Part shown: positions 1 through 47,368 of the stretch, one piece after another
How the letters are laid out: the number at the start of each line of letters is the position of its first letter
Numbering within the stretch: position 1 is the first letter of the stretch
NCBI GenBank assembly: GCA_022446795.1
Contig: JAKVBX010000007.1
Location: 12,419 to 59,786, forward strand
Direction of reading: 5' to 3'
Source: Phycisphaerales bacterium
GTDB lineage: Bacteria; Planctomycetota; Phycisphaerae; Phycisphaerales; SM1A02
DNA: 47,368 nucleotides
Position numbers and translations under genes: made by a program
Notes under the pieces: model-generated
Told to the model about the DNA's origin: nothing
Database searches by the model: none
The model's input: only the letters and a program-made list of their open reading frames with translations

Positions 1-393
1 GCATCGGCGTGGTTCACGGAGTGCCGATTCTCCGGCAACATCGCCGTCAACAGTGGTGGTGGGATTCAGTCGGAGAGCCTCGGCAGCCTGGAAATCAAGT
101 CAAGCATCCTGTGTGGAAATCTGCCGACGGCCGCGGATGGCGACATCCTCGATGCTGGCGAGAACTGCTTCGCCAACGATTGCGAGGACAACAACAACAA
201 CGGCCGCCCGGACGAATGCGATCTCGTCGAAGGTGATGTCACCGGTGATGGTGATGTCGATATCGAAGACCTGCTGGCCATCATCTCGGCCTACGGCCCC
301 TGCATGGGGTGCGCTGAAGACGTCAATGGCGACGGTGTGGTGGACATCGAGGACCTGCTGGCCGTGCTGGCCTGCTGGCACGGTGACTGCTGA
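1..393 (+). CDS. C-terminal part of a secreted beta-helix/dockerin protein (5' end outside window)
   Basis: An open frame runs from base 1 to a TGA at 391-393, giving 130 residues with no start inside the window. The first half matches the last beta-helix coil of the next gene (short Cys-containing strands, then an N-x-GGGI turn and a 'CGNLPTA' segment). The last ~55 residues are a pair of calcium-loop repeats of the dockerin I type (GDGDVDIEDLL and NGDGVVDIEDLL). By analogy with the downstream gene it is probably the end of an exported, multi-domain surface protein, possibly also a protease, but its N-terminal domain is not visible. Its final 243 bases are 98% identical to the end of the downstream gene. 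Confidence 0.8.
   Translation, partial: ASAWFTECRFSGNIAVNSGGGIQSESLGSLEIKSSILCGNLPTAADGDILDAGENCFANDCEDNNNNGRPDECDLVEGDVTGDGDVDIEDLLAIISAYGPCMGCAEDVNGDGVVDIEDLLAVLACWHGDC
151..393 (+). repeat. 243-bp direct repeat, copy 1 (dockerin-encoding)
   Basis: Aligned by eye with 3083-3325. The two copies are collinear, of equal length, and differ at 4 positions (one silent change near the start, one silent GGT/GGC change, and two changes in the His/Arg codon three residues before the C-terminal Cys). Flanking upstream sequence is clearly more diverged, so the identity ends sharply at about this point. Confidence 0.9.
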
Positions 394-703
394 GGAATCG
401 ACGGTCCAGTTTCCGCAGTCTTCTGATTCGTGGCTGGTCAACCGAATGACGATCCGAGATCCGGCGGTCCCCAGGCAGTCGTGGTCAATGTTGAACACGC
501 CGATCCCGGCGAGAACGGTCGCGACCGTGGCGTCGTTCACCATTGGAATGCCCGGTTCCCTTCGTTCGTGTGCCCACCGAACGGCATTGACCAAATGACA
601 TGAGAACAGCTGACAAGATCGTCACACATGGTGCGATCAACAGCGTAGGGAAGGAAGCTCCAGGGAGTCTTCTTCCCAGCCGCGCAAGACAAGGGATCTA
701 TCC
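394..703. other. Intergenic region with a leader hairpin
   Basis: No convincing gene lies here; antisense frames are shadows of the dockerin coding sequence. An imperfect inverted repeat (GGGAAGGAAG at 648-657 and CTTCTTCCC at 669-677) lies about 30 bases before the next start codon and could fold in its 5' leader. A weak AAGG precedes the ATG at 704. No clear promoter is recognised. Confidence 0.4.
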
Positions 704-3325
704 ATGTTTCAGAAGACCAGTCGCGTTAGCGCCATGCTGGCCCTCTCGTTCGCAGCGTCAGCCGTGCTCATCGCAGTCGAGTGCCCGGTCGCCTGCGGTG
801 CTCCCGACCAGGATGTAGTGGAACTGCCACTGGGTTCTGAGCCGGACATGCTCTACATCCGATTCAAGGACACCATCAGCCCCGAGGAGGGGATGGTCCT
901 GCTGAGCAACAGCAGTTCCCCGGACTTCGTTCCGGCCCTGGATGGTGCGCAGTGGGTTCGATCGACCGGTGATCTCAAGCACTCCGACGTCGCGGCCATG
1001 CATGTCAAGGCCGAGGAGAAACTGGGGCGGGATCTTCCCGATCCCTGGCAGGGTGTCTACGTGAACCTCAAGAAGGGCGTTGGTGCTGCAGAAGCCATCG
1101 CGGCGGTCCGCGAAACAGGCTTTGCGGTCAAGACGCTGCCGGTACCGACCGTCACGGCCATGCCGCTGATGAGCAGTACGATCCATCGGCGGGAAAGGCA
1201 TCTGCTTCCAGCGGAAGACTATGGTATCGGTGCCCAGGCCGTATGGGATCGATACGGTATCACGGGCGAAGGTGTAGCGGTCTGTGATGTTGAATTCACC
1301 TTCAGTGCCCGGCACTGTGAACTTCCCGAGGTCGAGGTACTGGGCGAGCTCTGCCCACGACCCGGCGCGATGAGCCATGGAACCGCTGCTCTTGGTTGTG
1401 TCGTGGCCTTGGCTGACGGGCGCGGAACGACCGGCATTGCCCACGGCGTTGATCGAGTGCTGTTCTCGCCTGGGGCCGAACAGTATGAGCACGATGGCCA
1501 GCAGCGCGTTCGCGGCATCGTCGACCGGGCGGTCTTCCGGGCCATCCGGAATCTCGATGCCGGTGATGTTCTGTACTTCGAGATTGGCATCTATGGGCCG
1601 AACTGGAATGGGAACCCGAACAGTGATATCGGCGGCGTGCCACTCGAATGGTATGAGCCGTACTACGACGCCATCGTCATGGCGGTCGCCCACGACATCA
1701 TCGTCATCCAGCCGGCCGGCAATGGTTCGCAGGATCTGGATTGGCCGGTCTACTCGGAGGGCAATGGCGGTCACTGGCCCTTCCTTCTGGAAAACGACTC
1801 CGGTGCCATCATGGTCGGCGCCGGGGGGAATCGAGAGTGGGATGCCCGCCAGCGAAAGTTCTTCTCGAACTACGGGGCAACGGTTGATGTCCAGGGATGG
1901 GGGAGCAATGTCTGCACGGCAGGCTACAATCACTTTGCGATTGACAACTGTCCATATACCGATCTTTTCGGTGGAACGTCGGCGGCTTCTGCCATCGTTG
2001 CAGGATCTGCGGCTCTCCTGCAGTCCTACGTCAAGAACCGATGGGGCCGGACCTTGACTCCTGCTGAGATGAAGCAGGTGCTGCGCCAGACCGGGCAGCC
2101 GCAGGATCCCGGGAATGACGATGTGATCAGGAACATTGGTCCGTTGCCTGACCTGGTCGCGGCGACGGACTATTTCGAATCCCTGACACCCCTGCATCGT
2201 GTCCCGGAGGATCACGCCACGATCCAGGAAGCCGTTGATGCCGCGGGGAATGGTGACACGATCGAGGTTGGGCCAGGGGCCTGGGCTGGCTTCGAGGTCG
2301 AGCGAAAGTCGCTCATCATCCAGGGGACCGAAGGGAAGGAGTTCACCTTCGTCGATGGGTCCGGCGTGAACACCTGTGTCCGATGCCTGGACAGCTCAGT
2401 TGAGATCGAAGGATTCACGATCCACGATTGCCGGGCCGAAAATGGGGCCGGACTCTACTCGGATGGCGATCGACTGACTGTTCGGGACTGCGTTTTTCGT
2501 GACAATCTCGTGACGAGTTCCGGTGCTGGCATCTGGAGCAACACCGAATGGGCCAGGATCACACGTTGCGAATTCACGTCCAACCGTGCCTGGTTCGCCG
2601 GTGCCGGTCTTCACGTGTTCGGCGGTTCCACCGAGGTCACGGACAGCACGTTCCGGTCGAATGTCGCAGATAACGGCGGTGGCCTCTGCAGCCGGTCCGA
2701 TCGGTGCTGGATCGTCAATAGCGTGTTCGAAGACAACGAAGCCAGGTTCACGGGTGGCGGCGTCGACCTGTGGCAGGGCGAGGTTGACGTGATGGAATGC
2801 CGCTTCGACGGCAACTCGAGCAATCGAGGAGGTGGCTTGTCCATGTCCCAGGGGAGCTCGGGCAACATCAGTGATTGCGTTTTCAATGGAAACATGGCTG
2901 ACCTGCAAGGGGCAGGATGCTGGATCGACGACGCGATCGCCTGGTTCATGCAGTGCCATTTCTCCGGGAACATCGCTGTCAACACTGGCGGTGGCATCCA
3001 ATCCAGTGGCGTGTCGGTCCCGGAAGTCAAGTCCAGTGTCCTGTGCGGCAATCTCCCGACAGCGGTCGATGGTCCCATCCATGACGCTGGCGAGAACTGC
3101 TTCGCCAACGATTGCGAGGACAACAACAACAACGGCCGCCCGGACGAATGCGATCTCGTCGAAGGTGATGTCACCGGTGATGGTGATGTCGATATCGAAG
3201 ACCTGCTGGCCATCATCTCGGCCTACGGCCCCTGCATGGGGTGCGCTGAAGACGTCAATGGCGACGGCGTGGTGGACATCGAGGACCTGCTGGCCGTGCT
3301 GGCCTGCTGGCGTGGTGACTGCTGA
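704..3325 (+). CDS. Secreted subtilisin-like (S8) serine protease with beta-helix and dockerin repeats
   Basis: A predicted exported endopeptidase of 873 residues. Residues 1-32 form a signal peptide. After a propeptide-like stretch, the peptidase S8 domain (about 170-480) shows the catalytic Asp195 (VCDVE), His225 (SHGTA), oxyanion Asn340 (PAGNG) and nucleophile Ser426 (GGTSAA). From about 499 the protein changes to a right-handed beta-helix (pectate-lyase-like fold with many Cys- and GGG-containing coils). Residues 821-873 are two dockerin-type calcium loops joined by a CxxC linker. The triad is intact, so activity is likely. No cohesin is seen in the window, so the dockerin may serve as a calcium-stabilised surface module. 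The gene lies in tandem with a related gene cut by the window edge. ATG at 704 was chosen because it opens the signal peptide. Confidence 0.92.
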   Translation: MFQKTSRVSAMLALSFAASAVLIAVECPVACGAPDQDVVELPLGSEPDMLYIRFKDTISPEEGMVLLSNSSSPDFVPALDGAQWVRSTGDLKHSDVAAMHVKAEEKLGRDLPDPWQGVYVNLKKGVGAAEAIAAVRETGFAVKTLPVPTVTAMPLMSSTIHRRERHLLPAEDYGIGAQAVWDRYGITGEGVAVCDVEFTFSARHCELPEVEVLGELCPRPGAMSHGTAALGCVVALADGRGTTGIAHGVDRVLFSPGAEQYEHDGQQRVRGIVDRAVFRAIRNLDAGDVLYFEIGIYGPNWNGNPNSDIGGVPLEWYEPYYDAIVMAVAHDIIVIQPAGNGSQDLDWPVYSEGNGGHWPFLLENDSGAIMVGAGGNREWDARQRKFFSNYGATVDVQGWGSNVCTAGYNHFAIDNCPYTDLFGGTSAASAIVAGSAALLQSYVKNRWGRTLTPAEMKQVLRQTGQPQDPGNDDVIRNIGPLPDLVAATDYFESLTPLHRVPEDHATIQEAVDAAGNGDTIEVGPGAWAGFEVERKSLIIQGTEGKEFTFVDGSGVNTCVRCLDSSVEIEGFTIHDCRAENGAGLYSDGDRLTVRDCVFRDNLVTSSGAGIWSNTEWARITRCEFTSNRAWFAGAGLHVFGGSTEVTDSTFRSNVADNGGGLCSRSDRCWIVNSVFEDNEARFTGGGVDLWQGEVDVMECRFDGNSSNRGGGLSMSQGSSGNISDCVFNGNMADLQGAGCWIDDAIAWFMQCHFSGNIAVNTGGGIQSSGVSVPEVKSSVLCGNLPTAVDGPIHDAGENCFANDCEDNNNNGRPDECDLVEGDVTGDGDVDIEDLLAIISAYGPCMGCAEDVNGDGVVDIEDLLAVLACWRGDC
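3083..3325 (+). repeat. 243-bp direct repeat, copy 2 (dockerin-encoding)
   Basis: Second copy of the element at 151-393, forming the 3' end of the subtilisin-like gene. It encodes the linker 'CEDNNNNGRPDECD' and both dockerin-like repeats. Sharp loss of identity upstream fits gene conversion or recent duplication of the C-terminal module. Confidence 0.9.
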
Positions 3326-3360
3326 AGCGGGATCACGCCAACCAATACGTACCATCCCAT

Positions 3361-3398
3361 CCGCGGGTGGTCCCGGTGTCGCCCGGGGCCGCCCGCGG
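3361..3398. terminator. Strong hairpin terminator between convergent genes
   Basis: Arms of 16 bases (3361-3376 and 3383-3398) pair over their full length with two G-U wobbles around a 6-base loop, followed on the plus strand by TCTCTTTC. It lies 36 bases after the subtilisin gene and just outside the end of dnaE2, so it could serve both. Confidence 0.7.
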
Positions 3399-3429
3399 TC
3401 TCTTTCGGGAACCGGGGATGCCTGTCGCA

Positions 3430-6400
3430 TCAGGTCCACTGGTAGACCGTGTGATCAACCTGCACGTGATCATCCAGGGGCGTGACTGTTCTGGCGTTGA
3501 GATGCAGAATCTCACCAGTGCGTTGTACCTGGCCATGAGCCACCAGGGAGCCGGCCGTTCGAATCACGCTTCGGTTGCGCTCATAGACCGGTGGAGTGAT
3601 GACCAGGTTCGCCACGCCGGTTTCATCCTCAAGGGTCATGAACGTCATGCCACGCGCCGTTCCCGGCCGCTGCCGTACCAGGACCAGGCCCGCCACCGTG
3701 GCCCGGGATCGATCCGGGTACTTCTCCGCATCGGCCAGTGCCCGGGCCGTGGTGGCGCCGCGTGCTTCCAGGGCCGTTCGCAGGAACGACATGGGGTGGG
3801 CCTTCAGTGAGAGTCCGGTCGCCTGGTAGTCCTGCAGCACTTTCCTCGGCAGGCTGATGGGGGGCAGCCCGTGGGGCGTTCGACCAGTCGCATCTGGATC
3901 GTCCTCGAGATCATCGAAGAGTGGCAGGTGGCCGCGATCCAGCCGCTGGAGTTCCCACAGGGCTTCCTGTCGGTCCAGTCCCAGTGAACCAAAGGCATCG
4001 GCCCGGGCCAGTCGGCGCAACACGCCGGGGGAAAGACCGGTGCGGTGCCGCAGGTCGGCTAGATCATGAAATGGTCCACCATGTTCACGCTCATGGGCCA
4101 GGGCCAGGGCATCATCACGTCCCAGTCCGCGGATCATGCGGAACCCGAGGCGGAGGACGGCCTCATCGCTTCCGCCTGGTTCAAGCGTGCAGCCCATCAG
4201 GCTGTGGTTCACGTCAACCGGCCGTACGGCAACCCCGTGTTCCCGGGCATCACGGATGAGTTGAGCCGGTCCATAGAATCCCATGGGCTGGCTGTTGAGG
4301 ATGGCGCAGGCGAAGGCGGCTGGGTAGTGGCAGCGAAGCCAGGCAGAGGCATAGACCAGCAGGGCGAAGCTGGCGGCATGAGATTCCGGGAATCCGTACT
4401 CGCTGAATCCGTGGATCTGTTTCCAGCATCGTTGGATGAAGTCCTCCGGGTACCCACGGTCCCGCATGTTCTGGACCAGTTTCCCGCCGAGACGTTCCAT
4501 GTCATCACCGCGTCGCTTCCAGGCGGCCATGGCTCGGCGCAGTTCATCGGCTTCATCTCCGCTGAACCCGCCGGCCACCATGGCCAGGGCCATGGCCTGC
4601 TCCTGGAAGAGCGGAACTCCCAGCGTGCGTTGCAGGACTTTCCTGACCGCGGGGTCCGGGTAGGTGACGGGCTCGCGTCCTTCTCGCCGGCGCAGGTATG
4701 GGTGCACCATGCCACCGTGGATGGGGCCGGGTCGAACCAGGGCGATCTCGATGACCAGGTCATAGAAGCAGCGTGGTCGCATGCGTGGCAACATCGCCAT
4801 CTGGGCCCGGGATTCGATCTGGAAGACGCCGACGGTGTCGGCCCGGCAGACCATGTCATAGACCTCGGGGTCCTCGGCGGGAATGGTGGCCAGCGTCAAT
4901 GGTGGGTTCGTGTCCCGGTTCCAGGCATTGATTTCGTCCAGGCATCGGCGGATACAGGACAGCATCCCCAGGGCGAGCACGTCGACCTTGAGGATGCCCA
5001 TGGCATCCAGGTCATCCTTGTCCCACTGGATGACCGTTCGGTTCTCCATGGCGGCGTTTTCGATGGGAACCAGTTCGCACAACGGTCCCCGGGTCATGAC
5101 GAATCCGCCGACATGCTGCGAGAGGTGGCGAGGAAGGCCCCGGAGATCACGGGCCAGGTCGATGGCCCGGCGAACCAGCGGCCCGGAGGTATCGCGGGCT
5201 TCGCTGGCGAGGTCGTGTCCTTCCCGGGCGAGTCGCTCGGTGACATCCAGTGACAACCCGAGCACCTTCCCGGTTTCCCGGATGGCGCTCTTCCATCGGT
5301 AGGTGATGACGGTCGCCGTCAGGGCCGCTCGGTCACGGCCGTAGCGTTGGTAGATGTACTGCATGACTTCTTCGCGTCGCTCGTGCTCGAAGTCGATGTC
5401 GATGTCGGGTGGTTCATTGCGTTCGCGGCTGACGAATCGCTCGAAGAGGAGATTGGATCGACCGGGGTCCACCGCGGTGAGTCCCAGCACGTAGCACACG
5501 GCGGAGTTGGCGGCGGCGCCCCGGCCCTGGCAGAGAATGCCGCGTCGGCGGGCGAAGGCCACCAGGTCATGGACCGTCAGGAAGTACGAGGCATAGCCCA
5601 GTTCCCGGATGAGATCGAACTCGTGTTTCAACTGGTGTCGGACGGAAGCGGGGACACCATCGGGATAGTGTTCCGGGAGATGTGATTCCACCAGGGCGGC
5701 GAGGTGGTCGTCCTCGTTGCGATGATCGGGGCAGGCGTCCCGTGGCGCGTCGTAGCGAAGCTGATCAAGCGAGAATTGACCGGCGGCGTTCGCGATCTCC
5801 GCGGCACGGACCATGGCGGCGGGGCAGTCCGCGAAGAGTTCCGCCATCTCCTCGGGCGACTTGAGATGTCGCTCGGCATTGCGAGCGAGGCGTCGGCCAG
5901 CGGTCTCCAGGGTGCAGCCGTGTCGGATGCAGGTGACCACGTCCAGGAGTCGTTGCCGCCCGGGGTCATGGTGCCGGGCATCATTGATCGCGACCAGTGG
6001 GGCGCGGATCCGGCGGGAGAGATCCAGCCACATGGGCATGCGGTTCCCCAGGCCGTCGAGATGTCGGGTGATACCCAGCGACAGCCGATCGCCATCGAAC
6101 AAGCGGCGGAGGCTCTCCAGGACGGTCAGGATCTCGGCGTCCACGATGTCCGGGACAGGGGCGATCGCGAGCAGGTCACCGCGGTGATCCAGCAGATCGT
6201 GCAGGGACAGGGTGCAGGTTCCCTTGCCGGCTCGCCGTCGACCGAGCGTGAGCAATCGGCACAGGAGTCCCCAGTCCTCGCGAGAGGTCGGGTACACGAT
6301 CACATCGACGGGACGGGTGGGGCCGTCCAGTTGCAGGCGACATCCCGGGAGGAAACGAATGCCATGGCGAGCGGCTTCCACGTGACCCCTGACCACGCCG

Positions 6401-6552
6401 GCAACCGTGTTGGTGTCCGCAAGCGTGGCGTGTGAGCAGCCATGTCTTGCGGCACGCCGGACGTACGCTTCCGGGTGGCTGGCACCGGTCAGGAAGGTGA
6501 ACGCGCTGGTGACGGCCAGTTCTGTCCAGGTCGTGGAAGATGGCGAGGTCAT
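3430..6552 (-). CDS. dnaE2: Error-prone DNA polymerase III alpha subunit DnaE2
   Basis: DnaE2 is the C-family polymerase of the damage-induced mutasome and extends across lesions together with ImuB. The 1040-residue product has the usual DnaE2 length. It has an N-terminal PHP domain, the polymerase catalytic motif PDIDIDF with following EHERREEV near residue 380, the FQIESRAQM and GVPLFQEQ motifs typical of DnaE-type palms and fingers, and a C-terminal OB-fold (GLVLVRQRPGTARG). The ATG at 6552 overlaps the stop of imuB (ATGA), which argues for translational coupling and fixes this start over the longer frame that opens at 6639. Third gene of the imuA-imuB-dnaE2 operon. Confidence 0.95.
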   Translation of the reverse strand: MTSPSSTTWTELAVTSAFTFLTGASHPEAYVRRAARHGCSHATLADTNTVAGVVRGHVEAARHGIRFLPGCRLQLDGPTRPVDVIVYPTSREDWGLLCRLLTLGRRRAGKGTCTLSLHDLLDHRGDLLAIAPVPDIVDAEILTVLESLRRLFDGDRLSLGITRHLDGLGNRMPMWLDLSRRIRAPLVAINDARHHDPGRQRLLDVVTCIRHGCTLETAGRRLARNAERHLKSPEEMAELFADCPAAMVRAAEIANAAGQFSLDQLRYDAPRDACPDHRNEDDHLAALVESHLPEHYPDGVPASVRHQLKHEFDLIRELGYASYFLTVHDLVAFARRRGILCQGRGAAANSAVCYVLGLTAVDPGRSNLLFERFVSRERNEPPDIDIDFEHERREEVMQYIYQRYGRDRAALTATVITYRWKSAIRETGKVLGLSLDVTERLAREGHDLASEARDTSGPLVRRAIDLARDLRGLPRHLSQHVGGFVMTRGPLCELVPIENAAMENRTVIQWDKDDLDAMGILKVDVLALGMLSCIRRCLDEINAWNRDTNPPLTLATIPAEDPEVYDMVCRADTVGVFQIESRAQMAMLPRMRPRCFYDLVIEIALVRPGPIHGGMVHPYLRRREGREPVTYPDPAVRKVLQRTLGVPLFQEQAMALAMVAGGFSGDEADELRRAMAAWKRRGDDMERLGGKLVQNMRDRGYPEDFIQRCWKQIHGFSEYGFPESHAASFALLVYASAWLRCHYPAAFACAILNSQPMGFYGPAQLIRDAREHGVAVRPVDVNHSLMGCTLEPGGSDEAVLRLGFRMIRGLGRDDALALAHEREHGGPFHDLADLRHRTGLSPGVLRRLARADAFGSLGLDRQEALWELQRLDRGHLPLFDDLEDDPDATGRTPHGLPPISLPRKVLQDYQATGLSLKAHPMSFLRTALEARGATTARALADAEKYPDRSRATVAGLVLVRQRPGTARGMTFMTLEDETGVANLVITPPVYERNRSVIRTAGSLVAHGQVQRTGEILHLNARTVTPLDDHVQVDHTVYQWT

Positions 6553-8096
6553 ACCCAGCCACCATGAACGAACCAGTTGTTGGTGCGGGTGTCCCGAAAA
6601 GCCCAGAGCCACTGTCCATCGACGCGTTGCAGTCGCCAATAGTCCCGGGTTGATGTGTCATCATCCGTCCACCAGGCCTCGGTGATTCGTTCCGGTCCAC
6701 GGGCATCGATGAGGGCCGTGGTGTGTCGCCGCCAACACAACTGGCCCAGTTGCGTGCTGGTGGGTAACTGGACGTGGGCCGACTCGGGCTCGGGGAACAG
6801 GATCGTCGGCCGATCCGTTCCCGGGGGATGCAGGGTTGGTGGGCCGCTGGGACGGCTTTCCCACGGCAGTTCCTGCACGCTTCGTTCCGGCAGATGGGCA
6901 TCAACAGGCAGGCGTCGCGTCACGCTCTCGGGACCACAGCGCTGGCGGAGGATGTCCACGAGCTGGTCCAGGGCTTCGTCATCAGCCGGTGTCGCCGTGT
7001 TCGACACGTCGGACCAGGCCATGTGCTGGCGGTGATGCAGCGGTGCTTCACGCCGGGCGATGACGCGAATACCCTCGGTGCCGTCGGGGCCGGGGTCGAG
7101 TCGCTCCATGGTCGGGGCCAGCACGGCCAGGAGATGCCGAGGATCTCGGGACGGCGCCGTGAGGCGCATGTCATGAACCAGGTCTTCCTGACGTGGTCGC
7201 TCCAGTCGCAACTCGATGGTGAGGACACCCCGATGATCCTGTTCCAGGTCCCGACAGAGTTGGTGAATCAGATCCGTGATCGTCAGGCGTATCCGTTCGA
7301 TCTCGCGGACCGGTCCCTGCAGGCCCCGGTAGCGTTGCCTGGTCACGGCCGGTTCAACAGATGGAACCGGGGGTTCGTCGTGGCGGTTCATGGCGGCATC
7401 AAGTCGCTGGAGCAGTTCCTGGCCGTAGCGTGCCACGAGATCGGTGCGTGGAATCTCCAGGAGATGGCTGATGGACTCGATGCCGACCTCATGCAACTGT
7501 TCCAGCATGGCCGGTTCCAATCGCAGGGCGGCGATGGGGAGTGATCCCATGTGCGCCGTGGTGTTCCGACTGATGACGACGGCGCTTCCCGGGGCGAAGC
7601 GGGCCAGTCCCCAGGCGGCGGCCGCGGTCGGCGCGATGGCAATGCGGCTGGCGACCTGCAGGTGCCCCAGTTCGGCGTGGACCCGCTGGGCCAGGGCGGA
7701 TTCACCGCCGAAGAGATGGCAGCAGCCGGTGATGTCCAGGTGCAGGCCATCGGGCTCGTCCGCCGCGGTGACGGGCGTGAACCGACGAGACCATTGGGCC
7801 AGGGCCTGGAGCGCTGCGTGTGCACGCTTGGCCTGTACGGGTTCGACGTGGAGGCACTGGGCCTCCCCGGGTTCGAGTCGTTGCCGGGCTTCCGCGAGGT
7901 TGAGCCCGGGGCAGACCTGGGCGGCCTGGCAGGTGCTGCAGGCCTGGGCAACAACTTGCCGTTCCGCGATCAGCCTCGTGAGGATGATGGGGGGAATGGT
8001 GGGGGGAATGGTGATGGAGTCATCGCGCGTGCCGGATCGGCGCAGCCGTCGAGCGACGAGATCGGTCTGCCACGTGGGGAGCCAGGCGTGGAGCAC
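6549..8096 (-). CDS. imuB: ImuB, Y-family-like DNA polymerase subunit of the mutasome
   Basis: ImuB is a catalytically inactive Y-family relative that links DnaE2 to the beta clamp. The product (515 residues from the GTG at 8096) shows the early 'LHAWLPTWQTDLVARRLR' start typical of the family, a palm-like segment (DGLHLDITGCCHLFGGE), helix-hairpin-helix-like residues (GIESISHLLEIP) and a little-finger region with 'YRGLQGP'. The C-terminus carries the conserved 'WWTDD..RDYWRLQ' segment. The start is uncertain: the frame is open to 8402 and ATGs lie at 8195, 8156 and 8144, but 8096 gives the usual family length and N-terminus and overlaps imuA by only 77 bases. Stop overlaps the dnaE2 start. 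Confidence 0.88.
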   Translation of the reverse strand: MLHAWLPTWQTDLVARRLRRSGTRDDSITIPPTIPPIILTRLIAERQVVAQACSTCQAAQVCPGLNLAEARQRLEPGEAQCLHVEPVQAKRAHAALQALAQWSRRFTPVTAADEPDGLHLDITGCCHLFGGESALAQRVHAELGHLQVASRIAIAPTAAAAWGLARFAPGSAVVISRNTTAHMGSLPIAALRLEPAMLEQLHEVGIESISHLLEIPRTDLVARYGQELLQRLDAAMNRHDEPPVPSVEPAVTRQRYRGLQGPVREIERIRLTITDLIHQLCRDLEQDHRGVLTIELRLERPRQEDLVHDMRLTAPSRDPRHLLAVLAPTMERLDPGPDGTEGIRVIARREAPLHHRQHMAWSDVSNTATPADDEALDQLVDILRQRCGPESVTRRLPVDAHLPERSVQELPWESRPSGPPTLHPPGTDRPTILFPEPESAHVQLPTSTQLGQLCWRRHTTALIDARGPERITEAWWTDDDTSTRDYWRLQRVDGQWLWAFRDTRTNNWFVHGGWV

Positions 8097-8934
8097 GAGC
8101 GGGTTCGAGTCGAGCGCAGTGAACAGCGCCCGTGGTGGAGACATCGACGGGGCCATGGATCGGATCCCATTCCAGGAGCCACGAGCAGGAGACATCCGGT
8201 GAGGAGTGCTGGGGCGTGACGGAATCACGGGAGGGGGGATCGCGGCCGATGAGTCGTTGTCGACCTCGGCATCGCAGGAGTTCAAGCCGCCATCGTGGTC
8301 GAGTCGTCTGGCTGGGGACGCGGTGAATGCGCCAGCGCGTGGCGGCGGACGTGATGGTGTCGTGCTCACGTGGTGGACGTGCCAGCAGGAGCGTGCAGTC
8401 ATGTTCCTCGGCGACCAGGTGTAGTCGACGGGTCATGGTGCGTGTCGCGTCCGAGCCATCCGCGACGACACAGCACACGGCGGGACATCGCATGGTGCGT
8501 TCGATGGCCCAGAAGCGTGCCGTGGTCCCCCGGGGTCGAACGATCATCGAAGCATGGGACAAGGCATGACTGGGCAGGGCTGCCGGCTCCGGGCAGACGC
8601 GTTGTCCGATCCACGCCACGGTGCCGCGGCGGGGCGGTGCGGCGGCCAGGGCTGCGGTCGCGAGGTGCCCCAGCACGGCCATGGGTGGGGCCCAGCCTCG
8701 GGAGCCACCCGGGGCCAGGAACTCATGCAGTCCGCCGGTGACCAACCCACCGGGCTCGACATGGGGCACCATGGTTGAGGTCCGGTGGTGATGCTTCAGG
8801 GCCTCCAGGTCAGCCCGGGCCAGGTCGATGATCGCCCGGTCCCGGCATCGGGCTGAATCCCTGGTGGGAGCCGCAACGCCGATTGACCTATCTATGGATT
8901 CCCAACCAGTTTGGATGCATGAAACAGTCGCCAC
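8020..8934 (-). CDS. imuA: ImuA, RecA-like mutasome accessory protein
   Basis: First gene of the translesion cassette. ImuA is a small RecA-related protein that acts with ImuB and DnaE2 in damage-induced mutagenesis. The 304-residue frame shows features of the family: 'DLARADLEALKHHH' at the N-terminus, a glycine-rich 'GGLHEFLAPG' segment, 'AWIGQ', a degenerate nucleotide-binding core, and 'WRLELLRCRG' followed by a 'WLLEWD' strand. No canonical Walker A is seen, which is common in ImuA. The assigned start is a GTG 8 bases below a TATCAT box, so the mRNA may be leaderless. An ATG near 8777 would remove conserved residues and is less likely. Confidence 0.82.
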   Translation of the reverse strand: MATVSCIQTGWESIDRSIGVAAPTRDSARCRDRAIIDLARADLEALKHHHRTSTMVPHVEPGGLVTGGLHEFLAPGGSRGWAPPMAVLGHLATAALAAAPPRRGTVAWIGQRVCPEPAALPSHALSHASMIVRPRGTTARFWAIERTMRCPAVCCVVADGSDATRTMTRRLHLVAEEHDCTLLLARPPREHDTITSAATRWRIHRVPSQTTRPRWRLELLRCRGRQRLIGRDPPSRDSVTPQHSSPDVSCSWLLEWDPIHGPVDVSTTGAVHCARLEPARAPRLAPHVADRSRRSTAAPIRHAR

Positions 8935-8971
8935 AAGGAATAATGATAGGGTTTTGTTAGGTATTTGTCAA
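8932..8971 (-). promoter_or_regulatory. Sigma-70-type promoter of imuA-imuB-dnaE2
   Basis: On the minus strand TTGACA (8966-8971), a 17-base spacer and TATCAT (8943-8948) are followed 8 bases later by the GTG start. The predicted transcription start falls at about 8935, so the transcript would have almost no leader. A near-palindrome (8902-8914, CCAACCAGTTTGG on the plus strand) just inside the coding start is a candidate operator. Whether it is a LexA site is unknown. Confidence 0.65.
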
Positions 8972-9244
8972 CCCCCTTCTTCCCGAGTTGTGGATCACCT
9001 GGGACGCCGCGGTGACTCAGCAGGCTGAGAGTTCGAACAACTACGAAGTGGAGGCCTGTTGAAACGGCGCTGACAGAACGATGCCCCTGGGACAGGAAGC
9101 AGTTGGAGACCTGGCGCCATCCTGCTGAAACGCAAGGCCTTGGCGTCCCTGGGACATGACCCCTGGGTCGCGATCACCAACGTGCGGGTGATCATCCAGT
9201 GGTGGTGGGAACAAACCCTGGCACCTGCGACAAGGGAGCGAGAG
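8935..9244. other. Divergent intergenic region imuA / PEP-CTERM gene
   Basis: AT-rich next to imuA, where its promoter lies. The other half holds three CCCTGGG-centred elements: 9085-9093, the perfect dyad GTCCCTGGGAC at 9145-9155, and GACCCCTGGGTC at 9158-9169. These could be operator sites for the plus-strand gene. No coding sequence is supported before 9245. Confidence 0.4.
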
Positions 9245-9943
9245 ATGAAATGTTCTGCAACGGGAACCGTCGGCATGATCCTGGCCGGGCCTGGCCTGGC
9301 CTGTGCGGCCTTGGTTGGTTTGAACCTGGAGGAGCACGCCGTCGATGGCGAGCCCGGGTACACCACGTGGCGACTGTATGCCGAGTTTGACAGTGCCAGT
9401 GACCAACTCACCAGCGTGGGAGGGGCCAACCCGACCGTGGGCGCCGTCATTTCTCCCACGGGGTTCTACCAGAACACGTTCTGCGGTCCACTGTCGTCAT
9501 ACGTCAATGAGGCCTTCGTGGGTTTCATACCCAGTATTCAATACGACAGTTGGGTCACGATCGGCGGAGAGTGGATGACGGACAGCGCGACCTTGAGCAG
9601 CGTCGGGGTTGACTTCACCAGTTTCGAAGCCGGAAACGATCTCTTCATTGCCAATGGTGAGTGGACCCGACCTCTGAATGATCCTCATGCCTTCGGGCAG
9701 GTCATCGGAGGAATGCCGAACTTCCAGGTCCTCGTTGGTCAGTTCACGGTCGCCGGGTACGGGCCTGGCACCGCGCCGTGGGGTCAGTTGAACCTGTCGG
9801 GATACTCCGAATCCTTCGGTCCGGGTGGTGACCTGGTGCCCTGGTCCGCAGAGAACGTGTCCTTCGGCACGCCGCTGCCGGCGCCAGGCGCCCTGGCCCT
9901 GTTGGGCATCGTGGGTGTGGCGGGCCGCCGCCGTCGCGGTTGA
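9245..9943 (+). CDS. Secreted protein with PEP-CTERM-like sorting signal
   Basis: An exported protein of 232 residues with no recognised catalytic domain. The ATG at 9245 follows AGGGAGCGAGAG, a good ribosome-binding site, and opens a signal peptide (about residues 1-20). The body is rich in Gly, Ser and aromatic residues with likely beta structure. The C-terminus reads PAPGALALLG, a hydrophobic helix and a final RRRR cluster, the tripartite layout of PEP-CTERM/exosortase substrates, here with PAP instead of PEP. The protein is therefore probably processed by an exosortase/archaeosortase-type system and delivered to the envelope or matrix. No exosortase is encoded in the window. Confidence 0.75.
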   Translation: MKCSATGTVGMILAGPGLACAALVGLNLEEHAVDGEPGYTTWRLYAEFDSASDQLTSVGGANPTVGAVISPTGFYQNTFCGPLSSYVNEAFVGFIPSIQYDSWVTIGGEWMTDSATLSSVGVDFTSFEAGNDLFIANGEWTRPLNDPHAFGQVIGGMPNFQVLVGQFTVAGYGPGTAPWGQLNLSGYSESFGPGGDLVPWSAENVSFGTPLPAPGALALLGIVGVAGRRRRG

Positions 9944-9975
9944 TGTCAACCAGGATGAAAACCAGTTGTCAATGC

Positions 9976-10005
9976 ACAAGCGAGGCCCATAGGGGCCTCG
10001 CTTGT
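9976..10005. terminator. Bidirectional hairpin terminator
   Basis: Perfect 13-bp arms ACAAGCGAGGCCC (9976-9988) and its complement (9993-10005) around a 4-base loop, placed between two convergent genes. No long T tract follows, so termination strength is uncertain, but position and stability support the call. Confidence 0.75.
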
Positions 10006-10033
10006 CGTGACTCACTGCTGACAAGGGAGTGAG

Positions 10034-10783
10034 TCATTCCACGGGAAACGGATCGACGGGATCGGATTCGCAGGAGGCACAGGAGACGAAGTCAACGGCG
10101 AAGAGCCAGGAGTCGGCCCATTCGCCGGGCGAGATATCGCTCATCGCCCAGTCCAGCAGGGCACTGGTCATGCACTCGGCGCTGAAGGTGATGCACACCT
10201 CGGTCATGTCGCAGGACTCGGCCCGGACCAGTTCATCGAAAGCCCATCCGATGCTCAGGACCTCTCCACCGACGCACACCGTGGCGGGAACATCGTCCTG
10301 GATGGCCGCCTGGGCGTTGTATCCGTTGATCCAGCCGGATTGGAAGACGTGGATTTCGCTGACGGGAAACGGCGTCTGCAGGCAGGTGGTGATGTTGCCG
10401 AATTCATCCTGGCATGTGGCGCCGGAACGCAGCCCTTCAACGACCTCGCGGATCGAGAGCGTGTACAGGCGAGCCCAGACGGGATCAGGATCACTGGCCT
10501 GCAACGCGGGCAGGGTGCATCGTGGTGCGTGCGGCAACCAGTCCATCTCCGGGCAGGAATCGACGGCCTGGCACACGAGACCGAAGGGCATGTCGCATCG
10601 CCCGATGTCGTGATCATCATCGCCCGGTGGAACGGTATCCCCCGGTCCCTCGTAGGCGCCACCCAGGCGTTTTACGGCAACACCATCGGTGATGGGTCCG
10701 GCTGCCGCCAGGCCGGCGACGGCCAGGAGTGATGTCAACAGGATGCGGAGGGGGCGCCGAGCGGTGGGAGGAGTGAGAGGCAT
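10034..10783 (-). CDS. Secreted Cys-rich protein of unknown function
   Basis: I do not recognise the family. From the ATG at 10783 the product has 249 residues: a basic N-terminus, a hydrophobic signal segment (LRILLTSLLAVAGLAAAG), then a mature part that is acidic and contains many Cys in short spacings (for example CESCMT-like and CASC near the C-terminus), which suggests disulfide bonds outside the cytoplasm. AGGA lies 11 bases before this ATG. The frame is open to 10942, but the upstream Arg-rich residues look non-coding. It is separated from the methyltransferase gene by about 200 bases and ends at the shared terminator at 9976-10005. Confidence 0.6.
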   Translation of the reverse strand: MPLTPPTARRPLRILLTSLLAVAGLAAAGPITDGVAVKRLGGAYEGPGDTVPPGDDDHDIGRCDMPFGLVCQAVDSCPEMDWLPHAPRCTLPALQASDPDPVWARLYTLSIREVVEGLRSGATCQDEFGNITTCLQTPFPVSEIHVFQSGWINGYNAQAAIQDDVPATVCVGGEVLSIGWAFDELVRAESCDMTEVCITFSAECMTSALLDWAMSDISPGEWADSWLFAVDFVSCASCESDPVDPFPVE

Positions 10784-10845
10784 GGTGGATGTCCTGGTAT
10801 CGCGATCACGGCGTCGGGCACGCAACCGCCGGTTCGAGAGCGCAG

Positions 10846-10866
10846 GCATGCGAACACTTCGCATGC
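10846..10866. promoter_or_regulatory. Perfect 9-bp dyad upstream of secreted-protein gene
   Basis: GCATGCGAA and its exact complement are separated by CAC. The site lies about 63 bases before the start of the gene at 10783, a plausible operator position. It could instead be a weak terminator of the methyltransferase gene ending at 10987. Confidence 0.35.
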
Positions 10867-10986
10867 GATCAGGCTTCGGAATTCCCTGCCGGGCATATCC
10901 CCGGGGGACAGGGAAGGACGTCCTGGACATGATTCGCAGCAACCCGGCGGGACATCCCCGGGAATCGTGAAGAAAAGGAAATCGAC

Positions 10987-11643
10987 TCAGCCGTCGAGTG
11001 TGCCCACCGCGACGTACAGCGCCACCTGGTTGTCCTGGATGCGTTGCATCCCGGCGTAGTAATCCGACTGCAACTGGACGACTCGATGCTGATCGAAGCC
11101 GGCCTGCTGCATCGCCTGGGTCACCATCGTTCGATCATGGCACCACATGCGCAGGTACCGGCTGGAGGCACCGCCCCAGTCCGGCACGTCGTAGTACTCG
11201 ACCATGGGGGAGTCGCTTGCCCAGATCACGAGGCGGCCACCGGGACGCAGCAGCAGTCGATACCGCTCGATCGTGGCGGGAACATCCTCGGGGAGAACAT
11301 GGATCAGCGAGGCCAGGGAGAGAATCCCGTCAAACGAGGCATCGTCGAACTGGGGTGCCCGCATGTCCATCAGGCGGAAGTCGACTTCCGGATACCGCAT
11401 CTGGGCCCGGTTGATGAAGGCTTCGCAGAGGTCGATCCCGGTCACGTCGAATCCCCTGGCCTGGAGTGCCCCGGCATCGATGCCCGGGCCGCAGCCCACC
11501 TCGAGAATGCGGGGGTGATCCTTCGGTTCCCCCAGCAGCCCACGCAGGTAAGACCGCAACTCGGGGTCGTCCTCGATGGTGGCGTAGTACTCGGCGATGC
11601 CTTCGTACGTGAGGATGGTCTCGCGGGTGGGATCCGTCGTCAT
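10987..11643 (-). CDS. Class I SAM-dependent methyltransferase
   Basis: A cytoplasmic methyltransferase of 218 residues. Motif I of the Rossmann fold is ILEVGCGPGIDA (about 46-57), motif II has GIDLCEAFI, motif III MDMRAP, and motif IV/post I the SFDGILSLASLIHVLPED segment, followed by 'LLRPGGRLVI' before strand 6. This fits the Methyltransf_11/25 group, which acts on small molecules, lipids or proteins; the substrate cannot be read from the sequence. The N-terminal 'YEGIAEYYA' helix is common in this group. It is transcribed away from the sugar dehydrogenase gene. Confidence 0.88.
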   Translation of the reverse strand: MTTDPTRETILTYEGIAEYYATIEDDPELRSYLRGLLGEPKDHPRILEVGCGPGIDAGALQARGFDVTGIDLCEAFINRAQMRYPEVDFRLMDMRAPQFDDASFDGILSLASLIHVLPEDVPATIERYRLLLRPGGRLVIWASDSPMVEYYDVPDWGGASSRYLRMWCHDRTMVTQAMQQAGFDQHRVVQLQSDYYAGMQRIQDNQVALYVAVGTLDG

Positions 11644-11841
11644 GGGGGCATCATGCGGGGAATTGGCTCGCCGTGCCAGTGCTGCCGCTGGGCCGGTTAG
11701 GGATGCCGGGCACAGGCCGCACAGACGGACCCCCGATGCGGGGAAGTTCCAGGATCGTGGATTTGTCGCGGGTCAACTGAGATATCGTGCGGGGCGAAGC
11801 CGCACTCATCCGGGGCCCCTTGTACGAAACGGGAGCAGACG

Positions 11842-13221
11842 ATGAAGAAGCAGATCCTGGCCGCATGTGGCGTGCTGGCTGTCCTCGCGGGCGGTCTTCA
11901 GGCCGATACGCCACCCCTGACATCCGAACTGGTCATGAGTGGACTGAATGAGCCGACCTTCGTGACCGCTCCCGCGGGCGATACCGCGCGGTTGTTCATT
12001 GTCGAGAAGGGGGGACGGATTCGCCTGGCCAAGAACGATGTTCTCCAGGGGACGCCGTTCCTGAACATCTCGAGCCTGGTCCCGAGTGAAACCTGGAACG
12101 GCATGCTCGGCCTGTGCTTCGATCCGGACTTCGAGGCCAACGGCCTGTTCTACATCCAGCACACGCTTGGTGGATCGAGCAGCAATCGGGTCTGCGTGGC
12201 TCGTTACCAGGTGTCGACCAATCCCGATCTGGCGGATGCCACCAGTCGAGAGGTCATTCTTGAACTGGACTACCCGGGATCGCAGGCGTTTCACGTGGGC
12301 GGCTGGATCGGCTTCGGCCCGGACGGTTACCTGTACATCCCCATGGGGGATGGCGGCTACTCGGGTGATGTCACGGCGGGGCCGCGAAGCCAGTCACTGG
12401 ATGTGCCCTGGGGGAAGGTGCTTCGGATCGATGTGCACGGGGCCGATGCCTACCCGGCGGATCCGGATCGCAACTTCGCCATCCCGGCGGACAATCCGTT
12501 CATCGGCACTGGTCTCGGTGAGATCTGGGTGCGCGGTCTGCGTAACCCGTATCGAGCCGACTTTGATGAGGTGACGGGTGACTTCTGGATCGCCGATGTC
12601 GGACTCTTCCTGCGTGAGGAGATCGATGTGGTTCCGGCGACATCAGGAGGCGGGCAGAACTTCGGTTGGGATTGTGCGGAGGGTCACTGGTGCGCCTCCA
12701 ACGGAAGCTGTGCCTGCAATGCGCTGTTGACGGCTCCGGTGCATGATTACGACCATTCAGATGGCTGTTCCATCACGGGCGGAAGCGTCTATGACGGATG
12801 CCTCATGCCACAGATGCAGGGCCGCTACTTCTTCAGCGACTGGTGCTCGGCCAGCGTGTGGTCCGGTCGATACGAGGGCGGAACCCTGGTCGATTGGCAG
12901 GACCATACGGCCGAACTGAATCCAACCGGCCAGCCAGCCATCAGTGGTGTGACCGCCATCGGCGTGGATGGTCGTGGTGAGATGATCGTCGTCTCCCAGC
13001 AGGGTCGGTTGTATCGAATCCTTCCGGCGGATTCCGGAAACACGTGTGATGTTCCCGGTGATGTCGATGGAGATGGGCTCGTTGGCGTCAATGATGTGCT
13101 CGCCGTGTTGAAAGGCTGGGGATCCTGTCCACCCGTGGGGAGCTGCCCGGCGGATCTCGATGGCGACGGCGAGGTGAATGTCAATGATGTCCTGCTCGTC
13201 CTGGCGGGATGGTCGGTCTAG
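11842..13221 (+). CDS. Secreted PQQ-dependent sugar dehydrogenase-like protein with dockerin
   Basis: A predicted exported oxidoreductase of 459 residues. Residues 1-21 are a signal peptide; GGGAG precedes the ATG. The beta-propeller of the glucose/sorbosone dehydrogenase family (GSDH) shows its usual landmarks: 'LFIVEKGGRIRL', 'GLCFDPDF', 'HVGGWIGFGPDGYLYIPMGDGG', 'GKVLRIDV', 'EIWVRGLRNPYRADFD' and 'FWIADVG'. In such enzymes the His and Asp of the HxGG and GDGG segments bind PQQ and calcium. The last ~60 residues hold two dockerin-like calcium loops (DGDGLVGVNDVL and DGDGEVNVNDVL). Substrate is not determined; aldose sugars are likely from the family. A hairpin (11787-11805) may lie in the leader. 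Confidence 0.88.
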   Translation: MKKQILAACGVLAVLAGGLQADTPPLTSELVMSGLNEPTFVTAPAGDTARLFIVEKGGRIRLAKNDVLQGTPFLNISSLVPSETWNGMLGLCFDPDFEANGLFYIQHTLGGSSSNRVCVARYQVSTNPDLADATSREVILELDYPGSQAFHVGGWIGFGPDGYLYIPMGDGGYSGDVTAGPRSQSLDVPWGKVLRIDVHGADAYPADPDRNFAIPADNPFIGTGLGEIWVRGLRNPYRADFDEVTGDFWIADVGLFLREEIDVVPATSGGGQNFGWDCAEGHWCASNGSCACNALLTAPVHDYDHSDGCSITGGSVYDGCLMPQMQGRYFFSDWCSASVWSGRYEGGTLVDWQDHTAELNPTGQPAISGVTAIGVDGRGEMIVVSQQGRLYRILPADSGNTCDVPGDVDGDGLVGVNDVLAVLKGWGSCPPVGSCPADLDGDGEVNVNDVLLVLAGWSV

Positions 13222-13263
13222 ATCACGATGGGGTGGCTATGATCCAGTCGCTGGAGGCCATCC

Positions 13264-14385
13264 ATGACACGACACCTGAAATGTCCACTCTTCCTGGCAC
13301 TGGCCTCGTTGGCGATGCTGGTCGGCCTGTCATCCACCGTTGACGCGCAGGATCGTGGTATCGCCGGGCGATCGGCGCCGGCCTGGCAGGTTGACGAGTG
13401 GTTCAATCTGCCAAAGGGTGTCGAGTCCATCGACGTGACCGACTACCGGGGCAAGGTGATCTACTTCTATGGGTTCCAGTCCTGGTGTCCCAGTTGCCAT
13501 TCGCGTGGTTTCCCCACGTTGAAGGAACTGATCAAGCGGTACAGGGGCAATGAAGATGTCGTCTTCGTCGCGGTCCAGACCGTGTTCGAGGGCTACGCGA
13601 CGAACACACCGATCAAGGCCAGGATGACGGGTCAGCAGCATGGCCTGGAGATTCCCATCGGGCACTCGGGCAGCCTGGACAAGCCATCCCCGTTGATGCG
13701 GTCCTACCGGACTGGCGGGACGCCCTGGACGATCATCATCGATCGTGACGGGGTGGTGCGATACAACGATTTCCACATCTCGCCGGACCAGGGGCAGAAG
13801 CTGATCGACGAGTTGCTCAAGGCGCCCATGGCGAAGAAGAAGCGGCCGAAGATCGAGACCCTGCCGGAGTCGCGTGGTGGTCAGAACATCGTCGGGAAGA
13901 CCTTTCCCAAGCTGCAGCTTGACCGATGGGCCAAGCGAGCTGCGCCTGGAAAGAAGAAGCCCCAGGCAACGCTGTATCGGTGGTGGACCAATACGTGTCC
14001 CTGGTGCGAGGCCAGCTTGCCGGCGATCGAGAAGCTGCGTCTTCAGTACGAGAAGGATGGACTGCGAACCGTCGCGGTCTATCACCCCAAGCCGCCTCGC
14101 GAGGAAACCGACGAGGTGATCCTTTTGGCGGCGCGTGACATCGGGTACCACGGCGATGTGGCCGTGGACCTGGACTGGTCCGAATTGCGGCGGGCCTACC
14201 TTGATTCAAACAAGCGTGGTGCCACCAGTGTCAGCATTCTCGTTGACGAAGATGGCGTGGTGCGGTTCGTGCACCCGGGTCCGGTCTTCTTCCCGTCCAG
14301 TGACCCGGCTGAGGCACGGGAGAACGCGGACTACCTGCTGCTGGAGAAGGCCATCCAGTCGCTGGTCGCTCCAGCATCGGATTGA
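13264..14385 (+). CDS. Exported protein with two thioredoxin-like domains
   Basis: A 373-residue protein with a signal peptide (residues 1-28, ending VDA). It holds two TlpA/AhpC-type thioredoxin folds in tandem. The first has the redox motif C75-P-S-C78 (SWCPSC) and cis-Pro segment GTPW; the second has C245-P-W-C248 (TCPWC) and 'TSVSILVDEDG'. The two halves are joined by a KK-rich linker near residue 190. It probably transfers electrons to, or reduces, envelope proteins. It starts 42 bases after the sugar dehydrogenase; a TATGAT box (13238-13243) and GGAGG before ATG suggest its own promoter. Confidence 0.88.
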   Translation: MTRHLKCPLFLALASLAMLVGLSSTVDAQDRGIAGRSAPAWQVDEWFNLPKGVESIDVTDYRGKVIYFYGFQSWCPSCHSRGFPTLKELIKRYRGNEDVVFVAVQTVFEGYATNTPIKARMTGQQHGLEIPIGHSGSLDKPSPLMRSYRTGGTPWTIIIDRDGVVRYNDFHISPDQGQKLIDELLKAPMAKKKRPKIETLPESRGGQNIVGKTFPKLQLDRWAKRAAPGKKKPQATLYRWWTNTCPWCEASLPAIEKLRLQYEKDGLRTVAVYHPKPPREETDEVILLAARDIGYHGDVAVDLDWSELRRAYLDSNKRGATSVSILVDEDGVVRFVHPGPVFFPSSDPAEARENADYLLLEKAIQSLVAPASD

Positions 14386-14395
14386 CCGGGCGTGT

Positions 14396-17300
14396 TCAGC
14401 ACTCGCCCCAGGCCGAGATCACGATCAACAGGTCATTGACATCCACGACGTTGCTGCCATCGACGTCGGTGGCGCATCCGCTGCAGATTCCCCAGTCGGC
14501 GATCACGCGAAGCACGTCCTTGACGCTCACGACATCGTCATTGTTGATGTCCGCGGGGCAGGGGTCGCCGACGGGTGGATCGAAGATGCCCGAGGCATCC
14601 GGCCCGCCAAGCGCCTGGATCTCCTGGTCCGTCAGGAGTCGGTCGATCAGTCCCATGGTGCTGCATTGCACCAGTGAGACATCCGACCCACTGCCGTCAT
14701 CCGAGAGGAACCAGATCGGGTTGCCCGAGTCGGCCCCGTAGATCCAGTCGGGAGCGGGGAGGTTGTCCAGGACCAGTTCGCCGTTGACGAAGAGTGTCGA
14801 GGTATTGCTGACGTAGTCCACCCGGTGAACGACCCGGAACCACTCGGCCAGTGGCCAGAGATCAGCACCGACATATCCCTGGCCACCGACGTAGAAACCA
14901 CCGCTGCCGCAGTCGACGAACAACTCGGCATCATTGGCGTTGTTGGCATTGGCCTGCCAGAGCGCCTGCAACTCCATTTCCTTCGGATGGAAATACAGAT
15001 CCCAGGCCATCGTGAAATGTCCCAGGTCACAGCAGCCCAGCCCGGCGTTGCCCGGCATGTTCGTGAAGACCCGGAGTCCTCGGTTGCTGCCCCAGACGTT
15101 GTCCATGCTGATATAGGACGCCTGGTCGCCATTGATGTCAGGAACGACGGTGCCGGTATCGCTGGTGACCCAGTCGAGGCCGTACACCATCCCGGTCGGA
15201 ACCAGTTCGCCGGTGCCGAAGGCTGTCTCCATGGCATCGTCATCGGCGGGGAACATGTCGTTGAATCGCCACTCGGTAGGACGGTCGAGGAAGATGCCAT
15301 AGGCATTGGCCTCGCCCAGGTCGGCGATGTCCAGGTCGGTCATGAGATCATCGACGAAGGCGACTGAACTGCAGCGAACCAGTCCGGTTTCGGCACCGTC
15401 ATCGTCCGTGAACAACCACGTGGAGTACTCGCTCCCGCCTCCCCAGACCCAGTCCGGGGCGCCCAGGACCGTGTCGTCCAGCACCTTCTCGCCGTTGACG
15501 AAGAGCGCGGACGTGCCCTTGGCATAGTCCACTCGCTGCACCAGTCGGAACCACTCGCCCATGGACCAGAGATTCTCGCCGACAAATCCGGTGCCATTGA
15601 CCCAGAAGCCGCCGGTGTCGCAGTCCAACTGGAGTTCGCTCTGGTTGGTGTTCTGATGGCTGCCTTGCCAGAGGGCGATTCGCCCGACCTGACCGGGTTC
15701 GATGTACAGGTCCCACGCCCAGGTATAGGTCTCGATGTCGCCGTTGTTTCCCGGCGCGTCGAGCCAGAGCCGCAGTCCGCTGTTGGCGCCCGATACGTTG
15801 TCGACTCGTATGAATGTCGCCGGGGTTTCATTGATGTCAGGGACACCGCCGCCGGTCGCGCCCAGGCTCCATTCCAACCCCTCGATCATGCCATCGGGGA
15901 TCATCTCCGCCGTTCCGCGGGCAGCGACCAGGGGCTCGCCGGTAGTCGCACTCTCATCGATCAGTCGCCATTCGGCGGTCCAGTCGGTTGGGAATCGGCG
16001 TGTCGTGGTGAAGGACCAGGTCGGGCCCTCGAGCACATCGCCGTCGATGGTGGCGTCAACACGCCAGTAGTACGTCGTCTGCGGTGCCAATGGTCCGATG
16101 GCCAGGCTCGGTTCCGGCACGATCGCCAGCAGGTCTTCGGCGCCGAGGGCAGGGGTCAGGCCAAGGTAGACATCCCAGGAACTGGCGCCGGAACAGTTGC
16201 CCCAGGTGAGCACTGGTTCACGTGAGATGTCCTCTTCACCGTCTTCGGGAGTGGGGGCATCCTCTCCTCCGAAGGACTCGCCCGTGCTGAACGCGAGGGG
16301 AGCCGACCAGTCACTCCACTGGAGGCCATCGTCTCGATATCGAACTCGCCAGTAGAGCGTGCTGCAACCGGGAACATCGCCGTCGATCGTGGTCCGCGAG
16401 ACCTCCGGGTCGGTCACGGTGTTCACCGAGTACCAGCCGTCGCCATTGGAGGGTCGATACCAGTTCTCACGCCGCTTCCAGTCCTCGGCCACGGGAGTGG
16501 ACCAGTCGAGCAGGTCGGTACTGATCTGCCAGTGACTCTCGAGGGGGTCGTCGCCATCGCCGTCGGCGAAGGTGTCACCGACCAGGTCGATCTCCCATCC
16601 CAGCACGGGGCCATCTGCCAGCGATGGTGAGACCGCGGTGGGTGTGGTGGGCGGATCATTCTGGTAGCGGATGGAGACCTGATCCCTGATCTCGTTGTCA
16701 CGGGAGATGTAGTCATTGCCCCGGCTCACGCGGGTGAGTGTCAGCGTCGGGTTTTCCCCGCCGACGATCTCGATCACGCAGAAGCCCCATTCATTCTCGG
16801 TGACCTGGAACTCGTCATAGTCCTCGTTGTCGTAGAGGTACCAGTAGTCGAGGCTGCCCATGGCTGACGCCACGTTGACCATCAGGTGCTGGTGGTCCCG
16901 ACTCTGTCCTCGCGAGTACGAGTGGGTATGTCCGAAGAAGTGAACCGACGGTTTGCCGCAGTCGGCCGTGAACTGCTCGGCCCGGGCGACCGCTTCGGAG
17001 CTGAAGTCGGATTCCCCGGGAGTCCATGACTCGCTGAGATGCGGATGGTGGAACTGCACGAGCAGGAAGTCGATGTGCTCAGCCGTGCACGCATCGGCCA
17101 GGACCCCATCGAACCAGGCCAGCTGCGCCGCGTTGTCGAAGGGTGGATTGGAATCCAGCGTGATCACGCGGAGATTGTGATGGTCGAACCAGTACCACTG
17201 CTCGGGATAGTCGAGCGAACCATTCAGTGGCAGGTTCATGTAGCCGTAGTACAGGTCGGCATTGGACTCGTGGTTGCCCAGGGCCGGGTAGAGCGGCACA

Positions 17301-17890
17301 TGTCGATAGAGATTCGAGGCCTGCCCGAAGAAGTCATCCTGCCAATGGGAGTGATTGCTGCCCACGCCAACGAGGTCGCCGGGAACCAGCGAGAACGAGA
17401 TGACCTGGTCGATGTCACCGCCACCGGGCTGGCCGAAGTAGTCCAGGATGCCCTCGTTGATGATCTCCCCGTGCTTGGTCGCAATGTTGCCCTGCTGCGA
17501 GTCGGAGTAGGCCACGAAGGTGAAAGGCGCCTCGGACCCAACGGGCAGGGGCGTGGTGAACCAGGCGATCTCGGACTGGTCCTGCTCGGTCCGCGCTCGG
17601 TAGTAGTACCGGGTAAAGGACGACAGGCCACTCAACTCGACGTGGTGGATGTGGGTGCCATCAGCACCAGTGACCCAGTTGCCTGATGCGGTCTGGTCGA
17701 GGGCCTCGGGCGTGAGGCCGAAGTCGATCCAACTCTCGTCGTGACCATCGCTTTCCCAGGCGATCGCCATCGAAGTCGGCGTGGGTTTCTGGAGATAGGG
17801 CGCGACCGGGAACTGGGCCCAGCAGCACGCCGACAGCATGCTGATGACACCAGCAGCCCACCAGGTTTGCCTGTGGCCAGAGCTCCTCAC
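14396..17890 (-). CDS. Large secreted metallophosphoesterase (purple acid phosphatase-like) with LamG repeats and dockerin
   Basis: A predicted exported phosphoesterase of 1164 residues. After a signal peptide (about 1-25), an Fn3-like purple-acid-phosphatase N-domain (25-115) leads into a calcineurin-type phosphoesterase domain with SDSQ, a GDL motif, GNHE (205-208), an HHPH segment and GHTH (320-323). The SDSQ has Gln where many relatives have His, typical of some bacterial PAP-like enzymes. Fn3-like segments follow (about 400-640), then two copies of a ~215-residue LamG/concanavalin-like module (about 660-875 and 880-1095), each with 'EWRL/EWRFND', 'VPDIN' and 'LFVNGE', and last a degenerate dockerin pair. 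GTG at 17890 is chosen because GGAGG lies just upstream and the signal peptide follows. Confidence 0.88.
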   Translation of the reverse strand: MRSSGHRQTWWAAGVISMLSACCWAQFPVAPYLQKPTPTSMAIAWESDGHDESWIDFGLTPEALDQTASGNWVTGADGTHIHHVELSGLSSFTRYYYRARTEQDQSEIAWFTTPLPVGSEAPFTFVAYSDSQQGNIATKHGEIINEGILDYFGQPGGGDIDQVISFSLVPGDLVGVGSNHSHWQDDFFGQASNLYRHVPLYPALGNHESNADLYYGYMNLPLNGSLDYPEQWYWFDHHNLRVITLDSNPPFDNAAQLAWFDGVLADACTAEHIDFLLVQFHHPHLSESWTPGESDFSSEAVARAEQFTADCGKPSVHFFGHTHSYSRGQSRDHQHLMVNVASAMGSLDYWYLYDNEDYDEFQVTENEWGFCVIEIVGGENPTLTLTRVSRGNDYISRDNEIRDQVSIRYQNDPPTTPTAVSPSLADGPVLGWEIDLVGDTFADGDGDDPLESHWQISTDLLDWSTPVAEDWKRRENWYRPSNGDGWYSVNTVTDPEVSRTTIDGDVPGCSTLYWRVRYRDDGLQWSDWSAPLAFSTGESFGGEDAPTPEDGEEDISREPVLTWGNCSGASSWDVYLGLTPALGAEDLLAIVPEPSLAIGPLAPQTTYYWRVDATIDGDVLEGPTWSFTTTRRFPTDWTAEWRLIDESATTGEPLVAARGTAEMIPDGMIEGLEWSLGATGGGVPDINETPATFIRVDNVSGANSGLRLWLDAPGNNGDIETYTWAWDLYIEPGQVGRIALWQGSHQNTNQSELQLDCDTGGFWVNGTGFVGENLWSMGEWFRLVQRVDYAKGTSALFVNGEKVLDDTVLGAPDWVWGGGSEYSTWLFTDDDGAETGLVRCSSVAFVDDLMTDLDIADLGEANAYGIFLDRPTEWRFNDMFPADDDAMETAFGTGELVPTGMVYGLDWVTSDTGTVVPDINGDQASYISMDNVWGSNRGLRVFTNMPGNAGLGCCDLGHFTMAWDLYFHPKEMELQALWQANANNANDAELFVDCGSGGFYVGGQGYVGADLWPLAEWFRVVHRVDYVSNTSTLFVNGELVLDNLPAPDWIYGADSGNPIWFLSDDGSGSDVSLVQCSTMGLIDRLLTDQEIQALGGPDASGIFDPPVGDPCPADINNDDVVSVKDVLRVIADWGICSGCATDVDGSNVVDVNDLLIVISAWGEC

Positions 17891-18023
17891 GACGCCTCCA
17901 TCCTTCCATCATGGGCCCAGCCAGCCCGGGGTCAAGGGTGGGTGCCTCGGAAGGGGCGATCAGGCCCATGGAAACGGCGGAATGGGCCCGCGGCCGGCCA
18001 GGAACCGGCTCGGGCGATCCGAT

Positions 18024-18944
18024 TCACTCCGGCGTGACCGGTGACATGTCTGGCAGCCCCAGTGCGGCCATCGCATTGCTGACCTCCGCGAACTCCTCGG
18101 CACTCAGTGGTGTCAGCGGCGGCCGTGGCGGGCCACAGTCGATCCCGACCAGCGACATGATGGCCTTGCCCGATCGGATGATCCCTCGCTCCAGGAGCAC
18201 GTCGATCATGATCACGGCTCGATCATGTTCCGCCGTGGCGGTGGCCATGTCACCGGCGGCATGGGCGTCGAGCATGCGGCGGAAGATTCCCGCCGAGTGG
18301 TTGTACGAGGCGCCGATCGCTGCCTCGACACCAAGTTGCAGCGCGAAGAGCAGCATCTCATCACAGCCGAAGAGGAGTTGTGCGTCCTCGCCGCAGGCCT
18401 CCAGTCCGGCCTCGGCTTCCTCCAGGTCAGAACGGGTGAACTTCACGCCGGCGAAATTCGGAATGGCATGCTTCAGGGCGCCAATGACCATGTCCGGCTT
18501 GAAGTTCACATGGGAGCGGGCTGGATTGTCGTAGAACAGGAACGGCCGATCACCGATCGCCTTGGCGATGGGGGCGAGGTAATCGCACAGGTCATCGATC
18601 GAAGCGGGGGGGATGAAGGGCGGTGCCATGGCGGCGACGGCGCCGGCGTCCGCGGCGGCGGCCGCGTGGGCGATCTCGATGGCTTCATGCTGGCAGGCCG
18701 AGCCTGCGTGGATGATCGCGAGAAGGTCGTTGGACCTGGCGGCGGCGCACCAGGTGTCGTTGGCCTCGATGCGCTCCGACATGCTGAAGGACAGGCCTTC
18801 CCCGGTGGATCCACCGACGAAGACCCCCTTGACTCCCGCGCTGTTCAGCAAGGCCGCTTGCTGGGAAATCACCTCGGGGTGAAGGCGGCCATCGGCGGTC
18901 GTGGGGGTGTGCGGTGCGGCGAGCAGTCCGGTGATGAGTCTCAT
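18024..18944 (-). CDS. nanA: N-acetylneuraminate lyase
   Basis: This enzyme splits N-acetylneuraminate to N-acetylmannosamine and pyruvate by Schiff-base aldol chemistry. The 306-residue product is a DapA/NanA-family TIM barrel with the GGSTGEG carboxylate loop (44-50), Tyr138 (FLFYDNP) and the Schiff-base Lys168 (GVKFT). The segments 'GEGLSFSMSER' and 'KAIMSLVGIDCGPPRPPL' resemble the animal-type lyase more than E. coli NanA or DapA. It is divergent to a sialidase, which supports sialic acid as substrate rather than dihydrodipicolinate synthesis. The ATG at 18944 is preceded by TACCCT and 7 bases, with no Shine-Dalgarno, suggesting a leaderless start. Confidence 0.88.
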   Translation of the reverse strand: MRLITGLLAAPHTPTTADGRLHPEVISQQAALLNSAGVKGVFVGGSTGEGLSFSMSERIEANDTWCAAARSNDLLAIIHAGSACQHEAIEIAHAAAAADAGAVAAMAPPFIPPASIDDLCDYLAPIAKAIGDRPFLFYDNPARSHVNFKPDMVIGALKHAIPNFAGVKFTRSDLEEAEAGLEACGEDAQLLFGCDEMLLFALQLGVEAAIGASYNHSAGIFRRMLDAHAAGDMATATAEHDRAVIMIDVLLERGIIRSGKAIMSLVGIDCGPPRPPLTPLSAEEFAEVSNAMAALGLPDMSPVTPE

Positions 18945-18957
18945 GGTGTACAGGGTA
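18942..18957 (-). promoter_or_regulatory. -10-like TACCCT directly upstream of the lyase start
   Basis: TACCCT (18952-18957) lies 7 bases before the ATG. Fits the TANNNT leaderless pattern seen at other genes in the window. Confidence 0.5.
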
Positions 18958-19068
18958 GTCCATTCCCGGCGGTCATCGGTGCACCGGGGACCCCTGCTAC
19001 CATCCAATGATGATGACGGGCGGCACATCCATCATGATGCGCCGCCAACTCGTGGAGCAGGAGAACGG

Positions 19069-20790
19069 ATGAACAACGCGCGACAATCGATGAACCGCAA
19101 CTTGATGCGCCTGCTCCTGGGCGGCGTCATGACTGGATCCGCCTGGGCTTCCGTACAGGAGGAGCCCGCCAGTCGTCCACCGCACCTGGATCATCGGACG
19201 ACCGCCGTGCCCTGGATCGACCTGTCCGACATGACCGAATGGCGGGAGGAGAAGGGGCACTCGGGCCAGTTGCATCGCGCGGCCGTGGTGATGGATGATG
19301 CCTCGTCCGTGCGATTTGATTCGGCCCCGGGCCAGTCGACGACGGCGATCATCCGCTCGGGCGATGGGCAGCCTCCGGTAGGGCCGATCGAGCAGGCCGC
19401 GGTTCTCGGCGGCACCATCATCGATGCCGAACTGATGTCCGACGGGAGGATCGTGGTGCTTCTGCATGACACGGTCCCGGGCAGCCCGACGGAAGATGAC
19501 ATCGTCCTGTGGGTGGGGAGCCTGGATGATGTCAGGAACTCCCGCGAAGGTGACTTCACGGCTCGGCTTGCGGCAACCGGCGACGGCGGACCCATGGGTG
19601 GTGACATCAACATCAATCCCGGGAGTGTGATTGTCCGAGTTCGCGTGGATCTCGATGGCTCGGTCTACCGGAGATTCCGGGTGCTGACCCTCCCTCGCGA
19701 GATGGAAGCCCGCGTGCCGACGCGTGGCCATGATCTTCCGCTCATCGACCTGGATGCCGAGGAGGATCGGCAGGTCATCGTGGACCGGGAAGACGGGCAG
19801 TACCTCGGGCATCCCACCACGGTCCTGTTGGAAGACGGCCGAACGATGCTGTGCGTCTATCCCAAGGGGCACGGCAAGGGTGGCGTTGTCTACAAGCGAT
19901 CTGATGATGGGGGACTGACGTGGTCTGATCGACTGCCCGTTCCCGACAACTGGTCCGGGAGTCGCGAGGTTCCGACCTTGCACCGCGTGATTGATCCCGA
20001 GACCGGCGACAAGGGCCTGATCATGTGGTCGGGCCTGCACCCGGCTCGCCTGGCCCGCAGCGATGACGACGGGCAGACGTGGTCCTCCTTGGAACCGGTG
20101 GGTGACTGGGGTGGCATCGTGGTGATGGGATTCGTCGAGGAACTCAGCGACGGCCGCTCCCTGGCGATGTTCCATGACGATGGCCGGTTCTTTACCAGTG
20201 ATGGCCAGCGATCGGACCCGGTGGTCTTCACCCTCTACAAGACCTTCAGTGACGATGGTGGTCGCACCTGGTCACAGCCGGAATCGGTCTGGTCCGGCTC
20301 GGATGTTCACCTGTGTGAACCGGGGGTGGTGCGTTCTCCCGATGGCCAGACCCTGGCGATCCTGCTGCGGGAAAACAGCAGGCGGCGCAATTCACACGTG
20401 ATGTTCAGTACGGACGAGGGCACGACCTGGTCCAGTCCCCGCGAGTTGCCCGCGTCGCTGACGGGGGATCGGCATACGGCCGTGTACGGTCCGGACGGCC
20501 GCCTCTTCATCTCGTTCCGCGATACGACGCACGAGTCGTCGACCCAGGGTGACTGGGTTGGCTGGGTCGGAACGTGGAACGACATCCAGCACGGGACGCC
20601 TGGCCAGTACCGGGTTCGGCTCAAGGACAACAAGCATCGTTGGGACACGGCCTACCCGGGCGTGGAGATCCTTCCGGACGGCACGATCGTGACCACCACC
20701 TATGGTCACTGGGACGAGGGCGAGCAGCCGTACATTCGATCGGTGCGATTCACGCTTGACGAGATTGACGAACGGGCTGCGGCGCCCTGA
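19069..20790 (+). CDS. Secreted exo-sialidase-like protein (Asp-box/BNR repeats)
   Basis: A predicted exported glycosidase of 573 residues. ATG at 19069 follows CAGGAGAACGG and opens a signal peptide (about 1-30). The six-bladed propeller is marked by four Asp-boxes, each close to S-x-D-x-G-x-T-W: SDDGGLTW, SDDDGQTW, SDDGGRTW and STDEGTTW. Other sialidase-like features are 'SREVPTLHRV' and late conserved 'SFRDTTHES' and 'YPGVEILPDGTIV' segments. An N-terminal 200 residues before the first Asp-box form a separate beta-rich domain. Its divergent partner is N-acetylneuraminate lyase, so release of sialic acid outside the cell followed by cytoplasmic cleavage is likely. A sialic acid transporter is not in the window. 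Confidence 0.85.
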   Translation: MNNARQSMNRNLMRLLLGGVMTGSAWASVQEEPASRPPHLDHRTTAVPWIDLSDMTEWREEKGHSGQLHRAAVVMDDASSVRFDSAPGQSTTAIIRSGDGQPPVGPIEQAAVLGGTIIDAELMSDGRIVVLLHDTVPGSPTEDDIVLWVGSLDDVRNSREGDFTARLAATGDGGPMGGDININPGSVIVRVRVDLDGSVYRRFRVLTLPREMEARVPTRGHDLPLIDLDAEEDRQVIVDREDGQYLGHPTTVLLEDGRTMLCVYPKGHGKGGVVYKRSDDGGLTWSDRLPVPDNWSGSREVPTLHRVIDPETGDKGLIMWSGLHPARLARSDDDGQTWSSLEPVGDWGGIVVMGFVEELSDGRSLAMFHDDGRFFTSDGQRSDPVVFTLYKTFSDDGGRTWSQPESVWSGSDVHLCEPGVVRSPDGQTLAILLRENSRRRNSHVMFSTDEGTTWSSPRELPASLTGDRHTAVYGPDGRLFISFRDTTHESSTQGDWVGWVGTWNDIQHGTPGQYRVRLKDNKHRWDTAYPGVEILPDGTIVTTTYGHWDEGEQPYIRSVRFTLDEIDERAAAP

Positions 20791-20840
20791 CATCGTCGGC
20801 GGAGGGGTATTCGAAATCCGAGTGACCGTGTGCGTGGACG

Positions 20841-21932
20841 TCAGTGCGCCGGGGCGGCCTCGTCCGTCCAGGGATTCCTGACATGACAGGCTCGCCCGGT
20901 CTTCTCGATGTAGTCCTGGTGGTAGTCCTCGGCGGAGAAGAACTCCTGGGCGGGCTCGACCTGGGTGACGATGGGGCGGCGATGCACGCCGTCATCCGTC
21001 AGCTTCTTGATGTACGCCTTGGCCAGCTTGGCCTGCTCGTCGTTCACCGTGTAGATGCCGGAGCGATACTGGTCGCCCACGTCAGGACCCTGGCGATTCA
21101 GCTGGGTCGGATCGTGCATCTTGAAAAAGGCCTCCAGCAGTTGCTGGTAGCTGATCCGCTTGGGATCAAAGGTCACCTTCACGGCCTCGGCGTGGCCGGT
21201 GTCCTCGTAGCAGATTTCCTTGTAGGTCGGATTGTCGGTGCGGCCGTTCATGTATCCGCTCTCGGCATTGATGACACCATCACCGGCCTGGAACCAGTGC
21301 TCGACACCCCAGAAGCAACCAGCGGCAAAGTAGGCGGTGTCGGTCTCGACGGGCTTTGAGGCTGGCGGAACCGGCTCACCCTTCTCCAGGAAGACCAGCG
21401 ATGCGGAATTCAGGCAATGACGGTCACCAGTTGGCTTGGGCCCATCGGGAAAGACATGGCCGAGGTGTGCGTTGCAGCGGCTGCAGGAGATTTCCGTGCG
21501 AACCATGCCATGGCTTTGATCGACCTCGCGCTTGATGTGCTGCTCGTCGTAGGGCGTGTAGAAGCTGGGCCATCCCGTTCCGGAGTCGAACTTGTGCTGG
21601 GAAGCAAACAAGGGGAGCCCACAGACGACACAGCTGTAGGTGCCATCCTTCTTGTTATCCAGGAGGGTTCCGCAGAAGGCCCGCTCGGTCCCATCCTTCT
21701 GGGTGATCCGATAGGCCTCGGGGGACAGCTTGGCAGCGAGCGACGCCCGCTTCTCATCAGAGATCGGGGTGACGTCATGTCCACTACGGGAATAAACCGG
21801 TTTCATCGGAGCCTCCGTCTTGGCAGTGGTATCCGGCTTTGGATCCGAGGCCGTGTTCCCAGAGGAGTCGAGTCCGCCAGCAATGGCGATGATTACGGCG
21901 AGGGCCACGAGGATGGGAATCAGCGTTCGCAT
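20841..21932 (-). CDS. msrBA: Exported bifunctional methionine sulfoxide reductase MsrB-MsrA
   Basis: Repairs oxidised methionine in both stereo-forms. The 363-residue protein has an N-terminal hydrophobic signal or anchor (MRTLIPILVALAVIIAIAGG), then MsrB (about 55-185) with zinc Cys101/104 and 150/153, GTGWPSF and the catalytic Cys173 (RHCLNS), then MsrA (about 200-360) with GCFWG (Cys206) and 'GHAEAVKV'. The B-A order is opposite to the common A-B fusions. The frame extends to 22193, but the residues before 21932 have no conserved character; TACCAT lies 5 bases before this ATG with no Shine-Dalgarno. It probably acts in the periplasm. Confidence 0.92.
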   Translation of the reverse strand: MRTLIPILVALAVIIAIAGGLDSSGNTASDPKPDTTAKTEAPMKPVYSRSGHDVTPISDEKRASLAAKLSPEAYRITQKDGTERAFCGTLLDNKKDGTYSCVVCGLPLFASQHKFDSGTGWPSFYTPYDEQHIKREVDQSHGMVRTEISCSRCNAHLGHVFPDGPKPTGDRHCLNSASLVFLEKGEPVPPASKPVETDTAYFAAGCFWGVEHWFQAGDGVINAESGYMNGRTDNPTYKEICYEDTGHAEAVKVTFDPKRISYQQLLEAFFKMHDPTQLNRQGPDVGDQYRSGIYTVNDEQAKLAKAYIKKLTDDGVHRRPIVTQVEPAQEFFSAEDYHQDYIEKTGRACHVRNPWTDEAAPAH

Positions 21933-21943
21933 ACCACATGGTA
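21930..21943 (-). promoter_or_regulatory. -10-like TACCAT upstream of msrBA start
   Basis: TACCAT (21938-21943) lies 5 bases before ATG; a slightly short version of the leaderless pattern. Confidence 0.4.
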
Positions 21944-21969
21944 ACCCGCTCACCTCGCGTGGGTTCTCT

Positions 21970-22782
21970 TCAATTCGGTTTCGAGGGTTCCGTGGCCGCC
22001 TTGAGGGCCGCAGGATCGGGATTTCGTTGGGCGAACATCCACTCCATCGCGCCACGAGGGCCGTACGCAAAATGCCAGGATCCATGGTCGACGCCCGGGA
22101 GATTGGTGTAGGCCGGTGTACCGCCCGCTGCGCGGATGGCCTCGACCATGCGACGTGATTCAGACTCCGGCACGACCCGATCGTCTTCGCCATGGAAGGC
22201 CCAGATCGGCACGTCTGTCAGTTGCTTGGCGTTGGTCACCTGCCCACCACCGCAGATCGGTACGACGGCCGCGAACCAGTCCGGATGACGGGCAGCGAGA
22301 TCCCAGCTTCCATAGCCGCCCATGGACAGGCCGGTCAGGTAGACACGGGCATGGTCGATGTCCTCCTCGGCGATCACCTTCTTGATCGCGGCGATCACGG
22401 CCTGCATCGCGGGCAGCGGGGGCCGGGGGGTTGATACCCGGGTTTGATAGGGCGCCCACTGTTCTCGTTTTGGACACTGCATGGCCAGCACATGGCACGG
22501 CCTGTCTCGCAGGTGATTCGCCTTGAGGAACTGCTTCGGGAGGTAGGTCAACTGGGCCTGGTTGTCATTGCCGCGTTCGCCGGCCCCATGGAGGAAGACC
22601 ACCAGGGGGGTCGGGCCATCGGCGCCGACGGGTCTCAGCAGTTGGTAGGGATAGTTGCGGGTGGCGCCATCGACGGCGATCGAGACCGAGGCAGGCTCGT
22701 ATTGGCGTGCCGTTGGTTCATTGTCGGGTGGCATCATCGCGAACTCGGCCAGGATCAGGGTCAGGGCGGTCAGGACGGTCAT
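21970..22782 (-). CDS. Exported alpha/beta-hydrolase (esterase/dienelactone hydrolase-like)
   Basis: A 270-residue hydrolase with a short hydrophobic N-terminus (residues 1-16, probable signal). The alpha/beta fold is seen in VVFLHGAGERG (oxyanion loop), the nucleophile elbow GLSMGG with Ser153, Asp in HGEDD (200/201) and His233 (VDHGSW). This set is typical of the phospholipase/carboxylesterase and PHB-depolymerase-like 'prolyl oligopeptidase' group found in secreted planctomycete enzymes. Substrate is unknown; acyl esters of plant or algal polymers are possible. ATG at 22782 has AGGAG upstream. It lies 37 bases before msrBA on the same strand. Confidence 0.85.
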   Translation of the reverse strand: MTVLTALTLILAEFAMMPPDNEPTARQYEPASVSIAVDGATRNYPYQLLRPVGADGPTPLVVFLHGAGERGNDNQAQLTYLPKQFLKANHLRDRPCHVLAMQCPKREQWAPYQTRVSTPRPPLPAMQAVIAAIKKVIAEEDIDHARVYLTGLSMGGYGSWDLAARHPDWFAAVVPICGGGQVTNAKQLTDVPIWAFHGEDDRVVPESESRRMVEAIRAAGGTPAYTNLPGVDHGSWHFAYGPRGAMEWMFAQRNPDPAALKAATEPSKPN

Positions 22783-22874
22783 GAGCGAGTCTCCTGGGCG
22801 GACGGGTGCGGGTGGGACAGTGATCTTCCCGGTCATTCTGCAGATCGCCGGGGAGTCCCCTGGAATTCGGATCG

Positions 22875-22890
22875 TATCATCCGGGTGATG
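22875..22890 (+). promoter_or_regulatory. -10 box TATCAT and leaderless start
   Basis: TATCAT (22875-22880), 7 bases, ATG (22888). No Shine-Dalgarno is present. Confidence 0.55.
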
Positions 22891-23301
22891 CGTCGAACCG
22901 GATTGACGAGCATGATGGTCGCAGGCCTGCTTCTGCTGGCGTCCTGCGAATATGAACCCCGGATCCACATGGATGTACCGGGAATGCATCCCTTGAAGAT
23001 CCAGTTGCTGGGCTTCGACGGCTGCCCGGGCGCCACGGTCCTGGAGGAGCGGCTCCTGGAAGTGGTGAGTCATGAGCACCTGGATGCGATCGTCGAGTAC
23101 GTCGATCTCCAGTCCTTGCCGCCCGACGATTCCCGCCGAGGCTGGGGGTCACCGACGATCCTGGTGAACGGGGTGGATCTCTATGGCGAGTCCCGGCCTG
23201 CTGACCAGGCGTTGTCGTGTCGGCTGTACGAGGCGGGATGGCCAAGCTGTGACGAACTGGAGGATCGTCTCCATGGACAACTCGTCGCGTCAAGGCGGTG
23301 A
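22888..23301 (+). CDS. Thioredoxin-fold lipoprotein
   Basis: A small protein of 137 residues. The N-terminus is a lipoprotein signal with the lipobox LASC (Cys20), so it is probably membrane-anchored. The mature part has the order of a minimal thioredoxin fold: a beta strand ending in FDGCPGA with one Cys in place of CxxC, helix LEERLLEVV, and the cis-Pro segment GSPTILVNG. Single-Cys members of this glutaredoxin-like group are common in metal and redox biology, but function is not known. The ATG at 22888 is preceded by TATCAT and 7 bases with no Shine-Dalgarno; this is the best leaderless example here. Confidence 0.7.
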   Translation: MRRTGLTSMMVAGLLLLASCEYEPRIHMDVPGMHPLKIQLLGFDGCPGATVLEERLLEVVSHEHLDAIVEYVDLQSLPPDDSRRGWGSPTILVNGVDLYGESRPADQALSCRLYEAGWPSCDELEDRLHGQLVASRR

Positions 23302-23318
23302 ATGTCCGCTGCGCCTGA

Positions 23319-23333
23319 TAAGATCAGGGCATG
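23319..23333 (+). promoter_or_regulatory. -10-like TAAGAT and leaderless start
   Basis: TAAGAT (23319-23324), 6 bases, ATG (23331). Only CAGGGC stands between them. Confidence 0.5.
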
Positions 23334-24791
23334 AGTGACATCGATCTTCGGGCCGCGACCGACGAAGCGTTGGAGCACATGCGTGCCGGGAATCTCGAGA
23401 AGGCGGTCGACATCGCTCGCGGGATCGAAGAGGCTCAACCGGGTCACCCCAATGTCTTCCTGGTTCGCGGTCTCGTTGCCGAGCGACGCGGTGACGTCAT
23501 CGAGGCCCTGGAGTTGATCACCTCGGCTCGGGCCGCTGTGCCAGAGCGGCATGATCTGCGGCTTCACAGGGGCCGCCTGTTGGCGACTGCCGGACGGTTG
23601 GATGACGCGCTTGGTGAGTTCGAGATCGATGACTGGCCGGAACATCTCCAGGTCCTGTCGGCCCGGTGGAAGGCCGAGATCCTGTCGCGGCTGATGCGGG
23701 TCAGCGATGCCATTGAGGTCCTGGAGGGACTGACGTCCAGGATTGGTGAACGCCCGGTCCTGCAGTTGATTCAAGTCCGACTCATTCATGCAGACGGCCG
23801 GCCGAAGGAGGCACTGGCTGTTCTTGACTCGCTGATGGCTGGCGCCAGCGTGACCGATGCGATGAGAATCCGTTGCCTCTTCGAACGCGCACGGATCTGT
23901 GATGAGACCGGGGATTATTCCGGCGCCGTGGCTGCGGCACAGAAGGCAAACAGGATGTTGGGCGCTACCTTTGACGCGGATCGGTTCCAGGGCCGCATGG
24001 ATGCGCTCATCTCGTACTTTGATGCCAGTAGGTTCGAGCGACTGCCACAGTCCACGCTGCTCTCGGATCTACCCGTGTTCCTCGTGGGTATGCCGCGGAG
24101 TGGCCTGAGGATCGTGGAGCAGATCATCGACCAGCACCCTCGCGGTGTCGCGGGTGGGAGCCAGCGCAAGCTCCGTCAGTCGGTCGTCTCCGTGCAGCAA
24201 GACAAGGGCGTCGCGTTTCCTCAATGCCTTGACCAGTTGACACCGGAGGAGGTGACCGAGCTGGGCAGGGAACTGCTTGCCCATTTCAGTTCCTGGCAAT
24301 TCGCGCCGCTTCGCGTGACCAATCGATCGCTGTCAATTGAACAGTTTCTCGGGATTGTCCCGCCACTCCTTCCGGGTGCGAGGGTCATTTTCGTCCGGCG
24401 CGACCCGCGTGATCTGCTGGTCTCGAACTACCTCAGGGAGTTCAGTGCTGATCGAGCCGCCTGGGCCGCGAGCCTGCAGCATGTCGGAGTGATGATCCAG
24501 CAACACGAGCGACTCGTGGAGCACTGGAAGTCCGTGCTGCCCAACGCCTGGCACGAAGTCCAGTACGAGGAACTGGTCACGGACCCGGAACGCATCACTC
24601 GTGGACTGGTTGACTTTCTCGAGTTGGAGTGGAATGACGCCTGCCTGCGGCCCGAGGAATCGGATCGCATGAAGACCTATCCCTTGTATGATCGAATCGA
24701 CACGCCGTTGCACAGCCGACGTTCAGGGCATTGGCGGAATTACGAAACGGAGCTGGGTGACGCCTTGGCCTCGCTGGAGTCCGACAGCTGA
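23331..24791 (+). CDS. TPR-sulfotransferase fusion protein
   Basis: A 486-residue protein with tetratricopeptide-like helix pairs at the N-terminus (about 1-240) and a sulfotransferase domain at the C-terminus. The PAPS-binding loop is VFLVGMPRSG near residue 250, followed by 'RIVEQIIDQHP'; the 3'-phosphate-binding segment is VIFVRRDPRDLLVSNY near 352. A 'YEELVTDPERITR' helix and 'HSRRSGHWRNYE' end are typical of the Sulfotransfer_1 family. It probably moves sulfate from PAPS to a polysaccharide or protein acceptor, with the TPRs binding a partner. There is no signal peptide. Start ATG lies 6 bases after TAAGAT. Confidence 0.9.
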   Translation: MSDIDLRAATDEALEHMRAGNLEKAVDIARGIEEAQPGHPNVFLVRGLVAERRGDVIEALELITSARAAVPERHDLRLHRGRLLATAGRLDDALGEFEIDDWPEHLQVLSARWKAEILSRLMRVSDAIEVLEGLTSRIGERPVLQLIQVRLIHADGRPKEALAVLDSLMAGASVTDAMRIRCLFERARICDETGDYSGAVAAAQKANRMLGATFDADRFQGRMDALISYFDASRFERLPQSTLLSDLPVFLVGMPRSGLRIVEQIIDQHPRGVAGGSQRKLRQSVVSVQQDKGVAFPQCLDQLTPEEVTELGRELLAHFSSWQFAPLRVTNRSLSIEQFLGIVPPLLPGARVIFVRRDPRDLLVSNYLREFSADRAAWAASLQHVGVMIQQHERLVEHWKSVLPNAWHEVQYEELVTDPERITRGLVDFLELEWNDACLRPEESDRMKTYPLYDRIDTPLHSRRSGHWRNYETELGDALASLESDS

Positions 24792-24816
24792 TCTCCGCAT
24801 TCAGGCGGCAGCCGGG

Positions 24817-25899
24817 TTACGGTTGGCTCGAACGGACGGACCAGGGCCCGTCATCCGGAGGGCTTACTCGACTGTCAGGCCGACCCGTGCCCGGTGTTCG
24901 TGGCTTGGCGGGTACCAGGTTGGCGAGCATGATCGACGGAGGGTCGACCGGTCGACTGCTCAGGTAGTCGGTGTCACCGATGGGGACCTGGGCGAGCGCA
25001 ACGATGACATCGCCACCGGAGGTGACTTCGCCGAAGGCGCAATACAGGCCATCCAACCTGGCGGTTTCCTCCCGGTCAAGGGCGATGAACCACTGCGAGC
25101 CGGCGGAGTCGGGATCATCAGCTCGTGCCATCGAGATGACTCCGAAGTCATGTGGCAAGCTTGATGCTTCGATGGGCAGCCACCATCCCGGTCCACCGGA
25201 GCCACTGCCGATGGGATCGCCTCCCTGGACAACGAAGGGGCGACCATTGCGGCCCTCGATGATGATGCGGTGCATCAGGGTGTCGTCGTAGAACCGGTCC
25301 TCGACCAGCTGCTGGAAGTTCCGGGCCGTGTTCGGTGCGGCATCTTCACGCATGTCGATGTGCAGGTCGCCCATCGAGGTCTGCAGCAGAACATCCTGCT
25401 CTGGACGGACCCACCAGCCACTGCGGATGACCGCTTCGTCACGGGCAACGGACTCATCGAGTGCCGTGCCATCAAACTGGCCGGCGCCAGCGGGCAGGCC
25501 CTCGGTATCCTCGGCGCCTTCATCCTCCCAGGCGACGATCTTGCGCCAGGGGCCACGGTCCTCGGTGACGACCTCCTCGGTGACCGGGATGAGCCGGGAG
25601 AGGGCCGGTGTGATGACGAGCGGCTGGCCGACGGGTTCTTCGTCCACCACCAGTTGCAGGTAGGCCGCACGGTCCAGTGCCTCGATCCCGGGGAAGGCGA
25701 CGATGGCGTCAACGCGACCATCGGTAAAACCCGCTGGTTCATCAATGACTGTTCCGTCATGTCGCATCAGCACGACGGTGCCCTTGGCGTACTGGGGCCA
25801 GGTGGAGACCATCATCTCTCCGCCGGCGGGGGTCCAGGGCCGCTTGATGAGTAGGCCTGGTACCGGGTTCGCCAGGGCGACGAGCAGAAGCGGGATCAT
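24817..25899 (-). CDS. Cyclophilin-type peptidyl-prolyl isomerase with N-terminal extension
   Basis: A predicted exported PPIase of 360 residues. A short hydrophobic N-terminus (MIPLLLVALANPVPG) may be a signal. About 170 residues of unassigned beta-rich sequence precede a cyclophilin domain (about 170-330) with the 'TSMGDLHIDM', 'APNTARNFQQLVE', 'RIIIEGR..FVVQGGDP' (active-site Arg and F-x-x-QGG) and 'GSQWFIAL' landmarks and 'LDGLYCAFGEV' before the last strand. It probably helps folding of exported proteins. It lies 15 bases after the upstream gene on the same strand with GGAG before its ATG, so it is likely co-transcribed with it. Confidence 0.88.
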   Translation of the reverse strand: MIPLLLVALANPVPGLLIKRPWTPAGGEMMVSTWPQYAKGTVVLMRHDGTVIDEPAGFTDGRVDAIVAFPGIEALDRAAYLQLVVDEEPVGQPLVITPALSRLIPVTEEVVTEDRGPWRKIVAWEDEGAEDTEGLPAGAGQFDGTALDESVARDEAVIRSGWWVRPEQDVLLQTSMGDLHIDMREDAAPNTARNFQQLVEDRFYDDTLMHRIIIEGRNGRPFVVQGGDPIGSGSGGPGWWLPIEASSLPHDFGVISMARADDPDSAGSQWFIALDREETARLDGLYCAFGEVTSGGDVIVALAQVPIGDTDYLSSRPVDPPSIMLANLVPAKPRTPGTGRPDSRVSPPDDGPWSVRSSQP

Positions 25900-25914
25900 G
25901 GGAGCGCTCCGTAT

Positions 25915-26451
25915 TCAGAAGGTCTGTCGATCCGTGGGCAACTTGTAGAAGCCACGTCCAGTGGACTCCAGTTCGCCGCGTGCCGCGAGGACACGCCAGA
26001 CGTCAGCGGGGAACTGCTCAGGTGGCAGGATGGATTCGAACGCGGCATCACGTCCGGAGGTCAGTGGGCTTCGGCCGAGCTTGGACTCATGGTCCAGTCG
26101 CATGAGTTTCATTCGCTTTCGAAAGGCCTTCATGGCCTCGCGAAGCGTCTCGCCGGGAATGTCGGGGAGGACTTCCTCTTCCTCGGGCTCATCTGTTTCC
26201 AGGCCTCGCAGGACATTCACGATGTGATCGAGGGCCGCCAGGTCTCGTCCGATGACGGCACTGGCGACGGCGGAGGTGTCAGCCTTGGCCTTGACCAGCA
26301 GTCGCTGGACATCGCCCCAGGCGGCACCAGACTCACCGCTTTCGAGCAGTGGTCGGAGTTCGTCAACCTCGGCCAGGACCGCGTTGACGTCGACCTGTGG
26401 GACGGCGTGGCCCGTGCCTGGTTTCCTCTTCTTTCGCTTGCCCTTGGCCAT
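25915..26451 (-). CDS. Conserved-looking hypothetical protein, basic N-terminus
   Basis: A 178-residue soluble protein that I do not recognise. It begins with a Lys/Arg cluster (KGKRKKRKPG), has a helical central part with a very acidic patch (ETDEPEEEEVLPD) and ends with a segment 'WRVLAARGELESTGRGFYKLP' that could be a small winged-helix-like fold. No signal or membrane segment. TAGCCT lies 6 bases before the ATG without a Shine-Dalgarno, so it may have its own leaderless promoter, although it follows the photolyase operon by only 28 bases. The order suggests co-expression with the cyclophilin gene. Confidence 0.65.
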   Translation of the reverse strand: MAKGKRKKRKPGTGHAVPQVDVNAVLAEVDELRPLLESGESGAAWGDVQRLLVKAKADTSAVASAVIGRDLAALDHIVNVLRGLETDEPEEEEVLPDIPGETLREAMKAFRKRMKLMRLDHESKLGRSPLTSGRDAAFESILPPEQFPADVWRVLAARGELESTGRGFYKLPTDRQTF

Positions 26452-26463
26452 CAGAACAGGCTA
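26449..26463 (-). promoter_or_regulatory. -10-like TAGCCT and leaderless start
   Basis: TAGCCT (26458-26463), 6 bases, ATG (26451). Confidence 0.45.
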
Positions 26464-26479
26464 CCAAAGGGGAAGGGAC

Positions 26480-26959
26480 TCAGGAGTGGCTGGCCGGGCT
26501 GATTCGTGGCTCCTGGTCCTGCGATCGCTGCCTGGCCTCGGCAATGCGCATTGGCATGAGATCAATGCAATCCAGGACGTCCTGGGGGGCCACCGGCGAG
26601 GAAGACCGCTCTTTGACCTGTCCATCCTTGCCGATCAGGATCACCTGGAACGAGTCGGTCGAGATCGAGTATCGCTCGGTAATGGACCCCGGTTCGGGGG
26701 ACCAAGTTGCGGCTGGATGGTCGGGATCTCTGGCGATGGTCAACATCACGGTGTCACGTTCTCGAAGTTCGCTTTCCACCTCGAGGAATCGGTCTCGTTG
26801 ACGCTGCACCTCCTCTTCGCTTCCGGAGATGATGATGAGGCGATACTGCCAATGGCGATTGGCAAACCAGTTGGAATCGTGAGTATCGGGCATGATCCAA
26901 TGAACTCCAGTAGGGCTGAGCAGGAGAGCAAGAACGAAGATGGCGGCCAGGCGTGTCAT
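26480..26959 (-). CDS. DUF4174 protein, exported
   Basis: A 159-residue protein with an N-terminal signal peptide (about 1-20). The C-terminal part matches the DUF4174 pattern: a W-x-x-R-L-I-I-I strand (HWQYRLIIIS), a helix with repeated Q/R/E (VQRQRDRFLEVESELRERD), and the characteristic end 'VILIGKDGQVKER...IDLMPMRIAEA', in which a thioredoxin-like strand is followed by the MPMR motif. Function of the family is unknown. Its start overlaps the photolyase stop by one base (TGATG), so it is translationally coupled to a DNA-repair gene, an unusual context for an exported protein. Confidence 0.8.
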   Translation of the reverse strand: MTRLAAIFVLALLLSPTGVHWIMPDTHDSNWFANRHWQYRLIIISGSEEEVQRQRDRFLEVESELRERDTVMLTIARDPDHPAATWSPEPGSITERYSISTDSFQVILIGKDGQVKERSSSPVAPQDVLDCIDLMPMRIAEARQRSQDQEPRISPASHS

Positions 26960-28350
26960 CAGGAAACGGACTCCAGGCCTTGACTGTGACTGGCTTTGAC
27001 CGCCTTGAAGGCTGCGATGGCGTTGCGACGGGATTCAGACAGGCTGACGATCGGCTCCAGTGACCCCGGGCTTCGATCAAGCCACGTTCTGAGATATTCG
27101 CCCCGGGGATCCCAGGTCTCTGCCTGGCGATCGGGGTTGAAGATCCGGAAGTAGGGCGCGGCATCGGTTCCGGTTGATGCAGCCCACTGCCAGCCACCGT
27201 TGTTGCTCGGGAAGTCGTAGTCCACCAGGTGATTGGCAAAGAAGGCCTCGCCTCGCCGCCAGTCGATCATCAGGTTCTTGGTCAGGAACATGGCCACGAT
27301 CATGCGGACTCGATTGTGCATCCAACCAGTCTTTGTCAGTTGGTTCATGCCAGCATCGACGATGTCAATTCCGGTCTGTCCCGTGGCCCAGGCATTGAAG
27401 TGGGATTCATCGCTGGACCATGGAATGTCTTTGGTCCATGACTGCATTGGCTTGTTCATCGAGACGACGGGGAAGAAGTGCATGACCTGGCGGTAGAACT
27501 CACGCCAGGCGAGTTCACTGAGCCAGCAGGCAGGCCCCTGGGGCCAGTTCGGCAGATCATCGCCGTAGGTGTCGAGAAGCCGGCGGACGGCGGTGACTGG
27601 AGAAATCGCACCGACCGCCAGGTAGGGCGACAGTGAACTGGTGCCGTCGAGCGAGGGCCAGTCCCGGTCGATGTGATACCGCTTGACGAAGCCGTCCAGG
27701 AACCGATCCAGTCGTCGAAGGGCTTCGTCGGTTCCGGCGGGCCAAAGTTCCTGTCCCGGCCACTCGGAATAGCCTTGGATGGAGTGGGGGATCTCCTCGG
27801 ATCGCGTGACGGGTTCGCTCAAGGCAATCAACGAATGAGGTACCGGGAGGCCATCTTCCTGCAGATGCCCTTCCCATCTTCTTCGGTACGGGGTGAACAC
27901 GCTGTACGGGCGGCCCTCTGCGGTTCGGACGGCGTCAATGGGGAGAATGGTGTCGCCGTGGTGCGTGACCAAGGTCATGCCCTGGTCATGCAGGTGGTCG
28001 GCAACGGTCTGGTCTCGTGCCTGCTCATCCAGGCCATGTTCCAGATTGACGTGCACCTCATCGCAGTGATGAGCCTGAACGACATCGGCGATCGTTTCCG
28101 TGATGTCATCAGTTTGCGTGATGGTCCTGATGAGCAGCGGGATACCCAGCCGGTCCAACTCGGGGCGGAGGGCCCTGAGGCAGTCCATCGTGAATGAGAC
28201 TCTCGGGTTTCCCCAGCCGTGCCGTCGCCATTGGTCGGGGCAGATGAGGAACAAGGCGATGCAACCATCACGTCCACGGGCCAGTGCGGCCGCGAGAGCG
28301 GGATTGTCGAGGACCCGAAGGTCGTTACGCAGCCAGATCAGTGTTCTCAT
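26959..28350 (-). CDS. phrB: Deoxyribodipyrimidine photolyase (class I, PhrB-type)
   Basis: Repairs UV-made cyclobutane pyrimidine dimers with blue light and FAD. The 463-residue protein has the N-terminal Rossmann-like photolyase domain (LIWLRNDLRVLDNPAL) and the C-terminal FAD-binding domain with 'LSPYLAVGAISP', 'WLSELAWREFYRQ', 'WMHNRVRMIVAMFLTKNL' and the GGWQWAASTGTDA signature followed by 'YFRIFNP'. These are features of CPD photolyases; a cryptochrome role is less likely. The start at 28350 lies inside the end of the SDR gene (26-base overlap), and the stop overlaps DUF4174, so all three genes form one tightly packed operon. Confidence 0.93.
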   Translation of the reverse strand: MRTLIWLRNDLRVLDNPALAAALARGRDGCIALFLICPDQWRRHGWGNPRVSFTMDCLRALRPELDRLGIPLLIRTITQTDDITETIADVVQAHHCDEVHVNLEHGLDEQARDQTVADHLHDQGMTLVTHHGDTILPIDAVRTAEGRPYSVFTPYRRRWEGHLQEDGLPVPHSLIALSEPVTRSEEIPHSIQGYSEWPGQELWPAGTDEALRRLDRFLDGFVKRYHIDRDWPSLDGTSSLSPYLAVGAISPVTAVRRLLDTYGDDLPNWPQGPACWLSELAWREFYRQVMHFFPVVSMNKPMQSWTKDIPWSSDESHFNAWATGQTGIDIVDAGMNQLTKTGWMHNRVRMIVAMFLTKNLMIDWRRGEAFFANHLVDYDFPSNNGGWQWAASTGTDAAPYFRIFNPDRQAETWDPRGEYLRTWLDRSPGSLEPIVSLSESRRNAIAAFKAVKASHSQGLESVS

Positions 28351-29845
28351 GAGTCATGTCCGATGGTGGCAGTGACCCCCCAATGGTCTGTTGTTCTGCT
28401 TCTCGCTTGATGCCCTTGAGCATTCCGGTGAAGACGATGCCGTGAAGTGGCTTGACGCTGTACCAGTAGAGGATCCCGGTGAGTCCCTTGGGCCGGAACG
28501 TGGCGACCTGTGTCAGGATCGAACCGCCGGGATTGTCCGGGTCCTCGGTCATGTCGAACTCCAGGGTCGCCTTCCCGGGGAGCCGCATCTCCGCATAGAG
28601 GCGCAGTCGACGGCCGGGGCTGGCATCCATGACACGCCAGAAGTCCAACGCGTCGCCACAGGCGATCTCGCGATTGTCCCGGCGTCCACGTCGCAGGCCG
28701 GGGCCGCCAACCAACTGGTCCATCGTCCCGCGGATACGCCAGAGCCAGTCGGCCGCGTAATACCCATGCCCGCCGCCGATGATCTTCACGGCTTCGTATA
28801 CGGACTCGGGGCTGGCATCGACCCTGGCGGTCCGCTCGTCGATGAAGGTCCGACCACCGGACCAGTCCGGGTCGCCGGGTACGGGGCCGGCATCCAACCA
28901 GGATGTGGCCACTTCATTGGAGGCTTCATGCTGCAGTGCGGATCGAATCGCCTGCCGCGGTGAGGATGGTTCGTGCGGCATGAGCACGTTTGCCTGGTCG
29001 TTGCGACAGACGACCGTGTTGGCGAGGCCATCGGCGAGTGGCCGGGCGATCCGGGCGCCAACGGGCGTGACCATGTGGATCCAGTAGGAACTGAGCCGTG
29101 GGCTGAGTACCGGAACGGGAATGACGAGTCGCTTCGGCAGATTCAGTTCTTCGGCAACAATGGCCATCAGTTCCCGGTAGGTCACGACCTCGGCGCCTCC
29201 GATATCGATGGCCCGTGAGGTGGTCTCGGGGACGTTCAGGCATTCTTCCAGGTAATAGAGGACATCGATGATCGAGATGGGCTGGCACTTCGTGTGAACC
29301 CACCGGGGTGTGACCATCACCGGAAGTCGCTCGACGAGATATCGCAGGATTTCGAATGAGGCCGAGCCGGAACCAATGATCATGGCAGCCCGCAGTACCG
29401 TCAGGGAGACACCGGCCTGGGCCAGTGTTTCCTCGACGCGGCGGCGGGAAGTCAGGTGGTGACTCAGGCCATCGCCCAGTTCGCCCAGGCCTCCGAGATA
29501 GATGATTCGTTTGATCCCGGCGGCTCTTGCGGCGGCGGCGAAGTTCGAGGCCAACTGCTGGTCGACTCGGTCGTAATCGCGTCCGGCCGTGATCATCGAG
29601 TGCACCAGGTAGTAGGCGGTGGTGCATCCACGCAGGGCCTCGGTCAACTGGCCTACATCCGACATGTCGGTTTCCGTCATGTCGAGGTTGTCATGCTCCG
29701 ACCAGTGCCGTCCGGCCAGCTTTCGCGTGTTCCTCACCAGGCATCGCACTCGATGGCCGCCGTCGAGCAGCCGCGGGGCGAGCCGGCCGCCGACGTATCC
29801 GGTGGCGCCGGTCAGGGCGATGCATTGAGGCTCGGAAGTGGTCAT
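28325..29845 (-). CDS. SDR-family NAD(P)-binding protein with DUF2867 domain
   Basis: A 506-residue protein in two parts. The N-terminal half is an extended/atypical short-chain dehydrogenase with the NAD(P) loop GATGYVGGRL (about 14-23), a 'CLVRN' dinucleotide-binding site and 'YLGGLGELG'. The C-terminal half (about 330-490) is DUF2867, seen in 'GGGHGYYAADWLWRIRG' and 'GDALDFWRV' and 'LYWYSVKPLH'. Proteins with this layout commonly sit beside photolyase genes and are often light- or stress-regulated, which fits the downstream phrB. The reaction is unknown. No Shine-Dalgarno or clear promoter is seen immediately upstream; a stable hairpin lies 37 bases above the start. Confidence 0.88.
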   Translation of the reverse strand: MTTSEPQCIALTGATGYVGGRLAPRLLDGGHRVRCLVRNTRKLAGRHWSEHDNLDMTETDMSDVGQLTEALRGCTTAYYLVHSMITAGRDYDRVDQQLASNFAAAARAAGIKRIIYLGGLGELGDGLSHHLTSRRRVEETLAQAGVSLTVLRAAMIIGSGSASFEILRYLVERLPVMVTPRWVHTKCQPISIIDVLYYLEECLNVPETTSRAIDIGGAEVVTYRELMAIVAEELNLPKRLVIPVPVLSPRLSSYWIHMVTPVGARIARPLADGLANTVVCRNDQANVLMPHEPSSPRQAIRSALQHEASNEVATSWLDAGPVPGDPDWSGGRTFIDERTARVDASPESVYEAVKIIGGGHGYYAADWLWRIRGTMDQLVGGPGLRRGRRDNREIACGDALDFWRVMDASPGRRLRLYAEMRLPGKATLEFDMTEDPDNPGGSILTQVATFRPKGLTGILYWYSVKPLHGIVFTGMLKGIKREAEQQTIGGSLPPSDMTHENTDLAA

Positions 29846-29881
29846 GGTGTGGTATTCGTCGGGAGGCGTTCATCGCAGCGG

Positions 29882-29913
29882 GCGGGCAGGATGTTCCAGC
29901 TCATCCTGCCCGC
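29882..29913 (-). terminator. Hairpin between DUF378 and SDR-photolyase genes
   Basis: Perfect 12-bp arms (29882-29893 and 29902-29913) with an 8-base loop, 25 bases after the DUF378 stop. No T tract follows on the minus strand. It could be a terminator, a processing site or an attenuator that sets the level of the downstream operon. Confidence 0.55.
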
Positions 29914-29937
29914 GGTTCCGCCGCTGAGAGGAGGGGA

Positions 29938-30159
29938 TCAGGCCGGTGTGGCCAGGTGCCATCTGGTCTGGATGGCCCTGACGCTCAGGGCCTGGTACAG
30001 GGCTGCAGCACCAACGAGGACAGAGATGATCCGGGCGGCTGCCGTGCTGAATCCACCGAAGACGGTGGCCACGACGTCAAGGTCAAAGAGGCCCCAGAGC
30101 CCCCAGTTCAACCCCCCGATCACCAGAAGACAGGCCGCGATGATGTCGATTGTCTTCAT
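29938..30159 (-). CDS. DUF378 small membrane protein
   Basis: A 73-residue protein with two predicted membrane helices (about 5-28 and 36-60). It matches the DUF378 pattern of 'IIAACLLVIGGLNWGLWGLF' (quoted from the first helix), then 'DVVATVFGG' and a second helix 'IISVLVGAAALYQAL'. The family has no assigned function. A good Shine-Dalgarno GAGGAAAG precedes its ATG. It sits between the fasciclin gene and the photolyase operon and is probably part of the same stress/light block. Confidence 0.82.
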   Translation of the reverse strand: MKTIDIIAACLLVIGGLNWGLWGLFDLDVVATVFGGFSTAAARIISVLVGAAALYQALSVRAIQTRWHLATPA

Positions 30160-30469
30160 TGTTCTTTCCTCGCTGCTGAGCAGTCTGGTTGGGTGCTGAA
30201 AGCACCTTCGTGTGTTCTGAATCGTCTACTGATCCAAGGAGCGGGCGATATCAGCGATGGGGAGGAGGATCCACTTTGCGTCGATCGTCCCGCCCCCGGA
30301 TCAGAGGGAATGCAAAGAGGTGTTGTGGTTTGCAGCTTTCATCGTGCATGGTTGCCAGCATCACGTCGTCGGGGGAGCCTGGGGAAAATGAGGGGGGGCG
30401 TCGTGGTGGACGCCCCCCCCTTGGGGTTGGAGACGCCAACATTGGCGCCTCCAGGGGTCACTCGGTCAA
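30160..30469. other. Intergenic region downstream of fasciclin gene
   Basis: Holds tandem hairpins next to the fasciclin stop (see separate entry), a small hairpin GGTGCT/AGCACC near 30192-30206, and the leader of the DUF378 gene. I see no gene in it. Confidence 0.5.
30392..30452 (-). terminator. Tandem hairpins, terminator of the fasciclin gene
   Basis: First hairpin on the transcript: GGAGACGCC/GGCGCCTCC (30429-30452, one mismatch). Second: a perfect 11-bp stem with a run of seven G/C pairs (30392-30402 and 30409-30419), followed on the minus strand by TCATTTTCC. The placement directly after the stop at 30470 supports termination. Confidence 0.7.
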
Positions 30470-31399
30470 TCAGCTGCCCGACGAGTTCTTGGCTGTTGAG
30501 GCGGCAGCCGCGCTCGCCGGCGGAAGCATGACGGAATCGATCACGTGAATGACCCCGTTTGAAGCATCGATGTCTGCCATGACGACGCGTGCATTGTTCA
30601 CGTGCACTCCATCGCGGTTGGACTTGAACGATGCGGGATTACCTTGGAGGGTCTTGGCCGTGCCGGCCTTGATGGCGTCGTCGCTGTACACGCGTCCCGG
30701 GACGACGTGGTAGGTCAGGATCGCAGCGAGCTTGTCCTTGTTCTCAGGCTTCAGCAGGGACTCGACGGTTCCCGCGGGGAGCTTCGCGAATGCTTCGTCG
30801 GTCGGGGCGAAGACCGTCAGGGGGCCCTTCGCAGAGAGGGCCTCGACGAGTCCAGCAGCCTCGGCCGCGGCCAGGAGCGTGGCGAACTGACCGGTCTTGG
30901 TCGCCGTCTCCGGGATGTTCATCTTGGCCGGGAGCATCACGGTGTCGATGACGTGGATCGTGCCGTTGGACGTCTTGATGTCGGTGATGACGATCTTGGA
31001 GGCGTCAGCCTTGGCGCCAGCATCACACGAGGAGATGTCGATGCGCTGGCCGTTGGCCGTCGTCCAGCCGGACTTGGCCAGGACATCGCGAGCCATGAGG
31101 TTGCCGGGTACGACGTGGTAGAGCAGGACGTTCTTGAGGGCCGTCTTGTTCTCGGGCTTCAGCAACGTCTCCACGGTCCCGCGGGGGAGCTTGGCAAAGG
31201 CCGCGTCGGTCGGTGCAAAAACGGTGAACTGGCCCGAGCCGTTGAGGGTCTCGGTGAGGCCCGCGGCATCTACTGCGGCAACCAGGGTCTGGAATCGACC
31301 ATCGGCAGCGGCTGTCTCGGCGATCGTGGGCATGGACCCGCCACAGCTCTGTCCAAGCGAGAGCAGGGTGGAGGCAAACAGGGTGGTCATTGGAGTCAT
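30470..31399 (-). CDS. Exported protein with two fasciclin (FAS1) domains
   Basis: A 309-residue protein with a signal peptide (about 1-20). Two FAS1 domains follow in tandem (about 22-160 and 161-300). Each shows the H1 motif FTVFAPTDAAFAKLP or LTVFAPTDEAFAKLP, the repeated 'PENK' turn, the 'YHVVPG' segment, and the H2 motif 'GTIHVIDTVMLP' or 'GVIHVIDSVMLP'. FAS1 domains bind surfaces, polymers or other proteins. Fasciclin genes are often next to photolyase and B12-type light regulators, as here. AGAAGGGAT precedes the ATG; a promoter TTGAAA-N17-TACTGT lies further upstream. Confidence 0.92.
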   Translation of the reverse strand: MTPMTTLFASTLLSLGQSCGGSMPTIAETAAADGRFQTLVAAVDAAGLTETLNGSGQFTVFAPTDAAFAKLPRGTVETLLKPENKTALKNVLLYHVVPGNLMARDVLAKSGWTTANGQRIDISSCDAGAKADASKIVITDIKTSNGTIHVIDTVMLPAKMNIPETATKTGQFATLLAAAEAAGLVEALSAKGPLTVFAPTDEAFAKLPAGTVESLLKPENKDKLAAILTYHVVPGRVYSDDAIKAGTAKTLQGNPASFKSNRDGVHVNNARVVMADIDASNGVIHVIDSVMLPPASAAAASTAKNSSGS

Positions 31400-31436
31400 T
31401 GCACGTATCCCTTCTGGGTGCTTGATTCATTCATAC

Positions 31437-31465
31437 TGACCAAAACGGTCAATTCGTTCACTTCA
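31437..31465. promoter_or_regulatory. Candidate operator over the fasciclin transcription start
   Basis: An inverted repeat TGACC-N5-GGTCA (31437-31451) overlaps 9-base-spaced TCA repeats (31449 and 31458). It lies between the divergent fasciclin and CarH-like genes. Confidence 0.4.
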
Positions 31466-31470
31466 TTGGG

Positions 31471-31499
31471 ACAGTAAAGCCGCTGAATGACTCTTTCAA
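31471..31499 (-). promoter_or_regulatory. Promoter of the fasciclin gene
   Basis: TTGAAA (31494-31499), a 17-base spacer and TACTGT (31471-31476) on the minus strand. The predicted start at about 31464 places the repeat elements at 31437-31465 over and just below it, a position that suits repression. Confidence 0.55.
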
Positions 31500-31519
31500 G
31501 GGGCAAACGGCAAAAAACA

Positions 31520-31567
31520 TTCAAAACGTTCATTCTGTCCATTCTGAGATCTAGATGACGATATAGT
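31520..31567 (+). promoter_or_regulatory. Triple 9-bp direct repeat and TATAGT box of the CarH-like gene
   Basis: Three head-to-tail 9-mers: TTCAAAACG, TTCATTCTG and TCCATTCTG (31520-31546). They cover the -35 region of a TATAGT box (31562-31567) that lies 6 bases before the ATG at 31574. CarH-type regulators bind direct repeats over the promoter, so this may be an autoregulatory operator. Confidence 0.45.
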
Positions 31568-31573
31568 CCCAAC

Positions 31574-32479
31574 ATGGAATCGGTCTCTGTCAACCGGCTC
31601 GTGTCGCCCCGCAACTTGGCTGAGGCCATTGGGATGAGCGAGTCGTCGCTCAAGCGATGGGCGGATCGGGGTCTTCTCACGGTCACTCGGACCGCTGGGG
31701 GGCACCGGCGAATTGCCCTTCGGGACGCCATCCGATTCGTGCGTGAGCGGCAGCTGAAGCTCCTGCAACCGGTGGCGATTGGCCTCCCGGCTCTTGATGC
31801 GGACGTGCAGGTCGATGTGGCAGAAGTGGACGAGGCCCTGCTGGCTCACCTCTCGGCGGGTCGGGCGTCGGCCGCCTGGCACCTGCTGATGGGTCAGTTT
31901 CTCGATGGCAGGAGCATTGCCGAGATTGGGGATGGCCCGGTCAAGGCCGCTCTTCGGGAACTCGGTTCCCGATGGACTCACGATTCGACCGGTATCTTCA
32001 TTGAGCACCGGGCGACGGACCTGTGTATCCAGATCATCCAACAGATGCGATTGCTTGTGAACAGGTCCGACACCACATTCCGCGCCATCGGTGGTGCCGT
32101 TGGGCCGGATCCGTACATTCTTCCGAGCATGCTCGTCGCCTGTGTGATCTCGGAGCAGGGTGGCGACGCGACCAACCTGGGTCCAAACACACCGCTTGAT
32201 GTGTTGCGTACGGCCAGCCTTGGCCAGGATGAGTCGCCTGATCTCGTGTGGATCTCCACCAGCGTGGTCAAGGATCCCGGCGAATTGTCACGCGACATCT
32301 CGAACTTCGCCCGGGAGTGCCAATCGGCAGGTGTTCAGGTAGCCGTTGGTGGACGGGAAGCGGCTCAACTGTCGCTGGATCATGTTCCCGGCTTGACCGT
32401 GCACGGCTCGCTGGCCGGGTTCGCTGAACTGGCCCAGTCCATCATGAAATCAGGTTCACCGTCTGCTACCGGCGAGTGA
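31574..32479 (+). CDS. MerR/CarH-like B12-type regulator lacking the canonical ligand His
   Basis: A 301-residue regulator. Residues 10-60 are a MerR winged helix (LAEAIGMSESSLKRW and GGHRRI). About 85-165 is a helical bundle with W134-x9-E144-H145, the signature of adenosylcobalamin light sensors of the CarH/LitR family. The C-terminal Rossmann-like B12 domain (about 170-295) has D198-A-T-N-L-G203 where the family has E/D-x-H-x-x-G: the lower-ligand His is Thr200. It may therefore bind cobalamin without His, bind another ligand, or act as an apo-repressor, as some CarA-type proteins do. It is divergent to fasciclin and near photolyase, which fits a light-response role. Its start has TATAGT 6 bases upstream and no Shine-Dalgarno. 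Confidence 0.85.
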   Translation: MESVSVNRLVSPRNLAEAIGMSESSLKRWADRGLLTVTRTAGGHRRIALRDAIRFVRERQLKLLQPVAIGLPALDADVQVDVAEVDEALLAHLSAGRASAAWHLLMGQFLDGRSIAEIGDGPVKAALRELGSRWTHDSTGIFIEHRATDLCIQIIQQMRLLVNRSDTTFRAIGGAVGPDPYILPSMLVACVISEQGGDATNLGPNTPLDVLRTASLGQDESPDLVWISTSVVKDPGELSRDISNFARECQSAGVQVAVGGREAAQLSLDHVPGLTVHGSLAGFAELAQSIMKSGSPSATGE

Positions 32480-32969
32480 TCTGCCGATCTCGCAGCATTG
32501 TCGTCATCTGCTTCTGAAAGACGAGGAAGTCCTCGTGCCTTTCAGCATTCTCGACATCCTGTCTGATGACCAGCGGTGATCGTTCAAAGCGAGTCCAGAG
32601 CCGAAGCTCGTGCCCGACGACTCGGCCACGATGATGGACCGGTGTGACCTGGAATCGGACCAGGTCGGTCCAGGCGAACCGTCGAACCCGGCGTTCATTC
32701 AGGTTCTTCCAGCGAAGCCCGTTGTCGTCGACCTCCAGTCGCATCCGGATGATCTTCCGGCGAAGGGCATGGACGGCGACGGCCAGGACGCCCAGGATGA
32801 AGACCAGCATCAACATGATGCCGAGTTGCTCGTACCGGGTGTTGTAACTCAGCGCCATCGTGATGAAGAACCCGCCGAGCACGAGGATCGCCGAGGTCGT
32901 GACGATGCCGATGACCATCCACTGCGGTCGTGGGGGAGACCAGTTCCAGGCAATTACGCGATCCGCCAT
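32466..32969 (-). CDS. Small membrane protein of unknown function
   Basis: A 167-residue protein with two membrane helices near the N-terminus (about 18-38 and 49-67) followed by a basic segment (RRKIIRMRL) and a cytoplasmic beta-rich part with 'LEVDDNGLRWKN' and 'FAWTDLVRFQV', resembling the PH-like/YdbT-type membrane domains. I cannot assign a family. The 3' end overlaps the end of the convergent CarH-like gene by 14 bases. ATG at 32969 was chosen over the longer frame to 33164 because the helices follow it and TATCCT lies 6 bases upstream. Confidence 0.6.
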   Translation of the reverse strand: MADRVIAWNWSPPRPQWMVIGIVTTSAILVLGGFFITMALSYNTRYEQLGIMLMLVFILGVLAVAVHALRRKIIRMRLEVDDNGLRWKNLNERRVRRFAWTDLVRFQVTPVHHRGRVVGHELRLWTRFERSPLVIRQDVENAERHEDFLVFQKQMTTMLRDRQITRR

Positions 32970-32981
32970 GGCCAGAGGATA
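32967..32981 (-). promoter_or_regulatory. -10-like TATCCT and leaderless start
   Basis: TATCCT (32976-32981), 6 bases, ATG (32969). Confidence 0.5.
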
Positions 32982-33054
32982 GGGGCAAGACCTCCTGGGG
33001 CGGGTGAAATCAAGCCTGCCTGCAGATGTCCGACACGGAATCCACGTCTTGGCG

Positions 33055-33069
33055 GATACTGTCGGGATG
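33055..33069 (+). promoter_or_regulatory. Weak -10-like GATACT and leaderless start
   Basis: GATACT (33055-33060), 6 bases, ATG (33067). It keeps the A2 and T6 of a -10 box but not T1. Confidence 0.3.
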
Positions 33070-34104
33070 CTTGGATTCCTGCAGATCACGATCGTCCTCT
33101 TTGCCGTCCTGGCCAGCCAGGACGCCGGGATTCCGGAGTCCCATGCCTGGGATTCCCTGACCACGCGGCTGAACGTCGAGGAGCGGTCGTACCTCCTGAT
33201 GTGGGAGTCTTCCGATGAAGGGCTGGCCTTGTTGGATCAGCACCTGGAACGCTATCCCGATACACCCCATCGGGAGCAGGCGCTGTACCTGAAGGCGATC
33301 GGACTCTGGGGACTGTTTCGGTACGCGGAGGCTGCCGAGGCGTATGACACCTACATCGAGGCCTATCCCAACGAGCAACGTTCGTATCTTGCGATGACAC
33401 GCCACATCCAATCACTGGTTCGATCCGACCAGGCGAAGGCGGCGATCGAAGCCGCCACGGAATACGAGAACAAGCCCGCAGGCGAACAGCGTTCACTGGC
33501 CGCGGTCGATGCCCTGGCACTCCAGGGGAAACCGGACGCGGCCAAGGCGATGCTGCAGCAGTTGATTCTCTCGGCCGAAACGGACCCCCGGGCGGGGCGC
33601 ATGATCGAGATGCTCCAGGGTCAGATGAAGCACCTCGACTTGATCGGAAAGCCGATCCAGGACTTTTCGGTCAAGGCCTGGAAGCGAGAAGAGGTACTGA
33701 CACCTGCGTCCTTCAAGGGCCGTGTCCTGCTCGTTGAGTTCTGGGCCTCCTGGTGCAAACCCTGTCTTCGGCAGATGCATCATGTCGTGGCGGTCTACCG
33801 GCAGTATCACCCGAAGGGCCTGGATGTCCTTGGCGTCAATCTCGATGAACAACCTGACCGCATGCAGGCTGCGATGGATGGTCTCGGGATGACGTGGCCG
33901 CAGTACAACGATGGCCGGAAGTGGGACAACGCCCTGGTAAAGGACTTTGATGTCCACCGGATCCCGTTTGCGATCCTGGTTGATCAGGAGGGCATCGTTC
34001 GATACGTCAATCCGCCTGCAGCAGCCTTGGATCGGCTGGTCCCAGAACTGCTTGAACGTGGAAGGCCCAAGGCGGAAGAGCCATCGGCGCCGCAGCCGGG
34101 CTGA
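33067..34104 (+). CDS. Exported TPR-TlpA thioredoxin protein
   Basis: A 345-residue protein with a signal peptide (about 1-18). The first ~190 residues are helical with TPR-like repeats ('ALYLKAIGLWGLFRYAEAAE', 'AYPNEQRSY'). The C-terminal ~140 residues are a TlpA/ResA-type thioredoxin with 'FSVKAW', the redox site C230-K-P-C233 (WASWCKPC), 'VLGVNLDE' and the cis-Pro segment 'RIPFAILVDQEG'. It probably reduces disulfides in envelope proteins, perhaps in cytochrome maturation, but no such gene is adjacent. A weak GATACT box lies 6 bases before the ATG. Confidence 0.85.
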   Translation: MLGFLQITIVLFAVLASQDAGIPESHAWDSLTTRLNVEERSYLLMWESSDEGLALLDQHLERYPDTPHREQALYLKAIGLWGLFRYAEAAEAYDTYIEAYPNEQRSYLAMTRHIQSLVRSDQAKAAIEAATEYENKPAGEQRSLAAVDALALQGKPDAAKAMLQQLILSAETDPRAGRMIEMLQGQMKHLDLIGKPIQDFSVKAWKREEVLTPASFKGRVLLVEFWASWCKPCLRQMHHVVAVYRQYHPKGLDVLGVNLDEQPDRMQAAMDGLGMTWPQYNDGRKWDNALVKDFDVHRIPFAILVDQEGIVRYVNPPAAALDRLVPELLERGRPKAEEPSAPQPG

Positions 34105-34118
34105 TCATCCGGTCTCAG

Positions 34119-35573
34119 CTACTGGTTCAGCTGTGCCTTGAGTTCGGCGATCTCACGCTTGGCATCAACCAACTGTTCGGTCAGCATCAACTGGACGTTG
34201 GTGGCGATGTGCGTCGGCCGGGCCAACAGCCGGGCGGTGAGTGCCGCGACCCGCTCTCGAAGGACCTTGACCTCGGGATCGTCGGCCAGGGATTCGAGCA
34301 TGATCCGCGCGGCACCGGGATTGTTGTCCTCGATCATCCGATTGATCATCAGGATGGAGCACTTGCGATGAAGTCGGCTGACCTCTTCCGAGTCGGGCAG
34401 TTGGACCCGGAGGGCCTCCAGCATCACGCGGCAGGCTTGTCCCAGGTCCTCGATCCGCTCGTTGGGTTCGCGGTCCAGGACCATCTGGTCCAGCCGTGCC
34501 ACGTGCTCACGCACTCGATCGAGCATGCCGATGGACTGGTGGTGCTCCACGTAGTTACGAAGCGCGGCCAGTAACTCCTCTGCGGAGGCAAATCGTTCAC
34601 TGGGGTCGGCTGCCAGGGCACGCTCGCAGATCGTCCGTAATGGCGAGGGCACCCAGTTGGGATACTTCACGGGTGTGCCGTCATTGATGTTGGTGAAGAC
34701 CTCCTTGATGGAGTCACCCAGGTGTGGCGGGGATCCAGTGAGGATCTCGCACAGGCTGCTCCCGAGGAGGTAGACATCCGTCTGAGCGGTCAGGACGGAA
34801 TCACGCTGGATCATCTCGGGAGCAGCATAGGCCGGTGTCCCGGTGAACCCACGTGGAATGTGGCTGCCGTTGCCATCCAATTCGACCGCGAGGCCCCAGT
34901 CAACCAGGTAGACCTGGCCGTACCGGCCCACCATCACGTTGCCGGGCTTGATGTCCCGGTGGATGATTCGTTCCTGCTCATGGGCGTAGGCGATGGCCTC
35001 CCCGATACGGAAGAGGGTTTCCAGGTGTTCCAGCAGCGTCGCCTCCGATCCGGAGTCGAGCTTGCGAGCATCGCGAGCGAGGAGATCGCTCCAGCATTCG
35101 CCTCGGATCAACTGCATGACCAGGACGGGGTTCCCCTCGGAATCCTGTCCGATCAGGTGTACCGGGGGGATAACCGGATGCACGAGGCGAGCCTGGATCT
35201 TGGCTTCTGCGATCAGCTGGGTGCGAGCGGAAGTGGAGTCGCGGTCGGCGCGAAGTTGCTTGACGGCAATGGGGCGGGTGAGGCTGGTTTGTTCAGCCGC
35301 GCTGACGACTCCGACGCCGCCGCGGCCAATCTCGTGAAGCACGACGAAGTCGGCATCCGGGCTGATGCTCGTTGTGTCTTCCGCCACGCTGACTTCACGC
35401 AGGCTCTGCGTGTTCTTGGCAGAGTGCGCGATGTGATCGAGAATCCGTGACACCTCGGACGGTTCGTGCCGGAGGGTCTGGGTGGGCAGAATGGCAGCGT
35501 CCCTGGTGCTCTCGAGCGGCTCGTCGTCACCGGGCTTCCAGGGCTGGAAGGTGCTGGCAAGCCGATCAGCCAT
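34119..35573 (-). CDS. Hanks-type serine/threonine protein kinase
   Basis: A soluble kinase of 484 residues. After an ~75-residue N-terminal region it has the kinase domain (about 75-345): glycine loop GRGGVG, Lys105 (AVKQL), Glu123, catalytic loop HRDIKPGN with Asp207 and Asn212, DWG in place of DFG (Asp225), and GTPAYAAPE with the activation segment. The C-terminal ~140 residues are helical, ending in a coiled coil (VDAKREIAELKAQLNQ). It has no membrane segment, unlike PknB with its PASTA domains. ATG at 35573 overlaps the stop of the isochorismatase-like gene (TGATG), so the two are translationally coupled. The target is not known. Confidence 0.92.
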   Translation of the reverse strand: MADRLASTFQPWKPGDDEPLESTRDAAILPTQTLRHEPSEVSRILDHIAHSAKNTQSLREVSVAEDTTSISPDADFVVLHEIGRGGVGVVSAAEQTSLTRPIAVKQLRADRDSTSARTQLIAEAKIQARLVHPVIPPVHLIGQDSEGNPVLVMQLIRGECWSDLLARDARKLDSGSEATLLEHLETLFRIGEAIAYAHEQERIIHRDIKPGNVMVGRYGQVYLVDWGLAVELDGNGSHIPRGFTGTPAYAAPEMIQRDSVLTAQTDVYLLGSSLCEILTGSPPHLGDSIKEVFTNINDGTPVKYPNWVPSPLRTICERALAADPSERFASAEELLAALRNYVEHHQSIGMLDRVREHVARLDQMVLDREPNERIEDLGQACRVMLEALRVQLPDSEEVSRLHRKCSILMINRMIEDNNPGAARIMLESLADDPEVKVLRERVAALTARLLARPTHIATNVQLMLTEQLVDAKREIAELKAQLNQ

Positions 35574-36208
35574 CAGCTGGATTCCGCCGAAGCGGTTGAC
35601 TCCATGCTGTCGCATTCATCAAGCACGGCCTGGGAATTGATGACCGTAGCGTAGATCGGGAAAATCGTGCTGCAGTACATCTCCTGCTCGGCAATGGTGC
35701 GGGAGATCGTGCAATCCTCAAGGACAAAGATGTCATAGCCCAACTCGTAGCCCGTGCGGGCGGTGGAGTCGATGCACACCGCGGTCGAAGCGCCTGCGAG
35801 CAGCAGTCGTCGAATCCCATTGGCCGTGAGGTGGTCATGAAGGCCCGTGTCAACGAATGAGTTGAACCCAGTCCGTCCCGGGAGGGTGCAGATTCGGTCA
35901 TCGGTTGACGTGAGTTCAGGGATGACTGAACCGCCGTCGGTTCCATCCACGAACAATCCTTGCTCCTTGATGGCGGCCAGGATGCCAACCGGCTGATTGA
36001 TCTCCGGGTGGCCTTCTCGGAACAGGATCGGGAGGTTCACGATCGTGGCCGGTGTCGGCGACAACCGGTCAACCAGATCCATGATCCGATCCTTGACGTC
36101 ATCGATTCGGTCGGGTGCTTCGATGGCACTACGGAGCATGCACTCGGCCCCGAAGTGGTCATTCTGCATTCCGATGAGCAACAGTGCGGTATTGGCGAGC
36201 GTGGACAT
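35573..36208 (-). CDS. Isochorismatase-fold cysteine hydrolase
   Basis: A 211-residue protein of the isochorismatase/nicotinamidase fold. The nucleophile is Cys145 (GASTAVCIDST), and the acid is Asp17 (LLIGMQNDHF). The third member of the usual Asp-Lys-Cys triad is replaced: at the position of Lys is Arg112 in 'PGRTGFNSF'. The rest of the fold, including the 'DGTDGGSVIPEL' segment, is intact. It may hydrolyse a small amide or be inactive. It is coupled to a protein kinase, and its start has GGGGG upstream. A cytoplasmic location is likely. Confidence 0.85.
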   Translation of the reverse strand: MSTLANTALLLIGMQNDHFGAECMLRSAIEAPDRIDDVKDRIMDLVDRLSPTPATIVNLPILFREGHPEINQPVGILAAIKEQGLFVDGTDGGSVIPELTSTDDRICTLPGRTGFNSFVDTGLHDHLTANGIRRLLLAGASTAVCIDSTARTGYELGYDIFVLEDCTISRTIAEQEMYCSTIFPIYATVINSQAVLDECDSMESTASAESS

Positions 36209-36668
36209 GAATCAACCCCCAGTTGAGCTTGTTATCCCTTTGATGATATCGCCTGTTCCTGCTGGACTGAAGCACAACAGCGATGAAAGCGCGTCCGGCG
36301 GGGAGAACCACCGCAGGGTTGGGAGGGAGGGATAAGAGGTCCGCGTGGGTTCGATCACCCGCCGGACGCGCGATTCTGTGTTTCCTGGGTCGGTGGCCCC
36401 GGTCATGGGCGTTCTCCTCGGCGTCATGGACGAGGTCTGGGGCCACGGCAGGTGTGGCAGGGCATCCAGCCCTGGGCCTGCGGGGTGGCCTACCAGGGTG
36501 TCCGCAGGCCGATTCGGAGGGGTTGCGGGGATTCAACCCTGATTCCCAATTGGACAGGCGGTCAGTCTGTTCTCGTCGTATTCCATGCATTCGGGAGGAG
36601 GCAAAGGCCTGTCGTCTCTCCATCTCGTACGCCCGTGGCAGCCGGGGAATCGGGGTAGACTCGCCGCC
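36209..36668. other. 460-base divergent intergenic region
   Basis: Separates the kinase operon (minus) from the transglutaminase-hydrolase gene (plus). Contains the long inverted repeat with a G-quadruplex motif at 36289-36371, and a TAGACT box just before 36669. The frames that cross it look non-coding. I see no gene. Confidence 0.5.
36289..36371. repeat. 14-bp perfect inverted repeat enclosing a G-quadruplex motif
   Basis: GCGCGTCCGGCGGG (36289-36302) and its exact complement (36358-36371) are 55 bases apart. The loop holds GGGTTGGGAGGGAGGG (36316-36331), four G3 runs with loops of 2, 1 and 1 bases, the canonical form of a very stable G-quadruplex. Function is unknown; it could act in DNA (cruciform) or in RNA. 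Confidence 0.75.
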
Positions 36669-36671
36669 ATG
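36656..36671 (+). promoter_or_regulatory. -10-like TAGACT and leaderless start
   Basis: TAGACT (36656-36661), 7 bases, ATG (36669). Confidence 0.45.
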
Positions 36672-38894
36672 TTGATCCTGAGCCTCATGATTATCGCCCT
36701 GTCTGCTGCTCCACAGGCGTCTGAAGTCCCGCCGATCGAGGCCGTTCTGGCTGATGCGGGTGCCAATCGTCCCGAATTGGAGCGGGCCTTGTCCGAGGTG
36801 CCCGAGGATCACCGTCCCGGCATGGAGTGGTTGATTGCCCACATGCCAGAGACCGATCGACGGACGCTGACGGCCGCGTTTCTCCTCGAGAATGTCGCCC
36901 TGGCGTATGACGCTTGGGCGGGGACGCCCTGGAAGGACGATATCGCGGACGAGATCTTCTTCGATGCGGTCCTCCCGTATGCGAGTGTCAACGAGCGACG
37001 TGACGATTGGCGGCGTTCCTTCCAGGAGCGATTCGGGCCCCTGGTTGCTGACGCACAGACTCCGTCTGAAGCGGCTGCGATTCTCAACAACAAGATCTTT
37101 CCACTGGTTGGAGTCAAGTACTCAACCCAGCGTCCCAAGCCGGACCAATCTCCACTGGAATCCATGGAAGCCGGCATGGCTTCCTGCACCGGCTTGAGTG
37201 TCCTGCTCATCGATGCATGTCGAAGCGTGGGCGTGCCAGCCCGATTCGTTGGAACGCCGTTGTGGTCCGACGGCAGTGGTAATCACTCCTGGGTCGAGAT
37301 CTACGATGACGGCGCCTGGCATTTCACCGGTGCGGCCGAGCCCAGCGGCATGGACCTCAACAAGGGCTGGTTCACCGGGCGAGCATCGGGGGCGATCGAG
37401 GGCGATCCCCGCCGGGCGATCTTCGCCGTGACCTGGCGTGATGTGCCGCTGCACTTCCCGTTGGTCTGGAAGCCGGGTGACACTTCCGTCGGAGCCGTGG
37501 ACGTCAGTCGGCGATACGCGTCACCGGACGCGGCGGTGCCGGACGGGCAGGCGAGACTCCGGGTTCGCGCGGTGAATGCCGATGGGCGCCGGATCTCGAC
37601 CGCCGTGGACGTGAGGACGGGTGCAGGGGAGACCATCGGATCGGGGATGACCCGTGATGAGCGTTTTGATGCCAACGACCACCTGGAACTGCTGGTGCCA
37701 CTGGGAAGTGAACTGGAAGTTGTCACGGCATCAGGTATCGAGCCGGTGACCGTGGTGGATGATGAGCAACTCTTGACCGTCTCCATCGAGCCAACCGAGG
37801 AGACCGTGTCCCCGGATGAACCGCTTGATCGCGAGGCAGCGGAAGCAATGGCCAATCGCCTGCGTTCAGCCTGGCGATCTCAGGAGGGCCCGATCCGACG
37901 TCGTGAACTGGCGTCGGGGGTGCTGGCCCATGGCGATGCGAGGATGCCGATCTTCTACAGCCTGCATGGCGATGTGCCTGAGGGTGGTCGGAGTTTGTAC
38001 ATCTCGATGCACGGTGGCGGGGGCGGCCCCGCTCGCATGAACGACTCGCAGTGGAAGAACCATCAGCGTCTGTACGCGATCGAGGAAGGGGTCTACGTGG
38101 CGCCTCGGGCGCCGACCAATACGTGGAATCTCTGGCACCAGGGTCATATCGATCCGCTCTTTGATCGGCTGATCGCCAACATGGTGCTGGCCGAGGGCGT
38201 GAACCCCGATCGCGTCTACCTGATGGGGTACAGCGCGGGCGGGGACGGCGTCTTCCAGTTGGCACCGCGCATGGCGGATCGATTTGCGGCAGCGGCCATG
38301 ATGGCCGGGCATCCCAACGAGACGAGTCCCGAGGGACTTCGCAATCTCCCGATGACCTTGCACGTCGGGGAGAACGACTCCGGATACGGTCGCAATCGCG
38401 CGGTGGCCAAATGGAAGGACCTGCTGGCCGAGGCGGCGGCGTCGGACGCGGGCGGGTACGAGCACCTGGTGGAAATCCACGAGGGCAAGGGGCACTGGAT
38501 GGACCTGGATGATGCGCGGGCATTGCCGTGGATGGCCGCCTTCGAACGGCAGGCCAGGCCGGAGCGAATCGTCTGGAAGCAGGATGATGTCACCCATGAA
38601 CGCTTCTACTGGCTGAAGGTGGATGCCCCGGTAGCCCGGGATCGAGTCGTCGTGGAACGCGATGGACAGGTCATTCGGGTGGTGGAGTCCGGATCCCCCA
38701 AGAAGCTGTCCATCCGACTGGATGACACCATGGTGAACCTGGACCAGCCGATCACGGTGCTGGGGCCGGATGGGGTGGAGTTGTTCACCGGAGTGGTTCC
38801 GCGGACGCGTCGCCTGATGGAGCAGACGTTTGCCGAACGCGAGGATCCCCGGGGGATCTACCCCGCAGAGGTCACCGTCAACGTTGGTTCCTAG
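36669..38894 (+). CDS. Exported transglutaminase-like / alpha-beta hydrolase fusion
   Basis: A 741-residue protein with a signal peptide (about 1-18). About residues 130-230 form a transglutaminase-like (papain-fold) core: Cys173 in MASCTGLS, His206 in GNHSWVEIY, and, where most relatives have Asp, Glu224 in GAAEP. A beta-rich linker domain follows. From about 455 comes an alpha/beta-hydrolase with an HGGGGG oxyanion region, nucleophile Ser522 (GYSAGG), and His609 (GKGHWMD), as in secreted esterases. A C-terminal beta domain ends the protein. One polypeptide may cleave or remodel peptides and esters of the same polymer. The longer frame to 36585 has no signal peptide at its start. Confidence 0.82.
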   Translation: MLILSLMIIALSAAPQASEVPPIEAVLADAGANRPELERALSEVPEDHRPGMEWLIAHMPETDRRTLTAAFLLENVALAYDAWAGTPWKDDIADEIFFDAVLPYASVNERRDDWRRSFQERFGPLVADAQTPSEAAAILNNKIFPLVGVKYSTQRPKPDQSPLESMEAGMASCTGLSVLLIDACRSVGVPARFVGTPLWSDGSGNHSWVEIYDDGAWHFTGAAEPSGMDLNKGWFTGRASGAIEGDPRRAIFAVTWRDVPLHFPLVWKPGDTSVGAVDVSRRYASPDAAVPDGQARLRVRAVNADGRRISTAVDVRTGAGETIGSGMTRDERFDANDHLELLVPLGSELEVVTASGIEPVTVVDDEQLLTVSIEPTEETVSPDEPLDREAAEAMANRLRSAWRSQEGPIRRRELASGVLAHGDARMPIFYSLHGDVPEGGRSLYISMHGGGGGPARMNDSQWKNHQRLYAIEEGVYVAPRAPTNTWNLWHQGHIDPLFDRLIANMVLAEGVNPDRVYLMGYSAGGDGVFQLAPRMADRFAAAAMMAGHPNETSPEGLRNLPMTLHVGENDSGYGRNRAVAKWKDLLAEAAASDAGGYEHLVEIHEGKGHWMDLDDARALPWMAAFERQARPERIVWKQDDVTHERFYWLKVDAPVARDRVVVERDGQVIRVVESGSPKKLSIRLDDTMVNLDQPITVLGPDGVELFTGVVPRTRRLMEQTFAEREDPRGIYPAEVTVNVGS

Positions 38895-38925
38895 GGGGTC
38901 GCGGGCAGTTCGATCGGCCATCCCC

Positions 38926-38941
38926 TATGCTCACGGGCATG
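38926..38941 (+). promoter_or_regulatory. -10-like TATGCT and leaderless start
   Basis: TATGCT (38926-38931), 7 bases, ATG (38939). The in-frame ATG at 38927 lies inside the box and is unlikely as the start. Confidence 0.5.
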
Positions 38942-39643
38942 AACAACCTCATCCGATTGATTGCCGGCTCTACCGTGGTCCTGCTGCTCAGCCTTGCCGT
39001 GGGATCACCCGTTCACACGTCGACCCACCACCTGCATCCCGTTTTCGGTCCCGACATCGAACTGTTCAATGGCAAGAACCTCGATGGATGGCGCGGCTGG
39101 TTCCGGGATGGCTCGACGGACCTGTCGCAGTCGTACTCCGTCAAGGACGGTGTGCTGGTGTGCCAGGGGCAGCCCATCGGCTACATCCAGACTGATCGTC
39201 TCTACGAGAACTATGAGTTGATCGTCGAGTGGCGGTTTGATCCAGAGAAGGGGGCCGGCAACAGCGGTGTTCTGCTGCGGGTCATCGGCGAGGACAAGGT
39301 CTGGCCGAATTGCATCGAAGGCCAACTGCATTCCACGCACGCGGGCGACATCTGGAACATCGGCGAGTTTCCCATGAAGGCTGATGAGGAACGCACTCGT
39401 GGCCGCAACACGAAGAAGGCTCACGAGTCCAGCGAGAAGCCCCTGGGGGAGTGGAACCAGTATCGAATTCTCATGGACCGCGGAAACCTCGTCCTGAGGG
39501 TCAATGACGTTGTTCAGAACAAGGCCACGGAGTGTCGGGAGATTCCCGGGCGGATTGCGTTGCAGAGTGAAGGGGCCCACATCGAGTTCCGACGCGTGAC
39601 GCTTCGTCCCATCGTGTCATGGACGGTTCACGAGAATCATTAG
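38939..39643 (+). CDS. Secreted DUF1080 (3-keto-disaccharide hydrolase-like) protein
   Basis: A 234-residue exported protein. A signal peptide (about 1-25) precedes a single DUF1080 domain, a concanavalin-like beta-sandwich with the family landmarks 'ELFNGKNLDGW', 'YENYELIVEWRF', 'GNSGVLLRV', 'CIEGQLHSTHAGD' and 'ALQSEGAHIEFRRV'. Some DUF1080 proteins are reported to hydrolyse 3-keto-glycosides; the substrate here is unknown. The family is strongly expanded in Planctomycetota. A second copy is fused to a hydrolase at 40458-42077. Confidence 0.9.
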   Translation: MNNLIRLIAGSTVVLLLSLAVGSPVHTSTHHLHPVFGPDIELFNGKNLDGWRGWFRDGSTDLSQSYSVKDGVLVCQGQPIGYIQTDRLYENYELIVEWRFDPEKGAGNSGVLLRVIGEDKVWPNCIEGQLHSTHAGDIWNIGEFPMKADEERTRGRNTKKAHESSEKPLGEWNQYRILMDRGNLVLRVNDVVQNKATECREIPGRIALQSEGAHIEFRRVTLRPIVSWTVHENH

Positions 39644-39685
39644 CTGGTCCAGGTCCGACGAAGGCCCGGGTTTCCGGAACGAGGT

Positions 39686-39714
39686 GAGAAATCGAGCAAA
39701 TCTCGATCTTTCTC
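39686..39714 (+). terminator. Hairpin after the DUF1080 gene
   Basis: GAGAAA-TCGAG pairs with CTCGA-TC-TTTCTC (11 pairs, 2-base bulge, 5-base loop). It lies 42 bases after the DUF1080 stop and upstream of the next start, so it may be a terminator or part of the next leader. Confidence 0.4.
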
Positions 39715-39793
39715 GAACTGTCGTGTGTGTGGTCCGGTACCCAGTGAAGGCCCATGGCCTCGCCGCAAGGGGGACCATTCAGGAGACTCCCTC

Positions 39794-40447
39794 ATGACGT
39801 TCATTCTCACGCTGGCCTTGAGCAGCCTGTTGGCACTGTCTGTCGCGACCTGGTCGCAGGAGGCGGTGGTGCCGAACGCTGCTGTTGACCTGGCCCAGGC
39901 GGATGATCCAGCCGCAGGTGACCGTCCCCGGCTCATCCAGGTCGGTGACATGGCACCGGATTTCGCGGTGTCGACCTTGAACGGTCAGCCGGTGACACTC
40001 TCCGATCTTCGCGGGAAGGTCGTGGTCCTGTCCTTCTGGTTCCGTCCCTGCGACGCCTGCGTCTATGACCTGCAGTCCACTCAGGCGTTCAGTGACTGGC
40101 TCGACAGCCAGGAAGACGTGCCGATCGTGTCACTGGTGATGGACGAGTATTCCTCGTGGGTGAACCAGGCTGACCGTGATGGTGAGGTACCAGTAGATCG
40201 CCGGGCATCGACCCGGGCCTACCTGGCTCGGAAGGACATCACGATGGATGTCCTGGTGGATCCGCGCGGCCTGCCGGTTCGGACGGCCTACGGCGTGACC
40301 GCCTATCCGACCCGCGTGATCATCGACCCGGATGGCCGCGTGGTCTCGGTTAGCACCGGCAGTCGGGGCCAGCGCCTGCTGGACATCCTGAAGTCCGAAT
40401 CGCTGGCAGCCTGGCATACCTGGCAGGCGCGTGAACTGCAGAAGTAG
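39794..40447 (+). CDS. Exported redoxin/TlpA-like protein
   Basis: A 217-residue protein with a signal peptide (about 1-21). The thioredoxin fold starts at 'VGDMAPDFAVSTLNGQPVTLSDLRGKVVVL' and has C86-D-A-C89 in 'RPCDACVYDL', an unusual CDAC redox site, and cis-Pro in 'AYPTRVIIDPDG'. It belongs to the AhpC/TlpA group and probably reduces disulfides outside the cytoplasm. AGGAG lies before the ATG. It is convergent with the hydrolase-DUF1080 gene, with 10 bases between stops. Confidence 0.85.
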   Translation: MTFILTLALSSLLALSVATWSQEAVVPNAAVDLAQADDPAAGDRPRLIQVGDMAPDFAVSTLNGQPVTLSDLRGKVVVLSFWFRPCDACVYDLQSTQAFSDWLDSQEDVPIVSLVMDEYSSWVNQADRDGEVPVDRRASTRAYLARKDITMDVLVDPRGLPVRTAYGVTAYPTRVIIDPDGRVVSVSTGSRGQRLLDILKSESLAAWHTWQARELQK

Positions 40448-40457
40448 CGCGTCCCAC

Positions 40458-42077
40458 TCAATCGAGCGGCTTGATCTCCACTCGCCTGAAATCGATGGGA
40501 TGGCTCTCGCCTTGCAGCGAGATCCATCCCTCTTTCAACACGAGGTCATCGCCCGTGATGAGCTTGGCCGCGTCACCGTCACCCGGATCCAACTGGGGGT
40601 TGGTATAGGTCATCACGAGTTCACCGTTGACGTAGTGCCGAATCACCTTGCCGCCGTCCACCTCGAATTCGGCCATGACCCACTCATCTCCATGGCAGGT
40701 ATCGGAATTCGAATTGATGCAGTGTCGGGTATCGAGTTTTCCGTCGTAGACGACGTGCGTGCCCGGCGTGCAGAGGTTCCCGGTCGTTCGTGGACTGGTG
40801 CCGTCGCCGCCAAGGAACTGTCCCTCGATGCAGACCGGGAAGGATTGTCCAACGGTCATGGTGGCGGGGTCCTGGCAGTGCAGCATGGCCCCGCTGTTGC
40901 GCCACGCCCAACCGGGGCCGCCGGGGGCCTGGTCGCCATGGAAGCGGTACTCGACGCGGAGTCGATAGCGTGACATGGGCTTCTCGTAGAACAGGTGCAG
41001 GAACCGACCATCGAACTGGCCGTCGTAGTCGTCGTACCCGACCCGGATCATGCCATCTTCGACACGAACGGTGCCGAAGGGATCCTCGCCGAGGGGTTGT
41101 CCCGCGATCTTGGGTGTCCACCCGGTCAGGTCCTTGCCGTTGAACAGGGGCGTCCACTCGCCAGAGGCCTGGAGGGCATCGAGGTGTCGATCCACCTCGA
41201 TGAAGAAGTCATCGGGCCGCTCCATCCAGGGGAAGTGACCGACATCCTCGAGGATCAACAGCTTGGAATTGGGGAGGGCCAGGTGGAGTTCCCGGGCCGC
41301 GACCGGGGAACAGATGAAGTCGTCCTCGCCGGTGATGACCAGCGCCGGCGCGGTGACCTGTGCCAGCCGAGGGCGGAAGTCCATCGGGGCTTCACGCCCG
41401 GAAGCCTGCCTCGCTTTCTGGGCATGTGCAGATGGATGGCTGGCCCGCAGTTGAACCGCGGCTCGCTTGGCGGCCGCCTGGTCCGTGAAGTACAGCGGGA
41501 GAATGCCCGTGAGGGCGTCACTGAACGTTTCGTCCGTCAGGTCATCAGCCGTGGCCAGTTTCTCCATGTTGGCCATGACCTCGGGAAACCAGGGTTCTTC
41601 CGAGCGCTGCATCGCCCGCTGCTGGATGTCCTGTTGACGCTCAGGCAGGTTGCCGTGATAGGTATTCAGAAGGAGCAGCCCATCGACGTGCTCGGGATAG
41701 GCCATGGCATATTGCATGGCCTGGGGGCCTGAAGCCGAATGCCCGGCCACCCAGATGGACTCGGCCTGGAGATGCTGGCGGAGTGCTTCGATGTCATCCA
41801 CGAAGTTCGTCCACTTGTGCTCGTCAAGCGGCTGACTTCGATCGGAGGCGCCGGTCCCTCGCGTGTCGAGGTAGACCATCGTGAAGCGATCTTCCAATGG
41901 TCCCAGCGTGCGACGGAGATACTCGGCCGACGGTCCCCAACCTGGCGAGGGCAGGATGCAGACGGGACCGGAGCCGGAGACGGAGTAGGCCAGCGTGACA
42001 CCGTCATGCTCCATCTTCTGGAGATCACCGATGGCGGCACAGGACAGCACAATCGCGGATAGCAACATGGTCATCAT
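40458..42077 (-). CDS. Alpha/beta-hydrolase fused to DUF1080 domain
   Basis: A 539-residue exported protein (short hydrophobic N-terminus ending VLSC, possibly a lipoprotein). Residues 20-300 are an alpha/beta-hydrolase of the proline iminopeptidase/haloalkane-dehalogenase type with nucleophile Ser114 (GHSASG), Asp253 (GEDDF) and His281 (VGHFPW). From about 309 a DUF1080 domain follows ('LFNGKDLTGW', 'WRNSGAMLHC', 'CIEGQFLGGDG', 'ISLQGESHPIDFRRV'). This joins an esterase or peptidase to a putative keto-glycoside hydrolase. GGCGAGGAGG lies before the first of two in-frame ATGs. Confidence 0.88.
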   Translation of the reverse strand: MMTMLLSAIVLSCAAIGDLQKMEHDGVTLAYSVSGSGPVCILPSPGWGPSAEYLRRTLGPLEDRFTMVYLDTRGTGASDRSQPLDEHKWTNFVDDIEALRQHLQAESIWVAGHSASGPQAMQYAMAYPEHVDGLLLLNTYHGNLPERQQDIQQRAMQRSEEPWFPEVMANMEKLATADDLTDETFSDALTGILPLYFTDQAAAKRAAVQLRASHPSAHAQKARQASGREAPMDFRPRLAQVTAPALVITGEDDFICSPVAARELHLALPNSKLLILEDVGHFPWMERPDDFFIEVDRHLDALQASGEWTPLFNGKDLTGWTPKIAGQPLGEDPFGTVRVEDGMIRVGYDDYDGQFDGRFLHLFYEKPMSRYRLRVEYRFHGDQAPGGPGWAWRNSGAMLHCQDPATMTVGQSFPVCIEGQFLGGDGTSPRTTGNLCTPGTHVVYDGKLDTRHCINSNSDTCHGDEWVMAEFEVDGGKVIRHYVNGELVMTYTNPQLDPGDGDAAKLITGDDLVLKEGWISLQGESHPIDFRRVEIKPLD

Positions 42078-42116
42078 CCTCCTCGCCGAGCACTGTACCC
42101 CCGTGGGGATCGAGCG

Positions 42117-43622
42117 TCAGGTGAGCAGGTCGGAGATCACGTTTCCGTGGACGTCGGTCAGGCGGTAGTCCCGGCCCTGGTGACGGTAGATGTTCTTCTT
42201 GTGATCCAGTCCCAGCAGGTGCTGCATCGTGGCGTGGAGGTCATGGACCGCCACGGGATTCTCGATGACGTTGTAGGAGTAGTCATCGGTCTTGCCATAG
42301 CTGATTCCCGGCTTGATACCGCCACCGGCGAGCCAGATCGAGAAGCACCGGGGATGGTGATCCCGGCCGTAGTTGGTCTGTGAGAGCGGGCCCTGGCAGT
42401 ACACGGTGCGACCGAACTCGCCTGCCCAGAGCACCAGGGTCTCGTCCAGCATTCCCCGTTGCTTGAGATCCTGCACGAGCGCGGCCTGTGCCTGGTCGAC
42501 GGCCTTGCACTGGGCTCGGATTTCGCCAGGCAGGTTGCCGTGCTGGTCCCAACCCCGCATGTAGAGCTGGATGAACCGGACACCGCGCTCGGCAAGTCGG
42601 CGAGCCTGAAGGCAGTTGGCGGCGAACGTGCCGGGCGTCTTGACGTCGTCGCCGTACATCGCCAGCGTCTCGGGGCGTTCCTGGGAGATGTCGGTGAGTT
42701 CCGGAACGGACATCTGCATCCGGTAGGCCATCTCGTACTGGGCGATGCGGGCCGTCACTTCCGGATCGAGGCTCTTTCCGTATTCCTCTTCATTGATCTT
42801 GGAGGCGAGATCGAGCATCTGGCGGCGATCATCGCGTGAGACGCCATCGGGATCACGCAGGTAAAGCACGGCGTCGCGTCCGGCCCGCAGCTTGCACCCC
42901 TGGTGTTCACTGGGCAGAAAACCACTGCCCCAGAAGCGGGCACTCAGGGCCTGCATGTTGCCGTAGCCCTGGGTGATCATCACGACGAAGGCGGGCAGGT
43001 CGCGGCTCTCGCTGCCGAGTCCGTAGCTCATCCAGGATCCGAAGCATGGGCGACCGGGCTGTTCATGGCCCGTCTGGAAGAAGGTGATGCCCGGCTCGTG
43101 GTTGATCGAGGGCGTGTGCATCGAGTGAATGAAGCACAGGTCGCTGGCGATGGCGCCCGTGTAGGGCAGCAACTCCGACAGCATGATCCCATCCTCGTTG
43201 TTCTCGTACCGCTTGAACTTGAACATCGAGGGTGCGACCGGGAATCTGGCCTGGCCGCTGGTCATCGTGGTGATGCGCTGGCCGTTGCGAATCGAATCCG
43301 GGAGGTCCTCATCGAAGCGTTCAGCGAGGGCCGGCTTGTAGTCGAAGAGGTCCAGCTGGCTGGGGGCGCCTTCCATGTGCATGTAGATGACGCGCCTGGC
43401 CTTGGGGGCATAGTGGGGGAGATTCGAGAGGATCTCCCTGGCCCCGTCGGTGGTCGTGATGGCGGCCTGGGCGCCATCGGCCATGAGGGACGACAAGGCG
43501 CTCATGCCCAGTCCGGCACCGACCGTGGTCGCCATCGATCCGAAGAACCGACGCCGCGTGAGGTTGCACAGGTATTCCTCAAGCGGGTCCGCGGGTTTGT
43601 CGGTGATGGGCTTTCGAGCCAT
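42117..43622 (-). CDS. Tat-exported DUF1501 protein
   Basis: A 501-residue member of the DUF1501 family, which has the alkaline-phosphatase/sulfatase-like fold. The N-terminus carries a twin-arginine signal (NLTRRRFFGSMATTVG, then a hydrophobic segment). Body landmarks are 'IYMHMEGAPSQLDLFDYKP', 'FIHSMHT..NHEPG' and a C-terminal 'WAGEFGRT...GRDHHPRCFSIWLAGGG'. Function is not established. The gene is 3 bases below the stop of the PSD1 gene on the same strand, the usual planctomycete pair, and the two products probably act together outside the cytoplasm. Confidence 0.93.
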   Translation of the reverse strand: MARKPITDKPADPLEEYLCNLTRRRFFGSMATTVGAGLGMSALSSLMADGAQAAITTTDGAREILSNLPHYAPKARRVIYMHMEGAPSQLDLFDYKPALAERFDEDLPDSIRNGQRITTMTSGQARFPVAPSMFKFKRYENNEDGIMLSELLPYTGAIASDLCFIHSMHTPSINHEPGITFFQTGHEQPGRPCFGSWMSYGLGSESRDLPAFVVMITQGYGNMQALSARFWGSGFLPSEHQGCKLRAGRDAVLYLRDPDGVSRDDRRQMLDLASKINEEEYGKSLDPEVTARIAQYEMAYRMQMSVPELTDISQERPETLAMYGDDVKTPGTFAANCLQARRLAERGVRFIQLYMRGWDQHGNLPGEIRAQCKAVDQAQAALVQDLKQRGMLDETLVLWAGEFGRTVYCQGPLSQTNYGRDHHPRCFSIWLAGGGIKPGISYGKTDDYSYNVIENPVAVHDLHATMQHLLGLDHKKNIYRHQGRDYRLTDVHGNVISDLLT

Positions 43623-43625
43623 CGG

Positions 43626-46600
43626 TCAGTCCTTCACGATTGCGGCATCGCTGGCGAGCACCGCGTTGACGAGCATGGTCCAGGCGGCCAGTTCGGCGGC
43701 CGGCAGGTCCTCGGCCATGGGCGCCTCTCCGACCGCGACCAACTTGGCCGCTCCATCCGAGTCTACCGCGTATCGATCGCGATACACGGCCAATGTCTCA
43801 TGGACGGCCTCCGCGATGGCCGGGCTCGGCGGGGAGCCGGTGCAGCGGCGGAACAGGGCGTCGATCCGCTCGTCGTCGGTGTCGGATTCCCGGATCAGCC
43901 GTTCGGCGGTGACTCTCGCGGCCTCGACGAACTGCTCGTCATTCCAGAGCACGAGCGCCTGCAGGGGGGTATTGGTGGTGATGCGACGAGTCGAGCAGTA
44001 TTCGCGGGTCGGTGCATCCAGGGCCATCATCGATGGTGGTGGGGCGGCCCGCTTCCAGTAGGTATAGAGGCTTCGACGCCAGAGCTCATCGCCCATGCCG
44101 CGTTCAAAGAGGCGCGTGTTGGACTGCTGCATCGCAACTTCCTGCCAGAGCCCGTCCGGTTGATAGGGCTTGACGCTCGGTCCGCCTACTTTCTCGACAA
44201 GCAGGCCCGAGACATACAGGGCCTGGTCGCGGATCTGCTCGGCCGTGAGTCGCTGCCGTGGGTAGTGGTGGTAGAGGGCATTGCCGGGATCGGCGGCATT
44301 GTCCGGATTGGCTCGAGAGGCCTGTCGATACGTCGAGCTCAGCAGGATTGTCCGCAGGAGGTCCTGGACATCCCAGCCGTTGTCGCGGAAGTCAGCGGCG
44401 AGCCAGTTCAGCAGTTCCGGATGGGTTGGCCACGTGCCCTGGTACCCGAAGTCCTCGACCGTTTCGACCAGTCCCTGGCCGAACAGCATCTCCCAGGTTC
44501 GATTGACGGTGACCCGGGCCGTGATGGGATTCTCATCACCGACCAGCCAGCGGGCGAGGTCCTCTCGGTCCGCCGTTCCCTCGACATCGAGCTCACCCAG
44601 GATCCTGGGCACGCTTCGAGTCACGGGGCGTTCCATGTCGGGCTGGTCATAGGCTCCCCGCATCATGACGTAGGTCGGACGGACCTCGGCCCGTTCCTTC
44701 ATGACCATCGTCTTGGGGATACCACTCGTGATCGTGGCGAGTTCCGCCTCGGTCTCGCGGGCCTTCTGCTCCGCTTCCAGGTAGCGGGGTGAGTATGTTC
44801 GCCGCCAACTGGCTGACGCACGGGTTCTCGTGGCGTCGGACAGATCTGGCGTGACAAAGGCCAGTGCATCGCCGGGAATGGTGGTTCCCGGGATGATCTC
44901 GCGGTGGTAGATACCGCCGACGCCTCCGGTATTGACGACCTTGCAGACGAGCGTGTTGCGGCCCGGGTGCAACTCGAGCACCAGTTGGTCCTGGTCAGGG
45001 CCAACGCTGCGATTGACTCGCCGTTCGAGCACGAGATCACCATCGTGGTAGACCATGAGGCCATCGTCGCTGCCCAATGACACGTTCATGTTCCGGTTGG
45101 AGGGGACGTAGATCTCGCAGCCGACGTACTCCGCACCACGGCCGGCGGCCAGCCGCACGTTCTCAGCTTCCTTCACGCCAGGGGCATGTCGCCAGGCCTG
45201 CTTGCGGTACTTCTTGCCGAACTGGATCGGGCCGGCTTCCTCGGGGCCATAGGCGGTGTCGTAGTGTTCCTGGTCGGTGCCCGTGGTGTAGGGGCCGACG
45301 ATGTACCAGTTGGTCCGGGCGGTGGGGAGTCGATCCAGGGCGGACTGGTTGACTCGACCGAGTTGCAGTCGCACGCGTCCGGGGGAATGCTGCTTGTAGA
45401 CCGAGTTGAAGTTCAGCGTCACGGTGACGTCGCTTCCGCCCTCGTATCCAAACGGTTCCCGGGTCGTGAACATCGCCACCCGCTTGCCGGATTGCTGGTG
45501 TCCGTTCAGGGCCCAGACACGACCGTCATCCGGCCGAAGCGTATTGATGACCTTGAAGTCACCATCCGGTTGCTCCACGTCGGCCCAGGCCCAGGTGATA
45601 TCCAGTGGTCGGCGTTGGCTGGGATCAGCCTTCGAGATGACCTCGGCCGAGATCCCGCTCATGACCGCGTTGCCATTGGGCGGTCGCCCGACTCGGCCCA
45701 GTGGCAACGAGGGATCTTCCATGACTTCCAGCAGGATGGCCTGGAGTCCGGTCGACTCCGTCGACAGCGTGATCGTGTAATCATCGACGTCCGGCACCGG
45801 GCCCGAGGCCAGGAGCGAACCGTCGGGTTGCTGCTTCAGGATCGAGCCATGACTGCTGCTGGTATGACCGACTGCTGGTTGTTCCCAGGACCATCCACCC
45901 TCGGCCTGCAACTGGGCGGCAAAGGCCGCGATACCCTCGGCCTCGTCGGGGGTTGGGGTATCTCGCTCCTGGAGCAGTGCCCCCAGGTAGGCATTGAGTT
46001 CGTCCATGCGAGCGCGATCTTCCGCCCGCAGGATCTCGTAGGCCGGTTCCATCGCCCGGTAGGGGTCAGGGATTTGGCTGTAGACGCCCGGTTCCTCGTT
46101 GTTGTTGAAGAAGGAGAGGAGCCCGTAGTACTCCTCGGCGGAGATCGGGTCGAACTTGTGGTCATGGCACTGGGCGCAGCCGACCGTCAATCCCAGGAAG
46201 ACCGAACCAACGGTATTGGTTCGATCAATGGCGTACATGAGCAGGTACTCATCGTTGATCGCGCCGCCCTCGTCACTGGTGACGTGGTTCCGATTGAAGC
46301 CGCTGGCGATGATCTGATCCGGTGTCGGGTTGTCAACGAGATCTCCGGCCAACTGATCGACCACGAACTGATCGAAGGGGAGATTCTCTTCGTAGGCCCT
46401 GAGTACCCAGTCCCGCCAGGGCCAGATGGATCGCCCGGCGTCCATGTGGATGCCGGAGGTATCGCCGTAGCGTGACAGGTCCATCCATGGCGTGGCCATG
46501 CGTTCCGCATAGCGGCTGCGATAGGGTTCCTCGCTGAAGATCCGATCAATCAGCCGCTCATAGGCATCGGGACGTTCATCTGCCAGGAAGGCGTCGAGTT

Positions 46601-47180
46601 CATCCGGTGTCGGGGGCAGGCCGGTGAGATCCAGGAAGACTCGTCGCGCGAGGGTGGCACGATCGGTGTCGGGATTCGGCTGCAGACCGTTGCCCGCCAC
46701 GCGTTGCATGACGAATCGATCAATCTCGTTGCGGGACCAGGTGTCCTTCGACGTCTCGGGGACCGACGGCTTGACGAGGGGTTCGAATGCCCAGTGATTC
46801 TCGTAGGGGGCTCCGGATTCGATCCACTGGCGGACGAGTTCGATCTGCTCGTCGGTCAGTTGGTGCTTTCCGCTGTCCGGGGGTGGCATGATGTCGGCCG
46901 GATCAGTTGTCGTGATCCGTTGCCAGACCAGGGACGCTTCCGGGTCGCCCGGGACAATGGCCTGTCCACCCTTGCGGGCCATGGTGGCAAAGTCGTAGTC
47001 ATCCAGTCGCAGGCCGGCCATCCGGGCGTTCTCATCGGGCCCATGGCACAGGAAGCAGCGGTCTGAAAGGATCGGGCGAATGTCCCGCCCGTACCGGATC
47101 GACTCGGGATCAACGGAGGCGGTGGCGACACCGCTCACCGAGATGACGACTGCCAGGCTTTGGAGCATCCCCATGACCAT
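43626..47180 (-). CDS. PSD1 protein: planctomycete cytochrome c with DUF1549 and DUF1553
   Basis: A 1184-residue exported protein. A signal peptide (about 1-22) precedes a planctomycete-type cytochrome c domain with heme motif C42-F-L-C45-H46. DUF1549 follows and includes a second CxxCH (CAQCH near residue 334) and 'HKFDPISAEEYYGLLSFFNN'. A beta-rich insert of several hundred residues leads to DUF1553 at the C-terminus ('LLNWLAADFRDNGWDVQDLLR', 'SSTYRQ', 'PRQRLTAEQIRDQAL'). It probably transfers electrons while working with DUF1501 on an unknown extracellular substrate. ATG at 47180 has TACCAT 7 bases upstream; a longer GTG start at 47201 is possible but lies above this box. Confidence 0.92.
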   Translation of the reverse strand: MVMGMLQSLAVVISVSGVATASVDPESIRYGRDIRPILSDRCFLCHGPDENARMAGLRLDDYDFATMARKGGQAIVPGDPEASLVWQRITTTDPADIMPPPDSGKHQLTDEQIELVRQWIESGAPYENHWAFEPLVKPSVPETSKDTWSRNEIDRFVMQRVAGNGLQPNPDTDRATLARRVFLDLTGLPPTPDELDAFLADERPDAYERLIDRIFSEEPYRSRYAERMATPWMDLSRYGDTSGIHMDAGRSIWPWRDWVLRAYEENLPFDQFVVDQLAGDLVDNPTPDQIIASGFNRNHVTSDEGGAINDEYLLMYAIDRTNTVGSVFLGLTVGCAQCHDHKFDPISAEEYYGLLSFFNNNEEPGVYSQIPDPYRAMEPAYEILRAEDRARMDELNAYLGALLQERDTPTPDEAEGIAAFAAQLQAEGGWSWEQPAVGHTSSSHGSILKQQPDGSLLASGPVPDVDDYTITLSTESTGLQAILLEVMEDPSLPLGRVGRPPNGNAVMSGISAEVISKADPSQRRPLDITWAWADVEQPDGDFKVINTLRPDDGRVWALNGHQQSGKRVAMFTTREPFGYEGGSDVTVTLNFNSVYKQHSPGRVRLQLGRVNQSALDRLPTARTNWYIVGPYTTGTDQEHYDTAYGPEEAGPIQFGKKYRKQAWRHAPGVKEAENVRLAAGRGAEYVGCEIYVPSNRNMNVSLGSDDGLMVYHDGDLVLERRVNRSVGPDQDQLVLELHPGRNTLVCKVVNTGGVGGIYHREIIPGTTIPGDALAFVTPDLSDATRTRASASWRRTYSPRYLEAEQKARETEAELATITSGIPKTMVMKERAEVRPTYVMMRGAYDQPDMERPVTRSVPRILGELDVEGTADREDLARWLVGDENPITARVTVNRTWEMLFGQGLVETVEDFGYQGTWPTHPELLNWLAADFRDNGWDVQDLLRTILLSSTYRQASRANPDNAADPGNALYHHYPRQRLTAEQIRDQALYVSGLLVEKVGGPSVKPYQPDGLWQEVAMQQSNTRLFERGMGDELWRRSLYTYWKRAAPPPSMMALDAPTREYCSTRRITTNTPLQALVLWNDEQFVEAARVTAERLIRESDTDDERIDALFRRCTGSPPSPAIAEAVHETLAVYRDRYAVDSDGAAKLVAVGEAPMAEDLPAAELAAWTMLVNAVLASDAAIVKD

Positions 47181-47193
47181 CGATGCGATGGTA
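47178..47193 (-). promoter_or_regulatory. -10-like TACCAT and leaderless start
   Basis: TACCAT (47188-47193), 7 bases, ATG (47180). Supports this start over the GTG at 47201. Confidence 0.5.
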
Positions 47194-47368
47194 TCAGCCA
47201 CACCTGCAGTGGCCGAGTGGCGAGTGCCGCATTGGTTCTGAAGCCTCGATGCGGTGTATTCAGGCAGGTTCCCGGGGGCACGAGTCCGGTTATTCGGGCG
47301 GATCTAAGTCACTTTTCACCGAGGCTTTAACGGCTGAATCGTGCCGCCAGGGAGCGTGTCGTCCCGAG

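Follow-up and report, generated by a model that had tools for sequence, protein, structure and literature searches.

Tyrosine at the cobalt-ligand position and 9-bp direct repeats upstream in a separate clade of CarH-like regulators

Among B12 photoreceptors CarH serves as the model, and its lower histidine belongs to its definition as well as to the published light-response signature (PMC11796333). The window analysed here, i.e. the whole stretch of 47,368 nucleotides from a Phycisphaerales bacterium, encodes a regulator that looks like a CarH deprived of this histidine. What could such a protein hold in its sensor domain, which DNA would it recognize, and which genes would it control? The genome carrying the window amounts to 3.54 Mb in 78 contigs, and the nearest named relatives of the regulator come from metagenome bins of Phycisphaerae/Phycisphaerales. 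The initial annotation, made from the letters of this DNA, had the open reading frame right (31574-32479, + strand, 301 aa), and likewise the numbering of W134, E144, H145, D198, T200 and G203. The gene and its DNA-binding region are the following (window positions):

31574..32479, + strand: CarH-like regulator of 301 aa, with a BldC/MerR-type HTH, a four-helix bundle and a B12-type Rossmann domain (ATG open reading frame, profile searches, AlphaFold2 model)
31604..31717, + strand: HTH region, residues 11-48 (SESSLKRW...TAGGHRRIA), best matched by BldC-type models and not of the WERRYG type of CarH

In Pfam, the MerR-type HTH of the regulator falls slightly below the cut-off and the B12-binding domain is matched at an E-value of 0.068 only. 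The NCBIfam CarH equivalog gives 31.9 bits for a cut-off of 400—a value that no protein of 199 planctomycete genomes exceeded—and the NCBIfam BldC model NF033787 matches the HTH (E 6.7e-7) with 29.1 bits, below its cut-off of 77. Among solved structures the best relative found by HMMER is CtMerR (8jbs, E 1.8e-20), then TtCarH/LitR (E 3e-4). The AlphaFold2 model (mean pLDDT 93.7) predicts a complete Rossmann domain, with residues 75-295 matched to CtMerR, the best structural match (8jbt: Z 20.2, rmsd 2.8, 217 aligned); the photocobilin (8j2x: Z 19.7, rmsd 2.7, 206 aligned), TtCarH (5c8d: Z 17.4, rmsd 3.0, 199 aligned) and the SCHIC domain of AppA (4heh: Z 15.8, rmsd 3.3, 200 aligned) come next. 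A PADLOC match of the regulator to mad1 (E 2.9e-7) was rejected: it covers the HTH only, residues 8-59. Besides, the same genome encodes a second B12-Rossmann-type protein, of 241 aa and without MerR HTH (L003:1393-2118, - strand, contig G000:C23), which by eye reads ATEVDDLAAQ where DxHxxG is expected.

That the lower-ligand histidine is absent, as the initial annotation had claimed, is borne out by the alignments; the site at which it had been declared missing is not. Two stretches of the Rossmann domain are concerned:

32108..32125, + strand: ligand-motif position D179-P-Y181-I-L-P184, tyrosine replacing the cobalt-ligating histidine (alignment to TtCarH and CtMerR)
32165..32182, + strand: D198-G203, second Rossmann strand and not the ligand motif (alignment, model, column variability)

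In the HMMER alignments, GPDPYILPSML of the regulator stands opposite PGERHEIGAML of TtCarH (3whp/5c8d) and EGDLHEIALHL of CtMerR (8jbs), so that the ligand histidine corresponds to Tyr181; D198-ATNL-G203 is aligned with the 'VPALYLG' strand, which runs into LGPNTP. In the AlphaFold2 model a strand (169-175) comes first, then Tyr181 directly before the helix 182-194, and residues 197-201 are predicted as a strand. The earlier reading of D198-A-T-N-L-G203 as the B12 motif, with Thr200 as ligand position, has for it the letter pattern of one sequence, and is contradicted by the TtCarH and CtMerR alignments, by the strand of the model and by column 200, mainly Val/Ile (over the 131 Tyr rows described below: Val 64, Ile 21, Thr 17, Met 10): we consider it as practically abandoned. 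With such a variable column Thr200 does not define a clade, as had been suggested; Tyr181, together with Trp226 and Pro184, marks one. A true DxHxxG was sought elsewhere in the domain and none was found: [D/E]xH, and with it the CarH lower-ligand motif D/ExHx2G/P, is absent from the entire protein.

Is this tyrosine peculiar to one genome? Relatives were collected by scanning genome contigs with two HTH patterns, which do not include the ligand motif, and of the 410 found the best 80, skewed to close ones, were retained as loci. In the 85 rows of this near set (the window plus the loci of the best 80 of 410 relatives) the ligand column is occupied by Tyr in 81 and by His in 4, of which one, in locus L093, is a fragment of the canonical type. 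It is His in 30/30 canonical planctomycete CarH-like loci, for which His was partly expected, as they had been selected as the best matches to the CarH model in 199 planctomycete genomes. The row set was enlarged by loci from two more searches, which covered 294 planctomycete genomes, and was reduced from 208 to 180 rows by dropping near-duplicates; among these 180 distinct rows, 131 have Tyr, 40 have His and 9 another residue.

A tree was built from 179 rows, leaving out TtCarH, which has too few filled columns, and excluding the motif columns 177-186; it is a tree of the quick type that lacks bootstraps, contains two long branches and had its root set manually at a canonical row. In this tree a single branch (SH-aLRT 99) gathers 145 of the 179 rows: all 131 Tyr rows, 5 His rows and the 9 others (Gly 3, Ser 2, Phe 1, Cys 1, Thr 1, Asp 1). 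CtMerR joins next to this branch (SH-aLRT 92). The regulator thus falls within a separate clade of CarH-like transcription factors, marked by Tyr instead of His (D-P-Y-x-L-P), and, at the level of sequence, Tyr181 is a feature of the clade at large and not a local decay. Among the best 80 of 410 loci, 56 belong to Planctomycetota, 9 to Myxococcota, 8 to Acidobacteriota, one each to Gemmatimonadota, Verrucomicrobiota and Rhodothermota, and 4 are unassigned. No description of a clade with Tyr at the CarH ligand position was found in the titles and abstract beginnings searched, subscription journals being mostly outside this search.

His occurs at four separate places within the Tyr-type branch (L080; L105; L113 with L180; L170). 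As the passage from Tyr to His needs a single base change, this pattern hints at a role as ligand and no more. At the opposite, the 9 of 145 clade rows with Gly, Ser, Thr, Phe, Cys or Asp suggest that a ligand at this column is not indispensable. In a few places clade regulators are found as adjacent paralogous pairs (L069, L082 and L093; contigs G142:C96 and G247:C1), and L093 carries on its other strand two further relatives, one Tyr-type and one of the canonical His type.

What remains of the CarH pocket around this tyrosine? Three elements can be located in the gene:

31973..32008, + strand: Wx9EH motif, W134 to E144-H145, upper-face cap in CarH and present as in CarH (sequence)
32249..32263, + strand: clade-specific Trp226, then S228-x-S230 of the nucleotide-tail signature (alignment)
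32348..32353, + strand: G259-G260 of the nucleotide-tail signature (alignment)

W134 and E144-H145 of the helical bundle are intact, as first annotated, and this holds for most of the clade. Over the 131 Tyr rows the upper-pocket columns keep G131 in 130, W134 in 117 (7 gaps), E144 in 131 and H145 in 119; the motif columns keep D179 in 130, P180 in 104 and P184 in 120; G203 and P207 are kept in 131 each; the tail-pocket columns keep S228 and S230 in 106 each, G259 and G260 in 129 each (2 gaps each). S228-T-S230 and G259-G260 align with the canonical elements, so that the SxT/V...GG signature is found, with a spacing different from that of the textbook motif. ER replaces EH in 12 of the 131, rows that make up a planctomycete subclade with Tyr (L175-L179, L181, L182, L184, L186, L200, L201, L204). 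The published light-response signature consists of GxxW, EH, GxxH and GxxxP (PMC11796333): three of these four elements are retained by the clade, GxxH being GxxY in most members and PxxY in the window protein. Two residues distinguish the Tyr rows from the His rows: Trp226, in 127/131 versus 5/40, these five all lying inside the clade, and His136, two residues past W134, in 81/131 versus 1/40. Since the pocket is retained, something should still be bound or packed there; Tyr181 along with Trp226 suggests that this occupant is not bound as in CarH, and Trp226 may fill the nucleotide-tail pocket.

Upstream of the clade genes we found tandem 9-bp direct repeats of consensus TCGTTCAAATCGTTCA. In the window they form two arrays:

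31441..31460, + strand: candidate operator array 1, tandem 9-bp direct repeats (site 31445-31460, ACGGTCAATTCGTTCA; operator model)
31513..31541, + strand: candidate operator array 2, tandem 9-bp direct repeats (site 31517-31532, ACATTCAAAACGTTCA; operator model)

These two sites, of at least 16 bits each, are 72 bp apart and both lie within the 174 bp between the regulator and a fasciclin gene. Paired arrays 62-73 bp apart are also found upstream in L035, L037, L041, L043, L045, L046, L063, L097 and L107; such predicted pairs could serve cooperative binding or the formation of a loop. A hand-made seed was the start of the operator model; the period tests do not depend on it. Autocorrelation upstream of 83 clade genes gives 600 at 9 bp for 84.8 expected from single-base shuffles (z 39), with an echo at 18 bp (z 9.9), the next-highest lag being 20 (z 3.7). 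When 124 de-duplicated clade upstreams are compared with a first-order Markov null, the count at 9 bp is 987 versus 225.5 (z 35.5), for a z of 3.0 at 11 bp. The 30 canonical CarH-like upstreams (L114-L143) display a weaker 9-bp signal (117 versus 65.1, z 4.3), and a z of 4.0 at 21 bp.

The sites themselves follow the clade. Those of at least 19 bits are present in 79 of 124 clade upstreams, the remaining 45 being below this threshold, and in 0/30 canonical ones; a model trained on 57 planctomycete upstreams holds for other phyla too, with such a site in 14 of their 21 upstreams (null 0.1%). Over 1,270,803 bases of the best 80 of 410 loci, 90 model sites are counted, 62 of them near a regulator start, and 0 in a shuffled copy. 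With at most two mismatches the own genome contains 7 operator-like sites, 2 of them at the window promoter, and 0 for the reversed pattern; because each of the remaining 5 falls within a mechanical open frame of at least 139 aa, no distant regulon target is claimed. A promoter scan of 31380-31620 returned no sigma-70-like site. BldC is described as binding 9-bp direct repeats head-to-tail (PMC5859096), the TtCarH operator as consisting of 11-bp repeats (PMC8156234): the site at the window gene has the 9-bp spacing of the BldC type, not the 11-bp one of CarH. As both the ligand histidine and the 11-bp operator are missing, we file the regulator as a variant of the CarH/LitR kind and not as a CarH, which is not to say that a Tyr-type regulator could not work like one; it may.

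The genes lying beyond the arrays are transcribed away from the regulator:

30470..31399, - strand: divergent gene with two fasciclin domains (domain annotation)
28325..29845, - strand: NmrA/SDR-type protein with DUF2867 (domain annotation)
26959..28350, - strand: DNA photolyase, whose gene shares 26 bp with the SDR gene (domain annotation)

Similar company recurs in the best 80 of 410 loci: photolyase (26), fasciclin (16), SDR-DUF2867 (14), GTP cyclohydrolase I (13), more rarely SDR-DUF1731 (7) and DUF4397 (6), and MarC, SOUL, cyclopropane synthase and amine oxidase (4 each). At least one of these ten families is present in 50/80 loci and none in 30/80, several loci being just a few kb long. 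In two of the 80 a SOUL-family gene, of the heme-binding type, is divergent to the regulator (L078:8976-9812 and L083:3-530, both - strand). No carotenoid gene figures among the annotated neighbour families. The set resembles bacterial photoprotection genes, since class II LitR governs similar light-inducible genes: phrB, folE, ufaM and cryB in Pseudomonas putida, as reported (PMC9758184). As for cofactor supply, a cob(I)alamin adenosyltransferase is encoded in the own genome; the PduO type is found in 96 of 101 genomes searched and the BtuR type in 0/101. The PduO-lacking genomes (G013, G015, G023, G033 and G059) have no strong match to the window protein, and five are too few to be used.

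How could these features work together? Probably the regulator controls the neighbouring DNA-repair and light-protection genes through the 9-bp repeated site; the likeliest reading is a repressor that acts on photoprotection genes and on its own gene and has its sensor pocket still occupied, though not in the His-on manner of CarH. It would bind the tandem TCGTTCAAATCGTTCA repeats head-to-tail in the promoter shared with the divergent genes, and once bound would repress these genes and its own; we infer repression rather than activation. The CarH-type pocket would be occupied, most likely by a base-off corrinoid without His-on ligation, Tyr181 either coordinating the cobalt or merely packing beneath. 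In one state—by analogy, the dark one—an oligomer on the 9-bp repeats would block the divergent promoters, and light or photo-oxidative stress would alter the sensor pocket and the oligomer, with release of the DNA. A light response is suggested by the photoprotection genes in the vicinity and by CtMerR. The clade, the exchange of His for Tyr, the repeat arrays, the neighbouring genes and the predicted fold are results of computation, whereas binding of the regulator to these arrays, repression, the light input and especially the identity of the ligand are inferences. For the whole of this mechanism, from the Tyr-type clade and its operator to the repression, the base-off corrinoid and the release by light or stress, we estimate the probability at about 0.45.

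The cofactor is the most debatable part, and the outcomes named in the initial annotation, i.e. binding through another residue, a different ligand or independence from B12, are those still to be weighed. A corrinoid without His-on ligation, in part with Tyr as a true ligand, is our first choice, slightly short of an even chance: the pocket is kept, an adenosyltransferase is at hand in the genome, and other Rossmann-type proteins are known to bind cobalamin base-off in the absence of His (PMC13331322). It is weakened by HaAI-2E, which has Arg at the ligand position and is described as binding OHCbl, neither AdoCbl nor MeCbl (PMC11796333), and by the nine clade rows with neither Tyr nor His. 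The mechanism as a whole further suffers from the possible filling of the tail pocket by Trp226, from the ER variants and from the loci without listed neighbours. No published case of Tyr as the lower cobalt ligand was found in the literature examined; Mmp10 was dismissed as a precedent, its Tyr23 being described on the upper side at 4.8 A, with Leu322 below (PMC8828468). That the clade constitutes a photoreceptor-repressor family of several phyla with Tyr (phenolate) as lower cobalamin ligand, possibly His136 as upper ligand in one state, and a BldC-like 9-bp code, seems unlikely when taken in all its parts.

A serious rival, our second choice and somewhat less probable than the corrinoid, is a regulator independent of B12: the CarH-type domain would serve as an oligomerisation and partner-binding module, its pocket empty or filled by Tyr and Trp, and the signal would come from another protein, much as a short LOV protein is reported to act on class II LitR, or CarS on CarA. 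The clade-wide loss of His accompanied by the new Trp226 is what one would expect then, as are the non-ligating residues in a minority of members, and class II LitR, which works without B12 while controlling the P. putida genes cited above (PMC9758184), provides a precedent. However, the conservation of E144 (131/131), H145 (119/131) and GG (129/131) exceeds what oligomerisation alone would need; a LOV-like motif occurs in none of 1051 neighbour ORFs, for a simple pattern that diverged LOV proteins may escape; and CarA shows the opposite pattern, Trp lost and His kept (PMC9304148).

In third place comes a tetrapyrrole of another kind (heme, protoporphyrin or a bilin), with Tyr181 as iron ligand and a sensitivity to light or redox. 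Tyrosine frequently serves as a ligand of heme. The predicted fold matches photocobilin (8j2x) and the SCHIC domain of AppA (4heh), described as heme-binding (PMC10734443), and a SOUL-family gene is a divergent neighbour in the two loci mentioned. On the other hand a ligand cannot be deduced from a common fold, SOUL genes accompany just 4/80 loci, and the corrin-type SxS/GG signature of the tail pocket, superfluous for heme, is kept; all this renders a tetrapyrrole other than a corrinoid distinctly improbable.

Returning to the corrinoid, if Tyr-ligated cobalamin is true the colour and the photochemistry of the sensor should differ from those of CarH; if the regulator is independent of B12, the CarH scaffold would have escaped its cofactor by a route opposite to that of CarA. 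The clade, spread over several phyla, is thus a natural experiment on the purpose of the lower ligand. A search requiring this His would miss it, since the rest of the signature is kept but not the His. Besides, a defined repeat operator is at hand for testing, and the clade could provide a new optogenetic part.

Compared with known systems, the regulator is closest to CtMerR of Chloracidobacterium thermophilum (8jbs/8jbt), with which it shares the KRW-type HTH, Wx9EH, LGPNTP and GG; CtMerR differs by its ligand His (GDLHEIA) and by a Cys at the Trp226 column, and is reported to bind AdoCbl and to respond to light, passing from tetramer to monomer (PMC11796333). TtCarH (CarH/class I LitR) has the same architecture—HTH, four-helix bundle, B12-type Rossmann domain—with Wx9EH and the tail-pocket signature; but CarH combines a DxH motif, 11-bp repeats and carotenoid genes, whereas the regulator combines no DxH, an apparently BldC-like HTH, 9-bp repeats and photolyase, fasciclin and SDR genes. 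BldC resembles it by similar 9-bp direct repeats (AATTCGGTC against AAATCGTTC) and perhaps by the HTH type, the NF033787 match being below the cut-off; it has no sensor domain, and the head-to-tail binding described for BldC is a proposal for the regulator. The class II LitR proteins (PmlR2, PplR1-3) are, like it, MerR-type regulators, in their case light regulators of photolyase and folE-type genes; they are said not to bind B12, having kept the helix-bundle domain alone (PMC9758184), whereas the model of the regulator includes the Rossmann domain that they lack. Finally CarA of Myxococcus xanthus is also a CarH relative whose cofactor signature is partly lost; it still has the His motif but no longer the Trp of Wx9EH (PMC9304148), and appears as the mirror image of the regulator, which keeps this Trp without the His.
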